From Eubacteriales bacterium (GTDB lineage: Bacteria > Bacillota > Clostridia > Lachnospirales > Lachnospiraceae), in assembly GCA_030524745.1 (NCBI GenBank), contig JAUNGC010000004.1:1-64000 (forward strand): a stretch of DNA of 64,000 bases. Direction: 5' to 3'. A program made the position numbers and the translations under genes. Below the pieces are notes generated by a model, which worked only from the letters and a program-made list of their open reading frames with translations, had not been told where the DNA came from and did not search any database. Shown here piece by piece: positions 1-64,000 of this stretch. Each line of letters begins with the position of its first letter. The first letter of the stretch is position 1.

Positions 1-55
1 GGTAGAACATCAGCTTCCCAAGCTGAGGAGGCGGGTTCGATTCCCGTCATCTGCT
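1..55 (+). tRNA. tRNA-Gly(CCC), 5' part cut by window edge
   Basis: The anticodon arm is TCAGC, loop TTCCCAA, GCTGA (about 10-26), which puts CCC at positions 34-36. The T-arm is at 31-47 with loop TTCGATT, and the 3' acceptor strand is at 48-54 with a T discriminator at 55. No CCA is encoded. The 5' acceptor strand and part of the D-arm lie outside the window. Confidence 0.9.
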
Positions 56-64
56 TTTTTTATG

Positions 65-107
65 CCCGGAAAGCGGTAAAATCAGCGCTTTCCGGGATTT
101 TCTTTTT
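65..107 (+). terminator. Intrinsic terminator of tRNA-Gly
   Basis: An 11-bp perfect stem (65-75 with 86-96, arm CCCGGAAAGCG) is followed by a T-rich tail. It closes the tRNA transcript. Confidence 0.85.
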
Positions 108-112
108 GTCTG

Positions 113-217
113 ATGGGACACAAACGGGACATTGAGTGTGCCTACTGGCTGGTGCCCAGGGAGAACGAACCCGGCGTGTGCATGATGCACGAATGGATCT
201 ACCTTCCGAGCGCGTAA
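113..217 (+). pseudogene. Possible C-terminal gene remnant, 34 codons
   Basis: An open stretch from ATG at 113 to TAA at 217 encodes 34 residues, ending MMHEWIYLPSA. It has no ribosome binding site and sits right behind a tRNA terminator, where integrated elements often leave debris. I do not recognise the protein. It could equally be chance. Confidence 0.25.
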
Positions 218-235
218 AATGCAACAAAAAACAAC

Positions 236-310
236 TTTAGATTTGCCGGAGTTATGTTGACGGGCAGAATAATTTTGGCTATAATAAAATTATAATTTAG
301 ATTTGCCGGA
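236..310 (+). promoter_or_regulatory. Promoter bracketed by two 15-bp direct repeats
   Basis: A near-consensus promoter, TTGACG (257-262), 17 bp, TATAAT (280-285), lies between two identical copies of TTTAGATTTGCCGGA at 236-250 and 296-310. The repeats flank the promoter at 60-bp spacing, as paired operator sites would. The downstream gene is the AAA_14/DUF4143 ATPase at 357. Confidence 0.65.
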
Positions 311-356
311 TTTTTGTTTAAATTGCCTATACTGAAATTGGAAGGGAGAGATCAAC

Positions 357-1631
357 ATGGCATATATTAAACGGGCTGCGGAAGATACAATTGCGCGCCT
401 CTCTGAAATGTTCCCTGTGCTGTTAGTGACTGGTCCCAGGCAGGTGGGAAAAACAACCCTGCTGCAAAAACTCGCAGAAGCGCAGCGAAGCAAGGGACTG
501 GTGCGGAAATATGTAACTTTGGATGATCCCGATGTGAGGTATTTGGCGAAACATGATCCTGCGCTGTTTTTACAGAGATATTCCCCTCCGGTGCTGATTG
601 ACGAGATTCAATACGCAACAGAATTGCTGCCTTATATTAAAATGAGCGTGGACCGTTCCAGGAAAAAAGGCGACTTCTGGATCACAGGATCACAGGTTTT
701 CCGGCTTATGAATAACGTCAGTGAAAGTCTGGCCGGACGAGTCGGCATCGTGAATTTATTGGGATTGTCCGATGCGGAGATTTACCAGGAGCCAAGCGAA
801 CCGTTCCAGACGGATCCAGCGCATTTGATGAACCGCTTGTCTGTGAGGACGCCACACGGCTTAAATGAAATCTACAACAGGATTTTCAAAGGCTCCATGC
901 CGGAACTGTACGCAGATGGAAATGTTGATTGGGAGACATATTACCGTTCCTATGTAGATACGTACCTGCAAAGGGACATTCGTGATCTTGCGCAGGTAGC
1001 TGACGAAATGCAGTTTTACAATTTTATGACGATTGTTGCTGCCCATACTTCAAAGCCTGTGATCTATGAGGAACTGGCAAACATGGCTGGCGTTTCGTCG
1101 CCAACAGCAAAGAAATGGCTCTCTATTTTAGTGTCCTCCCATATCGTTGCTTTGGTACAGCCATATCATAACAACGCACTGAAACGTGTTGTCAAAATGC
1201 CGCTTCTCCATTTTTTGGATACTGGTTTAGCTGCTTACCTCTTAAAATGGGGCAATCCCGAAGCACTGGAAAAAGGGGCTATGTCCGGAGCCTTCTTTGA
1301 AAGCTATGTGTTTTCAGAAATCTATAAGAGTTATTTGAACGCGGGGAAAGAGCCTCCCATTTTCTATTACAGGGATAGGGACCAAAAGGAAATTGATCTG
1401 CTGCTTTACCAAAATGGCGTGCTTTCTCCAATTGAGATCAAGAAAGCGGCGTCCCCCGGAAAAACCGCGATCAAGAACTTCGATGTTTTAGAGCCTGTGA
1501 CCCGGGCAGAAGCTTTTGGGGGCCTGGAGTCTCTAAAGGTAGAAATCGGAACGGGAAGTGTGGTCTGTATGGCAAACGACTTACTGCCCGTAAATGAAAA
1601 GAACTGGTATGTGCCGGTTTGGTTAATTTAA
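357..1631 (+). CDS. AAA_14/DUF4143 family ATPase
   Basis: A 424-residue protein of the AAA_14 plus DUF4143 family, ATPases of unknown cellular role often found alone or in accessory DNA. Walker A is GPRQVGKT (26-33), Walker B is VLIDEI (79-84), and a sensor-like WITGSQ follows at 108-113. The C-terminal DUF4143 part contains FYYRDRDQKEIDLLL followed by PIEIKK, resembling the core of a restriction-endonuclease-like fold (E..ID..EIK), though no nuclease activity is implied. The start ATG at 357 follows GGGAGAG. It is a single-gene unit closed by the terminator at 1651, under a promoter flanked by direct repeats and between two tRNA genes, which fits an acquired gene. The family call is firm. 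Its function is not known. Confidence 0.88.
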   Translation: MAYIKRAAEDTIARLSEMFPVLLVTGPRQVGKTTLLQKLAEAQRSKGLVRKYVTLDDPDVRYLAKHDPALFLQRYSPPVLIDEIQYATELLPYIKMSVDRSRKKGDFWITGSQVFRLMNNVSESLAGRVGIVNLLGLSDAEIYQEPSEPFQTDPAHLMNRLSVRTPHGLNEIYNRIFKGSMPELYADGNVDWETYYRSYVDTYLQRDIRDLAQVADEMQFYNFMTIVAAHTSKPVIYEELANMAGVSSPTAKKWLSILVSSHIVALVQPYHNNALKRVVKMPLLHFLDTGLAAYLLKWGNPEALEKGAMSGAFFESYVFSEIYKSYLNAGKEPPIFYYRDRDQKEIDLLLYQNGVLSPIEIKKAASPGKTAIKNFDVLEPVTRAEAFGGLESLKVEIGTGSVVCMANDLLPVNEKNWYVPVWLI

Positions 1632-1650
1632 TGATTCGACTATGAAAAAA

Positions 1651-1677
1651 CGAGGACGTAACCGCCCTCGTTTTTTT
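1651..1677 (+). terminator. Terminator of the AAA_14 ATPase gene
   Basis: A short stem CGAGG/CCTCG (1651-1670) is followed by seven T, 20 bp after the stop codon. Confidence 0.75.
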
Positions 1678-1740
1678 ATGCAAATATCAGGAATATCGCG
1701 TACTTGTAATAATTTAAAGTACAATTTTACATTATATTTA

Positions 1741-1800
1741 AAACAATAAAAAGCGTTAAAATTCCTTATACTCAAGTGATTTTAACGCTTTTTATTGTTT
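1741..1800. terminator. 21-bp perfect inverted repeat, likely bidirectional terminator
   Basis: Arms 1741-1761 and 1780-1800 are perfectly complementary over 21 bp with an 18-nt loop. Each arm has A-rich/T-rich edges, so a hairpin with a T tract forms on either strand. It lies between the plus-strand ATPase gene and the minus-strand tRNA-Pro, where convergent termination is expected. A miniature transposon end is an alternative. Confidence 0.7.
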
Positions 1801-1820
1801 AATACTATTCATAATTTTAG

Positions 1821-1893
1821 TCGGAGTGACAAGACTTGAACTTGCGGCCTCTTCGTCCCTAACGAAGCGCTCTACCACCTGAGCCACACCCCG
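1821..1893 (-). tRNA. tRNA-Pro(AGG)
   Basis: Read on the minus strand, the acceptor CGGGGTG (1893-1887) pairs with CACTCCG, with discriminator A at 1821. The D-arm is GCTC/GAGC. The anticodon stem CTTCG/CGAAG encloses loop TTAGGGA, giving anticodon AGG. The T-arm is GCAAG/CTTGT. The length is 73 nt and CCA is not encoded. Confidence 0.92.
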
Positions 1894-1923
1894 ATTTCTG
1901 GTTATCTCAACCGGACAAATGAT

Positions 1924-1952
1924 ATAATACCTTAAACTTCCATAGAAGTCAA
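1924..1952 (-). promoter_or_regulatory. Promoter of tRNA-Pro
   Basis: On the minus strand, TTGACT (1952-1947), 17 bp, TATTAT (1929-1924) lies 30 bp upstream of the tRNA 5' end. Confidence 0.75.
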
Positions 1953-2087
1953 TACCTAATTTCATTTTTTGTGACTTTGCTTTGGTTACAGAAAGTTAAC
2001 AATTCGTTCACCGGGAAACTGCCAAAAAAGGTTATACTGAATTTATAGATAACTTTTTGGCCGTGCAGATCATTGGGGGATGATTGG

Positions 2088-3236
2088 GTGAAAAAGAAAA
2101 TATGGGGTATACTCTTTCTGGGAGTTGTTATGTTAAACGTAGCGGCCTGGCAGAGCAGCAATTTCTGTAACTTTTATGTGAAGAATATCTTTCCGGTGCT
2201 GGGAAGCGCTTATTCCAGGGTGACTTCTGTATTTCCTTTCAGCGTGGGAGAGGGCATGATCGTTCTGGGAGCGCTGTTTTTACTGCTTTTTATGGCGTCG
2301 GGAGCGCTTTTTGCGGCGCTCAGAAAACAATGGACGATACGTCTTTTCAGGCGTTTGGGCGGCGTCTTTTGCTGGGCGTTTCTGGCGCTGTTCTGGCTGT
2401 TAACCTGCAACTGTTTCATTCAGTATCATGCTTCGGAGTTTGAAGAAAAATACATGGAGCAGGTGCGTGCGGAAGGTTATACGAGAGAAGAACTGGGGAT
2501 GCTGCGGGATTATATCGTAGTGAACCTGAACGAACTGGCCGGGAGAATGCCCCGGGATGAAAACGGATATCTGATCTACGAAGGGGATATGCATCAGACG
2601 GCGATTGCCGCCATGCAGAGGCTGGGAGAGCGCTACGATCAATTACAGGGCTTTTACCCGCAGCCGAAGGAGATGTATTTTTCCAATTTGATCAGCCAGA
2701 CTTATATGATGGGATACTATTTTCCTTTTTCTATGGAAGCGAATTACAATAAGACGATGTATGTTGTGAATAAACCTTCCACGATCTGTCACGAACTTGC
2801 GCATCTGAAAGGGTTTATTCAGGAGGATGAAGCGAGCCTGATCGGATATCTTGCCTGTATGGCCAGCGAGGACGATTTCTTCCGGTACAGCGGCTATATG
2901 GGGGTGCTGACCTATGTGGAAAATGAGTTCCAGGCGTCTGTCAATAAAAACACGGCGGAATACGGAAAGCATCCGGCGATTTCCGAACAGGTTTATCGGG
3001 ATTGTGTATTTTTGACGAAGGAATCCTGGCAGGAGGTGGAAGCGAAAGCGGTCGTGAGCACGCAGACGGCGAAAACGGTGTCCAGGGCGGCGACTACCGC
3101 GTCGTTAAAACTGAACGGTGTGGAAGAGGGAATGAAAGCCTATGAAGGGGTTGTCAAGCTTTTGCTGGACTATTATGACGGCGTTTTATACGGGAATGTG
3201 TTGATGACGGTGGACGCGCAGGCGGAAGAATCCTGA
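2088..3236 (+). CDS. DUF3810 family membrane protein with HELAH motif
   Basis: A 382-residue protein that matches what I know of the DUF3810 family. The N-terminus holds about two hydrophobic segments: the first 25 residues, then a pair around residues 50-110. The extracytoplasmic-looking remainder carries HELAHLKGF with a downstream EDEASLIGYLAC, a zinc-metallopeptidase-like HExxH signature with a possible third ligand. This suggests a membrane-anchored peptidase, but no substrate is known. I chose GTG at 2088 because GGGGGA sits 7 bp upstream. A TTG at 2073 in the same frame lacks a binding site. It is followed after 92 bp by spoVAE on the same strand. Confidence 0.8.
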   Translation: MKKKIWGILFLGVVMLNVAAWQSSNFCNFYVKNIFPVLGSAYSRVTSVFPFSVGEGMIVLGALFLLLFMASGALFAALRKQWTIRLFRRLGGVFCWAFLALFWLLTCNCFIQYHASEFEEKYMEQVRAEGYTREELGMLRDYIVVNLNELAGRMPRDENGYLIYEGDMHQTAIAAMQRLGERYDQLQGFYPQPKEMYFSNLISQTYMMGYYFPFSMEANYNKTMYVVNKPSTICHELAHLKGFIQEDEASLIGYLACMASEDDFFRYSGYMGVLTYVENEFQASVNKNTAEYGKHPAISEQVYRDCVFLTKESWQEVEAKAVVSTQTAKTVSRAATTASLKLNGVEEGMKAYEGVVKLLLDYYDGVLYGNVLMTVDAQAEES

Positions 3237-3328
3237 ATGGATTCGATTCCGCAATGAGAGGATTTTTGGATTGAATTGAATAGCAAATGCAAAAGCCGCG
3301 CACCCTAAAGAAAAAGGAGGCAGTTTGG

Positions 3329-3685
3329 ATGGATTATCTCAATGCTTTCTGGGTGGGCGGCCTTATTTGCGCCCTGGTCCAGATTTTAATGGAAAAAACA
3401 AAACTGATGCCCGGCCGTATTATGGTGCTTTTGGTTTGCAGCGGAGCGGTTTTGGGAGCGGTCGGATTATATGAGCCGTTTCAGGAATTTGCCGGAGCCG
3501 GGGCGAGCGTGCCCCTTTTGGGGTTCGGCAACGTTTTGATGAAGGGCGTGAAAGAAGCCGTGGATGAACAGGGCTTTCTGGGGGTATTTTCGGGCGGCTT
3601 TAAAGCCGGCGCGGTAGGCACTTCCGCGGCGCTCATTTTTGGTTATCTGGCGAGCCTGATATTCAATCCGAAAATGAAAAAGTGA
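3329..3685 (+). CDS. spoVAE: Stage V sporulation protein AE (SpoVAE)
   Basis: A 118-residue hydrophobic protein with the SpoVAE/SpoVAEb pattern: FWVGGLICALVQILM, GLYEPF, and a glycine-rich GGFKAGAVGTSAALIFGYL near the end. In Bacillus and clostridia, SpoVA proteins form the inner spore-membrane channel that loads and releases dipicolinic acid. ATG 3329 has AAGGAGG 8 bp upstream; an upstream in-frame extension to 3287 has no binding site. spoVAC and spoVAD, normally adjacent, are not here, so the gene is a solitary copy or its partners lie elsewhere. Family assignment is firm; participation in sporulation is inferred. Confidence 0.85.
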   Translation: MDYLNAFWVGGLICALVQILMEKTKLMPGRIMVLLVCSGAVLGAVGLYEPFQEFAGAGASVPLLGFGNVLMKGVKEAVDEQGFLGVFSGGFKAGAVGTSAALIFGYLASLIFNPKMKK

Positions 3686-3694
3686 TGGCGTTTG

Positions 3695-4198
3695 TCAGAT
3701 TTCGGAGTATAAGATCCCTTTTTTGGCGAGAAACTGGCGCATGGTTTTGTCCCACTGTGCGTCCAGGGTCTTGTCCATCAGGAAAGTATGAAATGCAGTT
3801 CCTGTGATAATGGATGCGGCACCGTTCTCGTATTTTATGGTGAGAACGAGCGCTTTGACCTGATCCGGCGTAATGGAATCGTCAGCGCCCTTTAAAACTC
3901 CCGGTACATAGTCCGGCATCAGATGGAATACGAATTTGAAGCGGGAAGGGCTTCTTTTTCCTTTGATAATCTCGTAACAGATGGGGCGCATGGCGCTCCA
4001 GGGAGAAAAATCGTAGGGACAAATCTGCTCGTCCTCCAATTCTTCCCGCGTGTAAAAATCTTTGTTGATATGGCCGTCGATGGTATATTCCACGGCGGTG
4101 GAAATATTGGCTTCGGCAAGAAGAAAGGAGTCGAAGCAATTTGTGGCGAGCAGCTTGCTCATAAAATTTTTAAGTTCTGTAATGTAAAAAGAAGTCAT
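3695..4198 (-). CDS. DUF5721-like protein of unknown function
   Basis: A 167-residue soluble protein without signal peptide or membrane segment. It begins MTSFYITELKNFMSKLL and contains CYEIIKGKRSPSRFKFVF and a C-terminal WDKTMRQFLAKKGI. It resembles the DUF5721 family common in Lachnospiraceae, for which I know no function. The start at 4198 has AAAGGAT upstream. It converges with spoVAE, 9 bp apart, and is transcribed divergently from degV. Confidence 0.7.
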   Translation of the reverse strand: MTSFYITELKNFMSKLLATNCFDSFLLAEANISTAVEYTIDGHINKDFYTREELEDEQICPYDFSPWSAMRPICYEIIKGKRSPSRFKFVFHLMPDYVPGVLKGADDSITPDQVKALVLTIKYENGAASIITGTAFHTFLMDKTLDAQWDKTMRQFLAKKGILYSEI

Positions 4199-4359
4199 AT
4201 GGGATCCTTTCCGGTTGGTGTCCTGTGTTGAAAAAACGCAGACGCAGACTGGAGGGGCAGACGCGCTGCTAACTGTAGTATAGCAGAAGAAAAAAAAAAT
4301 ACCAGATCTATTCCGGACAAAGTGTGCAGTGAATAAAGTGTGAAGTTTCAGAAATACTC

Positions 4360-4389
4360 TTTACAAGGTGTAAGAATGCGTGTTATTAT
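4360..4389 (+). promoter_or_regulatory. Promoter of degV
   Basis: TTTACA (4360-4365), 18 bp, TATTAT (4384-4389), 49 bp upstream of the start codon. Confidence 0.55.
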
Positions 4390-4438
4390 AAGTAGTAATG
4401 AAAACTACATTTAAAAGTGGTGAGATCTGGAGGATTTT

Positions 4439-5278
4439 ATGAGTTATAAGATAGTTGTCGACAGTTGCTGTGAATTACCGGAGAATTTGAAGAAAGATCC
4501 CCGTTTTGAAATTGTGCCTCTGGGCCTGGAAGTGGGGGAGTATCAGATTCTTGATGATGAGAATTTTAATCAGGCAGAATTTCTGCAGAAGGTGGCAGAA
4601 TGCCCGACCTGTCCCAAATCATCCTGTCCGTCGCCGGAAAGGTACATGAACGCTTACCGGACGGAAGCGGAACATGTTTATGTGGTGACGTTATCCTCCA
4701 ATCTGAGCGGCAGCCATAACAGCGCGCTGCTGGGAAAGAACCTTTACATTGAAACTTACGGGGAAAAGCAGATTCATGTGGTGGATTCCAGATCCGCCTC
4801 CTGCGGAGAAACGCAGATCGCGTTAAAGGCGATAGAATTAGAGGAGCAGGGGCTTCCCTACGAAGTGATCGTGGATAAGCTGGAAGCGTTTCGTGACAGC
4901 ATGCACACATATTTTGTATTGGACAACCTGGAAACTTTACGGAAAAATGGACGGCTGTCTGGGGTGAAGGCGCTGGTCGCTTCCACTTTGAATATTAAAC
5001 CTGTCATGGCGGGAACCAGAGAAGGAACGATCGAGCAGATCGGGCAGGGAATCGGAATCAAGAAGGCGCTTCAGAAAATGGCGGACGCGGTGGTTAAGAA
5101 TGTGAACAATGCACAGGACCGCGTGCTTATGATTACGCATTGCAATAATGCGGGAAGAGCGGAGAGCATGAAGAAGCTGGTCCTGGAAAAAATCGGCGTG
5201 AAGGATGTGCTGATAATGGATACGGCGGGCATCAGCAGCATGTATGCCAACGACGGAGGCGTAATTGTCACGATCTGA
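4439..5278 (+). CDS. DegV family fatty-acid-binding protein
   Basis: A 279-residue DegV domain protein. Members of this family bind a long-chain fatty acid in a cleft, and in FakA/FakB systems present it for phosphorylation. The N-terminal KIVVDSCCELP, the VVTLSSNLSGSHNSA phosphate-site-like loop (about residues 81-95) and the central LETLRKNGRLSG (about 164-175) are family hallmarks. The length is typical (280). The start follows GGAGG. It is a single-gene unit with its own promoter and terminator (5341). Which fatty acid it carries cannot be told. Confidence 0.92.
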   Translation: MSYKIVVDSCCELPENLKKDPRFEIVPLGLEVGEYQILDDENFNQAEFLQKVAECPTCPKSSCPSPERYMNAYRTEAEHVYVVTLSSNLSGSHNSALLGKNLYIETYGEKQIHVVDSRSASCGETQIALKAIELEEQGLPYEVIVDKLEAFRDSMHTYFVLDNLETLRKNGRLSGVKALVASTLNIKPVMAGTREGTIEQIGQGIGIKKALQKMADAVVKNVNNAQDRVLMITHCNNAGRAESMKKLVLEKIGVKDVLIMDTAGISSMYANDGGVIVTI

Positions 5279-5340
5279 TCCCTTCAGACAGAGCGATATG
5301 GGCGCTTCATACAGATACAGAAACTGAAACAGGAATCCAA

Positions 5341-5380
5341 AAGGCTGTGAACGAAAAAGACAGGTTCACAGCCTTTTTTA
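5341..5380 (+). terminator. Terminator of degV
   Basis: A 12-bp perfect stem (5341-5352 with 5364-5375, arm AAGGCTGTGAAC) is followed by T's. Confidence 0.9.
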
Positions 5381-5414
5381 TTCGCAACAATAAAATCAAT
5401 CCAAAGATCTGTTT

Positions 5415-6140
5415 TCATTGCCCGGAGTTTTCTTTTATGTATGCGTCCACAGCCTTTTGAAGCAGACGGGATTCTCCGAAAGAAAGACGGATGGAATCAC
5501 CGCTTGTAAGGGTTACCTTGAAAAAGGAAATCGTTTTGATGTAACGCATGTTGACGACGTTGCGATTCATCAGACTGATATAATTATCGTAACCGCTCAG
5601 GGCGGCGCAGAAGTTTTTGTGCGAGGCTTCTGCAATCTGCTGTTCGCCGTTTAGAAGGTGCAGAATCATATGGCGGTCGTTCTGCGGATGCGCATAAACA
5701 AGCTGTTCCTCGGTCAGATAAAAGGTTTCGGACATATTGCGGAATTCTATTCGTTTGGTCCGCTCCTGAATTTTTACAAGAAGCTGGTCGATGACAGCCG
5801 ACAATTCCGCCGTCTGAACAGGCTTATCCAGAAACAGAATATTGTCCGGAAGAGACTGGCTGCGCCGGTAATCCACCTTGCCGCAGCAAAAGATGATGGG
5901 AATTGCGGTTCCGTTCTGCCGGAGTTGGTTCGCAATTTTGACGGCGTCGCAGCCGTTTTCATTCATATCCATAAAGATGGCGTCATAAATCATCGGGGTG
6001 GTTAAGATGGAATTTTCACTGCCAAAAGAGTCGATATAGAGTACGCCGGTAGTGGAAATGCGGCGATCGGATTCCCGGCCGAGGAGCCGTTCCATCTGTT
6101 TTCGATCAGCAATATGGTCATCACAGACAGCAAGATGCAT
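5415..6140 (-). CDS. LytTR-family response regulator
   Basis: A 241-residue two-domain regulator. The receiver domain (1-125) has CDD at residues 6-8, phospho-acceptor Asp in FMDMN (about residue 58) and LDKP near 104. A LytTR DNA-binding domain follows (about 138-238) with YISLMNRNVVNMRYIKTI. Such AgrA-type regulators answer to membrane sensor kinases, but none is adjacent, so it is an orphan here. The start at 6140 has AGGAGG 6 bp upstream; a longer frame to 6158 would swallow that site. The receiver is somewhat divergent (IIFCCG where most have a T/S), so phosphorylation is probable rather than certain. Confidence 0.88.
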   Translation of the reverse strand: MHLAVCDDHIADRKQMERLLGRESDRRISTTGVLYIDSFGSENSILTTPMIYDAIFMDMNENGCDAVKIANQLRQNGTAIPIIFCCGKVDYRRSQSLPDNILFLDKPVQTAELSAVIDQLLVKIQERTKRIEFRNMSETFYLTEEQLVYAHPQNDRHMILHLLNGEQQIAEASHKNFCAALSGYDNYISLMNRNVVNMRYIKTISFFKVTLTSGDSIRLSFGESRLLQKAVDAYIKENSGQ

Positions 6141-6182
6141 AAGGTACCTCCTGGGCATGCCCGGTTTGTCCCGGACAGCGAT

Positions 6183-6452
6183 TCATCGCAGGATAAAAAA
6201 AGCCGCCAATAGTTGTAACAGAAGAATGGCGGGCATTCCCCAGACAAAATACCAGTGCTGCGTCTTATGACGGAAAAAATACATGCCGGCAATGGAACCG
6301 GCGCTTCCGCCGATAAGCGCAATGAAAAAGAGCCTGGCTTCCGGAATACGCCATGCCTTTTTGCGCGCTCTGGCCTTATCAATTCCCATGCTGGAAAATC
6401 CTGCTATATTGATTATTATAACATAAAGAATAAAAATGAAAATGAGATCCAT
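6183..6452 (-). CDS. DUF1294 small membrane protein
   Basis: An 89-residue protein with an N-terminal membrane segment (DLIFIFILYVIIINIAGF), then GIDKARARKKAWRIPE and a GGSAGSIAGMYFFRHKTQH stretch, the DUF1294 signature. A last hydrophobic helix closes it. Function unknown. The start at 6452 follows AAGGAAAA. The gene lies 42 bp upstream of the LytTR regulator gene on the same strand and may be co-transcribed with it. Confidence 0.8.
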   Translation of the reverse strand: MDLIFIFILYVIIINIAGFSSMGIDKARARKKAWRIPEARLFFIALIGGSAGSIAGMYFFRHKTQHWYFVWGMPAILLLQLLAAFFILR

Positions 6453-6498
6453 ACATAAATTTTCCTTTTTCGACACAATTTGTAATAAACTAAAACGG

Positions 6499-6539
6499 CT
6501 GCAGGTTCTTTGCCGTCCGGGACGGAAAGAACCTGCAGT
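6499..6539 (-). terminator. Hairpin downstream of argG
   Basis: An 18-bp stem with one bulge (arm CTGCAGGTTCTTT) lies 66 bp past the argG stop. On the minus strand it is followed by a short CCGTTTTAG tract, consistent with a weak intrinsic terminator. Confidence 0.55.
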
Positions 6540-6605
6540 CATCATATAAGAATATCGTTTCTGATGTCAACAGAAAGTTTGTAGGAAACGCGCCTGTTGG
6601 GGGAC

Positions 6606-7832
6606 TTATTGCTCCGCCTTTTTCGCAGCTTCCTGCATCTTCATGGCGCGAACCTTGCAGGAAAGGCCGAAGAGATTGATGAAGCCTTCCGCGTCGTGGT
6701 GGTCGTAAAGATCGCCGGTGGTGAAGGAAGCGATGCTTTCATTATAAAGAGAGTAAGGAGAAGTCGTGCCGGCCTTGATGATATTGCCTTTGTAAAGTTT
6801 GAACTTCACTTCGCCGGTGACATATTCCTGGGTCTTCTCGATGAACGCCTGAACGGCTTCGCGCAGAGGGGTGAACCATTTTCCTTCGTAAACGATCTGC
6901 GCCAGCTTGTTGCCCATATCTTTCTTCACAGCGTAGCAGTCGCGGTCCAGAATCAGTTCTTCCAATTGCTGGTGCGCTTCCATCAGAATGGTTCCGCCGG
7001 GAGTCTCATAAACGCCGCGGGATTTCATGCCGACCACACGGTTCTCCACAATGTCCACGATGCCGATGCCGTGTTTTCCGCCCAGTTCGTTTAAGGTGCG
7101 GATGATATCGGAAACCTTCATTTCTTTGCCGTTCACGCTGGTGGGAACGCCTTTTTCAAAGGTCAGGGTTACATATTCGCCTTCATCGGGCGCTTTTTCA
7201 GGCGTGGTGCCAAGCACGAGAAGGTGTTCAAAATTGGGCTCGTTTGCGGGATCTTCCAGTTCCAGACCTTCGTGGCTGATGTGCCATAAGTTACGGTCGC
7301 GGCTGTAGCTGGAATCTGCGGAAAACGGAAGATCGATGCCGTGCGCCTTGCAGTATTCGATTTCGGATTCACGGGAATCCATGGTCCATTTGTCATTGCG
7401 CCATGCCGCGATAATTTTGATATCCGGAGCCAGCGCCTTGATGCCCAGTTCAAAACGGATCTGGTCATTGCCTTTGCCGGTAGCGCCGTGGCAGATGGCG
7501 GTCGCGCCTTCCTTGCGGGCGATCTCCACCAGTTTCTTGGCGATCAGAGGACGCGCCATGGAAGTGCCCAGCAGATATTTATTTTCATAAATAGCGTTTG
7601 CCTGTACGCAGGGAACGATGTATTCGTCGGCGAATTCGTCCGTCACATCCAGAATATACAATTTGGAAGCGCCGCAGAAAGTCGCTCTTTCTTCCAGACC
7701 ATCCAGTTCTTCCGCCTGACCGCAGTCGATGCAGACACAGACGACCTCATAATCGAAATTCTCCTTTAACCAGGGGATGATGGCTGTGGTATCGAGACCG
7801 CCGGAATACGCTAAAATTACTTTCTCTTTCAT
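6606..7832 (-). CDS. argG: Argininosuccinate synthase
   Basis: ArgG joins citrulline and aspartate using ATP, forming argininosuccinate in the penultimate step of arginine synthesis. The N-terminal P-loop AYSGGLDTT (residues 8-16), HGATGKGNDQIRFE (about 113-126) and the citrulline/aspartate-binding region with AWRNDKW are clear. At 408 residues it has the usual length. The start at 7832 follows GGAGG; an extension to 7883 has no site. It is transcribed divergently from argC with a shared 256-bp control region carrying two ArgR-like boxes. argH and argF are not in the window. Confidence 0.96.
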   Translation of the reverse strand: MKEKVILAYSGGLDTTAIIPWLKENFDYEVVCVCIDCGQAEELDGLEERATFCGASKLYILDVTDEFADEYIVPCVQANAIYENKYLLGTSMARPLIAKKLVEIARKEGATAICHGATGKGNDQIRFELGIKALAPDIKIIAAWRNDKWTMDSRESEIEYCKAHGIDLPFSADSSYSRDRNLWHISHEGLELEDPANEPNFEHLLVLGTTPEKAPDEGEYVTLTFEKGVPTSVNGKEMKVSDIIRTLNELGGKHGIGIVDIVENRVVGMKSRGVYETPGGTILMEAHQQLEELILDRDCYAVKKDMGNKLAQIVYEGKWFTPLREAVQAFIEKTQEYVTGEVKFKLYKGNIIKAGTTSPYSLYNESIASFTTGDLYDHHDAEGFINLFGLSCKVRAMKMQEAAKKAEQ

Positions 7833-7920
7833 GATGTTACCTCCGATATAATTGCATTTGCTTTTTTTGCTCTTTTGTGCCAAGATAGATGATAGCTGTC
7901 CCGCACTTGAATCTTACATG

Positions 7921-7965
7921 ACTATACAACAGAATAAAATGAATTGCAAGTGAAAATTTATGCAA
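7921..7965 (-). promoter_or_regulatory. argG promoter with ArgR-like box over -35
   Basis: On the minus strand, TTGCAA (7949-7944), 17 bp, TATAGT (7926-7921). Overlapping the -35 is TTGCATAAATTTTCACTT (minus, 7965-7948), close to the other two arg boxes (TGCATAWWWTTCA) in this window. This is the expected place for arginine-dependent repression by ArgR. The argR gene is not in the window. Confidence 0.6.
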
Positions 7966-8011
7966 AATTATTTTATTTTTTCCGGATAAAATGTATTTTA
8001 TACACAAAAAG

Positions 8012-8041
8012 CTTGAAATTTATGCATATATGCTGTAAGAT
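8012..8041 (+). promoter_or_regulatory. argC promoter with ArgR-like box over -35
   Basis: TTGAAA (8013-8018), 17 bp, TAAGAT (8036-8041). The box CTTGAAATTTATGCATAT (8012-8029) is the reverse-orientation ArgR-type motif and covers the -35 element. Confidence 0.6.
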
Positions 8042-8088
8042 CAGAAAGGCGCGGGAGCAACGGAAACGTGAGAAAGGAGAAGGGCGAT

Positions 8089-9156
8089 ATGATAAAAGCA
8101 GGAATTATCGGAGCGACAGGTTATGCGGGCGGTGAACTGGTCCGCATTTTGACGGGACATAAGGATGTGGAAATCAAGTGGTACGGATCCCGCAGTTATA
8201 TTGATCAGAAATATGCGGGCGTCTATCAGAACATGTTTCGGATTGTGGAGGATATTTGCAAAGATGACAATCTGAAGGAACTGGCGGAGCAGGTGGATGT
8301 GATATTTACGGCGACGCCTCAGGGCTTTTTGGCTTCCGTGCTGGATGAGGAAATTCTGGCGAAGGTGAAGGTGGTGGACTTAAGCGCGGATTACCGGATC
8401 AAGGATGTTTCTATCTATGAGAAGTGGTACGGCATAGAGCACAAGTCCCCGCAGTTTATCAAAGAAGCGGTATACGGGCTCTGTGAGATCAACAGGGAAG
8501 CGGTGAAGGGCGCCCGTCTGGTGGCGAATCCGGGCTGTTATCCGACCTGTTCCACCCTTTCCGTTTATCCGTTATTAAAGGAAGGGCTGATCGATCCGTC
8601 CACAATCATTATCGACGCAAAGAGCGGGACCTCCGGCGCGGGACGCGGCGCGAAGGTGGCGAATTTATATTGTGAAGTGAATGAAAACATCAAGGCGTAC
8701 GGCGTGGCAAATCACCGTCATACGCCGGAGATCGAAGAGCAGCTTTCGTATGCGGCGGGAGAGCCGGTGCTGCTGAACTTTACGCCTCATCTGGTGCCCA
8801 TGAACCGCGGCATTCTGATTACGGCATATGCGTCCTTAAAAGAAGTCGCGCAGGCCGACGGTTCCTTCGCCCTTCCGACGAAGGAGCAGGTGCGCGCCAC
8901 TTATGAAAAATATTATGCGAAAGAAAAGTTCGTGCGCGTGCTGGAAGACGGCGTCTGTCCGGAGACCAAATGGGTGGAAGGCAGCAATTTTGTGGATGTG
9001 AACTTTAAGATTGATCCCCGCACGAAGCGCATCATCATGATGGGCGCGATGGACAATCTGGTGAAGGGGGCCGCGGGACAGGCGGTACAGAACATGAATC
9101 TGATGTTCGGACTGCCGGAGAGCGAAGGCCTGGAACTGGTGCCGATGTTCCCGTAG
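8089..9156 (+). CDS. argC: N-acetyl-gamma-glutamyl-phosphate reductase
   Basis: ArgC reduces N-acetylglutamyl phosphate to the semialdehyde with NADPH. The N-terminal GIIGATGYAGGELVR (residues 4-18) is the nucleotide-binding loop. The catalytic Cys is in NPGCYPT (near residue 148) and the catalytic His in NHRHTPEIEQ-like NHRHTPEIEEQL (about 210). Length 355, somewhat longer than the 345 typical. ATG 8089 has AAAGGAG upstream; a GTG at 8068 lies before the binding site. Normally argC leads an argCJBD operon. Here argJ starts 12.4 kb away. Confidence 0.95.
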   Translation: MIKAGIIGATGYAGGELVRILTGHKDVEIKWYGSRSYIDQKYAGVYQNMFRIVEDICKDDNLKELAEQVDVIFTATPQGFLASVLDEEILAKVKVVDLSADYRIKDVSIYEKWYGIEHKSPQFIKEAVYGLCEINREAVKGARLVANPGCYPTCSTLSVYPLLKEGLIDPSTIIIDAKSGTSGAGRGAKVANLYCEVNENIKAYGVANHRHTPEIEEQLSYAAGEPVLLNFTPHLVPMNRGILITAYASLKEVAQADGSFALPTKEQVRATYEKYYAKEKFVRVLEDGVCPETKWVEGSNFVDVNFKIDPRTKRIIMMGAMDNLVKGAAGQAVQNMNLMFGLPESEGLELVPMFP

Positions 9157-9290
9157 GGGCGGAAGGCGGCGAAAGGACTGCGCGGCCCGCCTGTTCTTTG
9201 GCTGCCCTCCGCCTGTAGTGGTGAAGTTGCAGATGGCATACGAATATATGTTCGAAAACAGAAAAATCATGTGGTGCAGTAATTTTGTAT

Positions 9291-9319
9291 TTTACTTTGG
9301 GGTGTGTAGAGGTTAAAAT
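9291..9319 (+). promoter_or_regulatory. Promoter of the siroheme/heme operon
   Basis: TTTACT (9291-9296), 17 bp, TAAAAT (9314-9319), 85 bp upstream of the first gene. Confidence 0.55.
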
Positions 9320-9335
9320 ATAGCTATATAGCATG

Positions 9336-9373
9336 AACGAATCGTTCCGGAATGTTTGACGGAATGATTCGTT
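9336..9373 (+). promoter_or_regulatory. Leader hairpin before the siroheme/heme operon
   Basis: A 14-bp stem with one G-T pair (9336-9349 with 9360-9373, arm AACGAATCGTTCCG) lies between the promoter and the gene at 9404. It lacks a clean T tract. It may be a regulatory hairpin or protein site. Confidence 0.45.
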
Positions 9374-9403
9374 TGTCTGCGCGGAAAAGAAAGGGGACAA
9401 ACG

Positions 9404-11989
9404 ATGAAGGTATTGGTGATCGGCGGAGTGGCAGCCGGAACAAAAGCGGCTGCGAAATTCAAACGGGTCAATCCGGATGCGGAAGTGACGATCGTGACGA
9501 AGGGAAAGGACATTTCCTATGCGGGCTGCGGTCTGCCTTATTATGTGGGCGGCGCGATTCCTGAAAAGGAGCAGTTGATCGTGAACACGCCTGCGAAATT
9601 TGCCAGTCTGACAGGGGCTATGGTTTTTACGGAGCGTGAAGTGACGGTGCTGGACGCTGCGGGAAAAAAGGCGGTGGCGAGAAATCTGCGCACGGGAGCG
9701 GAAGAAATCTATGATTATGACGTGTGTATTGTGGCGACAGGCGCCTCTCCGGTGGTTCCGCCGCTGCCTGGATTGAATCTGCCCGGCGTTTTTGTGATGC
9801 GCACGCCGGAGGATGCGATTGAGACAAGAGACTATCTGGAACGCAGCGGCGCGAAGCGCGCGGTTGTGGTGGGCGGCGGCTTTATCGGTCTGGAAGTTGC
9901 AGAAAATCTGCTGGAAAAGGGACTTTCCGTGACGGTGATCGATATGGCAGACCAGATCATGCCGGGCTTTGATTTTGAAATGGCGGACTATGCGCAGCGT
10001 CATCTTGCGAAAAAAGGTATAAAAGTCCTGACTTCCACGAAGCTGGAAGGCGTGGCGGGTGAGACGAAGGCCGAGGGAGTACAGACGGATAAGGGCCTTT
10101 TGCCCGCGGATCTGGTGATTCTTTCCATCGGAATCCGTCCTAATACGGGATTTTTGCAGGCTACGGGGATTGAGATGTATAAGGGCACCGTTCTGGTGGA
10201 TGAAAAACTGGCGACTAACGTGCAGGACATATATGCCGTCGGCGATTGCGCAATGGTGAAAAACCGTATGACAGGGGAAAGACAGTGGTCGCCCATGGGC
10301 TCCTCCGCCAATATGGAAGGGCGCACGCTCGCGCTGTCTCTGGGCGGTCAGGATATTTCCTATCCGGGCGTGCTGGGCACCGGCGTGGTGAAACTGCCGG
10401 GGCTTTGCGGCGGCAGAACCGGACTGACCGAAGAGCAGGCGCGCAGCGCAGGCTTTGAACCGATCAGCGCGCTGGCGGTGACGGATGATAAAGCCCATTA
10501 TTATCCGGGGGCCGCATGGTTTGCCATTAAACTTGTGGCGGACAGGAAAACTCATAGAGTGCTGGGCGTGCAGGTGCTCGGCCCCGGCGCGGTGGATAAG
10601 GTGACGGATATCGGTGTTATGGCGGTGACCATGGGCGCTGTGCTGGAGCAACTGACCAATCTGGACCTTTCCTATGCGCCTCCGTTTTCCACGGCGATTC
10701 ATCCGTTCGTACAGGCGGTGCAGATTTTGCTGAACAAAGAGAACGGGGATCTGGACAGCTTTACTCCGGCGGAATATCTTGCGGGGGCGGCGGCCGGTTA
10801 CCGCGTGATCGACGTCAATCCTGCCGGACCGACCATTCCGGGGGCGACTTATGTGGATCTGTTAAAAGTCAACGGCCCGGTACCGGGTCTTGCAAAAGAG
10901 GAAAAGCTGCTTCTGGTATGCGCGAAGGGAAAACGCGCTTATCTGTTGCAGAACCGGCTGAAACACTATGGCTATACCAACACGAAGGTGTTGGAAGGCG
11001 CTTCTTTCTTCAATGTGATTAAAGTGGAGAAAAAGCCCGGCGTGGTGACGGTGCCCGCAGACGAGATCACAAGAGTGAAGGCGCTGGGCTGCTTACATAA
11101 CAAAGGAACGGATAATTTCAATGTCCGCGTGATCACCAGAAACGGAAAGATCACCGCGGCAGAGCATAAAAAGATCGCGGAAGCGGCGGCGATGTTCGGA
11201 AACGGCGACGTGGTCATGACCACCCGCCTGACGCTGGAAATCGTGGGAGTTCCCTTTGAAAAAATTGAGGAACTGCGCGCTTTTCTGGCGGAAGAAGGGC
11301 TGGAAACGGGCGGTACCGGATCAAAGGTTCGTCCTGTGGTTGCCTGCAAGGGAACGACCTGTCAGTATGGGCTGCTGGATGCCTACGCCCTGTCCGATAC
11401 GATCCATGAACGTTTCTTCCATGGCTACGCGTCCGTGAAGCTGCCGCACAAGTTTAAAATTGCGGTGGGCGGGTGTCCGAATAACTGCGTGAAGCCGAAT
11501 CTGAACGATTTCGGCATCGTGGGACAGAAGGTTCCGGCGCTGGATCTGGAAAAATGCCGGGGCTGCGGCAGATGTCAGGTATCTCTGACATGCCCTGTGG
11601 GCGCTTCCCGGGTGGTGGACGGCAAGCTGGTGATCGATCCTGATAAATGTAACAACTGCGGGCGTTGCGTCGGCAAGTGTCCGTTTAAGGCGGTGGAAGA
11701 ATATACGCTTGGATACCGCGTTTACATCGGTGGACGGTGGGGAAAGAAATTCGCCCATGGCAGGATGATCGGGAAAGTGTTCTTAAGCGAAGAAGAGGTG
11801 CTGTCCGTTCTGGAAAAAGCGATCCTGCTTTTCAGAGAGCAGGGCAGGACCGGAGAGCGCTTTGCGGATACCATTGACAGGCTGGGATTTGAAAACGTGC
11901 AGGAGCAGCTTTTGGCGGACGACCTGCTTGCCCGCAGGGAGGAAATCATCGGCGCGCAGCTTCACTTAAAAGGCGGCGCAACCTGCTGA
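9404..11989 (+). CDS. Fused CoA-disulfide-reductase / rhodanese / siroheme sulfite-reductase-like protein
   Basis: An 861-residue cytoplasmic multidomain redox protein. Residues 1-450 are a pyridine-nucleotide-disulfide oxidoreductase of the CoA-disulfide-reductase type: GGVAAGTKAA (7-16), single redox Cys42 in YAGCGLPYY, NAD site VVGGGFIGLEVAE (155-167), FAD site YAVGDCA (277-283). A rhodanese-like domain follows (about 462-545, catalytic-loop Cys506). Next is a nitrite/sulfite-reductase module (about 555-715) with the siroheme/[4Fe-4S] cysteines C648, C653, C691 and C695 (CKGTTC and GGCPNNC). Last is a two-cluster ferredoxin (C718/721/724/730 and C749/752/755/759). The layout suggests electrons from NAD(P)H via FAD and Fe-S clusters to siroheme, reducing sulfite or a related sulfur or nitrogen oxide. 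The first Cys pair is spaced C-x4-C rather than the usual C-x5-C. It heads the operon that makes siroheme. The true substrate is unknown. Confidence 0.88.
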   Translation: MKVLVIGGVAAGTKAAAKFKRVNPDAEVTIVTKGKDISYAGCGLPYYVGGAIPEKEQLIVNTPAKFASLTGAMVFTEREVTVLDAAGKKAVARNLRTGAEEIYDYDVCIVATGASPVVPPLPGLNLPGVFVMRTPEDAIETRDYLERSGAKRAVVVGGGFIGLEVAENLLEKGLSVTVIDMADQIMPGFDFEMADYAQRHLAKKGIKVLTSTKLEGVAGETKAEGVQTDKGLLPADLVILSIGIRPNTGFLQATGIEMYKGTVLVDEKLATNVQDIYAVGDCAMVKNRMTGERQWSPMGSSANMEGRTLALSLGGQDISYPGVLGTGVVKLPGLCGGRTGLTEEQARSAGFEPISALAVTDDKAHYYPGAAWFAIKLVADRKTHRVLGVQVLGPGAVDKVTDIGVMAVTMGAVLEQLTNLDLSYAPPFSTAIHPFVQAVQILLNKENGDLDSFTPAEYLAGAAAGYRVIDVNPAGPTIPGATYVDLLKVNGPVPGLAKEEKLLLVCAKGKRAYLLQNRLKHYGYTNTKVLEGASFFNVIKVEKKPGVVTVPADEITRVKALGCLHNKGTDNFNVRVITRNGKITAAEHKKIAEAAAMFGNGDVVMTTRLTLEIVGVPFEKIEELRAFLAEEGLETGGTGSKVRPVVACKGTTCQYGLLDAYALSDTIHERFFHGYASVKLPHKFKIAVGGCPNNCVKPNLNDFGIVGQKVPALDLEKCRGCGRCQVSLTCPVGASRVVDGKLVIDPDKCNNCGRCVGKCPFKAVEEYTLGYRVYIGGRWGKKFAHGRMIGKVFLSEEEVLSVLEKAILLFREQGRTGERFADTIDRLGFENVQEQLLADDLLARREEIIGAQLHLKGGATC

Positions 11990-12061
11990 CCGGAGAATCC
12001 ATAAAAGGCCGTGGTAAAAGGAAAGTGATTTCACAAAAGGCAAAAAGAAGGAACAGGGAAA

Positions 12062-13186
12062 ATGGAATGTATCAGCATCAGTCATAAAACGGCGGAAGCG
12101 GGAAAACGCCAGTTGTTTTCTTTCGGGGAAGAGAAGGCGGAGCATTTTTTAAAAAAGCTGATGAAGCAGGACTTTGTGGAACAATGCGTGCTTTTGTCCA
12201 CCTGTAACCGGACGGAGATTTACGTGCAGGGCACACAGAATGTCTTCGGCCAGTTGGAAGAACTGCTCGCAAAGGAGACGGACCGGGAAGTGGATGAGGT
12301 GCGCAGTCTGGTGCGCTGCTATCAGGGGAAAAAAGCGGTCAGACATCTTTTCAAAGTGGCCTGCGGCATGGATTCCATGGTGATCGGAGAGGATGAAATA
12401 CTGGGACAGGTCAGAAACGCCTATATGCGGTCGGCTGACGCCGGATATACCGGATATGAACTGAACGCCGTTTTCCAGGCGGCTCTCGCCTGTGCAAAAA
12501 GAATTAAAACGGAAACGAAGCTTTCCAAAACATCGGTTTCCATTGCGACGCTGGCGGCGAACGAAGTATTCCGCGTCCCGGTGTCGCCAAAGACCGTGCT
12601 TTTGATCGGCAGCAGCGGGCAGGTCGGCAGCATTATTCTGAAAAATATTCTGGGCCATGAAGACGTCCGGGTGCTCGCCACCACACGAACCCATAAGGGG
12701 CTGTATCAGGACGGCTCCGGTCAGGTGATCAATGTGGATTATAAGGACCGCTATGATTATGTGGAAGAGGCGGATGTGATTATTTCCGCCACTTCCAGCC
12801 CGCATTACACGATCACTGCGGGAAAAGCGGGAGAGGCCATGCGCACGCGGAAGGAGCGTTTGTATCTCGACGTATCGGTTCCCGCGGATATCGATGAAAA
12901 AATCGCCCTGATGGACCACTGCAGGCTGATTTCCATTGATGATTTTAAAAAGCTGGCTGAAAAAAACAACGAATTAAAGCGTCAGGCGGTGCTGGACGCG
13001 CAGGATATTCTGGCGGAAGATGTGGAAACGCTTGATAAAGCGCTCAGCTTTCACGCTGTTTCGGAAAAAATGGACGGCTGGAAAGAAAAATATGAAGGAT
13101 ATTCTTTTGAAAAACTGCTGTTTAAGCTGAGAGACGAACTGGACAGCGATTCTTTTGAAGCGGTTTTGGAAGCGCTGGACAGATAG
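12062..13186 (+). CDS. hemA: Glutamyl-tRNA reductase
   Basis: HemA reduces glutamyl-tRNA(Glu) to glutamate-1-semialdehyde, the entry to C5-pathway tetrapyrrole synthesis. The catalytic Cys is in LLSTCNRTEIY (about residues 43-53). The NADPH domain shows LLIGSSGQVGSIILKNI (about 177-193). A C-terminal helical dimerisation region follows. At 374 residues it is slightly short against 400-420, chiefly at the C-terminus. It is the second gene of the siroheme/heme operon, 72 bp after the reductase-like gene and 39 bp before sirC. Confidence 0.94.
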   Translation: MECISISHKTAEAGKRQLFSFGEEKAEHFLKKLMKQDFVEQCVLLSTCNRTEIYVQGTQNVFGQLEELLAKETDREVDEVRSLVRCYQGKKAVRHLFKVACGMDSMVIGEDEILGQVRNAYMRSADAGYTGYELNAVFQAALACAKRIKTETKLSKTSVSIATLAANEVFRVPVSPKTVLLIGSSGQVGSIILKNILGHEDVRVLATTRTHKGLYQDGSGQVINVDYKDRYDYVEEADVIISATSSPHYTITAGKAGEAMRTRKERLYLDVSVPADIDEKIALMDHCRLISIDDFKKLAEKNNELKRQAVLDAQDILAEDVETLDKALSFHAVSEKMDGWKEKYEGYSFEKLLFKLRDELDSDSFEAVLEALDR

Positions 13187-13225
13187 TGCAGGACGGCGGC
13201 GCGGGCCGCGAAAGTGAGGGTAAGA

Positions 13226-13870
13226 ATGGGCTGTTTTCCTTTTTATGTGGAACTGGAAGGGGCAAGGGGCGTGATTGTCGGCGGAGGAGTCGTGGCGTTC
13301 CGAAAGGCGGAGAAACTCCTGCCTTTCGGCCCCGCTTTGTCGGTGATCGCGCCCGAAATGGACGAGCGGTTTTTGCGGCTGGAAAAAAGACTGGGCACGG
13401 GCGTCCAAAAGGGCGCGGCGCTTACACTCATACAGCGCCGCGCAACGCAGGAAGATCTGGCGGACGCGGACTTCGTGATTGCCGCCACCGACGACGAACA
13501 GACAAACGAATGGATTTCGGACTACTGCAAGGCGCATCGGATCCCGGTAAATGTGGTGGACGACAGGGAAAAATGTACCTTCTTTTTTCCTGCGCTGGTA
13601 AAGGACGGTCCGCTGACGATCGGCATTTCAACGGACGGCAACAGTCCTGCCGCCGCCGCTCATGTGAGAAAGGAAATCGAGTCAAAGCTGCCGGAAGGGC
13701 TGGGAAATACGATCGAACTGCTGGGACAGCTTCGACCGCAGGTGAGGAAAATAAGCGCAGATCAGGCGGAGCGCGCGGGCATTCTGGAAAAGCTGTTCGC
13801 CTACAGCCTTCGCAAAAACGGCGAGGTGACGTATGCGGAATTGCTGGAACTGCTGTATGGAATGAAGTGA
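13226..13870 (+). CDS. Precorrin-2 dehydrogenase / siroheme synthase N-terminal type
   Basis: A 214-residue protein of the CysG-N/Met8/SirC family. It oxidises precorrin-2 to sirohydrochlorin with NAD, and some members also insert iron. The Rossmann loop VIVGGGVVAFRKAE lies near residue 17, followed by FVIAATDDEQTNEWISDYC and VNVVDDREKCTFFFPALV (about 105-125), which are family hallmarks. ATG 13226 has GAGGG 5 bp upstream; GTG 13214 in frame overlaps that site. Its place between hemA and hemC fits siroheme supply for the first gene of the operon. Whether it also acts as ferrochelatase cannot be told by eye. Confidence 0.88.
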   Translation: MGCFPFYVELEGARGVIVGGGVVAFRKAEKLLPFGPALSVIAPEMDERFLRLEKRLGTGVQKGAALTLIQRRATQEDLADADFVIAATDDEQTNEWISDYCKAHRIPVNVVDDREKCTFFFPALVKDGPLTIGISTDGNSPAAAAHVRKEIESKLPEGLGNTIELLGQLRPQVRKISADQAERAGILEKLFAYSLRKNGEVTYAELLELLYGMK

Positions 13871-13950
13871 AAACTGTTTTCCTGACGGGAGACAAGGTCG
13901 GGAAAGTTTGATTTTGTAATGATTTTATATGGAAAGTTAAGGTGGACTGA

Positions 13951-14931
13951 TTGGAAAAAATCAGAATCGGAACGAGGGGAAGCCGTCTGGCCCTTGCGCA
14001 GGCGCGACTGGTGCAGGAGGCGCTTATACAGGCGGATGCTTCCCTCAAAACAGAACTGGTGATTCTGCAGACAAAAGGGGACCGGATTCTGGATAAACCG
14101 TTGGCGGAAATCGGGGATAAGGGACTGTTTGCGTCAGAGCTTGAGCAGGCGTTGCTGGAAGGAAAACTCGATCTGGCGGTGCATTCGGCGAAGGATCTGC
14201 CGGTGCGGCTTGCAAAGGGGCTTACCATTGGCGCTGTGTTAAAAAGAGCGGATGTGCGGGACGTGCTGGTGGTAAAAAAAGGCGCGCCTCTTCCCGAAGC
14301 GGTCGGGAAATTGCCGGAAACGGAGACTGACGGCGATGCGGGCCGGCGGCCGGAACCCTTTGTGCTGGGCACGGGCAGCAAACGGCGGCAGGCGCAGGCA
14401 CAGCTTTGCTGGCGAAATACGAGATGCGAATTGATCCGGGGAAATGTGGAGACCCGCCTGAAAAAGCTGGCGGACGGCGGGTATGACGGAATTCTGCTGG
14501 CAAAGGCTGGACTGGACCGTCTGGGAATCGGCGCAGGGACGGAGCCCGCCTTTGATTTTCATGTGCTGCCCGCTGAACTTTTTCTTCCCGCCGCCTGTCA
14601 GGGCATCATCGCGGTGGAAGCGGCAGAAGATTCGCCCGTGAGGGATTTGCTTGCCAAAATCACGGACGGAGAAACCTGGCTGCAGTTTCAGACGGAACGG
14701 GAGGTACTGGCGCAATTGGGCGCGGACTGCAGCGAGGCCGCTGCCGCATGGTGTAGAATGCAGCAGGATCAACTGCTGCTGGATGTGATGTATGGAAAAG
14801 AGAGAGTTTCCCTTTCGGCAAAAGGAACCGGGGCGGATGGAATTGCGCTGGCGGAAGCCGGGGCGGCAAACGTGCGAAAGGCGATTTTTCAGAAGGGCGG
14901 ACCTGACACGGATGCGGCCGATGGAGTGTGA
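13951..14931 (+). CDS. hemC: Porphobilinogen deaminase (hydroxymethylbilane synthase)
   Basis: HemC condenses four porphobilinogens into hydroxymethylbilane using a covalent dipyrromethane cofactor. IGTRGSRLALAQARLV (residues 5-20), the catalytic-Asp region LDLAVHSAKDLP (about 73-84), GTGSKRRQAQAQL and LIRGNVETRLKKL (about 155-167) are all present. The cofactor-bearing Cys is probably the one in QLGADCSEAA (about 265). An insertion of about 12 residues (PETETDGDAGRR) precedes the GTGSKRR motif. The start is TTG 13951 with AAGGTGG upstream. The stop overlaps the next start by 4 bp, so translation is probably coupled. Confidence 0.93.
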   Translation: MEKIRIGTRGSRLALAQARLVQEALIQADASLKTELVILQTKGDRILDKPLAEIGDKGLFASELEQALLEGKLDLAVHSAKDLPVRLAKGLTIGAVLKRADVRDVLVVKKGAPLPEAVGKLPETETDGDAGRRPEPFVLGTGSKRRQAQAQLCWRNTRCELIRGNVETRLKKLADGGYDGILLAKAGLDRLGIGAGTEPAFDFHVLPAELFLPAACQGIIAVEAAEDSPVRDLLAKITDGETWLQFQTEREVLAQLGADCSEAAAAWCRMQQDQLLLDVMYGKERVSLSAKGTGADGIALAEAGAANVRKAIFQKGGPDTDAADGV

Positions 14932-16508
14932 CGCAGGAAACATATGGTACAAGGATAGGAGCGGAATTGAAAAAGGGAAGTGTGGCTTTGGTCGGAGCAG
15001 GCTGCGGCGATCCGGAATTTCTGACGCAGAAGGCCTTGCGCATTTTGCGGGGCTGCGAGGCGCTCGTATATGACAGTCTGGTGTCAGAACAGATCGTTGC
15101 GGAAGCTCCGGCTGCATGTGAAAAAATATATGTGGGAAAACGGTACGGCAGGCATGCCATGAAGCAGGAAGAGATCAACGCCCTGCTGATACAAAAGGCA
15201 CGGGAAGGAAAGCGCGTGGTCCGTTTAAAAGGCGGCGATCCCTATGTGTTCGGCAGAGGGGGAGAAGAGTTTCTGGCGCTTTCGGAGGCCGGTATTTCCT
15301 GTGAAGCGGTGCCGGGTATCACATCGGCCGTCGCGGTTCCGGCAGCCGCCGGAATTCCGGTGACCCATCGGGGAAAAAGTCGCGGCTTTACGGTCATCAC
15401 CGGAACGACGGCGCAGGAAAACGGGACGGAAGGTTTGCAGATGGACTTTGAAACGCTGGCCCGTCTGGAAGGAACGCTGGTGATTCTGATGGGACTGCAT
15501 CATCTGGGGGAGATTGCGGACGGCCTGATGCGCGCCGGAAAGGATCCGGCGACGCCCTGCGCCGTCATTGCGGAAGGAACGACTCTGCGGCAGAGATGTG
15601 TCCGCGCGCCGCTTATTGAGATTGCAGAGCGGACAGCGGAGGAAAAAATCGATCCGCCGGCGGTGATCGTGGTCGGCGCGGTGGCACAAATGGAATTGAC
15701 AGGGACAACTCCTGATTTGCCGCTGTCCGGCGTCACGGTTGGCGTGACCGGAACGCCGGGGTTTGTCAGAAAGCTTTCCGAAGCGCTGCGGGCGCAGGGA
15801 GCCGGAATCTGCGACATGGGCTACATGGAGATTTGGGAGAATCCGGAAACGCTGCCGGACTTTTCGGAATATGAATGGCTGGTATTGACCAGCCCCAACG
15901 GCGCGCGCATTTTTCTGGATAAGATGAAAAAGGAAAAGCGGGATATCAGGAGCATCGGCGGCAATAAAATTGCGGTGATCGGACCGGGAACGGCGGAAGT
16001 TTTGGAAGAAGCGGGCATTTATGCGGATTATATGCCCGACGTCTATGACGCGCTGCATCTGGCGGAAGGGCTGACGGAGCGGATTTTGAAGGAAGCCTCT
16101 TTGGAAGCTGCGGACGGAAGCGGGGTGGATGCCGCAAAGAGGGAAAAGAAACCGACGCTTTTTCTGCGGGCGGCCAAAGGGAGCGAGGCGCTTCCAGGCA
16201 AGTTCAGGGAAAACCGGCTTCCCTTTACGGAATTTGCGCTTTACGAAATCGGCGTAAACGAGGAAAATCGGGAACGGACGCTCCGATGGGAACCGGATTA
16301 CGTGGTCTTCGGTTCGTCTTCCGGCGTGCGTGCCTTCCCGGAAGAAAAATGCGGAAAACGAATCAACAGGCGGAGCCGTTATGTCTGCATCGGGGAAGCC
16401 TGTGCAAAGGAAGCGAGACGGCTGAAAATCGGGAATATTCTGATCGCGCCGGAAAGCAGCGTGCAGGGGATCGTGAACGGAATTCTGGCGGATGTCAAAA
16501 AGGAGTGA
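14928..16508 (+). CDS. Uroporphyrinogen-III C-methyltransferase / uroporphyrinogen-III synthase fusion
   Basis: A 526-residue fusion common in clostridia. The N-terminal half (about 17-260) is the SAM-dependent SUMT/CobA domain: VALVGAGCGDPEFLT, VRLKGGDPYVFGRGGEE, VPGITSAVAVPAAAGIPVTHR. It methylates uroporphyrinogen III to precorrin-2. The C-terminal half (about 270-520) is HemD, which cyclises hydroxymethylbilane, with LVLTSPNGARIFLDKM and VVFGSSSGVRAF. Together with SirC this gives sirohydrochlorin. GTG 14928 overlaps the hemC stop. A TTG at about 14967 with AGGATAGGAG upstream is an alternative start that would remove 13 residues. The HemD half is longer than usual, with a low-complexity EAADGSGVDAAKREKK linker. 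Confidence 0.93.
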   Translation: MTQETYGTRIGAELKKGSVALVGAGCGDPEFLTQKALRILRGCEALVYDSLVSEQIVAEAPAACEKIYVGKRYGRHAMKQEEINALLIQKAREGKRVVRLKGGDPYVFGRGGEEFLALSEAGISCEAVPGITSAVAVPAAAGIPVTHRGKSRGFTVITGTTAQENGTEGLQMDFETLARLEGTLVILMGLHHLGEIADGLMRAGKDPATPCAVIAEGTTLRQRCVRAPLIEIAERTAEEKIDPPAVIVVGAVAQMELTGTTPDLPLSGVTVGVTGTPGFVRKLSEALRAQGAGICDMGYMEIWENPETLPDFSEYEWLVLTSPNGARIFLDKMKKEKRDIRSIGGNKIAVIGPGTAEVLEEAGIYADYMPDVYDALHLAEGLTERILKEASLEAADGSGVDAAKREKKPTLFLRAAKGSEALPGKFRENRLPFTEFALYEIGVNEENRERTLRWEPDYVVFGSSSGVRAFPEEKCGKRINRRSRYVCIGEACAKEARRLKIGNILIAPESSVQGIVNGILADVKKE

Positions 16509-16518
16509 GGAAACAGTG

Positions 16519-17481
16519 ATGCAAAGATTCAGAAGATTGAGAAGGGACGAGCGGATTCGTTCCATGATGCGGGAAACGAGACTGCACCCTAAGGATTTCA
16601 TTTATCCCATGTTTGTGATGGAGGGAGAAAATATCAAAAACCCGGTGGACTCCATGCCCGGCGTTTATCAGTATTCCATTGACCGGCTGGATGAAATTCT
16701 GGAGCGGGTCAGGAAAGCGGATATCGGCGGCATCATGCTGTTTGGCATTCCGGCGCATAAGGATGAACGCGGCAGCCAGGCGTATGCGAAGGACGGGGTG
16801 ACACAGCGGGCCGTTTCTTATATAAAGAAAAACTATCCGGAAATTTATATCGTGGTGGATGTTTGCCTGTGCGAGTATACTTCCCACGGTCACTGCGGCA
16901 TGGTCTGCGGCGATGAGATTTTAAATGATGAGACGCTGCCGCTGCTGGCAAAAATGGCGGTGAGTCTGGCGGAAGCGGGGGCGGATATGGTGGCGCCTTC
17001 CGACATGATGGACGGGCGCGTGGAAGCGATCCGGGATGCGCTGGACCTGGCAGGATTTTCCCAGACGCCGATCATGGCCTACAGCGCAAAATTTGCTTCC
17101 GCTTACTACGGACCTTTCCGGGATGCGGCGCACTCTGCGCCGGGTTTTGGGGACCGGAAGAGTTATCAGATGGATTTTGCCAACGGACAGGAAGCGCTGC
17201 GGGAGATTGCGGAGGATATCGAAGAGGGGGCGGATATCGTGATGGTGAAGCCCGGTCTGGCTTATCTGGATGTGTTGAAGGAAGCGGCCATGGAATTTGA
17301 GATGCCTTTTGCGGTCTACAACGTCAGCGGGGAATACTCCATGGTGAAAGCGGCGGCCGCAAAGGGCTGGATCGATGAGAAAAGAATCGTGACGGAAAAT
17401 CTGACTGCGATGAAGCGGGCGGGGGCAAAAATCATCATCACCTATCATGCGCTGGATGCGGCGGAATGGTTAGAGCGGTGA
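16519..17481 (+). CDS. hemB: Delta-aminolevulinic acid dehydratase (porphobilinogen synthase)
   Basis: HemB condenses two 5-aminolevulinates to porphobilinogen. The two Schiff-base lysine regions are visible (MAYSAKFASAYYGPFRDA and IVMVKPGLAYLD), as is the Cys-rich metal site in VDVCLCEYTSHGHCG, indicating a zinc-type enzyme. Length 320 is typical. I chose ATG 16519, with GAGG 8 bp upstream; GTG 16516 and the in-frame ATG 16492, which overlaps the preceding gene, are alternatives. It is the fifth pathway gene of the operon. Confidence 0.95.
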   Translation: MQRFRRLRRDERIRSMMRETRLHPKDFIYPMFVMEGENIKNPVDSMPGVYQYSIDRLDEILERVRKADIGGIMLFGIPAHKDERGSQAYAKDGVTQRAVSYIKKNYPEIYIVVDVCLCEYTSHGHCGMVCGDEILNDETLPLLAKMAVSLAEAGADMVAPSDMMDGRVEAIRDALDLAGFSQTPIMAYSAKFASAYYGPFRDAAHSAPGFGDRKSYQMDFANGQEALREIAEDIEEGADIVMVKPGLAYLDVLKEAAMEFEMPFAVYNVSGEYSMVKAAAAKGWIDEKRIVTENLTAMKRAGAKIIITYHALDAAEWLER

Positions 17482-17535
17482 AGCAACGCTGCGCGTTTAT
17501 GACAAAGATCTTATGGAAACGGCATGGAGGTAAAA

Positions 17536-18813
17536 ATGAGCAGATCGGAAGAACTTTTTGCACGGGCAGGAGAGCTGATGCCCGGCGGCGTGAACTCTCC
17601 CGTCCGGGCTTTTCGCGCGGTGGGAAGACATCCTTTTTTTGTGGAAAGGGCGGCGGGCCCTTATTTGTATGATGTGGACGGTAACCGGTATCTGGACTAT
17701 GTATGTTCCTGGGGACCGGGCATTTTGGGGCACGCCTGTCCGCAGGTGATCGAAGCGGTGCAGAAGGCGTGCGCCGATGGACTGACCTTCGGCGCGCCCA
17801 CAGAAAAAGAAGTGGAACTGGCCGAACTGATCGCAAAATGCGTTCCCGATGTGGAGATGGTGCGCCTGGTCAGTTCCGGAACGGAAGCGGTGATGAGCGC
17901 GGTGCGCGCCGCCCGGGGCTTTACGGGCAGAGAAAAAATTATCAAGTTTGCGGGCAACTATCACGGGCATTCCGACGGACTTCTGGTGAAGGCCGGCTCC
18001 GGCCTGATGACCCAGTCCGTGCCGGACAGCGCGGGCGTTCCCGCGGGATATGCGGCGAGCACGTTAACGGCGGCTTACAACGATTGTGAATCGGTGCGCA
18101 GACTGATGGAAGAGAACGAAGGGCAGATCGCGGCGATCGTGCTGGAACCGGTGGCGGCGAACATGGGCGTTGTGCTGCCAAAACCCGGCTTTCTGGAATT
18201 TCTGCGGCAGATTACGGAGAAACACGGCGCGCTGCTGATCTTTGACGAGGTGATTACAGGATTCCGTCTGGCGCTGGGCGGCGCGACGGAAACGACGGGC
18301 GTTCATGCGGACCTGCATACTTTCGGAAAAATCGTGGGCGGCGGCATGCCCCTTGCGGCATACGGCGGCAGAAAGGATATCATGTCCTGCGTTGCGCCGC
18401 TGGGACCGGTTTATCAGGCGGGAACCCTGTCCGGCAATCCGGTGGCGGTGACGGCGGGCATTGAGACGCTGAAAATTCTGAGGGCGCATCCGGAAATCTA
18501 CCGGCAGATTGAGAAACAGGCGGCGAAGCTGGAGACGGCTTACCGAAAGAAGGGACTGACCGTCAACCGCGCCGGATCTTTACTTTCCGCGTTTTTTGCG
18601 CCGGGATGGGAAGCGGCGGCGGGAGAAGCCGTATGCAATTACGAGGACGCCTGCCGCTGTGACAGGGAAGCTTTTGCGCAGTATTTTAACCGGATGCTGT
18701 CCCATGGCATTTATGTGGCCCCTTCTCAGTTTGAAGCGATGTTTGTTTCGGCGGCGCATACGGATGAACTGATCGATTTTACCTGTGACACGATAGCGGC
18801 GTGGAACCGGTGA
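17536..18813 (+). CDS. hemL: Glutamate-1-semialdehyde 2,1-aminomutase
   Basis: HemL is a PLP enzyme that moves the amino group of glutamate-1-semialdehyde to give 5-aminolevulinate. MPGGVNSPVRAF, SSGTEAVMSAVRAARG (about 113-128), NYHGHSDGLLVKAGSG (about 140-155), FDEVITGFR (about 236-244) and the PLP lysine in FGKIVGGGMPLAAYGG (about 262) are all intact. Length 425 is typical. ATG 17536 has GGAGG 5 bp upstream; the ATG at 17524 is part of that binding site. With hemA it completes the C5 route, so this operon runs from glutamyl-tRNA to siroheme. Confidence 0.96.
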   Translation: MSRSEELFARAGELMPGGVNSPVRAFRAVGRHPFFVERAAGPYLYDVDGNRYLDYVCSWGPGILGHACPQVIEAVQKACADGLTFGAPTEKEVELAELIAKCVPDVEMVRLVSSGTEAVMSAVRAARGFTGREKIIKFAGNYHGHSDGLLVKAGSGLMTQSVPDSAGVPAGYAASTLTAAYNDCESVRRLMEENEGQIAAIVLEPVAANMGVVLPKPGFLEFLRQITEKHGALLIFDEVITGFRLALGGATETTGVHADLHTFGKIVGGGMPLAAYGGRKDIMSCVAPLGPVYQAGTLSGNPVAVTAGIETLKILRAHPEIYRQIEKQAAKLETAYRKKGLTVNRAGSLLSAFFAPGWEAAAGEAVCNYEDACRCDREAFAQYFNRMLSHGIYVAPSQFEAMFVSAAHTDELIDFTCDTIAAWNR

Positions 18814-18831
18814 GAAGGAGAAGGCTGGAAA

Positions 18832-19326
18832 ATGGAAGCGTTAACCCATAATTTTGCGCCGGTTTTTGACGAAAGTTCCAGAATTTTAATTCTGGGAACC
18901 TTTCCCTCTGTAAAATCCCGGGAAAATCATTTTTATTACGGACATCCCCAAAACCGGTTCTGGAAGGTGACGGCGGCGCTGACAGACAGCAAAGTGCCGC
19001 AGACGGTCGAGGAAAAGAAGCGGATGCTGTTAAAGGGCCGTATTGCGGTCTGGGATGTGATCGCGGCCTGTGAAATCGAAGGCTCCAGCGACAGTTCCAT
19101 CCGAAACGTGGTTCCCAACGACATAGCGGGACTGCTGAAAAAGACGAATATTCGGGCTGTTTTCTGCAATGGAGGAAAGGCCTATGAGTTGTATGTGAAA
19201 TATTGTGAAAAGGCCTGCGGGACGGCGGCGGTGAAGCTGCCGTCCACCTCTCCGGCGAATGCGGCGTGGTCGCTGGAACGGCTGACGCTGAACTGGCAGG
19301 AGGCAGTAAAAGAATATTTGCAATAA
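18832..19326 (+). CDS. DNA-deoxyinosine glycosylase (uracil-DNA glycosylase superfamily)
   Basis: A 164-residue protein of the hypoxanthine-DNA glycosylase group of the UDG fold, which removes deaminated adenine from DNA. The active-site loop ILGTFPSVKSREN (about 20-32) is followed by FYYGHPQNRFWKV, and the second loop is LPSTSPANAAWS (about 140-151). Length fits the family (about 160). It begins 18 bp after hemL, so it is probably read from the same transcript, though its job is unrelated to tetrapyrroles. Confidence 0.88.
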   Translation: MEALTHNFAPVFDESSRILILGTFPSVKSRENHFYYGHPQNRFWKVTAALTDSKVPQTVEEKKRMLLKGRIAVWDVIAACEIEGSSDSSIRNVVPNDIAGLLKKTNIRAVFCNGGKAYELYVKYCEKACGTAAVKLPSTSPANAAWSLERLTLNWQEAVKEYLQ

Positions 19327-19382
19327 CAATTCAGCAGGTCTGTGCATCTTCTTTTATATTTTACCCAGCATGAGTATGCGGA

Positions 19383-19451
19383 AATATTGCATGATCACAA
19401 ATTATGCAAAAATATTGCATGATTGACAATTATGCATAATTGCTGCATAAT
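19383..19451 (+). promoter_or_regulatory. Tandem operator repeats over the satD promoter
   Basis: Two copies of a 27-bp unit (19383-19409 and 19411-19437, 28-bp spacing, differing at about four positions) each contain TTGCAT and ATGCA half-sites in inverted orientation. A perfect 14-bp palindrome AATTATGCATAATT lies at 19428-19441. The promoter TTGACA (19423-19428), 17 bp, CATAAT (19446-19451) is embedded in the second unit. This is the architecture of a repressor array. The C-terminal HTH of the next gene product makes autoregulation likely. Confidence 0.7.
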
Positions 19452-19471
19452 TTAAAGAGGAGGGTAGTCTT

Positions 19472-20140
19472 ATGGATTATACAGCAATCATAGGTGATAT
19501 AAAAGAATCTAAGACGATTGAAAATCGCAGCACGATACAGAAAAAACTGAAACATGCTTTGGATTGTGTGAATGAAAGATATCATGCTGATATTTCAGCA
19601 AAATTCATTATTACGTTAGGGGATGAATTTCAGGGCCTTTTGAGAAAGAATGAGCATCTTCTGGATATCATTCAATATATTCAGCGGGAAATGTATCCTG
19701 TGAGATTGCGCTTTGGTATAGGAATCGGCGAAATAAGTACAGATTTATTTTATGAAGCAGCGATAGGTGCCGATGGGCCGGCATATTATGCCGCCAGAGC
19801 GATGATAGAAGAACTGAGAGAGCAGGAGAAAAAGATCAGGAAGCAGGCTTCAGATATTCAGATATCCATATATCATACGGAAAGTTTTGAAATTACAGAA
19901 ATAAATACAATTCTGGCACTTATGAAAGTAATAGAGGAAGAGTGGTCTGACAAACAAAGATATACGATTTGGGATATGACTCAAAATGGAGGAAGTCAGG
20001 AAGAGTGCGCAAGACGTATGGAAACAACGCAGTCGACAGTTGCAAGACGTCTTGTCGGCGGAAATTATATAACATATGAGAGGGCAAAAAGAACCGTAGA
20101 TGAAGCAATCAAACGATTGGGAGATTTAAATGGCAGTTAA
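19472..20140 (+). CDS. SatD family protein: cyclase-like domain plus C-terminal HTH
   Basis: A 222-residue protein matching the SatD family, named after the Streptococcus mutans sat locus and of unknown biochemistry. The N-terminal 115 residues read like a class III nucleotidyl-cyclase fold: IIGDI with Asp9, TLGDEFQGLL with Asp51 in the position of the second metal aspartate, then RFGIGIGEIST and GADGPAYYAARAMIEEL (about 80-114), which parallels the cyclase RxGIxxG...N.AaR pattern. Residues about 170-195 (GGSQEECARRMETTQSTVAR) form a helix-turn-helix. RBS is GAGGAGGG. The stop overlaps the next gene by 11 bp. Base composition is clearly more AT-rich than the flanking heme and arginine genes, suggesting transfer. 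The cyclase resemblance is my reading of motifs, not a family annotation. Confidence 0.78.
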   Translation: MDYTAIIGDIKESKTIENRSTIQKKLKHALDCVNERYHADISAKFIITLGDEFQGLLRKNEHLLDIIQYIQREMYPVRLRFGIGIGEISTDLFYEAAIGADGPAYYAARAMIEELREQEKKIRKQASDIQISIYHTESFEITEINTILALMKVIEEEWSDKQRYTIWDMTQNGGSQEECARRMETTQSTVARRLVGGNYITYERAKRTVDEAIKRLGDLNGS

Positions 20141-20873
20141 TTATTTGCTAATACTTGGTATAGGACATGTGCTTGGAGATTTCTATCTGCAAAATGAGAG
20201 AATTGCCAGGAATAAAGAGGAAAAATATAAGGGTGTTCTTTTACATGCAGTGGAATACTATATAGCATTATTGCTGGTAACGCTGCCGGTTTTTAGTGCA
20301 GATATGGTGCTCGCAGCTACATATGCAGCCATTGCGCATTTATTGATAGATACAGCAAAGTATTTGCTTCTTTTGAAGAAAAAGGTCAAATACAGCTGTG
20401 CGGTGTTCGTGATTGATCAGGGCGCACATATTATCAGCATCCTGGCGATGGCTTATATCATGGAATGCTGGAATTTTTCGATAGGACATGTAAAGTTTAT
20501 TGTAAGTATATCAGATACATTTCATTTTGATGCGGAGACAATCGGAAGATGGATGTTATCGATCCTGTTGATCCATATACCGGCAAATATTTTTATACAG
20601 AAATTTCTTAGCGAATATAGGCCCAAGACAGACAGTGAAATTATCAAGGCAGATAATAAAGCAGGAAGAAAAATCGGTACTGTGGAGAGACTGATCATGC
20701 TTATATTTTTATCAAAGGATCAATTTGCAGCGCTGGGATTTGTGCTCACAGCAAAGTCAATTGCGAGATACGATAAAATTGCGAAGGATGAAAAATTTGC
20801 AGAATACTACTTGCTTGGAACACTTGTGAGTACGTTATATGTGATTATTTGCAGAATGTTGATTTTGCTGTAA
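20130..20873 (+). CDS. DUF3307 membrane protein, partner of SatD
   Basis: A 247-residue polytopic membrane protein with about six to seven hydrophobic segments. The N-terminal ILGIGHVLGDFYLQNERIA (H..GDF..Q) and LLHAVEYYIALLL, followed by AIAHLLIDTAKYLLL, are DUF3307 hallmarks. Histidines and aspartates sit inside or near membrane helices, which could bind metal or form a transport or hydrolase site. It overlaps satD by 11 bp, so the two are translated as a pair. Like satD it is AT-rich. Function unknown. Confidence 0.82.
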   Translation: MAVNYLLILGIGHVLGDFYLQNERIARNKEEKYKGVLLHAVEYYIALLLVTLPVFSADMVLAATYAAIAHLLIDTAKYLLLLKKKVKYSCAVFVIDQGAHIISILAMAYIMECWNFSIGHVKFIVSISDTFHFDAETIGRWMLSILLIHIPANIFIQKFLSEYRPKTDSEIIKADNKAGRKIGTVERLIMLIFLSKDQFAALGFVLTAKSIARYDKIAKDEKFAEYYLLGTLVSTLYVIICRMLILL

Positions 20874-20985
20874 AGAAGGTCGTTGTCATGAAAGCGTTCC
20901 GCAGTGGGGTTCTTCCCGATAATATTCTTGACAGCCCCGGAATATGGGCGTAAACTGTCAAAGAATATGAGAGCGGGAGGAAGCC

Positions 20986-21435
20986 ATGTTTACCGTTAGA
21001 ACGATGCAGATTGAGGATTATGATAGGGTATATGAACTGTGGATGACAATCAAAGGGTTTTCCATCCGCAGTATCGATGATTCCCGGGAGGGCGTGGCGC
21101 GGTTTCTGCGGCGGAATCCTACGACCAGCGTGGTGGCGGAGATGGACGGCAAAGTGGTGGGCGCGATTTTATGCGGTCATGACGGCAGAAGGGGATGCCT
21201 GTATCATGTATGCGTACAGGAGGAATACCGGATGCACGGCATCGGAAAGGCGATGGTGGTGGCGTGTATGAAGGCGCTTAAGGAGGAAGAAATCAGCAAA
21301 GTTTCCCTGATCGCTTTTACCAAAAATGATATTGGAAATGCGTTTTGGAAGTGCATCGGCTGGACAAAACGGGAAGATTTAAATTATTATGATTTTGTAT
21401 TGAACACAAAAAATATTGAAAAATTTAATGCATAG
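20986..21435 (+). CDS. GNAT family N-acetyltransferase
   Basis: A 149-residue single-domain GNAT. The acetyl-CoA loop is VCVQEEYRMHGIGKAMVVACM (about residues 75-95, Q/R-x-x-G-x-G/A type: RMHGIGKA), and the C-terminal FWKCIGWTKREDLNYYDF is typical. The substrate cannot be told. It lies 166 bp upstream of argJ with an ArgR-like promoter in between, so it is probably not in the arg operon. An inverted repeat ATTCTTGACAG/CTGTCAAAGAAT (about 20919-20968) precedes it. Confidence 0.88.
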   Translation: MFTVRTMQIEDYDRVYELWMTIKGFSIRSIDDSREGVARFLRRNPTTSVVAEMDGKVVGAILCGHDGRRGCLYHVCVQEEYRMHGIGKAMVVACMKALKEEEISKVSLIAFTKNDIGNAFWKCIGWTKREDLNYYDFVLNTKNIEKFNA

Positions 21436-21438
21436 CTA

Positions 21439-21467
21439 TTGCATATTATTCAATTATGATGTATATT
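21439..21467 (+). promoter_or_regulatory. argJBD promoter with ArgR-like box
   Basis: TTGCAT (21439-21444), 17 bp, TATATT (21462-21467). The overlapping sequence TTGCATATTATTCAATT (21439-21455) matches the boxes before argG and argC. The promoter explains how argJBD remains regulated although it is separated from argC. Confidence 0.6.
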
Positions 21468-21469
21468 TA

Positions 21470-21503
21470 TACAAGTCGGCGCGGAAGAAAGCGCCGGCTT
21501 GTA
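21470..21503 (+). promoter_or_regulatory. Leader hairpin upstream of argJ
   Basis: A 13-bp stem with one G-T pair (21470-21482 with 21491-21503, arm TACAAGTCGGCGC) starts a few bases after the predicted -10 and has no T tract. It would form the very 5' end of the argJ transcript, perhaps stabilising it. Confidence 0.5.
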
Positions 21504-21601
21504 TGCGGTATAAGCGATATGTACGGCGGCCGGAAAAATAAGGTTTTATCTGCGGATAAACGGCCGCGCGCCGAAAGAAGCGATACGAAGGGAGAACAGC
21601 T

Positions 21602-22825
21602 ATGGAATTTATCACAGGCGGCGTGACCGCGGCGAAGGGTTTTTTGGCAGCGGGCGTGGAAGCGGGTGTGAAATATCAGAACAGAAAAGATATGGCGATG
21701 GTATACAGCGAAACGCCCTGCAGGGCGGCAGGCGTGTTTACCAGCAACGTGGTGAAGGCGGCCCCGGTTTTATGGGATAAAAATGTGGTGACAAAGAGCG
21801 GGGCGGCGCAGGCTGTGGTGGTCAATTCCGGCATCGCCAATGCCTGCACCGGAAAGCTGGGAATGGAATACTGCGAAAAGACGGCGCAGGCGGCGGCGGA
21901 CGCGCTGGGAATAACGGCGGACAGCGTGCTTGTCTGTTCCACCGGCGTTATCGGCATGCAGCTTCCTATTGAAAAGCTGGAAGCGGGCGCGAAGGAACTG
22001 GCCGGCGTGCTGGAATCCACTTTGGAGGCAGGAACGCTGGCGGCAGAAGCGATCATGACCACGGACACGGTTTCCAAACAGGTGGCGGTGCAGACGCAGA
22101 TCGGCGGGAAAACCGTGACTCTGGGCGGCATGTGCAAGGGCTCGGGCATGATTCATCCCAATATGTGCACCATGCTCGCCTTTGTGACGACGGATGTGAA
22201 TATTTCAAAGGAACTTTTGCAGGAAGCGTTAAGCGCGGATGTGCAGGACACTTTCAATATGGTTTCCGTGGACGGGGATACTTCCACCAACGATACCCTG
22301 CTGGTGCTGGCAAACGGGCAGGCGGGCAATGCGGAAATTGTGGAAAAAAATGCGGACTATGACGCTTTTTTACAGGCGCTGCATGCGGTCAATGAGACAT
22401 TGTCAAAGAAGATTGCCGGAGACGGCGAGGGCGCTACGGCCCTGTTTGAAACGAAGGTCGTTCATGCGGATACAAAGGAGAATGCGAAGAAGCTGGCAAA
22501 ATCCGTCATCACTTCCAGTCTGACAAAGGCGGCGATTTTCGGACACGACGCCAATTGGGGAAGAATTTTGTGCGCGCTTGGCTATTCCGGCGTGCAGTTT
22601 GATCCGGAAAAAATAGAATTGTATCTGGAAAGCAGCGCGGGAAAGATGCTGATTTTTCAGGATGGCGTTGCAGCCGACTACAGCGAGGAAGAGGCGACGA
22701 AGATCCTGTCCTGCCCTGAGGTGACGGCCTTTGTGGATATGAAGATGGGCGGCGAAGAAGCGACGGCCTGGGGCTGTGATCTGACCTATGACTATGTGAA
22801 AATTAATGCGGATTACAGAAGTTAA
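21602..22825 (+). CDS. argJ: Bifunctional glutamate N-acetyltransferase / ornithine acetyltransferase
   Basis: ArgJ transfers acetyl from N-acetylornithine to glutamate, and in bifunctional forms also uses acetyl-CoA, closing the acetyl cycle of arginine synthesis. It self-cleaves before a Thr nucleophile. Here the site reads GMIHPNMCTMLAF (about 183-195), with Cys rather than the common Ala before Thr. VNSGIANACTG (oxyanion region) and FGHDANWGRILCALGYSG are present. Length 407 is typical. It opens argJ-argB-argD. Confidence 0.95.
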   Translation: MEFITGGVTAAKGFLAAGVEAGVKYQNRKDMAMVYSETPCRAAGVFTSNVVKAAPVLWDKNVVTKSGAAQAVVVNSGIANACTGKLGMEYCEKTAQAAADALGITADSVLVCSTGVIGMQLPIEKLEAGAKELAGVLESTLEAGTLAAEAIMTTDTVSKQVAVQTQIGGKTVTLGGMCKGSGMIHPNMCTMLAFVTTDVNISKELLQEALSADVQDTFNMVSVDGDTSTNDTLLVLANGQAGNAEIVEKNADYDAFLQALHAVNETLSKKIAGDGEGATALFETKVVHADTKENAKKLAKSVITSSLTKAAIFGHDANWGRILCALGYSGVQFDPEKIELYLESSAGKMLIFQDGVAADYSEEEATKILSCPEVTAFVDMKMGGEEATAWGCDLTYDYVKINADYRS

Positions 22826-22917
22826 CGGTGCCAGGAAGCGTAAAGGCGGCGGAGGCTTCGCCAAAAAGGGAACGTTTGGCGGAAGTTTGCAGAGACGACG
22901 GAGGAGAATGAAGCGAG

Positions 22918-23841
22918 ATGGAAAAACCGGAAATGGAGCAGATCATGAAGAAGGCGGAGGTGCTGATTGAGGCGCTTCCTTATATACAGAAATTCAACCG
23001 CAAGATCATTGTGGTGAAATACGGCGGTTCCGCCATGAGCAATGAGGATTTGCAGAGAAGCGTGATTCAGGACGTGACCCTTTTGAAACTGGTCGGCTTT
23101 AAACCGATCATCGTGCACGGCGGCGGTAAGGCGATCAGCAATTGGGTCGGCAAAGTCGGCAAAGAAGCGAAGTTTATCAACGGCCTGCGCGTGACCGACG
23201 AAGAGACGATGGAAATTGCGGAGATGGTTTTGGGACGTGTGAATAAGAATCTGGTTTCCATGGTACAGCAGCTTGGCGTTCTGGCGGCGGGCATCAGCGG
23301 CAAGGACGGCGCGCTTTTGCAGGTGGAAAAGAAATATTCCGCGGGGCAGGATATCGGTTTTGTGGGAGATGTGACAAAGGTAAATCCCAAGATTTTGCTG
23401 GATCTGATCGACAACGATTATCTGCCCATCGTGTCGCCTGTGGGCATGGATGAAAACGGCGATACTTACAATATCAATGCGGATGATGCGGCATGTGCGG
23501 TCGCAAAAGCGGTGGGCGCCGATAAACTTGTTTTTCTGACCGATGTGGAAGGGCTTTACAGGGATTTTGACGATAAAGAATCTTTTATCTCCAGGATCAC
23601 CGCGAGCGAAGCTGACGAACTGATTTCGGAAGGTTATATCGGCGGGGGCATGCTTCCCAAGCTGGCGAACTGTACGTCGGCCGTGAAAAATGGCGTGCAT
23701 AAAGTGCATATTCTGGACGGAAGGATTCCCCATTGTCTGCTGCTGGAAATTTTTACGGATAACGGGGTCGGAACCGCAATTGTGAGTGACGATGAACCGC
23801 TGCCGGGTGCGCCGGGAAAGGGCGAAACGAAGCAAAATTGA
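22918..23841 (+). CDS. argB: Acetylglutamate kinase
   Basis: ArgB phosphorylates N-acetylglutamate. VVKYGGSAM (near residue 37), [10 protein letters not shown] (about 61-70), [29 protein letters not shown] and GGGMLPKL match the amino-acid-kinase fold. The N-terminal helix ([26 protein letters not shown]) is the extension associated with hexameric, arginine-inhibited enzymes, so feedback inhibition by arginine is likely. Length 307. It lies 92 bp after argJ and 15 bp before argD. Confidence 0.95.
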
Positions 23842-23856
23842 GCGGAGGGCTGAAAG

Positions 23857-25065
23857 ATGGCTGAATTGATGCAGAATTATATAGAAGATGCGGAAAGCGC
23901 CCTTTTACATACCTATAACCGGTATCAGGTGGTATTGGACAGAGGCGACGGCGTATATTTATACGATATGGAAGGAAAAAAGTATCTGGACTTCGTGTCG
24001 GGAATCGCGGTGTTCGCATTGGGCTACAATAATCAGGAATACAACGATGCGCTGAAGGAGCAGATCGATAAGCTGCTCCATACTTCCAATTATTACTATA
24101 ATGTTCCCGCGGTGGAGGCGGCAAAAAAGCTGAAGGAAGTGTCCGGTATGGACCGGGTATTTTTTACCAACAGCGGAGCGGAAGCGGTGGAGGGCGCGAT
24201 CAAAGCGGCGCGCAAGTATGCCTATTTGAAGGATGGAAAGACGGATCATGAGATCATCGCCATGAACCATTCTTTTCACGGCAGAACGATGGGCGCTTTG
24301 TCGGTGACCGGAAATCCGAAGTACCGGGAAGCTTTTGAGCCGGGCATCGGCAATATCCGGTTTGCGGATATGAACGATTTTGACAGCGTGCTTTCCTGTG
24401 TCAATGAGAAAACCTGCGCAATTATTCTGGAAACCGTGCAGGGCGAAGGCGGCATCTATCCCGCAGAGCAGGAGTTTTTACAGAAAATCAGGGAATTGTG
24501 CGACGAAAAGGATATTCTCCTGATTCTGGATGAAATTCAGTGCGGTATGGGACGGACCGGTTATATGTATGCCTGGCAGAAATACGGCATAAAGCCGGAT
24601 ATCATGACGACGGCAAAAGCGCTGGGCTGCGGCGTGCCCGTAGGCGCTTTTCTGATGACGGAAAAGGTCGGACAGAATTCCTTAAAAGCGGGCGATCACG
24701 GAACAACCTACGGCGGCAATCCGTTTGTCTGCGCCGCCGTTTGCAAAGTGCTTGATTTATTTGAAAAGAACAATATAATAGAGAATGTGAGGCAAATATC
24801 CGCTTATCTGGAAGAAAAGCTGGATTGTCTCGTTGCGAAATATGATTTTATTCAGACCAGAAGGGGCAGCGGACTGATGCAGGGGCTGGTATTTGACGGA
24901 CCTGTTGCGCCGGTGATCAACGCAGCGCTGGATAAGGGGCTGATTCTGATAAATGCGGGCGCGGATATCATCCGCTTTGTACCGCCGCTGGTGATTGGGA
25001 AAGCGGATGTGGACGAAATGATTTCCATTCTGGAAAGCTGTCTGGCGCAATATCAGAAGGGCTGA
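23857..25065 (+). CDS. argD: Acetylornithine aminotransferase
   Basis: A PLP class III transaminase that makes N-acetylornithine from the semialdehyde and glutamate. VFFTNSGAEAVEGAIKAAR (about 101-119), FHGRTMGALSVTG, ILDEIQCGMGRTG (about 222-234) and the PLP lysine in MTTAKALGCGVPVGAF (about 251) are present. Length 402 is usual. RBS is CGGAGGG. It is the last arg gene of the block. Downstream is an unrelated solute-binding protein after 78 bp. Confidence 0.95.
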   Translation: MAELMQNYIEDAESALLHTYNRYQVVLDRGDGVYLYDMEGKKYLDFVSGIAVFALGYNNQEYNDALKEQIDKLLHTSNYYYNVPAVEAAKKLKEVSGMDRVFFTNSGAEAVEGAIKAARKYAYLKDGKTDHEIIAMNHSFHGRTMGALSVTGNPKYREAFEPGIGNIRFADMNDFDSVLSCVNEKTCAIILETVQGEGGIYPAEQEFLQKIRELCDEKDILLILDEIQCGMGRTGYMYAWQKYGIKPDIMTTAKALGCGVPVGAFLMTEKVGQNSLKAGDHGTTYGGNPFVCAAVCKVLDLFEKNNIIENVRQISAYLEEKLDCLVAKYDFIQTRRGSGLMQGLVFDGPVAPVINAALDKGLILINAGADIIRFVPPLVIGKADVDEMISILESCLAQYQKG

Positions 25066-25143
25066 CCGGGCAAAATTTTCCGGTTATCCGTCGTTTGGCG
25101 GTTGGGAAGAGCGGAATCTGGCTGAAGAGGAAAAGGAGTTTTT

Positions 25144-26508
25144 ATGGGGCTGAAGAAGAGGCTTTTTGCAGCGGCCGGAATTCTGGCCGCGCTTGGCGCG
25201 GTGGTTTTTGTGGCGGTACAGAGTAAAGCCGTTCCCGATCTGATTCCGGAAAATGCGCTGCTGGTGCGGCCGACGATAATGCTCTGGTACACGGATGAAG
25301 CGCTGGAAGATTACCTGGCGAGCGTGGCGCTGGATTATCTGGAAGAATATGACGTGCGCGTTGTTCCGGTGCTGACTTCGGGGCTGGAATATCTGGAAGC
25401 GGTCAACGACGCTTCCTTAAACAATGAGAATGCGCCGGATTTGTATATAGTAGGAAATGAGAGTCTGGAAAAGGCGTATCTGGCCGGATTAGCGGAGGAA
25501 ATTGACGATGCCGGCGGCGTGGTTTCGGAAGCAAATTTCCCGAAGGCGGCGCTGGATGCGGTCTGCTATCAGGGAAAAACCGTGGCCTATCCGCTGTATT
25601 TTGAAACCAGCGCGCTGGTCTATAACAAAACCTACCTGGAGCAGGCCGCAGCGGAACTTGAGGTGAGCGAAGCGGAATTGATTCCCGGGACGATAGACGA
25701 CATTCTTTCCTTTGCGGAAACCTATAACGCGCCGGAAACCGTGGAAGCCGTTTTTAAATGGGACGTATCCGATATTTTTTATAATTATTTTTTCGCCGGA
25801 AATTATATCAACGTGGGCGGCGCCTGCGGGGACGACGTCAGTCAGATGGATATTTATAATCTGGAAGCGGTTAAGGGACTGAAAGCGTATCAGGATCTGA
25901 ACCAGTTCTTTTCCATCGATGCGGAAACTTCAAGCTACGCCGCCGTGGTGCAGGATTTTCTGGACGGAAAACTGGTCTTTACGGTGGCGACGACGGATAT
26001 TTTAAACCGCATCGCAGAGACGAAGGCCCAGGGCGGATTTCCATATGAGTATCAGGTGGTGCCGCTGCCCGACGTCAATGAAGAAGTGCAGACGAGGGGA
26101 CTGTCCGTGACGAGCGCGATTGCGGTGAACGGCTACAGTGAGAAGAAGGATCTGGCGAATGCGTTTGCGGCATGGCTGGCGGATACGGGAGCCGACAAGA
26201 TGTTTGCGCGAAGCGGACGGACGCCGGCAAGGCTGAATGTGTCTTCCGATGTGACGGGGATGCAGGGATTTGTGGAGGAATATTCCGGTTCGATTCCGAT
26301 GCCGAAGCTGATGAGCACGGCAAATTTCTGGGTGCGGATGGAAATTGCTTATACGAAGATCTGGCTGGGAGAAAATGTTTCCGATATTTTAAAGGATTTG
26401 TCAGAACAGATCATGACCCAGGTGACCGGCACGGAATATGTGGAGGAAGAGTATATTGAAGTTCCCACCGAAACGGAGAGGGACTATGTGGATGAAGGCA
26501 TGGACTGA
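25144..26508 (+). CDS. Extracellular solute-binding protein, membrane anchored, no transporter nearby
   Basis: A 454-residue family 1 type ABC solute-binding protein. One N-terminal hydrophobic segment (residues 8-25) has no lipobox Cys, so it is probably an uncleaved anchor or a secreted form. The body shows APDLYIVGNESLEKAYLAGL, a typical YPLYFETSALVYNKTYLEQ and a C-terminal domain. The last 20 residues are very acidic. No permease or ATPase gene flanks it, so it is an orphan binding protein or sensor partner. Start has AAAGGAG upstream. Confidence 0.82.
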   Translation: MGLKKRLFAAAGILAALGAVVFVAVQSKAVPDLIPENALLVRPTIMLWYTDEALEDYLASVALDYLEEYDVRVVPVLTSGLEYLEAVNDASLNNENAPDLYIVGNESLEKAYLAGLAEEIDDAGGVVSEANFPKAALDAVCYQGKTVAYPLYFETSALVYNKTYLEQAAAELEVSEAELIPGTIDDILSFAETYNAPETVEAVFKWDVSDIFYNYFFAGNYINVGGACGDDVSQMDIYNLEAVKGLKAYQDLNQFFSIDAETSSYAAVVQDFLDGKLVFTVATTDILNRIAETKAQGGFPYEYQVVPLPDVNEEVQTRGLSVTSAIAVNGYSEKKDLANAFAAWLADTGADKMFARSGRTPARLNVSSDVTGMQGFVEEYSGSIPMPKLMSTANFWVRMEIAYTKIWLGENVSDILKDLSEQIMTQVTGTEYVEEEYIEVPTETERDYVDEGMD

Positions 26509-26525
26509 GTCCTGCGAAAGGAATA

Positions 26526-26625
26526 AAAAATCCGATCATAAGGCATACTTCTTAGAAAAAGAAGCGTAACTGCCGGGAAAATACCGGACAGTTACATAAG
26601 GAGGCCGGATTATGATCGGATTTTT
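26526..26625 (+). promoter_or_regulatory. Long inverted repeat enclosing the RBS and start codon of the DUF606 gene
   Basis: A 16-bp perfect inverted repeat (26526-26541 with 26610-26625, core TCCGATCATA) has the ATG of the next gene (26612) inside its right arm. A second hairpin (26566-26576 with 26584-26595, arm GTAACTGCCGG, with one bulge) and the AAGGAGG ribosome binding site lie inside. When the outer helix forms, the start codon is paired, so this looks like a translation switch. Confidence 0.6.
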
Positions 26626-27043
26626 GATTGCAATTTTATCGGGTATATTGATGAGCGTGCAGGGGGTATTTAACACGCAGGTAACAAAATCATCTTCCGT
26701 CTGGACCGCAAACGCCTTCGTGCAGTTTACCGCTTTTCTGGTCTGTATGGCGGTCTGGGCGGCCGCAGACCGCTCCAGTCTGCTGGGCGTTTTTAAAGTG
26801 GAACCCAAATATATGCTGCTGGGCGGCGTGATGGGCGCGGCCATTACCTGGACGGTGATTAAGAGCATGGAGGCGCTGGGACCCGCAAAGGCGGTGCTGT
26901 TCATCGTGGTGGCGCAGATCGCGGCGGCTTATCTGATTGAACTGTTCGGCATGTTCGGGACGGAAAAACAGCCCTGGGAGTGGAGAAAGGCGGTCGGGAT
27001 GGGGCTGGCGGTGGCGGGAATCGTGATCTTCAAATGGAAGTGA
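26612..27043 (+). CDS. DMT/DUF606 (YdcZ-like) inner-membrane transporter
   Basis: A 143-residue protein with four to five membrane segments in the DUF606 pattern: FLIAILSGILMSVQGVFNTQ at the start, LLGGVMGAAITWTVIKSM in the middle, FIVVAQIAAAYLIELFGMFG, and a last VGMGLAVAGIVIFKWK. Members act as small dimeric transporters of unknown substrate. Start ATG 26612 with AAGGAGG 8 bp upstream lies within a long inverted repeat. Single-gene unit. Confidence 0.85.
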   Translation: MIGFLIAILSGILMSVQGVFNTQVTKSSSVWTANAFVQFTAFLVCMAVWAAADRSSLLGVFKVEPKYMLLGGVMGAAITWTVIKSMEALGPAKAVLFIVVAQIAAAYLIELFGMFGTEKQPWEWRKAVGMGLAVAGIVIFKWK

Positions 27044-27356
27044 CGCGGGAGCCGTTCTCCGGGGACGCTTACCCGCCCGCCGCCGGTCCCTGCGCCGCGC
27101 CCGTTCCGATGCTGAGCATGCTTCCGGGGCCACCGCCCGGTCTGTCTTTGGGGGCGCAGCGCAGGGACCAACGGCGGACAGGACAGGGGCGGCGGTCCCC
27201 GGACGGAACTGACAGGCACACAGCATGGTGCCGGACGGCAGGCGGATGCGTTTCGCCTGTTCGGGATAAGTTTGGTCTTGTCAATTTTCCCTTTCTGGCA
27301 TACAATGAAAATGCGGTGTCAGGGGGCCCTTTTATCATGGAATAAAGGGGGAACAC
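27044..27356 (+). other. GC-rich intergenic stretch with comEA promoter at its end
   Basis: The 313-bp gap is distinctly GC-rich up to about 27260 and contains no convincing gene, tRNA or known RNA motif. Its last part holds the promoter TTGTCA (27278-27283), 17 bp, TACAAT (27301-27306), 50 bp before comEA. Confidence 0.6.
27278..27306 (+). promoter_or_regulatory. Promoter of comEA
   Basis: TTGTCA, 17-bp spacer, TACAAT. It is the only good promoter seen before the comEA to comEC run of genes. Confidence 0.65.
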
Positions 27357-28049
27357 GTGCAATTGAAACAAAGAAATCAAAACCGCTTCGGCATTGCGGC
27401 GGTGATGCTTCTGGGCGCGCTGATTTTTTGCGGCTGCGGGAATCGCGGCGCAGAGGAATATTTTCTGGAAGAAATGGGAACAATGTCCGAGAGCGAAGCA
27501 ACGGAAACGACGGACGTGGATACGGAGACGGATCAGGCGGAAACGGTAAGTCAGCCGATGGTGTGCGTCGTACATATTTGCGGAGCCGTGAGAAATCCGG
27601 GCGTTTATGAACTGCCGGAAGGAAGCCGTATAATGGATGCGGTGGAAGCCGCGGACGGCTTTTTGGAAGAAGCAGATCAGGCGGCGTGTAATCTGGCTCA
27701 GACAGTGGCAGACGGATGTCAGATTTACATAGCGACGAAGGAAGAAAGCGCGCAGAATCAGGAGCAGGAGCGCAGCGCGGGCATTCAGAATGAGAACGGC
27801 GGGGGCCTGTATCCGCAGGCCGGAGTTTCGGCGGATCAGCCGGAGCAGGAGAACAGCAGCAAGGTGAATTTGAATACTGCGGATGCTGCGGCTTTAAAGA
27901 CGCTTCCGGGGATCGGCGACAGCCGCGCGGCGGCCATCATTGCGTTTCGGGAAACAAACGGACCCTTCACCTGCATTGAAGATATCATGAGGGTGAGCGG
28001 GATCAAGCAGGCCGCTTTTGACAAGCTAAAAGAAAAGATAACCGTATAG
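27357..28049 (+). CDS. comEA: ComEA-type competence lipoprotein (SLBB plus helix-hairpin-helix)
   Basis: A 230-residue DNA-binding competence protein. It has a lipobox-like LIFCGC (Cys near residue 25), an acidic spacer, an SLBB domain (about 62-125; VHICGAVRNPGVYELPEGSR) and a C-terminal double helix-hairpin-helix (about 168-230; VNLNTADAAALKTLPGIG and FTCIEDIMRVSGI) that grips double-stranded DNA outside the cell. The start is GTG 27357 with AAAGGGGG upstream. In most genomes comEC follows directly; here a two-component system and a GerMN lipoprotein lie between them. Confidence 0.92.
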   Translation: MQLKQRNQNRFGIAAVMLLGALIFCGCGNRGAEEYFLEEMGTMSESEATETTDVDTETDQAETVSQPMVCVVHICGAVRNPGVYELPEGSRIMDAVEAADGFLEEADQAACNLAQTVADGCQIYIATKEESAQNQEQERSAGIQNENGGGLYPQAGVSADQPEQENSSKVNLNTADAAALKTLPGIGDSRAAAIIAFRETNGPFTCIEDIMRVSGIKQAAFDKLKEKITV

Positions 28050-28172
28050 AAACAACGGGTGTTTGGAAAGCCGGTCGCCGCAGGCGATTGTAAGGGCTTT
28101 TGGCGGAAACGGTTCAGGTCTGTCCGAACTGTTTTCATAATGGACCGCGCAGGCGGCGGAATGAGAGGAAAA

Positions 28173-28862
28173 ATGGCGAAAAAAGTTCTGGTTGTTGATG
28201 ATGAGAAGCTGATTGTAAAAGGAATTCGTTTCAGTCTGGAACAGGATGGTATGGAAGTAACCTGTGCTTACGATGGCGAAGAAGCGTTGCGCCTTGCGCA
28301 TGAGACGGAATTTGATATCATCCTTTTGGATATTATGTTACCTAAAATGAGCGGCACGGAAGTGTGCCAGCAGATTCGGGAATTTTCAGGCGTTCCCATC
28401 GTCATGCTCACCGCAAAAAGCGATGACATGGATAAAATTATGGGTCTGGAATACGGGGCGGACGACTATATTACAAAGCCGTTTAATATTCTGGAAGTAA
28501 AAGCCAGAATCAAAGCGATTATGCGCCGGACCGCTAACCGGACTGCTGTCAGACAGGAAAGCAATATCATTGAAAGCGGCGATATGCGCATGGATCCGGA
28601 CAGCCGCCGTGTGACCATATCCGGCAAAGAAGTGAATCTCACCGCTAAGGAGTTTGATGTTCTGGAACTTCTGATTAAGAACCCGAACAAGGTATATAGC
28701 AGAGAGAAGCTTTTAAATCTCATCTGGGGAGCCGATTATCCGGGCGACGTCCGCACCGTGGACGTCCATATCCGCCGTCTGCGTGAAAAGATTGAAACCA
28801 ACCCCAGCGATCCCCGCTACGTTCACACCAAATGGGGCGTCGGGTACTTCTTCCGCGCATAA
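28173..28862 (+). CDS. OmpR/PhoB-family response regulator
   Basis: A 229-residue regulator. The receiver domain (1-120) has VVDDE, phospho-acceptor Asp53 in LLDIMLP and TKPF near 105. A winged-helix domain (about 135-229) shows LTAKEFDVLELLIKNPNKVYSRE and VRTVDVHIRRLREKI. ATG 28173 follows GAGAGGAA; an upstream in-frame extension to 28059 has no site. The sensor kinase starts 35 bp downstream, so this is a cognate pair. The residue set resembles the WalR/PhoP group but the targets are unknown. Confidence 0.92.
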   Translation: MAKKVLVVDDEKLIVKGIRFSLEQDGMEVTCAYDGEEALRLAHETEFDIILLDIMLPKMSGTEVCQQIREFSGVPIVMLTAKSDDMDKIMGLEYGADDYITKPFNILEVKARIKAIMRRTANRTAVRQESNIIESGDMRMDPDSRRVTISGKEVNLTAKEFDVLELLIKNPNKVYSREKLLNLIWGADYPGDVRTVDVHIRRLREKIETNPSDPRYVHTKWGVGYFFRA

Positions 28863-28897
28863 GCAAACCCCGGCAACCATCAGGAGAATTTTCAGGC

Positions 28898-30397
28898 ATG
28901 CACTTTGAGAAAAAAGATTTTTTGGGCAGACTGATTCACAAGGTTCCGATCTTTCGAAGCCTGAAGGTGTATATTTTTGTTCTGATGCTGATTATCGGAA
29001 TCGTGCCCAGCATCATTATGCGGATCGGCATTCTGCAGAATTATGAAGAACGGGCGGTGACGCTGCGCGTATCCGACGTTACGACCCAATACAAAATTAT
29101 CGCAAACCATCTGCTCAACTATAACTATCTGCAGGATACTTCCTCGGACGTCATCAATGCGGAACTGGAGCAGATGTCCAATCTTTATGACGGCCGGGTG
29201 CTGATTATTAACGCTAACTTCCGGGTCGTGAAGGATACCTACGCTATAAGCGAAGGGAAAACGATGATATCGGAGGAAGTCATCAAATGCTTTAAAGGAG
29301 AGAGCACGTCCCGGCATGATAAAAAGAACGGCTATATTGAAATGACGATTCCGATCGCGGAGCAGGTCACAGTGGATGGAGAAGAAACTTCCAAAGTAAA
29401 AGGGGTTATTCTTGCCAGCGCGTCGACGGACAGCATTGTGACGACGCTGGAGATTCTGAGCCGGAAGGCGCTCATTTTAGAGATTGTGATGGCGATCATT
29501 ATCGTGGGAATCGTATTTTTCTTTTCCCATATTCTGATCAGGCCCTTCAATCGTGTGACCCAGGCGATCAGCGAGGTGAAGGACGGATATACGGACGAGC
29601 CGATTTCCGTGCCGGATTATATCGAAACGGAACATATTGTGGACGCTTTTAATCAACTGCTTGCCAGGATGAAGGTTCTTAACGATTCCCGGCAGGAGTT
29701 CGTTGCCAATGTCTCCCATGAGTTAAAGACGCCGATGACATCCGTCAAGGTGCTGGCGGATTCCTTAAACGGGCAGCCCGATGTGCCGGTGGAACTTTAT
29801 CGGGAGTTCATGCAGGATATTACGGAGGAAATTGAACGGGAGAATAAGATCATCAACGATCTTTTGTCCCTTGTAAAGCTGGATAAGACGGAAGCGAAAA
29901 TGGATATCAGCACGGTGGATATCAACGGTCTGCTGGAAACCACGCTGAAACGGCTGCGCCCTATCGCCAGAAAAAGGGACGTGGAAGTGGTATTTGAGAG
30001 CATACGGCCTGTGACTGCCGAGGTGGACGAAGTCAAAATTTCCCAGATTTTTACGAATCTGGTGGAAAATGCAATCAAATACAATAAGGAGCATGGATGG
30101 GTAAAAGTGCTTCTGGATGCGGATCATCAGTTTTTTACGGTGGAAATTTCCGATTCCGGCATCGGAATCGGAGAGGCCGATTATGAGCATATTTTTGAGC
30201 GGTTTTACCGGGTGGACAAATCCCATTCCAGAGAGATCGGCGGCACCGGTCTGGGACTTTCCATTACGCGGAACGCCGTGCTGCTGCACAGAGGTTCCAT
30301 TAAGGTGAGCAGCGTGGAAGGAGAAGGCACCTGTTTTACGGTGAAGATACCGCTCACTTATATCAAGGCGGGAGGAATGCGTGATGACAGATCATAG
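28898..30397 (+). CDS. Membrane sensor histidine kinase
   Basis: A 499-residue kinase. The first membrane segment (about 23-44) is followed by a roughly 145-residue extracytoplasmic sensor domain (PAS/dCache-like), a second membrane helix (about 191-213), HAMP (about 214-265), HisKA with phospho-acceptor His274 in NVSHELKTPMTSVK, and a HATPase domain with N box NLVENAIKYN and G boxes DSGIGIG and GGTGLGLSI. Start chosen at ATG 28898 with AGGAG 12 bp upstream. Its stop overlaps the following lipoprotein gene, suggesting coupling. The WalK-like order is RR-HK-lipoprotein. Confidence 0.92.
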   Translation: MHFEKKDFLGRLIHKVPIFRSLKVYIFVLMLIIGIVPSIIMRIGILQNYEERAVTLRVSDVTTQYKIIANHLLNYNYLQDTSSDVINAELEQMSNLYDGRVLIINANFRVVKDTYAISEGKTMISEEVIKCFKGESTSRHDKKNGYIEMTIPIAEQVTVDGEETSKVKGVILASASTDSIVTTLEILSRKALILEIVMAIIIVGIVFFFSHILIRPFNRVTQAISEVKDGYTDEPISVPDYIETEHIVDAFNQLLARMKVLNDSRQEFVANVSHELKTPMTSVKVLADSLNGQPDVPVELYREFMQDITEEIERENKIINDLLSLVKLDKTEAKMDISTVDINGLLETTLKRLRPIARKRDVEVVFESIRPVTAEVDEVKISQIFTNLVENAIKYNKEHGWVKVLLDADHQFFTVEISDSGIGIGEADYEHIFERFYRVDKSHSREIGGTGLGLSITRNAVLLHRGSIKVSSVEGEGTCFTVKIPLTYIKAGGMRDDRS

Positions 30398-31367
30398 AGT
30401 ACAATTCCGCTTCCGTTTTGCGGCATGCAAAAAGCTGTGGGCGCTCGTCCTGCTTGGGCTGTGCCTTGTCTTTCCGGCCGGCTGCGGAAGCGCGGACAGC
30501 CCGCAGAATGAAAAGGAAGTATCCGTTTATTATATCAATAAGGCGGAAACGAAAATTACGCCCGTGATGTATGAACTGCAGAGCGACAGTGAGAATATGC
30601 AGGTGGAAGAAATTATCGAAGCGCTGACGGAAAATCCGGTTGAACTTTCCCTGCGGACGCCCATAAACGGCTATACCATTGAAGGCTGGGAGATTGTGGA
30701 TAAACAACTTATTTTGGACGTCAGCGAGGAATATCGCAGGATTCAGGCGACGACGGAGGTGCTGATCAGGGCTGCGCTGGTGCGGACGTTTACCCAGATA
30801 CAGGGAATCGATCATGTGGCGATGACGGTGAACGGGGAAGCCTTAACGGACAGCCTGGGCGGCACGGTGGGACCTATGACGGCGGACATGTTCATCGACA
30901 ATGCGGGAAACGAAATCAACTCCTATGAGAAGGTGCGGCTGAAGCTGTATTTTGCAAACGAGACGGGAGACCGGCTGGTGGAAAGCAGCGTCGTATGCGT
31001 CTACAACAGCAATATTTCCATGGAAAAGCTGGTAGTGGAACAGCTTGTGGCAGGACCGCCGCAGGATATGGAAGGCGCGTGGCCGGTCATCAATCCGGCG
31101 ACCAAAATACTCAGTGTCACAGTGAAGGACGGTACCTGCTATGTGAATCTGGACGATGGCTTCATGACGCAAATGTATAATGTGACGGGGGATGTGGTGA
31201 TCTACTCCATCGTCAATTCTCTGGTGGAGTTATCGAATGTGAATAAGGTTCAGATAGCGGTGAACGGGGAAACGGATCTGGTTTACAGGGAAGTTTTCAA
31301 TCTTTCCACCGTTTTTGACCGGAATCTGGATCTGGTTTACGGGACACAGAATGATGACGGAACATAA
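30384..31367 (+). CDS. GerMN-domain lipoprotein linked to the two-component system
   Basis: A 327-residue lipoprotein with signal peptide and lipobox VFPAGCGS (Cys near 34). Two GerMN (germination/sporulation) repeats follow: about 45-165 (VSVYYINKAETKITPVMY) and about 180-320 (VRLKLYFANETGDRLV). GerM helps spore and septal peptidoglycan events in Bacillus, and LpqB of actinobacteria, also GerMN, sits beside MtrAB and modulates the kinase. By that analogy this protein may act on the upstream kinase. ATG 30384 has GGAGG 8 bp upstream. The gene overlaps the kinase end and abuts comEC with no gap. Confidence 0.86.
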   Translation: MTDHRVQFRFRFAACKKLWALVLLGLCLVFPAGCGSADSPQNEKEVSVYYINKAETKITPVMYELQSDSENMQVEEIIEALTENPVELSLRTPINGYTIEGWEIVDKQLILDVSEEYRRIQATTEVLIRAALVRTFTQIQGIDHVAMTVNGEALTDSLGGTVGPMTADMFIDNAGNEINSYEKVRLKLYFANETGDRLVESSVVCVYNSNISMEKLVVEQLVAGPPQDMEGAWPVINPATKILSVTVKDGTCYVNLDDGFMTQMYNVTGDVVIYSIVNSLVELSNVNKVQIAVNGETDLVYREVFNLSTVFDRNLDLVYGTQNDDGT

Positions 31368-33728
31368 ATGAAAATCAGGAGACCATTATGTACCGGTCTG
31401 TTGCTTTTTCTGGCAGTTTACCTGGGAATTGTTCTGGGACTGCCGGAAATTACGGGGAGCGGACCGGCAAAGGACCGGGCGGATCAGGGATCCGTCCGGG
31501 ATGAAAACGGTCAGGCATCGCCAGAGCAGGGCGGATGGGATGTCTGGTCGGGCAGGCAGGTGGTGCTTGTCGGAAACGCCACAGGGCTTTATCAACCTGC
31601 GGACGGGTCGCAGGAAAACATGTCTTTTATCTTACGGCAGATTTCAATGCTGACGGATTCTGAAGAAGCTATTTCATGGGAATCTCCCCAACTGAATCAC
31701 GATTACAAAATAAACATCGAACAGGATGCTGTGCTCTGTTATTTAAAAGGCGGCGGAGAAGGTCTGCCGGCTGTGGGAAGTTTTGTCAAAGTGAGCGGCA
31801 TTCTGACTCCTTTTTTGGAAGCGACAAATCCGGGAGAATTTGACGCGGCGGCCTATTATGAAGGACAGGGATATCTTTTTTCACTGAGAAAAGCCGAACT
31901 TCTGGCACAGAGCGAGGAATACGATAAAATCAGAAATTTTCTGTATCAGCTTCAGTACGGCGCCGCCGTCTTTTTACGGGAAACGCTGGGAGAAAAGGAC
32001 GGAGCGCTGGCGGCTGCGATGGTCCTTGGCAGGAAAAGGGAGATTGACGCTAAAATAAAGGAATTGTATCAGGATGCCGGGATCGCGCATTTGCTGGCGA
32101 TTTCCGGATTGCATATCACGTTTATCGGAATGGCGGTATTTTATTTGCTGCGCCGGATCCGGATGCCGTTATGGGCGGCGTCGGCGTTTTCCTTTCTGCT
32201 TCTGCTTCTCTACGGAGAAATGGCGGGAATGAGCGTTTCCACGCGGCGGGCTGTTATCATGTTTTTCTTTTTGGTACTGGCAAAGGTATGCGGGAGAACG
32301 TCGGATATACCGACTTCGCTGGCGGCCGCTGCCTGCGTCATCCTGACGGGAAATCCCCGTTATTTGCTGGACGCCGGATTCGGCCTTTCCTTTTTGGCGG
32401 TAGCGGGTGCGGCAACGGCGGTACCGATGCTGCAGGACCGGGGGATCGCCGGGTCGCGGCGGGCGGATGGAAGATGGCGGAAATGGAAAGAAAAGGCGTT
32501 TCGCGGTCTGACCTCAGGCGTTGGCATTACGTTGGTCATGCTTCCGGTCATGTTGCTGCACTTTTACAAATGGAATCCTTGGTCGCTTCTGGCGAATCTG
32601 ATTGTGATTCCGCTGATGGGCGTTTTGCTGCCGTACCTGTTGTTGTTTGTGGCGGCGGGATGGACCTTCGGACGGATTGCAGGGGCTATGTCCGTTTTTA
32701 AACTGCTTGCGCTGCCTGCCACTGGTATTTTCTTTCTGTATGAAAAAATCTGTCAGGCGGTTTTGCTGCTTCCCGGCAGCAGCCTTCACACGGGCTCGCC
32801 CGCCTGGTGGCAGATATTGGTTTTCGGACTGGGCCTGGCAGCGCTGCTCGCGTGGGGAAAAAAGCTTCCGCCTATGCCCCGCCTGCTGACGGCGCTGCTT
32901 TTGACGCTGGTTTTTATGATCCGCCCGCCGGGACAGCTACAGATCACCATGGTGGATGTGGGACAGGGAGAATGCCTGTATGTGGAGACGCCAGGACATC
33001 ATGCTTATCTGCTGGATGCAGGAAGCAGTTCGAAAAGTGAAACAGGGCAGTATCAGATTATTCCGTTTCTGGAATACAGCGGCGTGCGGAAGCTGGAAGG
33101 TATTTTCATCACCCATTGGGATGAAGACCATGTGAATGCGCTGGAGGATATACTGGACTGGGCCAAAAGGGATCATGTAAAAATCGGACGGATCTTTTTG
33201 CCGGACACTGCGCTGCAGGATGAAATGCGGACAAAACTGCTTGCCCTTGCCGGGCGGTATGGGATCGGCGTGGAATTCGTCTGCGCGGGACAGTCTTTAC
33301 AGGACGGAAAGGTGAAGCTGGAATGCCTGCATCCCTATGCGGGAGAATATGCGGCAGAACGAAATGAATCCTCGCTTGTGATAAAACTGACGTACGAAAA
33401 TTTTTCGGCCCTCTTTACAGGGGATCTGGAGGAAAACGGAGAAGAATGGCTGCTCCGGAATTACGGAGAGGAGATGCTGGACTGTGATCTGCTGGACGCG
33501 GGGCACCATGGTTCGGCCACTTCCTCCTCGGAAGCGTTTTTGAGGGCCGTATCGCCCCGGGCGGTTTTGATTTCCTGCGGCAAAAATAACAGCTACGGAC
33601 ATCCGGCGCCGCAGACGCTGGAACGTCTGGAAAAACTGGGAATCCCTTATTATGTTACGGCAAAGTCCGGGGCGGTCACCGTGCGGGTCGATGATGCGCA
33701 AATGCGGATTGAGACTTTTTCAGAATAG
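31368..33728 (+). CDS. comEC: DNA internalisation competence protein ComEC/Rec2
   Basis: A 786-residue polytopic membrane protein that forms the channel for single-stranded DNA uptake. N-terminal helix and DUF4131 part (1-200), the Competence membrane domain (about 215-500; GIAHLLAISGLHITFIG and SVSTRRAVIMFFFLVLAKV) and a C-terminal metallo-beta-lactamase nuclease-like domain (about 520-775; VDVGQGECLYVETP, ITHWDEDHVNALEDIL, ALFTGDLEENGE, DAGHHGSATSSSEAF). All hallmarks are intact, so the protein is probably functional. The ATG directly follows the preceding stop. Confidence 0.95.
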   Translation: MKIRRPLCTGLLLFLAVYLGIVLGLPEITGSGPAKDRADQGSVRDENGQASPEQGGWDVWSGRQVVLVGNATGLYQPADGSQENMSFILRQISMLTDSEEAISWESPQLNHDYKINIEQDAVLCYLKGGGEGLPAVGSFVKVSGILTPFLEATNPGEFDAAAYYEGQGYLFSLRKAELLAQSEEYDKIRNFLYQLQYGAAVFLRETLGEKDGALAAAMVLGRKREIDAKIKELYQDAGIAHLLAISGLHITFIGMAVFYLLRRIRMPLWAASAFSFLLLLLYGEMAGMSVSTRRAVIMFFFLVLAKVCGRTSDIPTSLAAAACVILTGNPRYLLDAGFGLSFLAVAGAATAVPMLQDRGIAGSRRADGRWRKWKEKAFRGLTSGVGITLVMLPVMLLHFYKWNPWSLLANLIVIPLMGVLLPYLLLFVAAGWTFGRIAGAMSVFKLLALPATGIFFLYEKICQAVLLLPGSSLHTGSPAWWQILVFGLGLAALLAWGKKLPPMPRLLTALLLTLVFMIRPPGQLQITMVDVGQGECLYVETPGHHAYLLDAGSSSKSETGQYQIIPFLEYSGVRKLEGIFITHWDEDHVNALEDILDWAKRDHVKIGRIFLPDTALQDEMRTKLLALAGRYGIGVEFVCAGQSLQDGKVKLECLHPYAGEYAAERNESSLVIKLTYENFSALFTGDLEENGEEWLLRNYGEEMLDCDLLDAGHHGSATSSSEAFLRAVSPRAVLISCGKNNSYGHPAPQTLERLEKLGIPYYVTAKSGAVTVRVDDAQMRIETFSE

Positions 33729-33842
33729 CGCGGATATTTTTTGAGAAAAGCGGAAACGCAGGCTGGTATGGCCCCGGGAAGTGTGGTAAACTGAATAAGG
33801 CGGCGGGCGCGGCCGGATGCGACTGTATGGGAGGCATGATTT

Positions 33843-34832
33843 GTGCAGCAATTACTGAATGATTTGAAGAGCGGAAATTTAAAGCAGGTGTACCTTCTGT
33901 ATGGGGAAGAAACCTACTTGAGGCTGCAGTACAGAGATAAGTTAAAAGCGGCCCTGGTTGCGGTGGACGACACCATGAATTATCACTATTTTGAAGGAAA
34001 GGATACCAGTCCGCCGGAATTGATCGACCTGGCGGAGACGATGCCCTTTTTCGCGGAACGCCGTGTGATTTTTGTGGAAAACAGCGGTTTTTTTAAAAAG
34101 TCTGCCGATCAGTTGGCGGAATATCTGCGCGGGATTGCGCCGACGGCATGGTTTGTGTTTGTGGAATCGGAGGTGGATAAGCGCGGCAAAATGTTCAAGG
34201 CGGTCAAGGACGTGGGCAGGCCGGTAGAATTTGCCAGGCAGAATGAAGCCACTTTGAAGAAATGGATTCTGGTTTTGCTGAAAAAAGAAGGGAAGAAAAT
34301 TGCAGAGCCGGCTTTGAACTACTTTTTGCAGAAAACAGGAACGGATATGGAAAATATCTACCGGGAGCTGGAAAAGGTGTTCTGTTATACGCTGGGGCGG
34401 GATGTGGTGACGGAAGAAGATATCGACGCCGTCTGCATCCGCCAGGTGAGCAATCAGATCTTCGATATGGTGGAAGCGATTGCGCTGCGCCGCCAGAGGC
34501 AGGCGCTGAAACTGTATTATGATCTTCTTTCCTTAAAGGAGCCGCCCATGCGGATTCTGTTTCTGATCGGGAGGCAGTTTAATCTTCTGATGCAGGTGAA
34601 GGAACTGAAGAAAAAGGGATATGATGATAAGCGGATCGCAGAAAAAACAGGACTGCACGGTTTTATTGTGAAAAAGTATGTTTCCCAGGCCTCCCGTTTT
34701 TCCATGGAGGAATTGCAGGAAGCCCTGACGGCCTGCGTGGAAGCGGATGAAGCGGTCAAAACAGGGAAAATGAACGATGTGATGAGCGTAGAACTGCTGA
34801 TCGTACAATACAGTAAGGAGAGAAGAGCATAA
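33843..34832 (+). CDS. holA: DNA polymerase III delta subunit
   Basis: A 329-residue clamp-loader subunit. It opens the beta clamp during replication. The N-terminal VYLLYGEETYLRLQYRDKL (about 17-35) and TMPFFAERRVIFVENSGFF, the central KKEGKKIAEPALNYFLQKTGTDMENIYRELEKVF region, split by motif, and the C-terminal ILFLIGRQFNLLMQVKEL match HolA. Start GTG 33843 with GGGAGG 8 bp upstream. holA after comEC is a widely conserved order in Firmicutes. It overlaps the next ORF by one base. Confidence 0.94.
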   Translation: MQQLLNDLKSGNLKQVYLLYGEETYLRLQYRDKLKAALVAVDDTMNYHYFEGKDTSPPELIDLAETMPFFAERRVIFVENSGFFKKSADQLAEYLRGIAPTAWFVFVESEVDKRGKMFKAVKDVGRPVEFARQNEATLKKWILVLLKKEGKKIAEPALNYFLQKTGTDMENIYRELEKVFCYTLGRDVVTEEDIDAVCIRQVSNQIFDMVEAIALRRQRQALKLYYDLLSLKEPPMRILFLIGRQFNLLMQVKELKKKGYDDKRIAEKTGLHGFIVKKYVSQASRFSMEELQEALTACVEADEAVKTGKMNDVMSVELLIVQYSKERRA

Positions 34833-35338
34833 TGGTTGGTTTGATTTTCTGGATTATTATTATCGTGATTATTGCGAAAAGCGTGCAGAAGAGACAGTCG
34901 GACGGGCAAAACGGTTACGGATCCAAAGGCGTAAATCAGACGAAAAAGGATAACGTTTCCCACAAAGGAATTGCAGAATATGAAAAGAATATGAAAAAAG
35001 CGGTGCAGAAGGCCGTCCATTCCGGGACGGGATCGGAACGGACGAAAACGGCTGCCGGAGGGCAGACGGCAAAAACGGAAGAGATTTCCACGACGGAATA
35101 CCTGAGGTTAAAGGCATTGGAGGATGAAAAGGAACATGCCGAAGAAGCCAGACGGGAGGCCATGCGCCTGAGCCGGGAAACCGGCGGACGTCCGGCGGCG
35201 CAGCGCTATTGCGACGGGGACAGCGTTCCGAGGGGAATGCGTCTGGTGAAATGCGGCTACTGCGGTGCGGAAAATCTCATCGCAGAGCATCATAATCAGA
35301 AAGACTATACCTGCTGTTTCTGCAGAGAAATTTTATAA
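34832..35338 (+). CDS. Membrane-anchored zinc-ribbon protein of unknown function
   Basis: A 168-residue protein: one N-terminal membrane helix (GLIFWIIIIVIIAKSV), a charged linker, a predicted coiled coil (about 92-130; LRLKALEDEKEHAEEARREAM) and a C-terminal CxxC pair zinc ribbon (KCGYCGAEN and CCFCREIL). I do not recognise a named family. It lies between holA and yqeY with overlapping or short spacing, so it is likely co-expressed with them. Confidence 0.7.
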   Translation: MVGLIFWIIIIVIIAKSVQKRQSDGQNGYGSKGVNQTKKDNVSHKGIAEYEKNMKKAVQKAVHSGTGSERTKTAAGGQTAKTEEISTTEYLRLKALEDEKEHAEEARREAMRLSRETGGRPAAQRYCDGDSVPRGMRLVKCGYCGAENLIAEHHNQKDYTCCFCREIL

Positions 35339-35352
35339 GGAGGAATTTTAAA

Positions 35353-35799
35353 ATGAGTATGATCGATGAGGTAAGAGCAGCCATGGTGGCGGCCATGAAA
35401 AACAAGGATAAGGAACGAAAGGATTCTTTATCCATGCTGTTATCCGCACTGAAAAATAAGGCGATCGATAAACGGTCGGATTTGACGGAAGCGGAAGAAT
35501 TTGAAGTGGTGAAAAAAGAAATCAAGCAGACAAAGGAGACGATGGAACTGGCTCCGGCTGACAGAGAGGATATCAAAGAACAGTGCAGAAACAGACTGGC
35601 GGTTTTGCAGGAATTCGCGCCGGAGGAAATGTCGGAAGAGGCAATCCGCGCAGCAATTCAGGATGCGCTTAAGGAACTTGGCATTACGGAGTCTTCCGGC
35701 AGGGATAAAGGGAAGGTGATGAAAGTATTGATGCCGAAGGTGAAAGGCAAAGCGGACGGCGCGCTGGTGAACAGACTGGTGAGCGAAGCGCTGGGATGA
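35353..35799 (+). CDS. GatB/YqeY domain protein
   Basis: A 148-residue YqeY-like protein related to the C-terminal tRNA-binding domain of GatB. Members are thought to touch tRNA or ribosome-linked processes; the precise role is unknown. AAMKNKDKERKDSLSMLLSALKNK, FAPEEMSEEAI and GKVMKVLMPKVKGKADGALV are characteristic. RBS AAGGAGG. In many Firmicutes it follows rpsU; here it follows holA and a zinc-ribbon gene. Confidence 0.9.
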   Translation: MSMIDEVRAAMVAAMKNKDKERKDSLSMLLSALKNKAIDKRSDLTEAEEFEVVKKEIKQTKETMELAPADREDIKEQCRNRLAVLQEFAPEEMSEEAIRAAIQDALKELGITESSGRDKGKVMKVLMPKVKGKADGALVNRLVSEALG

Positions 35800-35865
35800 A
35801 GTCCGGCGGGATGGAAAGGACTCAATCCCAGACGGGAAAAATTGCTTTGATAAAAAGGAAAATGT

Positions 35866-35892
35866 GAGGAGAGAGCGGATTGCTCTCTCCTC
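35866..35892. terminator. Bidirectional terminator between yqeY and glmS
   Basis: An 11-bp perfect stem (35866-35876 with 35882-35892, arm GAGGAGAGAGC) lies between the convergent genes. T-rich sequence follows on plus, and TTTTCCTTTTTATC follows on minus. Confidence 0.75.
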
Positions 35893-35930
35893 TTCATTTA
35901 TTACGATATGTGTTTATTCCTATGAACGTA

Positions 35931-37757
35931 TTATTCCACCGTTACGGATTTGGCCAGGTTTCTCGGTTTATCCACATCCAGACCGCGTCCGAGAGAAACG
36001 TAGTAGGCGAAAAGCTGCAGCGGGATGATGGCAAGGGAACCCATGAACGCTTTGTTCGTTTCGGGCACATATAACACGTAGTCGGCGCAGTTTTCCATGT
36101 CTTTGTGTTTCATGGTAGTAAGCGCCATGACGAAAGCGCCGCGGGTCTTCACCTCTACGATGTTGCTGATTGTCTTGGGATACAGATCGTCCTGGGTGGC
36201 GAGGGCTACCACAAGGGTACCGTCTTCCATCAGGGAAATGGTTCCGTGTTTCAATTCTCCGGCGGCGTAAGCTTCGGAGTGGATGTAGGAGATTTCTTTC
36301 AGTTTTAAGGAACCTTCCAGAGAAATCGCATAGTCGATGCCGCGCCCCATGAAGAAAATGTGCTCTGTCGCCAGATAATGATTGGCGAAAAACTGGATCT
36401 TTTCCTTCTGGGACAGGAGCGTTTCCACCTGATCGGGCAGACATTGCAGGGCGTCCAGCAGGGCGGAGAATTCAGCTTCGGTGATCGTGCCGCGAACCTT
36501 TGCAAACTTCATGGCCAGCAGATAGAACGCGGCCAACTGACAACTGTAGGCTTTGGTGGTGGCAACGGAAATTTCCGGTCCGGCCCAGGTATAGAGAACC
36601 GCATCCGCTTCCCGGGCGATGGAACTTCCCACCACGTTTACGATGGCGAGAACCTTGCAGCCGTGCGTTTTGGCGTCGCGCAGAGCCGCAAGGGAGTCTG
36701 CGGTTTCGCCGGACTGGCTGACGATGACGACCAGACTGTCCGGATCATAGATCGGATTGCGGTAACGGTATTCGCTGGCCAGATCCGTCTCTACGGGAAT
36801 CCGGGCAAGCTGCTCCAGCACATATTTTCCGGTTACGCCCGTATGGTATGCGGAGCCGCAGGCGACGATGGAGATTTTGCGCAGGCCCTTGATTTCTTCA
36901 TCGGACAGTCCCAATTCTTCCAGTACGATATCTCCGTTTTTGATCCGGGGAGAAATGGTATCCCGGATGGCCCTGGGCTGTTCGTGGATTTCCTTGAGCA
37001 TGAAGTGTTCATAGCCGCCTTTTTCCGCGGCGTGAATATCCCAGTCGATTGTGACGGGTTCCTTTTCAATGGATTCGCCGTCAATGTTGAAAAATCGGGT
37101 ATGTTCGTTGGAAAGGCAGACGATTTCCTCGTTTTCCATGTAGTAGACGCTGCGGGTGTAGTGCAGGATGGCCGGCACGTCGGAAGCGATAAACTTTCCG
37201 CTGTCATTGATGCCGACGATGAGGGGACTGTCTTTTCTGGCTGCATAGATGTGGTGGGGATGATCTAAAAACATGATACCGAGAGCATAGGAACCTTCCA
37301 CGCGATGCATGACTTTTTCGATGGCTTCCACGGGATTTCCATGGTAATATTCCGTCAGCATGTGGGCAAGAACTTCCGTATCCGTTTCAGAAACGAAATT
37401 ATAGCCCTTCTTTTCCAGGCGTTGTTTGAGTTTGCCGTAGTTTTCGATAATGCCGTTGTGAACCACGGCGATTGTGTTTTCCTCGTTCATATGAGGATGC
37501 GCGTTTGTGTCGGAGGGACAGCCGTGGGTTGCCCAGCGCGTATGGCCGATGCCGCAAAATCCCGGCATGGATGCGCCGTGACGGGTCAGTTCATCCAGAA
37601 CGCGGAGACGTCCCATCGCCTTTTCCATATGAATTTTTTCCCCGTCAAAAACCGCCACTCCGGCCGAGTCGTATCCCCTGTATTCCAACCGGGCAAGGCC
37701 GTCTAAAATGATGGGCGCGGCCTGATTCTTTCCAATATATCCTGCAATTCCGCACAT
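35931..37757 (-). CDS. glmS: Glutamine-fructose-6-phosphate aminotransferase (isomerising)
   Basis: GlmS makes glucosamine-6-phosphate from fructose-6-phosphate and glutamine, the first step to UDP-GlcNAc and peptidoglycan. N-terminal glutaminase with catalytic Cys2 (MCGIAGYIG) and GIGHTRWATHG (about 73-83). Two SIS isomerase domains (about 285-600) with ACGSAYHTG, SQSGETADSLAAL and the C-terminal DKPRNLAKSVTVE. Length 608 is standard. RBS AGGAGG. Its leader has a hairpin but no glmS ribozyme core that I can recognise. Confidence 0.97.
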   Translation of the reverse strand: MCGIAGYIGKNQAAPIILDGLARLEYRGYDSAGVAVFDGEKIHMEKAMGRLRVLDELTRHGASMPGFCGIGHTRWATHGCPSDTNAHPHMNEENTIAVVHNGIIENYGKLKQRLEKKGYNFVSETDTEVLAHMLTEYYHGNPVEAIEKVMHRVEGSYALGIMFLDHPHHIYAARKDSPLIVGINDSGKFIASDVPAILHYTRSVYYMENEEIVCLSNEHTRFFNIDGESIEKEPVTIDWDIHAAEKGGYEHFMLKEIHEQPRAIRDTISPRIKNGDIVLEELGLSDEEIKGLRKISIVACGSAYHTGVTGKYVLEQLARIPVETDLASEYRYRNPIYDPDSLVVIVSQSGETADSLAALRDAKTHGCKVLAIVNVVGSSIAREADAVLYTWAGPEISVATTKAYSCQLAAFYLLAMKFAKVRGTITEAEFSALLDALQCLPDQVETLLSQKEKIQFFANHYLATEHIFFMGRGIDYAISLEGSLKLKEISYIHSEAYAAGELKHGTISLMEDGTLVVALATQDDLYPKTISNIVEVKTRGAFVMALTTMKHKDMENCADYVLYVPETNKAFMGSLAIIPLQLFAYYVSLGRGLDVDKPRNLAKSVTVE

Positions 37758-37784
37758 GGTATGAACCTCCTGTTAAAAAAATGA

Positions 37785-37817
37785 AGGCGCAGCTATCAGA
37801 GGGTGATAAAAGCGCCA
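37785..37817 (-). promoter_or_regulatory. glmS leader hairpin with T tract
   Basis: On the minus strand, GGCGC ... TATCA, loop CCCTC, TGATA ... GCGCC forms a hairpin followed by TTCATTTTTTT just before the AGGAGG site. It is terminator-like in shape and position, so it could attenuate glmS. Confidence 0.5.
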
Positions 37818-37876
37818 TTGCTTATGTTTTTATGTAGTTTGCCTGGATGAGCGCTGTTTGGCGCACATACAATTAA

Positions 37877-37904
37877 AGTATACACAAACATGCCGGAATG
37901 TCAA
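37877..37904 (-). promoter_or_regulatory. Promoter of glmS
   Basis: On the minus strand, TTGACA (37904-37899), 16 bp, TATACT (37882-37877), giving a leader of about 110 nt. Confidence 0.65.
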
Positions 37905-38001
37905 GGAAAAGCAAAACAAAATTGGTCAAAAAAGGACAAACGGGAACAAAAATGACGTTCCGGTGTTGAAAAGGGACAGCTCCGGTCAAAGCGCCGTGCC
38001 G

Positions 38002-39300
38002 TTATTCGGAAAAGCGTCCCGGCGCGCTGAGCCATCGGTCAACGTAGGAAAGAAGCGTATGGAATGTGTCGCCATATTGTCCGGGATAGGATTCGCATTC
38101 GACTGCGCTTCTGTAAAGATGATCGGCGCCTTCTACAAAGGCCAACTGTTTATCCCGGCTTCCGGAATGTTCGTAGATGGATTCGGAAGCGATGTATTCC
38201 CATCCGGCGGTCATGCCCATAATGAGAGCGGGAACTTTTATGTCTTCCATATTTCCGACAGGGGTGCTGTAGGTGGAAGACCAGTCAATTCCCTTCATGC
38301 TGTCGGCGTCATAGCCGTATCCGGGCAGGGTACGCACCGCGTATTCGGCCAGAAAATTGCGGACGGTGGTGCATAAGGCGCCTTCATACAGGGAGTGGGT
38401 GAAGGATTCGTTGTTGGCGGGTTTGCGGATACTGTAAATGATTTCTTCCGTAATGCTGCCGTCGGCGTGGATGAGGGGCCATGCCTTTTTGGTGTGGGAA
38501 AGCAGGCGGGTATCCTGGGCGAACAATTTGTTGTTCATAAAGCCCTGGGCGGCGCCGATAATCACAAGGGGTTCGTCATCGCAGAAGAAGGATTCGCCCT
38601 TTTCAAGGCGTTCTGAGCGGGTGCGCGCAGCTTCGATCAGCCGGTTCATGCGTTCCCCCTGGGCTTTCTGGAATCTGGCGGTAAATGCCGGATCAAAAGA
38701 AGACCCCTCAAGCGTAAAGCCGTTTTGAGGATTGAAAAGATTTAAGCTGCTGTCAAGCGGTTTGGAGCCGTTTTCATCCGTGACCGCGGGATCCATGCTC
38801 AGCAATGTCATGACCGCATTTCCCCAGTTGGCGTCGATCAGCATGATGCCGTCTGCGGCGGGCATGCCGGAAAGGGCGTCGCAGCATTTGTGAATTTTCT
38901 CCGGTCCCTGACAGGAAGAAACGCCGTTTTCCGCGATTTTCTGGTAGGCGGACAGTAAAGTGGCGCCGCCGCTGTGCCCCCATAAAACGACCTTTTCCAC
39001 GCCGGGATGTTCGCGCAGCGCGCAGAGCGCGGCTTTCACTTCCAGAATCCGCCGGTCCAGAATCTGGTTCGGGTCGCTTACCTTTGCGCATAAAACGCGA
39101 TAGCCCAAGCGCGCCATTTCGCATACGTCATGGGTGAGGTAATCGGAATGGGAATGCATCATAAGAATGCCGATGTGGCTCTTTTCATTCGGAATGAGAG
39201 GCTCGTAAAGCGCGCCCCGGACGAAGCCGGGGATGGGGCAGAACTCACACCGGACGCCCCAGTCTGCAGGAGTATCTTTATATTTCTTTTCGTCGATCAT
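38002..39300 (-). CDS. Alpha/beta hydrolase
   Basis: A 432-residue alpha/beta-hydrolase-fold protein with no signal peptide. The nucleophile elbow is LWGHSGGAT (Ser near 110), the acid is probably in the strand before AGWEY, and the catalytic His is in EGADHLYRSA (near residue 395). The core is interrupted by a long cap of about 200 residues. The substrate is unknown; esterase or amidase activity on a small molecule is possible. Its ATG overlaps the stop of the truncated aldolase upstream (ATGA), so it was translated after that gene in an operon now cut. Confidence 0.82.
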   Translation of the reverse strand: MIDEKKYKDTPADWGVRCEFCPIPGFVRGALYEPLIPNEKSHIGILMMHSHSDYLTHDVCEMARLGYRVLCAKVSDPNQILDRRILEVKAALCALREHPGVEKVVLWGHSGGATLLSAYQKIAENGVSSCQGPEKIHKCCDALSGMPAADGIMLIDANWGNAVMTLLSMDPAVTDENGSKPLDSSLNLFNPQNGFTLEGSSFDPAFTARFQKAQGERMNRLIEAARTRSERLEKGESFFCDDEPLVIIGAAQGFMNNKLFAQDTRLLSHTKKAWPLIHADGSITEEIIYSIRKPANNESFTHSLYEGALCTTVRNFLAEYAVRTLPGYGYDADSMKGIDWSSTYSTPVGNMEDIKVPALIMGMTAGWEYIASESIYEHSGSRDKQLAFVEGADHLYRSAVECESYPGQYGDTFHTLLSYVDRWLSAPGRFSE

Positions 39301-39884
39301 CAGTATGTTCCTTTCCTGTCGCTGCCGCAGAGCAAAATGAGTTCCGACAGCCTTTCTTTAATACCGTTTTTGGCGAGAGCAAAAACATTTTCCATCTCAT
39401 CGGTTTTGACTGCCTGCGCGGCGGCGATTTTTATGTCCTTTGAAAAATTAACCTTGGCGATGCCTGCGTGACAGGCTTTTTGCAGTTGTTTGGCGGGGAT
39501 GCCCAGCGCGCCGTGGAGCGTCAGCGGATAAGCGCCGACCGCCTGCCTGATCCGAAAAAGGCGGTCAAAGTCGATCTGCATCAGGCCGGAGGCATCCGGG
39601 GTGTGAATGCTGATGGCAAGGCAATCTGCATTTGTTTCCCGTATCAACCGGAGCGCGCCGGAGGGGGAGGTGAGGGAGGAAGCGTCCGTTTCGTCTTCCG
39701 GACCGTTTCCTTCCAGTCTGGCTTCTACGGCTGCGCCGCAGCCGTGGGCAATGGCGGTCAGCTTTCTGACTGCTTCCACATTTTTTGAAAAAGGCAGAAA
39801 AGCGCGGTTGACCGAGACGGATGACGCGCCGGAGCGGATGGCGAAAAGCGCGCCGTCATCACATTTATTTTCAAAGGAAATTTT
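39300..39884 (-). pseudogene. Class II (fructose-bisphosphate/tagatose type) aldolase, 5'-truncated
   Basis: The C-terminal two-thirds of a class II aldolase: SVSVNRAFLPFSKNVEAV, AIAHGCGAAVEARLEG, ADCLAISIHTPDA, LTLHGALGIP and GIAKVNFSKDIKIAAAQA. The family phosphate and zinc motifs are altered (HGA for HGGSG). Open reading runs upstream through a GTG at 39779 to about 39884, where the similarity stops. The N-terminal zinc-binding half is absent. The sequence beyond belongs to an ABC permease on the opposite strand. A truncated 159-residue product from GTG 39779 is conceivable but would lack the active site. Confidence 0.75.
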
Positions 39885-40094
39885 GATCTGTTTTATAACC
39901 TGGTGGGAAACAACGGCCTGTTATACAACTATACGGATGTGATCGATACGCTGACCACGCGTACTCTGATCAGCAGCAGCGACTTCGGCATGTCGGCGGC
40001 TATGGGCTTATATCAGTCGGTGCTGTGTTTTATCTCCATATTGATTGCCAATAAACTGGTAAGTCTCTACGACAGAGATTACAGTTTGTTCTGA
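39883..40094 (+). pseudogene. LplB-type sugar ABC permease, C-terminal fragment
   Basis: Reading from NFDLFYNLVGNNGLLYNYT through DVIDTLTTRTLISS to MSAAMGLYQSVLCFISILI and a terminal YDRDYSLF is the last 70 residues of a LplB/YtcP-type polysaccharide permease. All upstream sequence is missing and replaced by the head of the opposite-strand aldolase. A 63-residue ORF from ATG-like codons at 39903 is not a functional permease. Confidence 0.8.
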
Positions 40095-40107
40095 AACGAG
40101 GAAAATT

Positions 40108-40744
40108 ATGAAAAGTAAGGATCATTTGGGTAAAGTAAAAGCGGGCAAAGAAGTGATCGCCTTAAATATCATCGCCTATCTTTTTTGCACAATCATAGCG
40201 CTGTTGTGTCTGATTCCCTTTATTATGGTTGTTTCAGGATCGTTTTCTTCCGAATCGGCGATTTTAAAGAACGGGTTTTCCATATTGCCGCAGGATTTTT
40301 CAGTGGAGGCTTATCAGACGGTTTTTCAGAAGCCGATGATCGTGGTACGCGCGTATCTGGTCACCTTTCTTCTGACGCTGGCAGGAACGGTGTTCGGGCT
40401 GCTGATTCAGACGATGACGGCATATGTGCTGGCGAGAAAAGACTTTGAATGGAGAAATGCGTTTTCCTTCTTCTTTTACTTTACGACATTGTTTAACGGA
40501 GGATTGGTGCCGACCTTCATTTTATATACGCAGACGTTAGGACTCAAAGACAGCTATCTGGCGCTCTTTTTACCGCTGCTCTTTTCCGTCTATAATCTTC
40601 TGATCATGAAGAGTTACATTATGGCGGTGCCGGATTCTCTGATCGATGCGGCGAAGATCGACGGCTGCGGCGAGGTCAGAACGCTGTTTCAGGTCGTGTT
40701 GCCGCTTCGTACAGGGCGTCACGATCGGCGCCGTAAAAGGATAA
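40108..40744 (+). pseudogene. LplC-type sugar ABC permease with internal deletion and frameshift
   Basis: Intact for the first about 200 residues: N-terminal helix, IPFIMVVSGSFSSESAILK, LARKDFEWRNAF, and the EAA loop MAVPDSLIDAAKIDGCGEVRT-like segment up to VVLPL. The frame then breaks. The true C-terminal tail VQGVTIGAVKG* is found in another frame at 40709-40744, so about 80 codons holding the last membrane helices were deleted at about 40706. A continuing frame ends at 40776 with nonsense residues. RBS GAGGAAAA precedes ATG 40108. Confidence 0.85.
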
Positions 40745-40804
40745 TGACCGTTGATGCGCAGGCGGTTTCATTATAAATAATAGAAGATTCAACAGGAGGT
40801 TTGT

Positions 40805-42154
40805 ATGAAAAGAAGAGCAATGAAAAAAGTAATGGCATTATTGCTGGGAACAGTGATGACAGCGGGATTACTGACAGGCTGCGGGAATTCCGGCAGCACC
40901 GGCACTGCGTCTGCGGATACGGCGGAAAGCAGCGCGGCAGACGAGGCCGCGGCGGAAGCGGATACGGCCGGAGAAGCGACGGAGACCGCCATTGACACGT
41001 CGGAGCATGTGGATCTGAAATTGTATCTGGTGGGCGATAAGAATGAGGACTTCGATGAAGTCTGGGCAAAAATCAACGAGACTCTGGAAGAAAAGCTGAA
41101 CGCGACTTTGAATGTGGAATATCTCGGCTGGGGCGAGCAGGATACCAAGTATTCGCTGCTGTTTTCCTCAGGGGAAATTGGGCAGATCACAAAATGGGAT
41201 GAATTGGTGGACTTCTATATGGCATGTGCGGCGGATGGAATTTATGGATGCCGCGAGACGCCCTGGCTTGAGTATTGCCGCCAGTCGGGATTATATGCGA
41301 TTAACGGCGCGCCCCTTGACGGAGAACTGGTGACATACAATGTGCTGGATTCCGGAGATCTGACCCTGAATTATATGCTGGATTGGGACGGTTTTGCTGA
41401 ATACTGCAAGCTGGCTAAGGAAATGGCGGATGCAGGCGTCTGGTCCAAAGATGTGTTAAATACCAACGATGAATAGCAGACCGGCCTGCTGACAGGCAAA
41501 GCGGCAACCATGACCGGCGGTATCGATGTCTGCAGAACCTATGCAAACCAGGCGAATGAAGAGAATCCGGACTGGAATGTAATTCTGGTGGATCCGGATG
41601 CAGACCATCCGAAGAAAATCCTTCCTTATACAAATGAAGGAATCGGCATTAACGTCAACAGCAAGAATAAAGAACGTGCGATGATGGTTCTCAACGAACT
41701 GTATACGAATCAGGAACTGTATGATACCGCTATGCTGGGTATCGAAGGAAAACACTGGGAAGCAGTCGGCGACGATCAGTATAAGATTCTGGACAACTCA
41801 GGCTGGATCATCGACGTTAATATCGGCTGGGGAAATTACACGATCCAGAGAACGGAATATATTGAGAACAGGACAGCAGTGGATGACGCATGTGATGAAA
41901 TGAAGGAGACCTGGAACAATAATCTCACGGAAGATCATCCTTATGACAGCTTCAACTTTGTATCTGACAATGTCAGTTCGCAGTATGCGGCGGTGGAAGC
42001 GGTGCTGGGCACCTACTTTGATCCGCTTGTCAACGGCCTGGTAGATGATGTGGACGCGTCCATTGCAGAGTTGACAGCAGCGCTGGAGAGCGCAGGCATC
42101 CGTGATGTTCTGGAGGAAATGGAAAAACAGGCAGCAGAATACGTGGCTGAGTAA
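40805..42154 (+). pseudogene. LplA-type sugar-binding lipoprotein, broken by an amber codon and a deletion
   Basis: Signal peptide and lipobox (TAGLLTGCGNSG), a Ser/Ala-rich linker and the start of the binding domain are intact up to LLFSSGE. Then the order becomes compressed, with what looks like an internal deletion near 41170. An in-frame TAG at 41474-41476 interrupts the frame within TNDE/QTGLLTGKAA; the same frame then continues to 42154. The total of about 450 codons is short of the usual 520-550. With the two damaged permeases upstream this is a dead transporter operon. Confidence 0.85.
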
Positions 42155-42173
42155 TCGAATCATTTGAGGTTGA

Positions 42174-42233
42174 AAAAGGGGTTGCCGCACTGGGGCGATA
42201 AATGAATCGAAGGGTGTGGCGGCCCCTTTTATG
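42174..42233 (+). terminator. Hairpin ending the lplBCA remnant
   Basis: A stem with arms AAAAGGGG/CCCCTTTT plus an inner GCCGCAC/GTGTGGC helix is followed by TTTTATG. It overlaps the possible early starts of the MATE gene, which supports the later start at 42255. Confidence 0.6.
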
Positions 42234-42254
42234 ATTGGAGGGATGTATCAGGAA

Positions 42255-43610
42255 ATGAGTAATGCTGTGAAAGTACAGAAAAAGCAGATGATGCTGGAAG
42301 AGAACATCAGAAGCGTAATATTTAAAATGGCGGTGCCGACGATTGTGGCGCAATTGATTACCACGATTTATAATCTGGTGGACACATTCTTTGTCAGCAC
42401 GCTGGGGACCAATGCGACGGCGGCCGTCGGGGTAAACGGTTCGCTGGAACGCACGATCTCGCTGCTTGGCGCTCTGATTGCCACCGGGGCGAGCAGCTAT
42501 ATTTCAAGGCTGCTGGGCGTAAAAAGGGATGAGGATGCGGAACGCGTATTGTCCACTTCTTTCTATTCGGGGGTGGTTCTGGCCGTCGTCTTTATGGCGA
42601 TCGGCAGGCTGCTGATTAACCCTATGGTTTATTGGCTGGGGGCGACGCCGGATTGCGCCGAATATTCCATTCAGTATGCGACCTATGTGTTATATGCGGC
42701 TCCGGCCCTGATCGGAAGTTTTATTCTCAATATGAGTATGCGAAGCGAGGGCAGCGCGACCTATGCGATGGTGGGAATCGGCTTCGGCGGCATTCTGAAC
42801 TGTTTTTTGGATCCGCTTTTCATCTATGGGCTGAACCTGGGCGTCGCGGGAGCGTCCATGGCAACGGCGATTTTCAAGTATATCAGCTTCTTTATCCTGC
42901 TTTATCTGTATGCGAGAAAAAAGAGCGCGGTTGCGATTTCCCTTCAAAAGATCAAATTTGTGGCGCATGACGTGAAAGAAGTGCTGGCGATCGGTTCCAC
43001 TTCGTTTTTCAGAACCGCGCTGCAGGTCGCAGCGTCGGTTGTCATGAACCGGGTTGCGGGCGGCTTTTCGACGGCGGCGCTGGCGGCGCTTTCCGTGGCC
43101 AACAGAGTCATGGAATTTCCCTTTGCCATTATTTTGGGATTCGGCCAGGGCTATCAGCCGGTTGTGGGATATAACTGGGGCGCAAAGCAGGCGAAGCGCG
43201 TACAGGAAAGCCTGTCGTTTTCCGTGATGACCTCCCTTGTCGGAGCTGTCGTGATGGGCGCGGTGCTGTTTGTGACGGCCGGAAAGGTTGTTTATATTTT
43301 TAACAGCGAGGCGGATGCCGAAGTGCTCAGAATCGGCATTCTGTGTATTCAACTGCAGTGTATCGCCATGCCGTTTCATGCCTGGGGGTCCATCGTGAAT
43401 ATGTTTTATGCGGGCGTCGGAAAAGCGAAAAACGCCCTGCTTTTGAGTACGGCGCGGCAGGGGTATTGCTTTATTCCGGTGGCAGTCATTGCGCCCCTTT
43501 TGTTTCGGGAAACGGGCGTGGCGGCGACGCAGGCGATTGCGGATGTTTTAAGCCTTGCAGTCACGGTTCCGCTGGGAATTCTGGCCTTCCGGATGGCGAA
43601 GAAGCTTTAG
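42255..43610 (+). CDS. MATE family multidrug efflux transporter
   Basis: A 451-residue membrane protein with 12 predicted helices. The MATE repeats are IFKMAVPTIVAQLITTIYNLVD (N-half) and IGSTSFFRTALQVAASVVMN (C-half), with GFGQGYQPVVGYNWGAKQ. It exchanges cations for drugs or metabolites; the substrate is unknown. ATG 42255 lies 12 bp after GGAGGG. In-frame upstream codons at 42216, 42231 and 42243 fall in the preceding terminator hairpin or too near the binding site. It is an independent unit closed by a hairpin at about 43643. Confidence 0.9.
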   Translation: MSNAVKVQKKQMMLEENIRSVIFKMAVPTIVAQLITTIYNLVDTFFVSTLGTNATAAVGVNGSLERTISLLGALIATGASSYISRLLGVKRDEDAERVLSTSFYSGVVLAVVFMAIGRLLINPMVYWLGATPDCAEYSIQYATYVLYAAPALIGSFILNMSMRSEGSATYAMVGIGFGGILNCFLDPLFIYGLNLGVAGASMATAIFKYISFFILLYLYARKKSAVAISLQKIKFVAHDVKEVLAIGSTSFFRTALQVAASVVMNRVAGGFSTAALAALSVANRVMEFPFAIILGFGQGYQPVVGYNWGAKQAKRVQESLSFSVMTSLVGAVVMGAVLFVTAGKVVYIFNSEADAEVLRIGILCIQLQCIAMPFHAWGSIVNMFYAGVGKAKNALLLSTARQGYCFIPVAVIAPLLFRETGVAATQAIADVLSLAVTVPLGILAFRMAKKL

Positions 43611-43642
43611 AAAGTCAAAAAAGAAGGTATAAAGATGTTGGT

Positions 43643-43700
43643 AAAGAAGGAACATTTTCTGTTAAGTGAAGCAGAAGAGTTCCTTTCTTTGCGTTTTATT
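43643..43700 (+). terminator. Terminator of the MATE gene
   Basis: A stem of AAAGAAGGAAC with GTTCCTTTCTTT (one bulge) and an inner TTCTG/CAGAA helix is followed by T-rich sequence. Confidence 0.7.
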
Positions 43701-43772
43701 TTTTCATTGACTTCCGGATCTATCATGGATATGATAAGAATAGATCGGGCAGTTTGAACTGTTTGGAAAAAT

Positions 43773-43865
43773 TTATTCATTCATTTCTGGAACTTCTGGC
43801 AGGCAGATATCGGTGATCAATCGCCATTCATTCCACTTTTTACGGAAAAGAGCAGTTATAACGGT
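43773..43865 (-). pseudogene. Possible C-terminal gene remnant of 30 codons
   Basis: On the minus strand an open stretch follows a TGA and encodes about 30 residues including LFRKKWNEWRLITDICLPE before TAA at 43773. It looks protein-like but lacks a start and a binding site. I do not recognise it. The remainder of the 43611-43964 gap holds the MATE terminator and the hicA promoter. Confidence 0.3.
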
Positions 43866-43914
43866 TCAGCAACACTGAGTTGTTACGTGCAGATGGGAAA
43901 ACTTTATTTTTATG

Positions 43915-43943
43915 TTGACAATACGCATAAAATGCGCATAATA
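43915..43943 (+). promoter_or_regulatory. hicAB promoter with palindromic operator
   Basis: TTGACA (43915-43920), 16 bp, CATAAT (43937-43942). Between them is the palindrome CGCAT-AAA-ATGCG (43924-43936), the likely binding site of the HicB antitoxin for autoregulation. Confidence 0.7.
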
Positions 43944-43964
43944 TGAAATGAGAAAGGAATAACA

Positions 43965-44138
43965 TTGAAGCGAAGGGTTTTAATTCAAAAACTGGAAGCA
44001 GCAGGTTTCCGGTTTAAAGAACATGGTGGAAATCATGATACATATAAAAGAGGAAGTGATACAGAGCAGGTGCCAAGACATAATGAGATCAATGAAATAA
44101 CGGCAAAAAGGATTCTGAAGAAGTGGAATTTGAAGTAG
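43965..44138 (+). CDS. hicA: HicA-type toxin (mRNA interferase)
   Basis: A 57-residue double-stranded-RNA-binding-like toxin of the type II HicAB family, which cleaves mRNA. It reads KRRVLIQKLEAAGFRFKEHG then GNHDTYKRGSDTEQVPRH, with the catalytic His in GGNHDTYKRG (near residue 24) and VPRHNEINEITAKRILKK. The start is TTG 43965 with AAAGGA 6 bp upstream. hicB follows 23 bp after the stop, on the same transcript. Confidence 0.88.
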   Translation: MKRRVLIQKLEAAGFRFKEHGGNHDTYKRGSDTEQVPRHNEINEITAKRILKKWNLK

Positions 44139-44161
44139 TTGATAGGGATGGAGGAATGAAA

Positions 44162-44587
44162 GTGACAAGGGTATATCCTGTTTTTATAAAAGAGAGCGGA
44201 GCGGATTATCTGGTGTATATTCCGGATCTGGAGATATATACAGAGGGGAAGGACTTATCTGACGCGATTTCCATGGCAAGAGATGCGATCGGATTGAAAG
44301 GAATTGATTGCGAGGACATGCAGAAGGAACTGCCTGCGGCATCTGATTATGCAGAGGCCCTGGAAAAAGCAAAAAGTGAGGCGGATGGCGAATTCGATTT
44401 TTCGGATGGGCTTCTGACATTGGTAGATGTTGATTTTGCGGAATATCGAAAATCCCTTGATAACCGGGCGGTAAGAAAGAACTGTACGATACCTTATTGG
44501 CTCAATGCAGAGGCGGAAAAAGCCGGAATTAACTTTTCAAGACTTTTACAGGAAGCGTTGATTGCGAAACTGAATCCTCTTAAATAA
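44162..44587 (+). CDS. hicB: HicB-type antitoxin
   Basis: A 141-residue antitoxin. The N-terminal partial RNase-H-like fold shows YPVFIKESGADYLVYIPDLE, then a helix DLSDAISMARDAIGLKGI. The C-terminal IPYWLNAEAEKAGINFSRLLQEAL is the ribbon-helix-helix/HTH type DNA-binding part that represses the hicAB promoter. I chose GTG 44162 with GGAGG 7 bp upstream; ATG 44156 sits one base after the site. The pair is typical and stabilising. Confidence 0.88.
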   Translation: MTRVYPVFIKESGADYLVYIPDLEIYTEGKDLSDAISMARDAIGLKGIDCEDMQKELPAASDYAEALEKAKSEADGEFDFSDGLLTLVDVDFAEYRKSLDNRAVRKNCTIPYWLNAEAEKAGINFSRLLQEALIAKLNPLK

Positions 44588-44597
44588 AAGAAGCATA

Positions 44598-44632
44598 GAA
44601 ACAGCCGGGCCTTTGAAAAGCCCGGCTGTTTC
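44598..44632. terminator. Bidirectional terminator between hicB and amt
   Basis: A 13-bp perfect stem (44598-44610 with 44620-44632, arm GAAACAGCCGGGC) lies between the convergent genes. Confidence 0.9.
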
Positions 44633-44696
44633 ATTCTTCAATGAAATATGGAAAGTTTACCCAGGAAAACCTGATTGTCTTAAGGAAAGCAGGGAT

Positions 44697-46445
44697 TTAC
44701 TCCACATCCTGCAACGCTGCGAAATCTTCTTCGCCGGTGCGGATCTTCACAACTCTGCCGACATTGTATACAAAGATCTTGCCGTCGCCGATATGGCCGG
44801 TGTAGAGAACTTTCTTTGCGGTTTCGATTACGCTGTCAACAGAGATGTTGCTGATGACAACTTCGATCTTAACCTTCGGGAGCAGAGTAGCGTCAACTTC
44901 AACACCACGATACATTTCGCCGGAACCCTTCTGGATACCGCAGCCCATAACCTGTGTTACGGTCATGCCGGTTACGCCCAGATCGTTCATGGCTTTCTTG
45001 ATCTTGTCGTAGCGGGAGAGTTTGGTGATGATGACTACCTTGTGGATACCGGTTTCTGCATCGGAGGTGGTCTTTACGACCGGTACGGCAGCCGCTTTCT
45101 GCACATCGGAAGCCGTTTCGTAATCGGAAGTGCCAAGGCTTGTGTTCTCGTTCACTTCCATGGTCATGGTGTTGGAAATATCCATGATTGCAAAGCCGGA
45201 GTATGCGGAAGCGAGACCATGTTCCGTAGGATCCAGGCCCTGAATTTCTTCATCCTCGCTCACGCGAAGGCCTACAAGCTTTTTGATGATAAGGAATGCG
45301 ATCGTTATCGTAACAGCAGTCCATGCCGCTACGGCCACAAAACCGAGAAGCTGAAGGCCAAGCTGTTTGAAGCCGCCGCCATAGAACAGGCCGACTACGG
45401 AATCATTTCCGGGAGCGGATGTGGTAGCGAATAAACCGGTTGCGATGGTACCCCAGATACCGTTTAAGCAGTGAACGGCTACAGCGCCTACAGGATCGTC
45501 AACGTGAAGCTTATAATCCAGGAACCAGACGCCGAATACAACCAGCAAACCTGCAACAGCGCCGATGACGGTAGCGCCGAAAACGTCTGTCACGTCACAG
45601 GGAGCCGTAATTGCAACCAGACCTGCCAAAGAAGCGTTTAAGCACATGGAAACATCGGGCTTGCCGTATTTGATCCAGGTGAAAATCATGCATACGACAG
45701 TTGCAATAGCGGGAGCAACGGTAGTAGTAACAAATACGGAACCTAACTGGTCTACACTGGTACATGCAGCACCGTTGAAGCCGTACCAGCCAAGCCACAG
45801 GATAAATACGCCGAGACAGCCGATGGGAAGGTTATGACCGGGAAATGCGTTAACTTTTGTGATTTTACCTTCTTTATCCTTTTCAAATTTGCCGATACGG
45901 GGCCCTAACAGCTTTGCACCGATCAGCGCGCTGATGCCGCCGACCATGTGGATCGCGCAGGAGCCTGCAAAGTCATGGAAGCCGAGTTGGGAAAGCCAGC
46001 CGCCGCCCCAGATCCAGTGCGCTTCGATGGGATAGATCAATGCGGAGATCACTGCGGAGTAGATGCAGTAGGAAAGGAATTTTGTTCTTTCCGCCATTGC
46101 TCCGGAAACGATGGTCGCCGTGGTCGCACAGAATACCAGGTTGAATACGAAGTTGGACCAGTCGAAGCTTTCATAGGCTGTGAAAATGTCAAAGCCGGGT
46201 TTGCCGATCAGGCCGACCATGTCTTCTCCCAACAGCAGGCCGAAACCGATCAAAATGAAAACTACAGTGCCGATACAGAAGTCCATCAGGTTCTTCATCA
46301 GAATGTTGCCTGCGTTTTTGGCTCTGGTAAAGCCCGTTTCCACCATGGCGAAACCGGCCTGCATCCAGAATACCAACGCTGCGCCGATCAAAAACCAGAC
46401 GCCGAATACTTCGCCGCTTACGGCATTCATAATTTCTTCTGTCAT
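44697..46445 (-). CDS. Ammonium transporter Amt fused to a PII (GlnK-like) domain
   Basis: A 582-residue fusion. The first about 410 residues are an Amt channel: eleven helices, GFTRAKNAGNILMKNLMDF, AGSCAIHMVGGISALIGA and the twin-His pore motif (HMVG near 170 and HCLNGIWG near 318). After a linker, residues about 470-582 are a PII domain: VVIITKLSRYDKIKKAMND, MTVTQVMGCGIQKG, MYRGVEV, LPKVKIEVVI and GDGKIFVYNVGRVVKIRTGE. The T-loop Tyr46 equivalent is kept but the Tyr51 uridylylation position (GAEY in E. coli) is Val. So gating presumably depends on ATP/ADP and 2-oxoglutarate alone. Start 46445 follows GAGGAGG. It lies in the nitrogen block with glnN and purF. Confidence 0.93.
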   Translation of the reverse strand: MTEEIMNAVSGEVFGVWFLIGAALVFWMQAGFAMVETGFTRAKNAGNILMKNLMDFCIGTVVFILIGFGLLLGEDMVGLIGKPGFDIFTAYESFDWSNFVFNLVFCATTATIVSGAMAERTKFLSYCIYSAVISALIYPIEAHWIWGGGWLSQLGFHDFAGSCAIHMVGGISALIGAKLLGPRIGKFEKDKEGKITKVNAFPGHNLPIGCLGVFILWLGWYGFNGAACTSVDQLGSVFVTTTVAPAIATVVCMIFTWIKYGKPDVSMCLNASLAGLVAITAPCDVTDVFGATVIGAVAGLLVVFGVWFLDYKLHVDDPVGAVAVHCLNGIWGTIATGLFATTSAPGNDSVVGLFYGGGFKQLGLQLLGFVAVAAWTAVTITIAFLIIKKLVGLRVSEDEEIQGLDPTEHGLASAYSGFAIMDISNTMTMEVNENTSLGTSDYETASDVQKAAAVPVVKTTSDAETGIHKVVIITKLSRYDKIKKAMNDLGVTGMTVTQVMGCGIQKGSGEMYRGVEVDATLLPKVKIEVVISNISVDSVIETAKKVLYTGHIGDGKIFVYNVGRVVKIRTGEEDFAALQDVE

Positions 46446-46480
46446 AATTTTTTCCTCCTCAAGAAAATTTACAAACAACA

Positions 46481-46548
46481 AAAGACGCGTTCTCTTTTTG
46501 GGAAAGAAGAGCGCGCCTTTGCGTTGTTTCCGTTTAGGGTGTAGCATA
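46481..46548 (-). promoter_or_regulatory. amt leader: -10 element and terminator hairpin
   Basis: On the minus strand, a -10 like TATGCT (46548-46543) is followed by AAAGGCGCG ... CGCGTCTTT (46520-46512 with 46489-46481) and TTTTGTTG. A terminator-like hairpin in the leader, 35 bp before the RBS, suggests attenuation. The glnN leader has a hairpin beginning with the same GCAAAGGCGC. Confidence 0.55.
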
Positions 46549-46560
46549 ATTTTTATGGTT

Positions 46561-46592
46561 GCGGGCCAGCCAGGGAAGCTGGCTGGGTCCGC
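46561..46592 (-). repeat. Strong hairpin between purF and amt
   Basis: On the minus strand, GCGG, then CCAGCCAG, loop CTTCC, CTGGCTGG, then CCGC. There is no T tract, so it may be a processing or mRNA-stability hairpin at the 3' end of purF. Confidence 0.5.
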
Positions 46593-46623
46593 TTAAAGAA
46601 TGTCTGACAGTCAAAGGGGAGAG

Positions 46624-48012
46624 TTATACAGGGTAATGACTGTCAAAACATGCTTTACAAAGTGGTAAATCCCCGGTCATTTGTCTGAAATCTTCGATTT
46701 TCATATAACCGAGGGAGTCTGCGCCGATTTCGGCACAGATTTCATCAGTTGTGTGGGAAGAAGCAATCAACTGGTCGTTACTGGGAACGTCGGTTCCGTA
46801 GTAACATGGATACAGGAAGGGTGGGGAACTGATGCGGACATGTACCTCTCTGGCGCCGGCCTGCTTCAGCATGTTGATGAGGCCGGCTATTGTGGTGCCG
46901 CGGACGATGGAGTCGTCGATCAGGACAATTCTTTTATCCTTCACAACGCTTTCCAGAACGCTCAGCTTTAAATGTACCGCTGATTCCCTTTCTTTTTGGG
47001 TGGGTTTGATGAAAGTCCTTCCCACGTAACTGTTTTTGTGAAAGGCAAGGGCGAAGGGCAGGCCGGAGGCCTGGGCATAGCCCGTTGCTGCTGCAAGTCC
47101 GGAGTCGGGAACTCCGGTGACGAGGTCTGCGTCTGCCGGATAAGAGGCTGCGAGAGCCTTTCCGGCGCGGACCCTTGCGTCATATACATGAATGCCGTCC
47201 AGCGTGGAATCCAGCCGGGCGAAGTAGATATATTCAAAAATACAGTGCGCACGCTTATCCTGCGTGAGACGATAGTCGGAATGGATGCCATCCTTCGTAA
47301 TCGTAATGATTTCTCCGGGCATGATATCGCGGATAAATTCCGCATCCACGGCGGTGAGAGCACAGCTTTCCGATGCAAGAATGTAACTGCCGCCGCGCCT
47401 GCCCAGACACAAAGGCTTCAATCCCAGAGGATCCCGGACGCCGATCAGCTTTCGGGGGCTCATGATGACGAGCGCATAACCGCCTTTTAATTTACGGGAC
47501 GTCTGCAAAATCGCATCCTCCACACAGGAAGTATGGGTGCGTTCCCGCGCGATATAAAAAGCGACGACTTCAGAGTCGGTGGTGGTATGAAAAATCGCGC
47601 CGTTTTCCTGCAATTCCCGGCGAAGCCCGCCGGCGTTTGTGATGTTGCCGTTGTGGGCAAGAGCGAGAGTCCCTTTTAAGTAATTTAAAACGAGCGGCTG
47701 TGCATTTTCCGCGGTGCTGGCTCCTGTTGTGGAGTAGCGCACATGGCCGATGCCGATATTGCCTTTGAGCGTATCAAGCGTATCGGGACGAAAGACCTCG
47801 CTTACCAGTCCCATGTCCTTGTGCCAGGTGATATTGCCCTTTGGTCCATATGTATCGCATACGGCGATGCCGCTGGCTTCCTGTCCTCTGTGCTGCAACG
47901 CGCATAAACCGTAATATACGGAAGGGGCAGCGGCGCTGCCGTCGGGATTAAAAATCCCGAACACGCCGCATTCTTCCTTTAATTTATCGTCTTCCAATGC
48001 CTGAATGGACAT
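46624..48012 (-). CDS. purF: Amidophosphoribosyltransferase
   Basis: PurF commits PRPP to purine synthesis using glutamine. The short propeptide MSIQALEDDKLKEE precedes catalytic Cys15 (CGVFGIF). GHVRYSTTGAS, the PRPP loop in IVLIDDSIVRGTTIAGL (about 357-373) and four Fe-S-type cysteines toward the C-terminus (PCYYGTD, LPLCKACF) fit the iron-sulfur clostridial/Bacillus form. Length 462. It starts 34 bp after the glnN stop, so it is read with glnN, an uncommon pairing that ties glutamine supply to its use. Confidence 0.95.
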   Translation of the reverse strand: MSIQALEDDKLKEECGVFGIFNPDGSAAAPSVYYGLCALQHRGQEASGIAVCDTYGPKGNITWHKDMGLVSEVFRPDTLDTLKGNIGIGHVRYSTTGASTAENAQPLVLNYLKGTLALAHNGNITNAGGLRRELQENGAIFHTTTDSEVVAFYIARERTHTSCVEDAILQTSRKLKGGYALVIMSPRKLIGVRDPLGLKPLCLGRRGGSYILASESCALTAVDAEFIRDIMPGEIITITKDGIHSDYRLTQDKRAHCIFEYIYFARLDSTLDGIHVYDARVRAGKALAASYPADADLVTGVPDSGLAAATGYAQASGLPFALAFHKNSYVGRTFIKPTQKERESAVHLKLSVLESVVKDKRIVLIDDSIVRGTTIAGLINMLKQAGAREVHVRISSPPFLYPCYYGTDVPSNDQLIASSHTTDEICAEIGADSLGYMKIEDFRQMTGDLPLCKACFDSHYPV

Positions 48013-48046
48013 GATTTCTTAATTCCTTCCGGTATTTATTCTCACC

Positions 48047-50146
48047 TCATACAGAGAACAGCAACTGTTCGTAGTTCGGATAAGGAAGGATTTCATCAGG
48101 CAGATATTCTTCCGCCGCGTCAGCCACGCTGCGGATTGCCGCCATATCAGCGAGGATTGTCTCATGGTAGAAATATGCGGCTTCCTGCATGTCGGTCATC
48201 GCTTCGGCTTTTGCGGTATCAGCTTCCAGAGTCTCCTCGGCGCTGTAAATATCTTCATAATAGCCGGAAAGTTTGGTCAGAAGCTTACATTCCGCCGTGC
48301 AGGGCAAATCTGCAACCACTGCCTTTTTACCGCTGATGGAGCAGGAAATTTCGTCTGTGTATGTCATCAGTGCGGGCAGGAAATCGCGGCGGATCATATC
48401 CTGCAGAGTCTTTGCTTCGATATGAAGCGTCTTGCAGTAGTTCTCCAGCAGAATTTCATATCTGGATAAGATTTCCGTCTTGGTGAAAATATGATGTTTG
48501 GTAAACAGATCAATGCTTTCTTCCGCGACGAAACGGGGAAGGGCTTCCGGCGTGGACTTCAGATTGTAAAGACCGCGTTTTTCTGCTTCTGCAACCCATT
48601 CATCGGTATAGCCGTTGCCGTTGAAAATAACTTTTTTATGTTTCAGAATTGCCCGTTTTACAAGTTCATGTACCGCTGCGTCCATATTTTCAAGAGGAGT
48701 GTCCTTTAACTCATCATAGAACTGGCTGAGCGCTTCCGCCACGGCCGTATTGAGTACGATATTGGGCGTTGCAACAGAAACGGAAGAACCAAGGCTTCTG
48801 AATTCAAACTTATTGCCGGTGAAAGCAAACGGTGAAGTACGGTTTCTGTCGGTATTATCTTTAAAGAAGTGGGGCAGTACGGTCGCGCCCGTTTCCATCT
48901 GGATCTTCTGCTGTTTTCCGAAGAAAGTATCGTTCTCAATGGAATCAAGAACTGCGGTCAGTTCGTCGCCCAGGAAAATGGAGATGATTGCCGGGGGCGC
49001 TTCATTTGCGCCAAGTCTGTGATCGTTGCCTGCGCTTGCCACGGAAATACGCATCAGATCCGCATACTCATCAACGGCTTTGATAACGGCCATCAAAAAT
49101 ACGAGGAACTGGGTGTTTTCGGCAGGAGTGCGGCCGGGATCCAAAAGGTTCACGCCGGTATTGGTAATCATGGACCAGTTGTTATGTTTGCCGGAGCCGT
49201 TGATGCCTTCGAAAGGCTTTTCATGCAGCAGACACACCAGACCGTGTTTGTCAGCAACTTTTTTCATAATTTCCATGGTCAACTGGTTGTGATCCACAGC
49301 GACGTTTGCAGTATCGAAGATCGGAGCCAGTTCATGCTGCGCCGGAGCCACTTCGTTATGCTTTGTCTTTGCGGGAATGCCAAGCTTCCAGAGTTCTTCG
49401 TCCAGATCGTGCATGTAAGCGGATACGCGGGGTTTGATTGCGCCGAAGTAGTGATCTTCCATTTCCTGACCTTTAGGAGGCATAGCGCCCAGCAGCGTTC
49501 TTCCTGTGAAGATCAGGTCTTTTCTCTGCTCATACAGCGCTTTATCCACAAGGAAATATTCCTGTTCGGGTCCGATCGTGGTGGATACGCTGGTGACATC
49601 GGTGTGTCCGATCAGATTTAAAACTTTCACCGCTTCCTTATTTAATGCTTCCATGGAGCGAAGGAGAGGCGTTTTCTTATCCAGCGCTTCGCCCGTATAG
49701 GAACAGAATGCGGTGGGAATATATAAGGTACGGTCTTTAATGAAGGCGGGAGAGGTAGGATCCCATGCGGTGTAGCCTCTCGCTTCAAAGGTTGCTCTTA
49801 AACCGCCGGAGGGAAAGCTGGAAGCATCGGGTTCGCCCTTTACCAGTTCCTTGCCGGAGAAGTCCATGATGATTTCGCCGTTGCCGATGGGGGAGATGAA
49901 GCTGTCATGCTTTTCAGCGGTGAAGCCTGTCATCGGCTGGAACCAGTGCGTGAAATGCGTCGCGCCGTTCTCTACGGCCCATTCTTTCATCGCCACTGCA
50001 ACGGAGTTCGCTACATCCAGTTCCAGATGGGTATTATTTTCGATCGTTTTGCGAAGCGCTTTGTAAACGTCCTTGGGAAGTTTTTCGCGCATTACCTTGT
50101 CGTTGAAGACCAGGCTGCCGTAAATTTCCGGAATACTTTTTGCCAT
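48047..50146 (-). CDS. glnN: Glutamine synthetase type III
   Basis: A 699-residue GSIII, which joins ammonia to glutamate. [41 protein letters not shown], the ATP/glutamate site [38 protein letters not shown] and FRSLGSSVS are characteristic. Start 50146 is placed by GAAAGGAGAG. The frame stays open for 138 codons upstream into a truncated acetyltransferase, but that part has its own unrelated composition and lies across the glnN promoter and leader terminator. Regulation probably includes the leader hairpin. Confidence 0.95.
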
Positions 50147-50226
50147 AAAATTTTCTCTCCTTTCAGATATGCCCTGCTCAGTATGAATGCGGAATAAAAA
50201 ATGAGTGATGGTTTTATTCCACAAAA

Positions 50227-50304
50227 AAAGGCACTTCGGAGAAGTTCTCCAAAGCGCCTTTGCTTTATGCTTCGCATCATACACGCAATTTTTTCTGTTG
50301 TCAA
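50227..50304 (-). promoter_or_regulatory. glnN promoter and promoter-proximal terminator hairpin
   Basis: On the minus strand, TTGACA (50304-50299), 17 bp, TATGAT (50281-50276) is a near-perfect promoter. About 10 nt after the expected start a stem of roughly 15 bp (50261-50245 with 50243-50227, AAAGGCGCTTTGGAGAA) is followed by seven T. The transcript therefore meets a terminator at once, 80 bp before glnN, an attenuation layout. Confidence 0.75.
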
Positions 50305-50362
50305 TACCTTTTTTGAAAAAAATTTGTCGAGGCATCTTTTTCCAAAAATCAACATACTTTAC

Positions 50363-50706
50363 CATATTTTCCAGCATCAGTTCTTTGCATTTCCATTCTT
50401 CGCCCAAAATACGGCAGGTTTCGGCAATATCGGAATTGATGTCGCCAAAACCGGCGGCTTTATAGCAGTAATAGGCAGGAAGATTATTTTCAAAAACACC
50501 CAGGGAGGCTCTTTTGGCGCCATATATTTCAAAAACAAACTTCAGTCCCAGTTGAAGCATCTCTTTTCCATAGCCTTTTCCGCGCTTGTCCGGAGTTACA
50601 ATAACAAATCCGAAACGCAGTTCTTCTGATGATCCGTCAGGATCCCGCAGGGTAAAAAAGATGTTTCCCCCGTAATTATCTGTATAACTGACTTCGGTTA
50701 TAGGCC
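50363..50706 (-). pseudogene. GNAT acetyltransferase, 5'-truncated, open into glnN leader
   Basis: Reading [17 protein letters not shown] to [19 protein letters not shown] and [20 protein letters not shown] is a GNAT domain lacking its first about 50 residues. A TGA precedes it and no start with binding site is seen. It abuts the stop of the complete GNAT gene at 50698. There is no stop at its end; the frame runs through the glnN promoter into glnN. It is best seen as a remnant left by a deletion. Confidence 0.7.
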
Positions 50707-51285
50707 GGTTTCGACAAAATGGACATCAGCGTTATCCCGGTATTTGGAATAAACCCGGTCGTCGTGCCCGTCGAGATTTAATTGATACATGCGAAAAGTG
50801 ACTGATATGTCTTTAGGCTGCCACCGTTCTTCATACGAATACTGATATTTCATACCGATGTTTTTCATCACGCCTCCGCTTCGGGGATTGTTTCGGTCAT
50901 GAGTCGCTGTGATATAAGGCAGTCCGTCACGTTTCACTTGTGCGATTACCGCTTTTCCGGCTTCTGTCATAATGCCCTGATGCCAGAACTCTTTGCGCAG
51001 TCCGTAGCCAAGATCATGGTGTTCTTCCATAGCCACATTGATATAACCGATAGGAACGTTATCTTTTTTCAGGCAAACGGCATAAGCATACGCCTGCGGC
51101 ATCGCATATTTCGGAGCATATTTCCCGGCAAAAAACAGTTGTGTTTCCTGGAGGCTTCTTAACGGAAACCACGGCAGGAATTGATTGACTTCTTCGTCGC
51201 TGTAAATTTTGTACATTGCTTCCATGTCATTTTCTGTAAATTTTCTTAATATCAACCGTCCCGTTTCAAGCGTTGGCGTATTCAT
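50698..51285 (-). CDS. GNAT acetyltransferase, RimJ/RimL type
   Basis: A 195-residue acetyltransferase: [19 protein letters not shown] at the N-terminus, [15 protein letters not shown]-like [29 protein letters not shown] (acetyl-CoA loop, about 92-112) and [21 protein letters not shown], the standard RimJ-like pattern. Such enzymes act on protein N-termini or small amines. Intact start at 51285 with AGGGAGACG upstream. Confidence 0.9.
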
Positions 51286-51402
51286 TTGCGTCTCCCTGTT
51301 TCTTTATTCATGTTTTCTGCATATTTATTTATAGCTGGATCCAATAAGGCTGCGTCATGTGCCCGCCGGTTTTGAGCAGCTCATCATTCAAATAAAGATT
51401 TT

Positions 51403-51849
51403 TCAGGTCTTTATCATAACAAAGTTCGTTAGAAAGATTCCTTGTCGCTCTACTTGCTGTTCTTTTATAACTTTATATCCCCTTTTTTCAAAAAAAGGTC
51501 TTGCTGTAATAGAAGCATGAGTAACAATGCTCTCTTGAACTGCTGACTCTAACTGATTACATATAGCGGTAGCAATTCCTTTTCTCTGATAATCAGAATG
51601 AACAAATAGGTGATCCAGATAGCCTGTCTTATCTATATCCCCAAATCCTACAATAATGTCATCATCGACCGCAACAATGCTGAAATGCTCTTGAAATGAC
51701 TGATTCCACTTTGTCAAATCTACCTGTCCTGTCGCCCATACATTTAATTGTTCCTTTGTATAATCTTTTGCGTTTACTGTATGAACTGTGTTATAAAAAA
51801 GTTCTGCCAGTTCTTTACAATCTGTTGATTGATATGCTCTGATAATCAT
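51403..51849 (-). CDS. GNAT family N-acetyltransferase
   Basis: A 148-residue GNAT: MIIRAYQSTDCKELAELFYN, IVGFGDIDKTGYLDHLFVHS and the acetyl-CoA loop DYQRKGIATAICNQLE (about 87-102), C-terminal RPFFEKRGYKVIKEQQVE. It belongs to the group near PhnO/YjgM-type small-molecule acetyltransferases; substrate unknown. More AT-rich than its surroundings, as is the next gene. Start follows AAAGGAAT. Confidence 0.88.
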   Translation of the reverse strand: MIIRAYQSTDCKELAELFYNTVHTVNAKDYTKEQLNVWATGQVDLTKWNQSFQEHFSIVAVDDDIIVGFGDIDKTGYLDHLFVHSDYQRKGIATAICNQLESAVQESIVTHASITARPFFEKRGYKVIKEQQVERQGIFLTNFVMIKT

Positions 51850-51959
51850 TTTAAAATTCCTTTTTTATGAGTTCTATAAACGGGAAATTATCGACTTCTA
51901 ATGCGTTCAACATAAACAACAATGATACGCACCGGCACAGTTTTAATGATACAAACACC

Positions 51960-52451
51960 TCAACGCAAAAAGAGCGTCATCACGCCAGACAGTATCGCAG
52001 CGATTATCGCCAGTCCCAGTGTTCCAAAAAACCACTTTCTGCGCTTGACAGCGGCTGGAATATAGGGTTTCAAGTCCTCTGTACCCGGTATGGTCCACGC
52101 TCTCGTATGCTCAACCCAAAAGCCATCAATTAAAAAGCGGTCAACGAGATTCATCACCGATAGGATGAAAAACAACTGCCAAAATCCGCTCGCAAATCCC
52201 CGCGCATCATTAATTACATATACACACACAAGAACGTAGACAATATAGACAGGAACACACACCACTTTGAAAATAGTGCTGTTTCGTCTGATTCTATCAT
52301 TACTTGTCAGTCCCAGTTCCACACAACGTACCTGCACCGTAGAGTCATAGAGATGAACCATTCCTACGGCACCTCTGCGGATGCCGAATGCACAGACCAA
52401 AACCAACAATAGCCCAAGACCGAGTCCCTCTAATAAAATTTGTATTATCAT
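51960..52451 (-). CDS. Four-helix membrane protein of unknown function
   Basis: A 163-residue protein with membrane segments at about 3-24 (IIQILLEGLGLGLLLVLVC), 62-83 (VVCVPVYIVYVLVCVYVI), 92-112 and 140-160. A soluble loop has LYDSTVQVRCVELGLTSNDRI, and FLIDGFWVEHTRAWTIPGTED lies between helices. I do not recognise a family. Start 52451 has GGGAGG 8 bp upstream; an extension to 52466 lies before it. Confidence 0.65.
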   Translation of the reverse strand: MIIQILLEGLGLGLLLVLVCAFGIRRGAVGMVHLYDSTVQVRCVELGLTSNDRIRRNSTIFKVVCVPVYIVYVLVCVYVINDARGFASGFWQLFFILSVMNLVDRFLIDGFWVEHTRAWTIPGTEDLKPYIPAAVKRRKWFFGTLGLAIIAAILSGVMTLFLR

Positions 52452-52602
52452 TACATATCCTCCCATAAATTCCGATTTATCGTCCCATTACATGCAATTA
52501 TTTTAACATATGACTGCTGCGATTACCAATCGTTTTCGTAAGAGAACCGTTTGCTTCAATTACTTTCCCGATTTTATTCCTGGCAGCAAAGCAGGCAAAA
52601 TC

Positions 52603-52631
52603 TGGACATTTCCCGCCTTATTCATTATAAT
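52603..52631 (+). promoter_or_regulatory. Promoter of the sugar ABC operon leader
   Basis: TGGACA (52603-52608), 17 bp, TATAAT (52626-52631). The predicted start (about 52638) coincides with the first helix of the structured leader. Confidence 0.65.
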
Positions 52632-52634
52632 GAA

Positions 52635-52812
52635 GCATATGAACGAACCGGAGGAGAGTTCATATGCGCTACTTCGCAAAATGCGCGGGCAACGAGCCGA
52701 ACGAACATGCTTGCATGTTCAGTCGGCGACTGCCGCATCAATCGAGCAGGAACTGCTCGATCGGCGAAGCGTTTGCGAAGGGACCCGATGGATTTATGAG
52801 GAGGAATATGGC
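52635..52812 (+). ncRNA. Multi-helix structured leader RNA upstream of the sugar ABC operon
   Basis: About 175 nt of leader hold five perfect helices. P1 is 52635-52644 with 52658-52667 (GCATATGAAC), its loop carrying GGAGGAG. The outer P2 is 52672-52680 with 52772-52780 (CTTCGCAAA). Inside it, P3 is GCCGA/TCGGC (52696-52700, 52723-52727) capped by GAACATG/CATGTTC (52703-52709, 52714-52720). P4 is GCCG/CGGC (52732-52735, 52762-52765) capped by ATCGAGCAG/CTGCTCGAT (52741-52749, 52753-52761). The left arm of P2 can also pair with 52764-52769 (GCGAAG), an alternative fold. A short ORF from ATG 52664, seven bases after GGAGGAG, runs 57 codons to 52837 and might be a leader peptide. It matches no riboswitch I know. 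It could instead be a palindromic repeat element. Confidence 0.6.
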
Positions 52813-53919
52813 ATGGAAGTTATATTGCGGAATCTGACGAAAAAATTTCCGAGTCGTGACAGGAAAAATCATGACGACGTGATTGCTGTCAACGATTTTA
52901 ATTTTACAATTCCGGACGGGAAGCTGATCGGGCTGCTTGGTTCTTCCGGCTGCGGCAAGAGCACGACGCTCAACTTAATCAGCGGCCTGTTAAAACCGAC
53001 CGGCGGGCAGATTTTTTTTGGAGAGGATGACGTTACCAATCTGCCGCCGGAAAACAGAGGAATCGGGCTTGTATTTCAGAACTACGCGCTGTATCCTCAT
53101 TTGACGGTAAAGAAAAATATTATGTTCCCGCTGCAGAACCTGAAGGGCAAAGATAAGCTGTCCAAAGAGGAGATGCTGAAGAAAGTTTACGAAGCGGCAA
53201 AGCTTGTTCAGATTGAAGAACTGATGGACAGAAAGCCGGGCGAACTTTCCGGCGGACAGCAGCAGCGCGTGGCGATCGCCCGCGCGCTGGTGAAAATGCC
53301 GCGGGTGCTTTTGCTGGACGAGCCGCTTTCCAACCTGGACGCCCGCCTGCGGCTCCAGACGAGGGAGGAGATCAGGCGGATTCAGAGAGAAACGAGGATC
53401 ACCACGATTTTTGTCACCCACGATCAGGAGGAGGCGATGAGCATTTCCGATATGATTGTGGTGATGAAGGAGGGCGTTGTGCAGCAGATCGGCAAGCCGC
53501 AGGAGGTTTATGACAGTCCGGTTAATCTGTTTGTCGCAAAGTTTCTCGGAACGCCTCCGATCAATGTCTTTGACGGAGAAGTCAGGAATCACAAATTATA
53601 TATCGGGGAAGATGCTGTCCTGGAGATAAAGGGTATTGCCGATCAGAAGGTATATGTGGGGATCAGGCCGGAGGGTTTTATCCTTAAGGAAGACGGACCG
53701 CTTAGCTGTAATTTGAGCGGCGTGGAGGTGATGGGACGCGATATCAGCGTGGTCTCTACAAACAAAGCTTCCCTGAATCCCACAGTCCGCGCGATTGTCG
53801 GAACGGAAAACAAAGTGAGTATCGGGGAAGTCTGCGTCCGGTTTGCGCTCAAGCCTTCCAAGGTGCATATTTTCAACAGGGAAACGGAAGAGAAACTGGA
53901 ATTTGAGACGCTTGCATGA
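52813..53919 (+). CDS. Sugar ABC transporter ATP-binding protein (UgpC/MsmK type)
   Basis: A 368-residue ATPase that drives carbohydrate import. Walker A GSSGCGKST (about 44-52), Q-loop FQNYALYPH, signature ELSGGQQQRVAIARAL (about 139-154), Walker B VLLLDEPLSNLD and the H-loop THDQEEAM. The C-terminal TOBE/MalK regulatory part (about 240-368) fits the multi-substrate MsmK/UgpC group. ATG 52813 has GAGGAGG 8 bp upstream; the long upstream open frame is the leader RNA. The first gene of a four-gene operon. Confidence 0.93.
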   Translation: MEVILRNLTKKFPSRDRKNHDDVIAVNDFNFTIPDGKLIGLLGSSGCGKSTTLNLISGLLKPTGGQIFFGEDDVTNLPPENRGIGLVFQNYALYPHLTVKKNIMFPLQNLKGKDKLSKEEMLKKVYEAAKLVQIEELMDRKPGELSGGQQQRVAIARALVKMPRVLLLDEPLSNLDARLRLQTREEIRRIQRETRITTIFVTHDQEEAMSISDMIVVMKEGVVQQIGKPQEVYDSPVNLFVAKFLGTPPINVFDGEVRNHKLYIGEDAVLEIKGIADQKVYVGIRPEGFILKEDGPLSCNLSGVEVMGRDISVVSTNKASLNPTVRAIVGTENKVSIGEVCVRFALKPSKVHIFNRETEEKLEFETLA

Positions 53920-53939
53920 AAGGCGGAGGGAGCACTGAT

Positions 53940-54845
53940 ATGAAAAGGACAAAACTGGATGTCAGCAGCTTAAAGGGCTGGCTGTATCTTTTACCGGCGA
54001 TTCTTTTTCTGGGATTTTTTATGGTATATCCGCTGATCGATGTTTTCGTTTATTCCTTTGAGGAGGGGTATAATTCCGCATCCCAGACCTACTTCGGCAC
54101 GGGTTTTTATAACTATTCTTATGTATTGCATGATCCTTACTTTTTGCAGGCGGTGAAAAATACATTTATACTGGTCATCATCACGGTGCCGCTGTCCACG
54201 GGAATCGCGCTGCTTATTTCGGTGGGCTTAAGTTCTGTCAAACCGCTGCGGGAACTGTACCAGACGGTTTATTTCCTGCCCTATGTGACAAATACGCTGG
54301 CAGTCGGCCTGGTATTTATGATTTTGTTTAAAAAGACCGCATATTCGGACGGCCTTGTCAATCTGCTCATCAACTGGTTTGGAGGAAGCAGCGTTGACTT
54401 TATCGACGGACCCTACTGGGCGAAAATGTTCGTCCTGTGTTTTTATACCATCTGGGTGGTCATGCCGTTTAAGATTCTGATTCTGACCAGCGCGCTTTCT
54501 TCTGTCAATCAGGATTATTACAATGCGGCCCGGGTGGACGGCACGTCAAAGCTTCGGATCTTCGGGCGGATCACCCTGCCGATGATTTCACCCATGATCT
54601 TTTATCTGGTCATCACGGGATTTATCGGCGCATTCAAGGCATACAGCGACGCGGTGGCCTTATTCGGCACCGATTTGAATGCGGCGGAAATGAACACGAT
54701 CGTCGGATATGTTTATGATATGCTGTACGGCGACAGCGGCGGTTATCCGTCTTATGCGTCTGCGGCGGCGATTATTCTGTTTGCCATTGTGCTCACGATC
54801 ACCTGTATTAATTTGCTTATCAGTAAGAAAAATGTTCATTATTGA
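53940..54845 (+). CDS. Sugar ABC transporter permease (MalF/UgpA type)
   Basis: A 301-residue permease with six helices: GWLYLLPAILFLGFFMVYPLIDVFVYSF at the start and the EAA loop NAARVDGTSKLRIFGRITLPMISPM (split here for length: ARVDGTSKLRIFGRITLP) near 205. It pairs with the second permease to form the membrane channel. ATG 53940 has CGGAGGG upstream; an extension to 53916 would overlap the ATPase gene. Substrate unknown. Confidence 0.92.
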   Translation: MKRTKLDVSSLKGWLYLLPAILFLGFFMVYPLIDVFVYSFEEGYNSASQTYFGTGFYNYSYVLHDPYFLQAVKNTFILVIITVPLSTGIALLISVGLSSVKPLRELYQTVYFLPYVTNTLAVGLVFMILFKKTAYSDGLVNLLINWFGGSSVDFIDGPYWAKMFVLCFYTIWVVMPFKILILTSALSSVNQDYYNAARVDGTSKLRIFGRITLPMISPMIFYLVITGFIGAFKAYSDAVALFGTDLNAAEMNTIVGYVYDMLYGDSGGYPSYASAAAIILFAIVLTITCINLLISKKNVHY

Positions 54846-54854
54846 GGAAGCGGT

Positions 54855-54887
54855 ATGAATATTTATTTGCTTCGGCATGGAGAGATG
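54855..54887 (+). pseudogene. Eleven-codon start of a histidine phosphatase gene
   Basis: ATG 54855, with GAGGAAG upstream, begins MNIYLLRHGEM, the exact N-terminal signature (RHG) of phosphoglycerate-mutase-like histidine phosphatases. The frame then runs into the start region of the next permease and loses all similarity. It looks like the stump of a deleted gene. Confidence 0.55.
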
Positions 54888-54889
54888 GT

Positions 54890-55765
54890 ATGGAAAATAC
54901 GATTGATTATGGAAAAATTGAAAAGAAGGCGAAGGCCCGCAAGACAACTGCGGGGGCGGTCACTTACACGCTTTTGACGCTCTGGGCCGTGATTGTGCTG
55001 TTTCCTTTTTACTGGATGGTTTTGACTTCGGTAAAAAGCTATAGTTCTTACAATTCGGAATATATCCCGAAATTCTTTACGTTATCTCCGACGCTGCAAA
55101 ATTATGCGGACGCCTTTACCGCCGTGCCGTTGGCGAGGTATTTTGCCAATACCGCAATTTTCACCGTGATAACCACGGCCGTTATGCTGGTGGTGATTAC
55201 GCTGGCGGCTTTTGCCTTTGCGAGACTGGAATTTAAGGGGAAAAATATCGCGTTCGTGATTTTTCTTTCCCTGATGATGATTCCTAACGAATTGGTCATC
55301 ATCACCAATTTTGTGACGATCACGAACCTGAATCTGAGAAATACCTTTCCGGGATTGATTCTGCCGTCGGTTACGTCGGTCTTTTACATTTATCTGCTGA
55401 AAGAGAATTTTGAGCAGATTCCGGACAGTCTGTATTATGCGGCAAAGGTGGACGGCACCTCCGATCTGAAATATCTGCTGCGGGTGATGATTCCGATTTC
55501 AAAGCCGACGCTGATTACGATTACGATTCTGAAGGTGATCGAATGCTGGAATTCCTATGTATGGCCACGACTGATTACGGATGATGAAAATTATTATCTG
55601 GTTTCCAACGGAATCCAGGAAATCCGGGAAAACGGCTTCGGCCGTGAAAACATTCCGGCGATGATGGCGGCCGTCGTGGTGATTTCCGTTCCGCTGATTA
55701 TTCTGTTTTTGATATTCCGCAGAAAAATCATGGAAGGCGTGTCAAGAGGGGGGACAAAGGGATGA
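54890..55765 (+). CDS. Sugar ABC transporter permease (MalG/UgpE type)
   Basis: A 291-residue permease: N-terminal helix LLTLWAVIVLFPFYWMVLTS, ARYFANTAIFTVITT, the EAA loop YAAKVDGTSDLKYLLRVMIP (about 187-206) and C-terminal helix. ATG 54890 with GGAGAG upstream. A start at 54842 (TTG) has the histidine-phosphatase stump inside and is unlikely. It overlaps the binding-protein gene by 4 bp. Confidence 0.92.
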   Translation: MENTIDYGKIEKKAKARKTTAGAVTYTLLTLWAVIVLFPFYWMVLTSVKSYSSYNSEYIPKFFTLSPTLQNYADAFTAVPLARYFANTAIFTVITTAVMLVVITLAAFAFARLEFKGKNIAFVIFLSLMMIPNELVIITNFVTITNLNLRNTFPGLILPSVTSVFYIYLLKENFEQIPDSLYYAAKVDGTSDLKYLLRVMIPISKPTLITITILKVIECWNSYVWPRLITDDENYYLVSNGIQEIRENGFGRENIPAMMAAVVVISVPLIILFLIFRRKIMEGVSRGGTKG

Positions 55766-57384
55766 AGAGGAGCAGATTACCAAAAAGCAGGATCATGGTT
55801 CTCCTTTCGGCGCTTTTTATCGCTGGCTGCATGCTCATGCTGAGCGGATGTCATGGCTCAAAGGGTCTGAATGCCTTTGAAATACCGGAGGAATTCGACG
55901 AATCTGCGGAGTATGAAATTACCTTTTGGGCGAAAAACGATACGAACAAGACGCAGACGGCGATCTATGAGAAGGCGATCGCTGATTTTGAAAAGATATA
56001 TCCCAATATTACCGTGAATCTGCGCCTGTATACGGATTACAGTAAAATTTATAATGACGTGATCACAAACATTGCGACGAATACGACGCCGAATGTCTGC
56101 ATCACGTACCCGGATCATATCGCAACCTATCTGACAGGAGTGAATCAGGTTGTTCCGCTGGAAGATCTGTTTGCCGATGAAAAATATGGTCTGGGCGGAA
56201 GCAAAGTCAGATTTGATTCGCCTGCGGCGGATGAGATTATACCGCAGTTTCTGGAGGAATGCTCCTTTGGCGGCCATTATTATGCGATTCCGTATATGCG
56301 TTCCACGGAAGCCTGCTATATCAACAAAACCTATGTGGAAGCTTTGGGCTATGCGTTGCCGGACGCGCTGACCTGGGATTTTGTCTGGGAAGTTTCCGAA
56401 GCGGCCATGGCCAAGGATGCGGACGGGAATTATCTGGTGAACGGACAGAAGGTGCTGATCCCTTTTATTTATAAATCGACGGATAATATGATGATCCAGA
56501 TGCTTGCGCAAAAGGGCGCCGGATATTCCACCGACAGCGGAGAACTGCTGCTGTTTAACGATACCACGGAGGAATTGCTCTATACGATAGCGGAGCATGC
56601 GGAAAGCGAAGCCTTTTCCACTTTTAAAATTTCCAGCTACCCCGCCAACTTTTTAAATGCGGGGCAGTGCATTTTTGCGATCGATTCCACGGCGGGCGCG
56701 ACCTGGATGGGAACGAATGCGCCGCTTCTGGATATCAGCGCGGATAAAGTCGTGGAATTTGAAACGGCGGTCATGCCGATTCCGCAGTTTGATCCGGAGA
56801 ACCCGAAAATGATTTCTCAGGGACCATCCGTCTGCATTTTCAATAAAAGTGATTCCCAGGAGGTGCTCGCTTCCTGGCTGTTCGCCCAGTATTTGCTGAC
56901 AAATGATGTTCAGATCGCCTATTCGGAAACGGAAGGGTATGTGCCGGTAACCAAAAAGGCGCAGGAATCGGCGGAATATCAGGACTATCTGGCCCGCAGC
57001 GGAGAAGACAACAGCGCCCATTATGAAGTTAAAATACAGGCGGCCCGGTTGCTGCTCGATAATATCAGCAACACCTTTGTGACGCCGGTGTTCAACGGTT
57101 CGGCTTCTCTCCGGGATGCAGCGGGACAACTTATCGAAAACACGGTAAAATCCGTCAGAAGGGGACAGGTAATTGACGGCGCATATATGGAAAAGCTGTA
57201 TAGCGATATCACTTCTCTGTATCGTCTGGACCAGCCCGGCAGCCAGGGCGGCGCGGCCGTTTCCGGAAAGGCCGATCTGGGGCCGCTTCCCGAAACCGCG
57301 GTCATTTTGCTGTCGGCGCTTGTTGGAGCCTGGGCGCTGATTCTTCTGTATGCGGCGGTACAGATGAGGCGGAAGAAAAAATAA
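55762..57384 (+). CDS. Sugar-binding lipoprotein with C-terminal membrane anchor
   Basis: A 540-residue family 1 solute-binding protein. Signal peptide and lipobox MLMLSGCHG (Cys near 30), EITFWAKNDTNKTQTAIYEKA, YAIPYMRSTEACYINKTYVE and GPSVCIFNKSD fit sugar-binding proteins. Unusually, after a Gly/Ala-rich linker the end holds a second membrane helix (AVILLSALVGAWALILLYA) and basic RRKKK. So it may be tethered at both ends, perhaps as a stalked receptor close to the permeases. ATG 55762 overlaps the preceding stop. Confidence 0.88.
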   Translation: MKRSRLPKSRIMVLLSALFIAGCMLMLSGCHGSKGLNAFEIPEEFDESAEYEITFWAKNDTNKTQTAIYEKAIADFEKIYPNITVNLRLYTDYSKIYNDVITNIATNTTPNVCITYPDHIATYLTGVNQVVPLEDLFADEKYGLGGSKVRFDSPAADEIIPQFLEECSFGGHYYAIPYMRSTEACYINKTYVEALGYALPDALTWDFVWEVSEAAMAKDADGNYLVNGQKVLIPFIYKSTDNMMIQMLAQKGAGYSTDSGELLLFNDTTEELLYTIAEHAESEAFSTFKISSYPANFLNAGQCIFAIDSTAGATWMGTNAPLLDISADKVVEFETAVMPIPQFDPENPKMISQGPSVCIFNKSDSQEVLASWLFAQYLLTNDVQIAYSETEGYVPVTKKAQESAEYQDYLARSGEDNSAHYEVKIQAARLLLDNISNTFVTPVFNGSASLRDAAGQLIENTVKSVRRGQVIDGAYMEKLYSDITSLYRLDQPGSQGGAAVSGKADLGPLPETAVILLSALVGAWALILLYAAVQMRRKKK

Positions 57385-57443
57385 AAGATATTTTCACCGC
57401 TTTACCCGGGAAAGAACAGGCGGCGGATTGTCGGGCGGGGTTA

Positions 57444-57471
57444 TTGACATCTTTGGAATTTCGTGTATAAT
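57444..57471 (+). promoter_or_regulatory. Promoter of the 57530 lipoprotein gene
   Basis: TTGACA (57444-57449), 16 bp, TATAAT (57466-57471): both boxes are consensus, suggesting strong expression. Confidence 0.75.
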
Positions 57472-57529
57472 TATCTCGAAGTTGATTCATAAACTACTTA
57501 TTACAAAAGAGTTTGAAGAGGAGAAGAAA

Positions 57530-58285
57530 ATGAAAAAGCTGACATCGTTACTTTTAACCTTCGTGCTCGTGCTTGCCTGTGTTGGCTGCGGAGCCGCGAA
57601 TGAAAGCGCCGGCGGCGATGATACTGCGGATGTGAAATCCGAAGGCGTTATGACTTATGATGAATACATTGCCGCAGATCTTGAGTCGGAAGTTGTGGTT
57701 GAGACTTATGTGCAGGCAACACAGAGTTGGTGGGACAATACGATTACCGTTTACAGCCAGGATAAGGACGGCGCTTATTTCCTGTACAATATGGCCTGCT
57801 CCGAAGAAGACAGCAAGAAGCTGACACCCGGAACCAAGATCAAAGTGACCGGATATAAGTCGGAATGGGCCGGTGAAGTTGAGATCATTGATGCGACTTT
57901 TGAATTTGAAGAAGGAAGTTATATCGCCGAAGCGAGGGATGTTACGCCTCTTCTGGGAACGGATGAACTGATCAGCCACCAGAATGAATTCGTATCCTTT
58001 AAAGGTCTGACTGTGGAAGCTGCCGGTCAGGACGCGGACGGAAACGATGTGGCGTTTTTGTATGCATGGGATGGTTCCGGACAGAAAGGCGACGATCTGT
58101 ACTTCAACGTTTCCTTAAACGGCGAGACCTATACTTTTACGGTGGAGTCTTATCTGTGCGGTGAGGACACGGATGTTTACAAAGCGGTAGAAGCGCTCAA
58201 TATCGGCGATGTGATTGACCTGGAAGGTTTCCTGTACTGGTACGAGGGCGTAAATCCTCATATCACCTCTGTGACTGTAAAATAA
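57530..58285 (+). CDS. Secreted lipoprotein with OB-fold-like domains
   Basis: A 251-residue lipoprotein: signal peptide LLLTFVLVLACVGCGA (lipobox Cys near 20), acidic spacer, then two beta-rich segments, about 55-135 (VVVETYVQATQSWWDNTITV, KIKVTGYKSEWAGEVEI) and about 150-250 (EFVSFKGLTVE, INIGDVIDLEGFL-like). These look like bacterial OB folds (VxGxV...I..a.f). No enzyme motif. Strong promoter and single-gene unit with terminator. Confidence 0.72.
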   Translation: MKKLTSLLLTFVLVLACVGCGAANESAGGDDTADVKSEGVMTYDEYIAADLESEVVVETYVQATQSWWDNTITVYSQDKDGAYFLYNMACSEEDSKKLTPGTKIKVTGYKSEWAGEVEIIDATFEFEEGSYIAEARDVTPLLGTDELISHQNEFVSFKGLTVEAAGQDADGNDVAFLYAWDGSGQKGDDLYFNVSLNGETYTFTVESYLCGEDTDVYKAVEALNIGDVIDLEGFLYWYEGVNPHITSVTVK

Positions 58286-58354
58286 GGGACGGAACGCAGG
58301 AAAACCTTGGAAGAATTTTGTTCAGAGTCGTCTGAAAAAGAATAGGAAAAGCGG

Positions 58355-58408
58355 AAAGAGGGCTGCCGTTCAGCTAGAAATTTTAGCTAATGCGACTGCC
58401 CTCTTTTT
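58355..58408 (+). terminator. Terminator of the 57530 lipoprotein gene
   Basis: Stem AAAGAGGGC (58355-58363) with GCCCTCTTT (58398-58406), inner AGCTA/TAGCT helix, then T's. Confidence 0.8.
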
Positions 58409-58441
58409 ATACCTAGAAGAATAAGAATCTTTAAATTTGAC

Positions 58442-59591
58442 ATGCAAAAAAAGGAGAATATAATCTTGACAGACAGACAGACAGACAGACAGACCTGAAA
58501 TTAGTGTAATTATTCCTGTTTATAATCGGGAAAAAACGTTAGCGCGTTGCCTGAACAGTGTGCTGGCATCGGATTATGAATTTTTTGAACTGATTATTGT
58601 TGACGACGGTTCCACAGATAGTAGTTGGGATATTATAAATTCTTATAAAGATAAACGGATAAGAACTTTTCATAAAAGTAATGAGGGTGTGTCCAATGCA
58701 AGAAATACTGGAATAGATGCGGCAATGGGTGATTATATCCATTTTATAGACTCAGATGATTTTATTGAGCCGGATTTATATTCCAAGTGTGCAGATGTCA
58801 TTAAGCGAAGTTCTCCTGATGTGGTTATGTTTGATCACGGTGTATATTTCGAGAAGGATGGAAAGAAATATGAAGGCGAATCTATAGCTCTTGAGAAGAA
58901 CATATTGCTGGATCGTGAATACATAGTAAAGAATATTCTTCCGGTAATGGTAAATATCGATTCGCGGAAAGAATTGTTCATTCATAATTTTGTATGGAAC
59001 AAATTATGGAAAAGAAGCGTTATCAATAGCCATAAAGTTCGTTTTGATGAGTCACGGAACCGTTGGGAGGACAGGCTTTTTCAGGTCGCCTTTTTAAAAT
59101 GGGCCGAAACCTTTTTCTATATTCCTCAAAATGAATATTATTATGTACTGGGGAACAGCGTATTTTCCGGTAAATATGATAGCCAAGTTTTTGATATAGT
59201 TCTTAGAGGAAAAGAGGATTACAAAACTCTTCTGGATGGAATTTGTGTCTTCGATACGGATTATGAAAACAATTATTATTCAAGAGTATTCATTGAAACG
59301 ATCCTTGCGCAGTTCGGCATTCATGCAATTGACGAGGGGATATTTCAAAAGGATTTGCAGCGAGCGATTATCACAGAACGTGCGCAATGCCTGTTTGCGT
59401 CGTTTGAGGCCGCGACGGATTTTGAAAGAAAGGTAAAAGCGCACATTCTGAGGAGAGATGCAAGAGGGGTTTATTTACTGTGTAAATGTGAATATGCGAA
59501 AAGAAAGAACGAACAAGCTATGGAAGAAAGAAACGGGAAATCGATTTTACGCAGAACTGTGAAAAAAGTGAAAAGAATCCTGTCAAAATAA
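58442..59591 (+). CDS. Family 2 glycosyltransferase, phase-variable, out of frame as read here
   Basis: A GT-A fold glycosyltransferase of about 365 residues that would add a sugar to a surface polymer. PEISVIIPVYNREKTLARCL, IIVDDGSTDSSWDII, NARNTGIDAAMGDYIHFID and the metal-binding DSDD are clear. ATG 58442 and TTG 58466 lie behind AAAGGAG in one frame (MQKKENIILTDRQT...) that stops at TGA 58496 inside the (GACA)6.75 tract. The enzyme body from PEISV is in another frame, which has a TGA right before the tract and no start codon until GTG 58560. Removing one GACA unit joins start and body exactly. So gain or loss of a unit would switch the gene on and off. The sequence is AT-rich like a transferred surface-glycan gene. 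Confidence 0.8.
58468..58494 (+). repeat. Tetranucleotide tandem repeat (GACA) x 6.75
   Basis: Six full GACA units plus GAC (27 nt) directly after the start region of the glycosyltransferase gene, as in slipped-strand contingency loci. Confidence 0.95.
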
Positions 59592-59594
59592 TAG

Positions 59595-59626
59595 ATCGGC
59601 CGGAATGTTAATGAATTCCGGCCGAT
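59595..59626 (+). terminator. Terminator of the glycosyltransferase gene
   Basis: A 12-bp perfect stem (59595-59606 with 59615-59626, arm ATCGGCCGGAAT), then AATTTATTT, immediately after the stop. Confidence 0.7.
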
Positions 59627-59725
59627 AATTTATTTCGCCTGTCCAGAAAACTTTTTTCCGGGGACCAGATCGTCAGTTTCCACAGAGGACAATACGGTAT
59701 GCTGATCTTAGTGATACAGCATTCC

Positions 59726-60379
59726 TTACCTCCATAAACCGGATACAAAATACATAAGAGCGGCCCAGGTATAAACCGAATAGAAAATTCCTTCCGGATC
59801 TTTTCCCGCTTTCAGGATTTGTTCTGCCTCCTGCACGGAAAGAAGGCAAAAGCCGTCGAAACGTTCGCTTCCCACGGCGCCCGCCTGTGAAAGAGAGGAG
59901 GAATCCTCAGGATGAACGACAGCGCATACAAGCGCGTTGCTTTCATCCGTCATGCCGGGAGAAGAAAACAACAGCGGATTGATGATCGAAAGAACGTCGT
60001 TTTCTGCCAGATCCAGACCTGTTTCTTCCCTGATTTCTCTTCTGGCGGCAGAAAGGATGGGATCCGTCTGCGCTTCATCTGCAGGGTCCAGAAGTCCGGC
60101 CGGAGGGCTTAACAGGAACTGACCGGTGGGATAACGGAATTCTTTTGTCAAAAGCAGCCTGGGCGCCGCGTCTTTCATCTGCAGGATTACCACGCATGTG
60201 ACGGCGTCGGGAAGCGAAGCGCGAAATTCCTCGTCTGATTTTGCCGCCATAATGCGGTCCAGAGGCCGTCTGGTCGCGTCATAGTAATGCTTTCCCGCTT
60301 CATATTGCAGATCGAAGACCCTGATAAACTTTGATTCAAACAGCGTTTTAACATTTTCTTTGCGAATGATTGGTTTCAT
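59726..60379 (-). CDS. NUDIX hydrolase (ADP-ribose pyrophosphatase-like)
   Basis: A 217-residue NUDIX protein. The NUDIX box reads AARREIREETGLDL (about 126-139), preceded by SPPAGLLDPADEAQTD, whose PAG/PAGLLDP region is typical of ADP-sugar hydrolases. The usual Gly-to-Glu spacing is extended by a small insertion. It probably hydrolyses ADP-ribose or related nucleotide sugars. ATG 60379 has AAAGGAG 10 bp upstream; an extension to 60406 lacks a site. Confidence 0.85.
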   Translation of the reverse strand: MKPIIRKENVKTLFESKFIRVFDLQYEAGKHYYDATRRPLDRIMAAKSDEEFRASLPDAVTCVVILQMKDAAPRLLLTKEFRYPTGQFLLSPPAGLLDPADEAQTDPILSAARREIREETGLDLAENDVLSIINPLLFSSPGMTDESNALVCAVVHPEDSSSLSQAGAVGSERFDGFCLLSVQEAEQILKAGKDPEGIFYSVYTWAALMYFVSGLWR

Positions 60380-60563
60380 GTTTGCTGTACTCCTTTTATA
60401 TTGCATCTTGCGCTGCGGATGATTTCATATATATTTTACCCTTTCCGGCGGCTGTGCGTCAACAATGTGTCCGAATTGGTGTGTCCGAATGGGAAGCCCG
60501 GCTGTTAAAAAAACGCCGAAGATCCGGAACAGCGTAAAGCTTGGTGATTTTGACAGGAATCTC

Positions 60564-60592
60564 TTGTTTTATCCGAACAAATATTGTATGAT
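60564..60592 (+). promoter_or_regulatory. Promoter of the four-repeat secreted protein gene
   Basis: TTGTTT (60564-60569), 17 bp, TATGAT (60587-60592). Confidence 0.45.
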
Positions 60593-60658
60593 AAAATCGT
60601 ATGTAGCTTTACATAATGTATGGAGGAGTTTTTTCACATAAGAATGAGAGGTAGCGGC

Positions 60659-61738
60659 ATGAAGAAATATAGAATTGTGAAATTGTGTTTATTGATTGGT
60701 CTGATATTTGGAATGTTTCTTTTCCCGACGGGGCGATTGAAGGCGCAGGCGGCGGAGGTGATAGCGACGGTGCAGGGGACCGTTTCTTCTGAGACCACTT
60801 CCGATCTGCTGTATCTCACCACGAATGAAGGGAAGATGCAGATTAAGCTGGACAGCACAACGGATACCAGCGCCTGCAAGATATTGCTTCCGGATACCAA
60901 AATCAGCGTTTCCGTATCTTCCGGAACGGACGGATATCTGCACGCGGTAAAAATTACCAGCAACACGCAGACGTCGTCGGTTACAGTCGACACGTCTGCA
61001 TCCGCAGTTGTAACGGGAACGATCGATAAGAAAACAAAAGGCGATATTCTGTATTTTAAGACGCCGCAGGGGGAAATGCAGATCAAACTGGATACCACTA
61101 CCGATGTGAGCGGCTGCTCGGTGCTGATCGTGGGAAAAGCCTATCAGATCACCTGTGCGCGCGGATCGGATGCTTATATGCATGCAATTCGCATTTCCGA
61201 TACGGCGGATACCTCCGCATCGGCAGCAACCAGCGCGGCTTCGGCGATTACGCCTGCACCGGCTGATCCGTCGAATGTCCAGACAGCCACCGGCTCCGTT
61301 ACCGGTAAGGTGACAAAGAACACGAAAGAAAATCTTCTGTGCCTGTCTACCAGCGGCGGAGAGATGCAGTTTGTGATTGACAACAATACGGATACGAGAC
61401 AGGGAATGGTGCTGACAAGCGGCAATCAACTGACAGTTTCTTATTATCGCGGATCGGATGCCTATTTGCATGCGGTCAGCATTACAGGAGTAAAAGGGGA
61501 TTCCAAAACTGTCACAGTCGATACTTCCTCACCGGCCACCGTGACCGGAACAGTAGGAAGCAAATCCACGCAGGATATTCTTTATCTGGATACGCCGCAG
61601 GGGATGATGGAATTAAAACTTGACACGGTGAATAGCGTTACAAATTGTAAGGTCTTTGTCAGCGGCAAAAAACTTACTGTGATTTGCGCGTATGGTTCGG
61701 ATGCCTATATGCATGCAATTGGAATCGCAGGCGTTTGA
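60659..61738 (+). CDS. Secreted protein of four tandem OB-like repeats
   Basis: A 359-residue exported protein with a signal peptide (KLCLLIGLIFGMFLFPTG, cleavage near AQAAE) and four repeats of about 65-70 residues: about 33-100, 115-180, 212-278 and 293-358. Each has GTV-x-K-x-T-x-DILYL, MQIKLD-TTD, and ends with GSDAYMHAI or a variant (GTDGYLHAV, GSDAYLHAV). Linkers are Ser/Thr/Ala-rich. No lipobox, membrane anchor or enzyme motif. I do not recognise a named family. Start at 60659, with AGAGG 7 bp upstream, is preferred over 60620. Confidence 0.75.
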   Translation: MKKYRIVKLCLLIGLIFGMFLFPTGRLKAQAAEVIATVQGTVSSETTSDLLYLTTNEGKMQIKLDSTTDTSACKILLPDTKISVSVSSGTDGYLHAVKITSNTQTSSVTVDTSASAVVTGTIDKKTKGDILYFKTPQGEMQIKLDTTTDVSGCSVLIVGKAYQITCARGSDAYMHAIRISDTADTSASAATSAASAITPAPADPSNVQTATGSVTGKVTKNTKENLLCLSTSGGEMQFVIDNNTDTRQGMVLTSGNQLTVSYYRGSDAYLHAVSITGVKGDSKTVTVDTSSPATVTGTVGSKSTQDILYLDTPQGMMELKLDTVNSVTNCKVFVSGKKLTVICAYGSDAYMHAIGIAGV

Positions 61739-61759
61739 TGCGAAAGAAGAAAAAAAGAC

Positions 61760-61788
61760 TTTACAAATCTCTTCGGATAGTTTAAACT
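61760..61788 (+). promoter_or_regulatory. Promoter of pyrG
   Basis: TTTACA (61760-61765), 17 bp, TAAACT (61783-61788), 155 bp upstream of pyrG. Confidence 0.6.
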
Positions 61789-61832
61789 ATAACGCATGAA
61801 AAAAGTTATATGAAGAGTACAGGGTTGACAAG

Positions 61833-61877
61833 GGCGTCAGAAAACCTGCTTCGGCAGGGGTTTTTGACGCCTTTTTT
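61833..61877 (+). terminator. Leader terminator (attenuator) upstream of pyrG
   Basis: A strong hairpin GGCGTCA ... CTGC, loop TTCG, GCAG ... TGACGCC (61833-61871) is followed by TTTTTT. It lies in the pyrG leader, 66 bp before the start codon, so transcription is likely attenuated, as known for pyrG in Bacillus. Confidence 0.75.
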
Positions 61878-61923
61878 GCACGATAGAAAACAGCGAAGCA
61901 TTTCATGACTGCTTTATCGTGCA
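61877..61923 (+). promoter_or_regulatory. Second leader hairpin before the pyrG RBS
   Basis: A 9-bp perfect inverted repeat (TGCACGATA 61877-61885 with TATCGTGCA 61915-61923) starts right at the T tract of the attenuator and ends 5 bp before AAAGGAGG. Confidence 0.6.
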
Positions 61924-61942
61924 AACCAAAGGAGGAGAGAGT

Positions 61943-63592
61943 ATGGCTGTTAAGTACGTGTTTGTGACCGGGGGCGTTGTTTCCGGTCTGGGAAAAGGGA
62001 TCACTGCGGCATCGTTGGGCCGGCTTCTGAAAGCGAGAGGTTACCATGTGACGATGCAGAAGTTTGATCCCTATATTAATGTGGACCCGGGCACGATGAA
62101 TCCGATCCAGCACGGCGAAGTGTACGTCACGGATGACGGCACGGAAACCGATCTGGATCTGGGACATTATGAGCGGTTCATCGATGAGAGCCTGGACCGC
62201 AATTCCAATGTGACGACAGGAAAGATTTACTGGTCCGTTTTAAATAAGGAACGGCACGGGGACTACGGCGGCGGCACGGTACAGGTCATTCCTCATATCA
62301 CGAATGAGATCAAGTCCCGTTTCTACCGGGCAAAGTCGCAGGACGAAGAGACCATTTCCATCATAGAGGTGGGCGGCACGGTGGGAGACATTGAAAGCCA
62401 GCCTTTTTTGGAGGCGATCCGCCAGTTTCAGCATGAACAGGGACATGAGAATGCGATTCTGATTCAGGTGACGCTGATCCCTTATCTGAAGGCTTCGGGA
62501 GAGATGAAAACAAAGCCCACTCAGATGAGCGTAAAATCCCTACAGAGCATGGGAATCTGGCCGGACATTCTGGTTTGCCGCAGCGATTATCCGGTGGATG
62601 ATAAGATGAAAGAAAAGATCGCGCTTTTCTGCAACGTGAAAAAGGAACATGTGCTGCAGAATCTGGACGCGCCTTCCCTGTATGAAGTCCCCTTAATGAT
62701 GGAAGAAGAGCAACTCGCGCAGGCGGTGTGCGAATGTCTGAATATCCCCTGTCCGGAACCCGATTTAAGCGATTGGAAGAACATGGTGGAAGATCTGCAC
62801 CATTCCAAAAAGGCCGTGACGATCGCGCTGGTAGGGAAATATGTGGCGCTGCACGACGCATACTTAAGCGTTGCGGAAGCCCTGCGCCACGGCGGCATTG
62901 CGAACCGGGCGCAGGTGAATATCCGCTGGATCGACGCGGAAGAACTGACTCCGGAAAATCTGGGAGAATATCTGCACGATGTGGACGGCGTTCTGGTGCC
63001 CGGCGGCTTTGGACAGCGGGGAACGGAAGGAAAAATTTTAGCGATCGGTTATGCGCGGAAGAATAAAATTCCTTTTCTTGGAATATGTTTGGGCATGCAG
63101 CTTGCGATCGTGGAATTTGCCAGAAATGCGGCGGGACTTTCGGGAGCCGCGTCCATTGAACTGGATCCTGACACGCCCGATCCGGTGATCGCTCTGATGC
63201 CGGAACAGAACGGCGTCGTAAATCTGGGCGGGACGCTCAGGCTCGGCGCGTATCCCTGCGTGCTCAAAGAGGGAACCCTTGCGGAACAGCTTTATGGAAA
63301 GAAAGAGATTTCTGAGCGCCACCGGCACCGTTATGAAGTGAACAATGATTACCGCGATATGCTGACCGAAAACGGCATGATCCTTTCCGGATTATCGCCG
63401 GACGGACGCATTGTGGAAATGATAGAATTAAAGGATCATCCGTTTTTTGTTGCCACACAGGCGCATCCGGAATTTAAATCCAGACCCAACCTCGCCCATC
63501 CTCTTTTTAAAGGGCTGATTGCGGCGGCGGTCGAATATGAAGATGCAGGCAGCGCTGCTGCTTATGCTGTCCAGAGCAAGGAGGAAATATGA
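61943..63592 (+). CDS. pyrG: CTP synthase
   Basis: PyrG aminates UTP to CTP with ATP and glutamine. The N-terminal synthase domain starts [20 protein letters not shown] and holds [16 protein letters not shown] and [13 protein letters not shown]. The C-terminal glutaminase domain has the nucleophile elbow [12 protein letters not shown] (Cys near 386) and the His/Glu in THPE-like [10 protein letters not shown]. Length 549 is slightly over the usual 535. ATG 61943 follows AAAGGAGG. It overlaps gltB by one base, so both nitrogen-consuming enzymes share a transcript. Confidence 0.96.
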
Positions 63593-64000
63593 TGAATCAG
63601 ACACAGGTACAGCAGGGCCTTTACAGCCCGACATTTGAGCACGACAACTGCGGTATCGGCGCGGTTGTCAATATAAAAGGTAAGAAGAGCCATCAGATCG
63701 TGGCGGACGCTCTTAAAATTGTGGAAAATCTGGAACATCGCGCGGGGAAGGATGCGGAAGGAAAAACCGGGGACGGCGTCGGTATTCTGACCCAGATTTC
63801 TCATCGTTTCTTTTCCAGGGTCTGCAAAGAGTGCGGCATTGCGATCGGCGGGGAGAGAGAATACGGCGTCGGCATGTTTTTCTTTCCGCAGAATGAGTTG
63901 AAGCGCAGCCAGGCCAGAAAGATGTTTGAGATCATCGTGGAAAAAGAAGGCATGGAGTTTCTGGGCTGGAGAGAGGTCGCAATTGCGCCGGAGGTTTTGG
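63592..64000 (+). CDS. gltB: Glutamate synthase large subunit (start only, runs off window)
   Basis: The first 136 residues of GOGAT, which forms two glutamates from glutamine and 2-oxoglutarate. A short propeptide precedes the class II glutaminase Cys in FEHDNCGIGAVVNIKG (Cys near 20). ALKIVENLEHRAGKDAEGKTGDGVGIL follows as separate pieces (IVENLEHRAG, GDGVGILTQI). I chose ATG 63592, with GGAGG 7 bp upstream; ATG 63589 is an alternative. The remaining about 1,380 residues lie beyond the edge. Confidence 0.92.
   Translation, partial: MNQTQVQQGLYSPTFEHDNCGIGAVVNIKGKKSHQIVADALKIVENLEHRAGKDAEGKTGDGVGILTQISHRFFSRVCKECGIAIGGEREYGVGMFFFPQNELKRSQARKMFEIIVEKEGMEFLGWREVAIAPEVL

Follow-up and report, generated by a model that had tools for sequence, protein, structure and literature searches.

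Within the window, i.e., the whole 64,000-nt stretch of DNA that we analyzed, a GT2 glycosyltransferase (GT) stands as a lone gene, with a lipoprotein-like gene and, on the opposite strand, a NUDIX gene as its neighbors. In and around this GT gene we identified the following features:

58353..58408, + strand: terminator-like hairpin after the lipoprotein-like gene, with a T-run ending its 3′ arm; fold of −25.7 kcal/mol
58437..58442, + strand: −35 hexamer TTGACA, part of a 12/12 promoter match and at the position that recurs in the tract family
58442..58444, + strand: possible ATG start, in frame with the TTG at 58466 and without a visible Shine-Dalgarno (read from the sequence)
58450..58456, + strand: Shine-Dalgarno AAAGGAG, 9 nt 5′ of the TTG at 58466 and within the promoter spacer (read from the sequence)
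58459..58464, + strand: −10 hexamer TATAAT, spacer 16 (promoter scan)
58466..58468, + strand: TTG, the likely start codon (read from the sequence)
58468..58494, + strand: (GACA)6.75 tract, encoding DRQT in any frame and stop-free (sequence and TRF)
58494..59591, + strand: GT2 body, 365 codons plus stop, PF00535 at 1.2e-38, out of frame with the start in the assembly
59595..59626, + strand: terminator-like 12-bp hairpin 3′ of the GT gene (pattern scan, which lists it on both strands)

The tract is a perfect repeat of 27 nt (TRF: period 4, 6.8 copies, 100% match), and both the sequence and TRF bear out the original prediction that it separates an upstream ATG/TTG from the GT2 body. Also correct was the prediction that neither frame is open throughout: the frame shared by the ATG at 58442 and the TTG at 58466 meets its first stop at TGA 58496–58498, and the frame of the body is closed upstream, before any start, by TGA 58467–58469, the codon immediately 5′ of the tract. 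The first ATG, GTG, or TTG of the body frame 3′ of the tract is a GTG at 58560, beyond the first conserved stretch of the enzyme. The body itself (58494–59588) begins PEISVIIPVYN, contains no internal stop, and scores 133.1 bits against PF00535 Glycos_transf_2 (curated cut-off 23.3), placing it in GT2; its best PDB sequence match is 5hea GalT1 (8.9e-27). The locus thus has the makeup of an SSR contingency locus, i.e., a pure SSR that has a unit length not divisible by 3 and is situated in the 5′ part of the coding sequence, and an upstream start and an intact downstream body that are joined in one phase only. The same spacing of Shine-Dalgarno, 9 nt, and TTG precedes two tracts of L161. Searching the 3.57 Mb assembly for exact (GACA)4 gave no second site: its three matches are overlapping registers of this one tract.

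The distance from the TTG to the body is 28 nt, a multiple of 3 plus one, and the arithmetic of the claim that one unit fewer would restore the frame is correct; the further statement that the full enzyme would then be made does not follow, since it overlooked transcription. A promoter with a 12/12 match (TTGACA-16-TATAAT), which the original prediction had not noted, stops 3 nt 5′ of the tract, making the locus a promoter-coupled SSR unit (score 12/12, offset 31). Our scan of both strands from 58200 to 59750 found 5 sites scoring at least 9/12 where shuffled sequences gave an expectation of 4.3, and only the perfect score and the position of this promoter stand out; it is also the sole + strand site of at least 9/12 between 58200 and the GT body. 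From the usual promoter spacing, its RNA would start near 58471, within the tract. Because this start would lie 3′ of both the Shine-Dalgarno and the start codon, the 12/12 promoter would be unable to supply a message for the full enzyme, and since the body frame offers no ATG, GTG, or TTG before 58560, its RNA would be useless for the full enzyme at any tract length. An ON state would therefore need transcripts from farther upstream, past the hairpin at 58353–58408, or alternatively from a weak promoter scoring below 9/12 in the scan from 58200. That hairpin (z −3.07, with 1 of 200 shuffles equally good) was missed by the pattern scan, which needs T after the stem with a loop of 3–8, and it would limit read-through into the GT gene. 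An in-frame unit count is thus necessary for the full GT and perhaps insufficient, and the original reading of the locus as a switch is plausible but incomplete. At gathering scores, Rfam matches in the window were limited to two tRNAs.

Tracts of this kind are common among relatives. Fifty of 397 genomes of the same family, our own genome included, contain (GACA)5 or longer, whereas the same-composition controls (AAGC)5 and (AACG)5 occur in 14 and 0 of the same 397 genomes; a reversed-pattern control was uninformative, as GACA read backwards gives the identical repeat. We compared tract lengths among 30 fetched loci that included the GT locus. For example, L037, L041, and L038 carry 5, 9, and 13 units between flanks that are identical at 297–300 of 300–301 aligned positions on each side, and L025 and L039 carry 6.25 and 13.25 units with flanks identical at 300/300 positions on each side. 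A third pair, L035 and L043 (12.25 vs 10.25 units), matches at 57/60 positions before and 296/300 after the tract, with similarity dropping to 203/335 over 300 nt before it. In addition, of 63 scorable mid-gene tracts, 19 are in frame, 23 are +1, and 21 are +2, with 3 more being ambiguous; the in-frame share was 0/5 in the family genomes, 5/20 in the genome contig records, and 14/38 in the viral records. The three phases are thus about equally common at mid-gene tracts, the distribution expected from free slippage. Phase variation is thus well supported by the tracts of relatives, and the prediction of a phase-variable GT stands in part: the out-of-frame GT2 at a pure tetranucleotide tract and the variation of the tract in relatives both hold.

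Two further observations concern the tracts themselves. In L035 and L043, the tract is directly followed by the ATG of a gene that begins like one for a signal peptide, and the number of units decides whether the upstream frame stops next to this ATG, overlaps it, or is fused with it; these loci may be three-state switches acting through translational coupling. Two contigs of a genome from the same genus (G009, C10 and C18) start inside GACA tracts, which may break short-read assemblies and hence be under-counted.

The position of the promoter relative to the tract recurs. We defined the geometry as a −35 hexamer matching at 5 or more of 6 positions, 29–36 nt before the tract, and a −10 hexamer of the form xAxxxT, with a spacer of 15–19 and ending 0–7 nt before the tract. 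Before counting, we dropped tracts that had less than 45–60 nt of upstream sequence, included N, or repeated the upstream 40-mer of another tract; L048, a mixed repeat, was left out of one count of TTGACA positions and was scored twice as a miss in the geometry test. Among the matches listed in a TTGACA-anchored scan (gap 12–42 nt), the first T lies 29–35 nt from the tract in 99 of 121 rows, the remainder among these listed matches being one at 38 nt, 19 with none, and 2 that were short. The possibility that this peak is a bias of anchoring on TTGACA is countered by scans that did not require TTGACA, in which the peak at 29–35 nt recurs among the matches listed. The 110 unique viral GACA tracts have TTGACA 46 times at 29–36 nt and once elsewhere within 80 nt, compared with 0 times and 5 times, respectively, on the opposite strand (100 tracts). 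The corresponding counts for 23 family GACA tracts are 15 and 2, with 2 and 1 on the opposite strand (22 tracts), and 42 viral GCAGA tracts have TTGACA 12 times, every time at 30–33 nt.

The full geometry gave the same picture. It is present at 16 of 23 family GACA tracts, with the GT locus among them, compared with 4 of 371 shifted positions at the same loci, and at 56 of 110 viral GACA tracts compared with 21 of 1807 shifted positions. Counts at the tract and at shifted positions were 12/42 and 5/685 (0.7%) for viral GCAGA, 14/62 and 15/970 (1.5%) for viral AAGC, and 5/10 and 5/145 (3.4%) for family AAGC; the shifted-position rate is 1.1–1.2% for the GACA sets and 0.7–3.4% over all sets. On the opposite strand, the geometry occurs at 3/22 family GACA, 0/100 viral GACA, 0/42 viral GCAGA, 1/61 viral AAGC, and 1/9 family AAGC tracts. 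Viral GATA (2/77) and CAAT (1/64) tracts were no different from the control, and the association of promoter and tract is not universal across repeat units. The tract sets are not independent, and we used clustering by flanks against pseudoreplication: 29 of 93 clusters have the promoter at least once and 64 of 93 lack it in every member, and with one random tract drawn per cluster, at least 24 had the promoter in 200 draws. The largest cluster, loosely held together by single linkage, contains 92 of 247 tracts.

Inside coding genes, TTGACA is read in two frames (64/77 and 13/77; the third would hold TGA), which places the constraint on DNA or RNA, not on protein, and we rejected an amino-acid-level cause (a Leu-Thr motif) on this ground. 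We also rejected a derivation of GACA from the TTGACA box, as AAGC and GCAGA tracts share the promoter. The bases of the −10 hexamer most important for melting are A-11 and T-7. Of 93 non-coding cases, 92 have both, as do 67 of 77 coding cases, compared with 29–30% of random windows; nearby control windows are not flat, reaching 43/77 and 49/93 at −20, and the enrichment is therefore partly local composition. Tracts with the promoter are longer in viral GACA (41 vs 31 nt, p 0.0009), viral GCAGA (53 vs 29, p 0.0002), and family GACA (48.5 vs 29, p 0.02; all one-sided), and AAGC tracts show no difference in length (p 0.42 and 0.23).

Among the genes at these tracts are surface-modification and DNA-modification genes, encoding for instance AMP ligases, acyltransferases, glycosyltransferases, HsdS, and DNA methylases; they are mostly of the kinds usually found to be phase variable. 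Ten downstream ORFs, picked by hand as recognizable from 26 rows (3 of which are one N-filled locus), gave Pfam matches to Acyl_transf_3 (five), AMP-binding (two), GT8, GtrII, and HisKA. Examples of genes with mid-gene tracts, also picked by hand, include HsdS, a C5 methylase, an EcoRI-type methylase, and a PAPS reductase domain; such hand-picked Pfam examples show kinds of gene, not frequencies. Five IMG/VR contigs (L193, L204, L238, L279, and L301) have mid-gene (GACA)n tracts in genes for a C5 methylase or a PAPS reductase domain, and two named genome records (L160 and L137) have them in EcoRI-type methylase genes. Most of these seven loci share the upstream promoter, and their methylase and PAPS reductase genes are candidate phase-variable DNA-modification genes.

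Taking these observations together, we propose, with a probability of roughly 70%, that the GT locus is an SSR contingency locus in which slippage in GACA switches the frame and a promoter fires into the repeat. Gain or loss of a unit would shift the frame between the upstream Shine-Dalgarno/TTG start and the intact GT2 body, and the lineage would thereby alternate at random between making the GT and not making it, the unit count in the assembly being the out-of-frame, OFF count. The sigma-A-type promoter is positioned such that transcription would begin inside the repeat, and it may raise the instability of the tract through an open complex, an RNA-DNA hybrid, or a polymerase stalled in the repeat; the message for the enzyme would come from farther upstream than this promoter. 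Transcription into repeats has been reported to affect repeat stability in E. coli, with CTG.CAG deletion and R loops described in the portion of PMC7015867 used here. We infer the switching of the GT locus, its transcription, and the role of the promoter from sequence, as we do the transfer of its sugar to a surface polymer. More tentatively, and at somewhat less than even odds, tetra- and pentanucleotide switches of Clostridia type and of phages, GT included, may carry a sigma-A promoter at a fixed distance as a cis-acting, transcription-driven mutator of genes for surface structures, defence, and DNA modification.

A quite possible alternative, although we lean against it, is that the promoter expresses genes or a small RNA and that repeats gather where melting at transcription starts lets them arise, with no selection for a mutator. 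By eye, the intergenic loci L030, L036, L039, L040, and L083 do resemble complete units of promoter, tract, hairpin with the repeat as its 5′ arm, and T-run, and the near-complete presence of A-11 and T-7 in non-coding cases also fits promoters that serve expression. This explanation is harder to reconcile with the same promoter lying inside HsdS, C5 methylase, and PAPS-reductase-like coding sequence, in genes where we saw by eye no obvious new start after the tract. In addition, among LLT/LLS sites of HsdS (L551–L580), TTG-AC is used by all 4 that precede a tract and by 2 of the other 12, one of these 2 lying at the end of a contig, beyond which there may be a tract; these numbers are small. 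We consider it slightly more likely that the promoter feeds instability than that repeats merely arise at transcription starts.

The genomic setting bears on a second, unlikely explanation, in which the GT is a dead or dying gene that lost its start through growth of the repeat, without switching. At 37% GC, the GT forms an AT-rich island (the window has 50%), it is out of frame in the assembly, and neither it nor the NUDIX gene was detected (tblastn, 1e-5) in approximately 1.5 kb after the corresponding lipoprotein gene of two relatives from the same genus (L055 and L056). No close homologue was found among 60 relatives, where the best match (2.0e-42) is 40% identical over residues 3–220, with some shorter stretches up to 52%; the GT query had no match passing 1e-45 among 298 other family genomes, for each of which at most 6 candidates were scored; and a scan of genome contig records, from which records near our own genome may be excluded, found no relative. 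Its own genome contains 29 matches, including itself, the best other being 39% identical. Composition and absence at the equivalent site also fit a recent gain of another accessory glycosyltransferase, and a dying gene is at odds with 365 stop-free codons, an intact GT2 domain, a pure tract, and the length variation and in-frame copies seen in other tracts of this class.

Very unlikely is an error of sequencing or assembly that conceals a fixed, in-frame unit count: the assembly is a draft of 63 contigs with a contamination estimate of 4.98%, but a 27-nt tract fits within one short read, and related loci from separate assemblies have many different unit counts. Least likely of all is a leader-peptide attenuator of the S. 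gallolyticus pil1 type, since, although intergenic loci with Shine-Dalgarno, ATG, tract, hairpin, and T-run seem present in the tract family, the tract and the GT body are contiguous, leaving no room for a terminator, and our scan listed none there.

Tetranucleotide loci of Haemophilus influenzae (GACA, CAAT, GCAA, and others) share the type of tract, frame-dependent expression, and glycosyltransferase targets. As described in the sections of PMC2651432 drawn on here, GACA units are known in that species, with one tract in the putative glycosyltransferase gene pgt1, and tracts are mostly located in the 5′ portion of the ORF; unlike the tract studied here, that of pgt1 sits in the 3′ region, and the word TTGACA is absent from the text of that paper. 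In Staphylococcus aureus, icaC likewise combines a Firmicute host, a tetranucleotide repeat (TTTA), and a surface-polysaccharide gene that changes frame reversibly by slippage, but it differs in having few units, late in the gene, and the available part of PMC4117637 mentions no promoter into the repeat. The pil1 and pil3 loci of S. gallolyticus resemble the GT locus as SSR phase variation in a Firmicute with a Shine-Dalgarno and start upstream of the tract; there, as described in PMC3894217, a terminator follows a short leader that contains the GCAGA tract, with RNA starting upstream of this leader, whereas at the GT locus the tract is continuous with the ORF of the enzyme and no terminator separates tract and gene. 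The remark in the original prediction that such loci are less described in gut Firmicutes is fair, yet SSR switches in Firmicutes have been published, as these last two sources show in the parts used. Eight loci in our set (L030, L036, L039, L040, L082, L083, L125, and L172) have a tract followed directly by a TCTGTCC-like 3′ arm and a T-run, some with a Shine-Dalgarno and ATG before the tract, and they look like repeat-switched leader attenuators of the pil1 type.

Promoter-spacing switches, as described in passages on the TA repeat of hif (PMC2651432), the poly-G of PorA (PMC3639595), and nadA (PMC2791445), also place a repeat next to promoter elements. At the GT locus, the repeat lies neither between the −35 and −10 nor upstream of the −35; it starts 3 nt past the −10, and the spacing of the hexamers is unchanged. 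Phase-variable hsdS and methylase systems provide a further parallel, in that HsdS and methylase genes of relatives and viruses carry the same promoter-plus-tract unit, the difference being that the gene studied here encodes a glycosyltransferase. Among titles and the openings of abstracts, with most subscription journals outside this scope, we found no published description of the spacing between promoter and repeat, which is weak evidence of novelty.

The best-described cases of SSR switching come from Gram-negative pathogens. A 2025 review (PMC11868660) lists among the open questions that phase variation at many loci seems confined to pathogens, and it asks how widely this is distributed across phyla and phages. 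Tracts of the GACA type are common in one bacterial family and also occur on viral contigs. If a promoter is indeed held at a fixed spacing and directed into the repeat, even within coding sequence, the instability of the repeat would itself be transcription-driven, and the old question of what determines how often a contingency locus switches would become directly testable by the removal of one hexamer.
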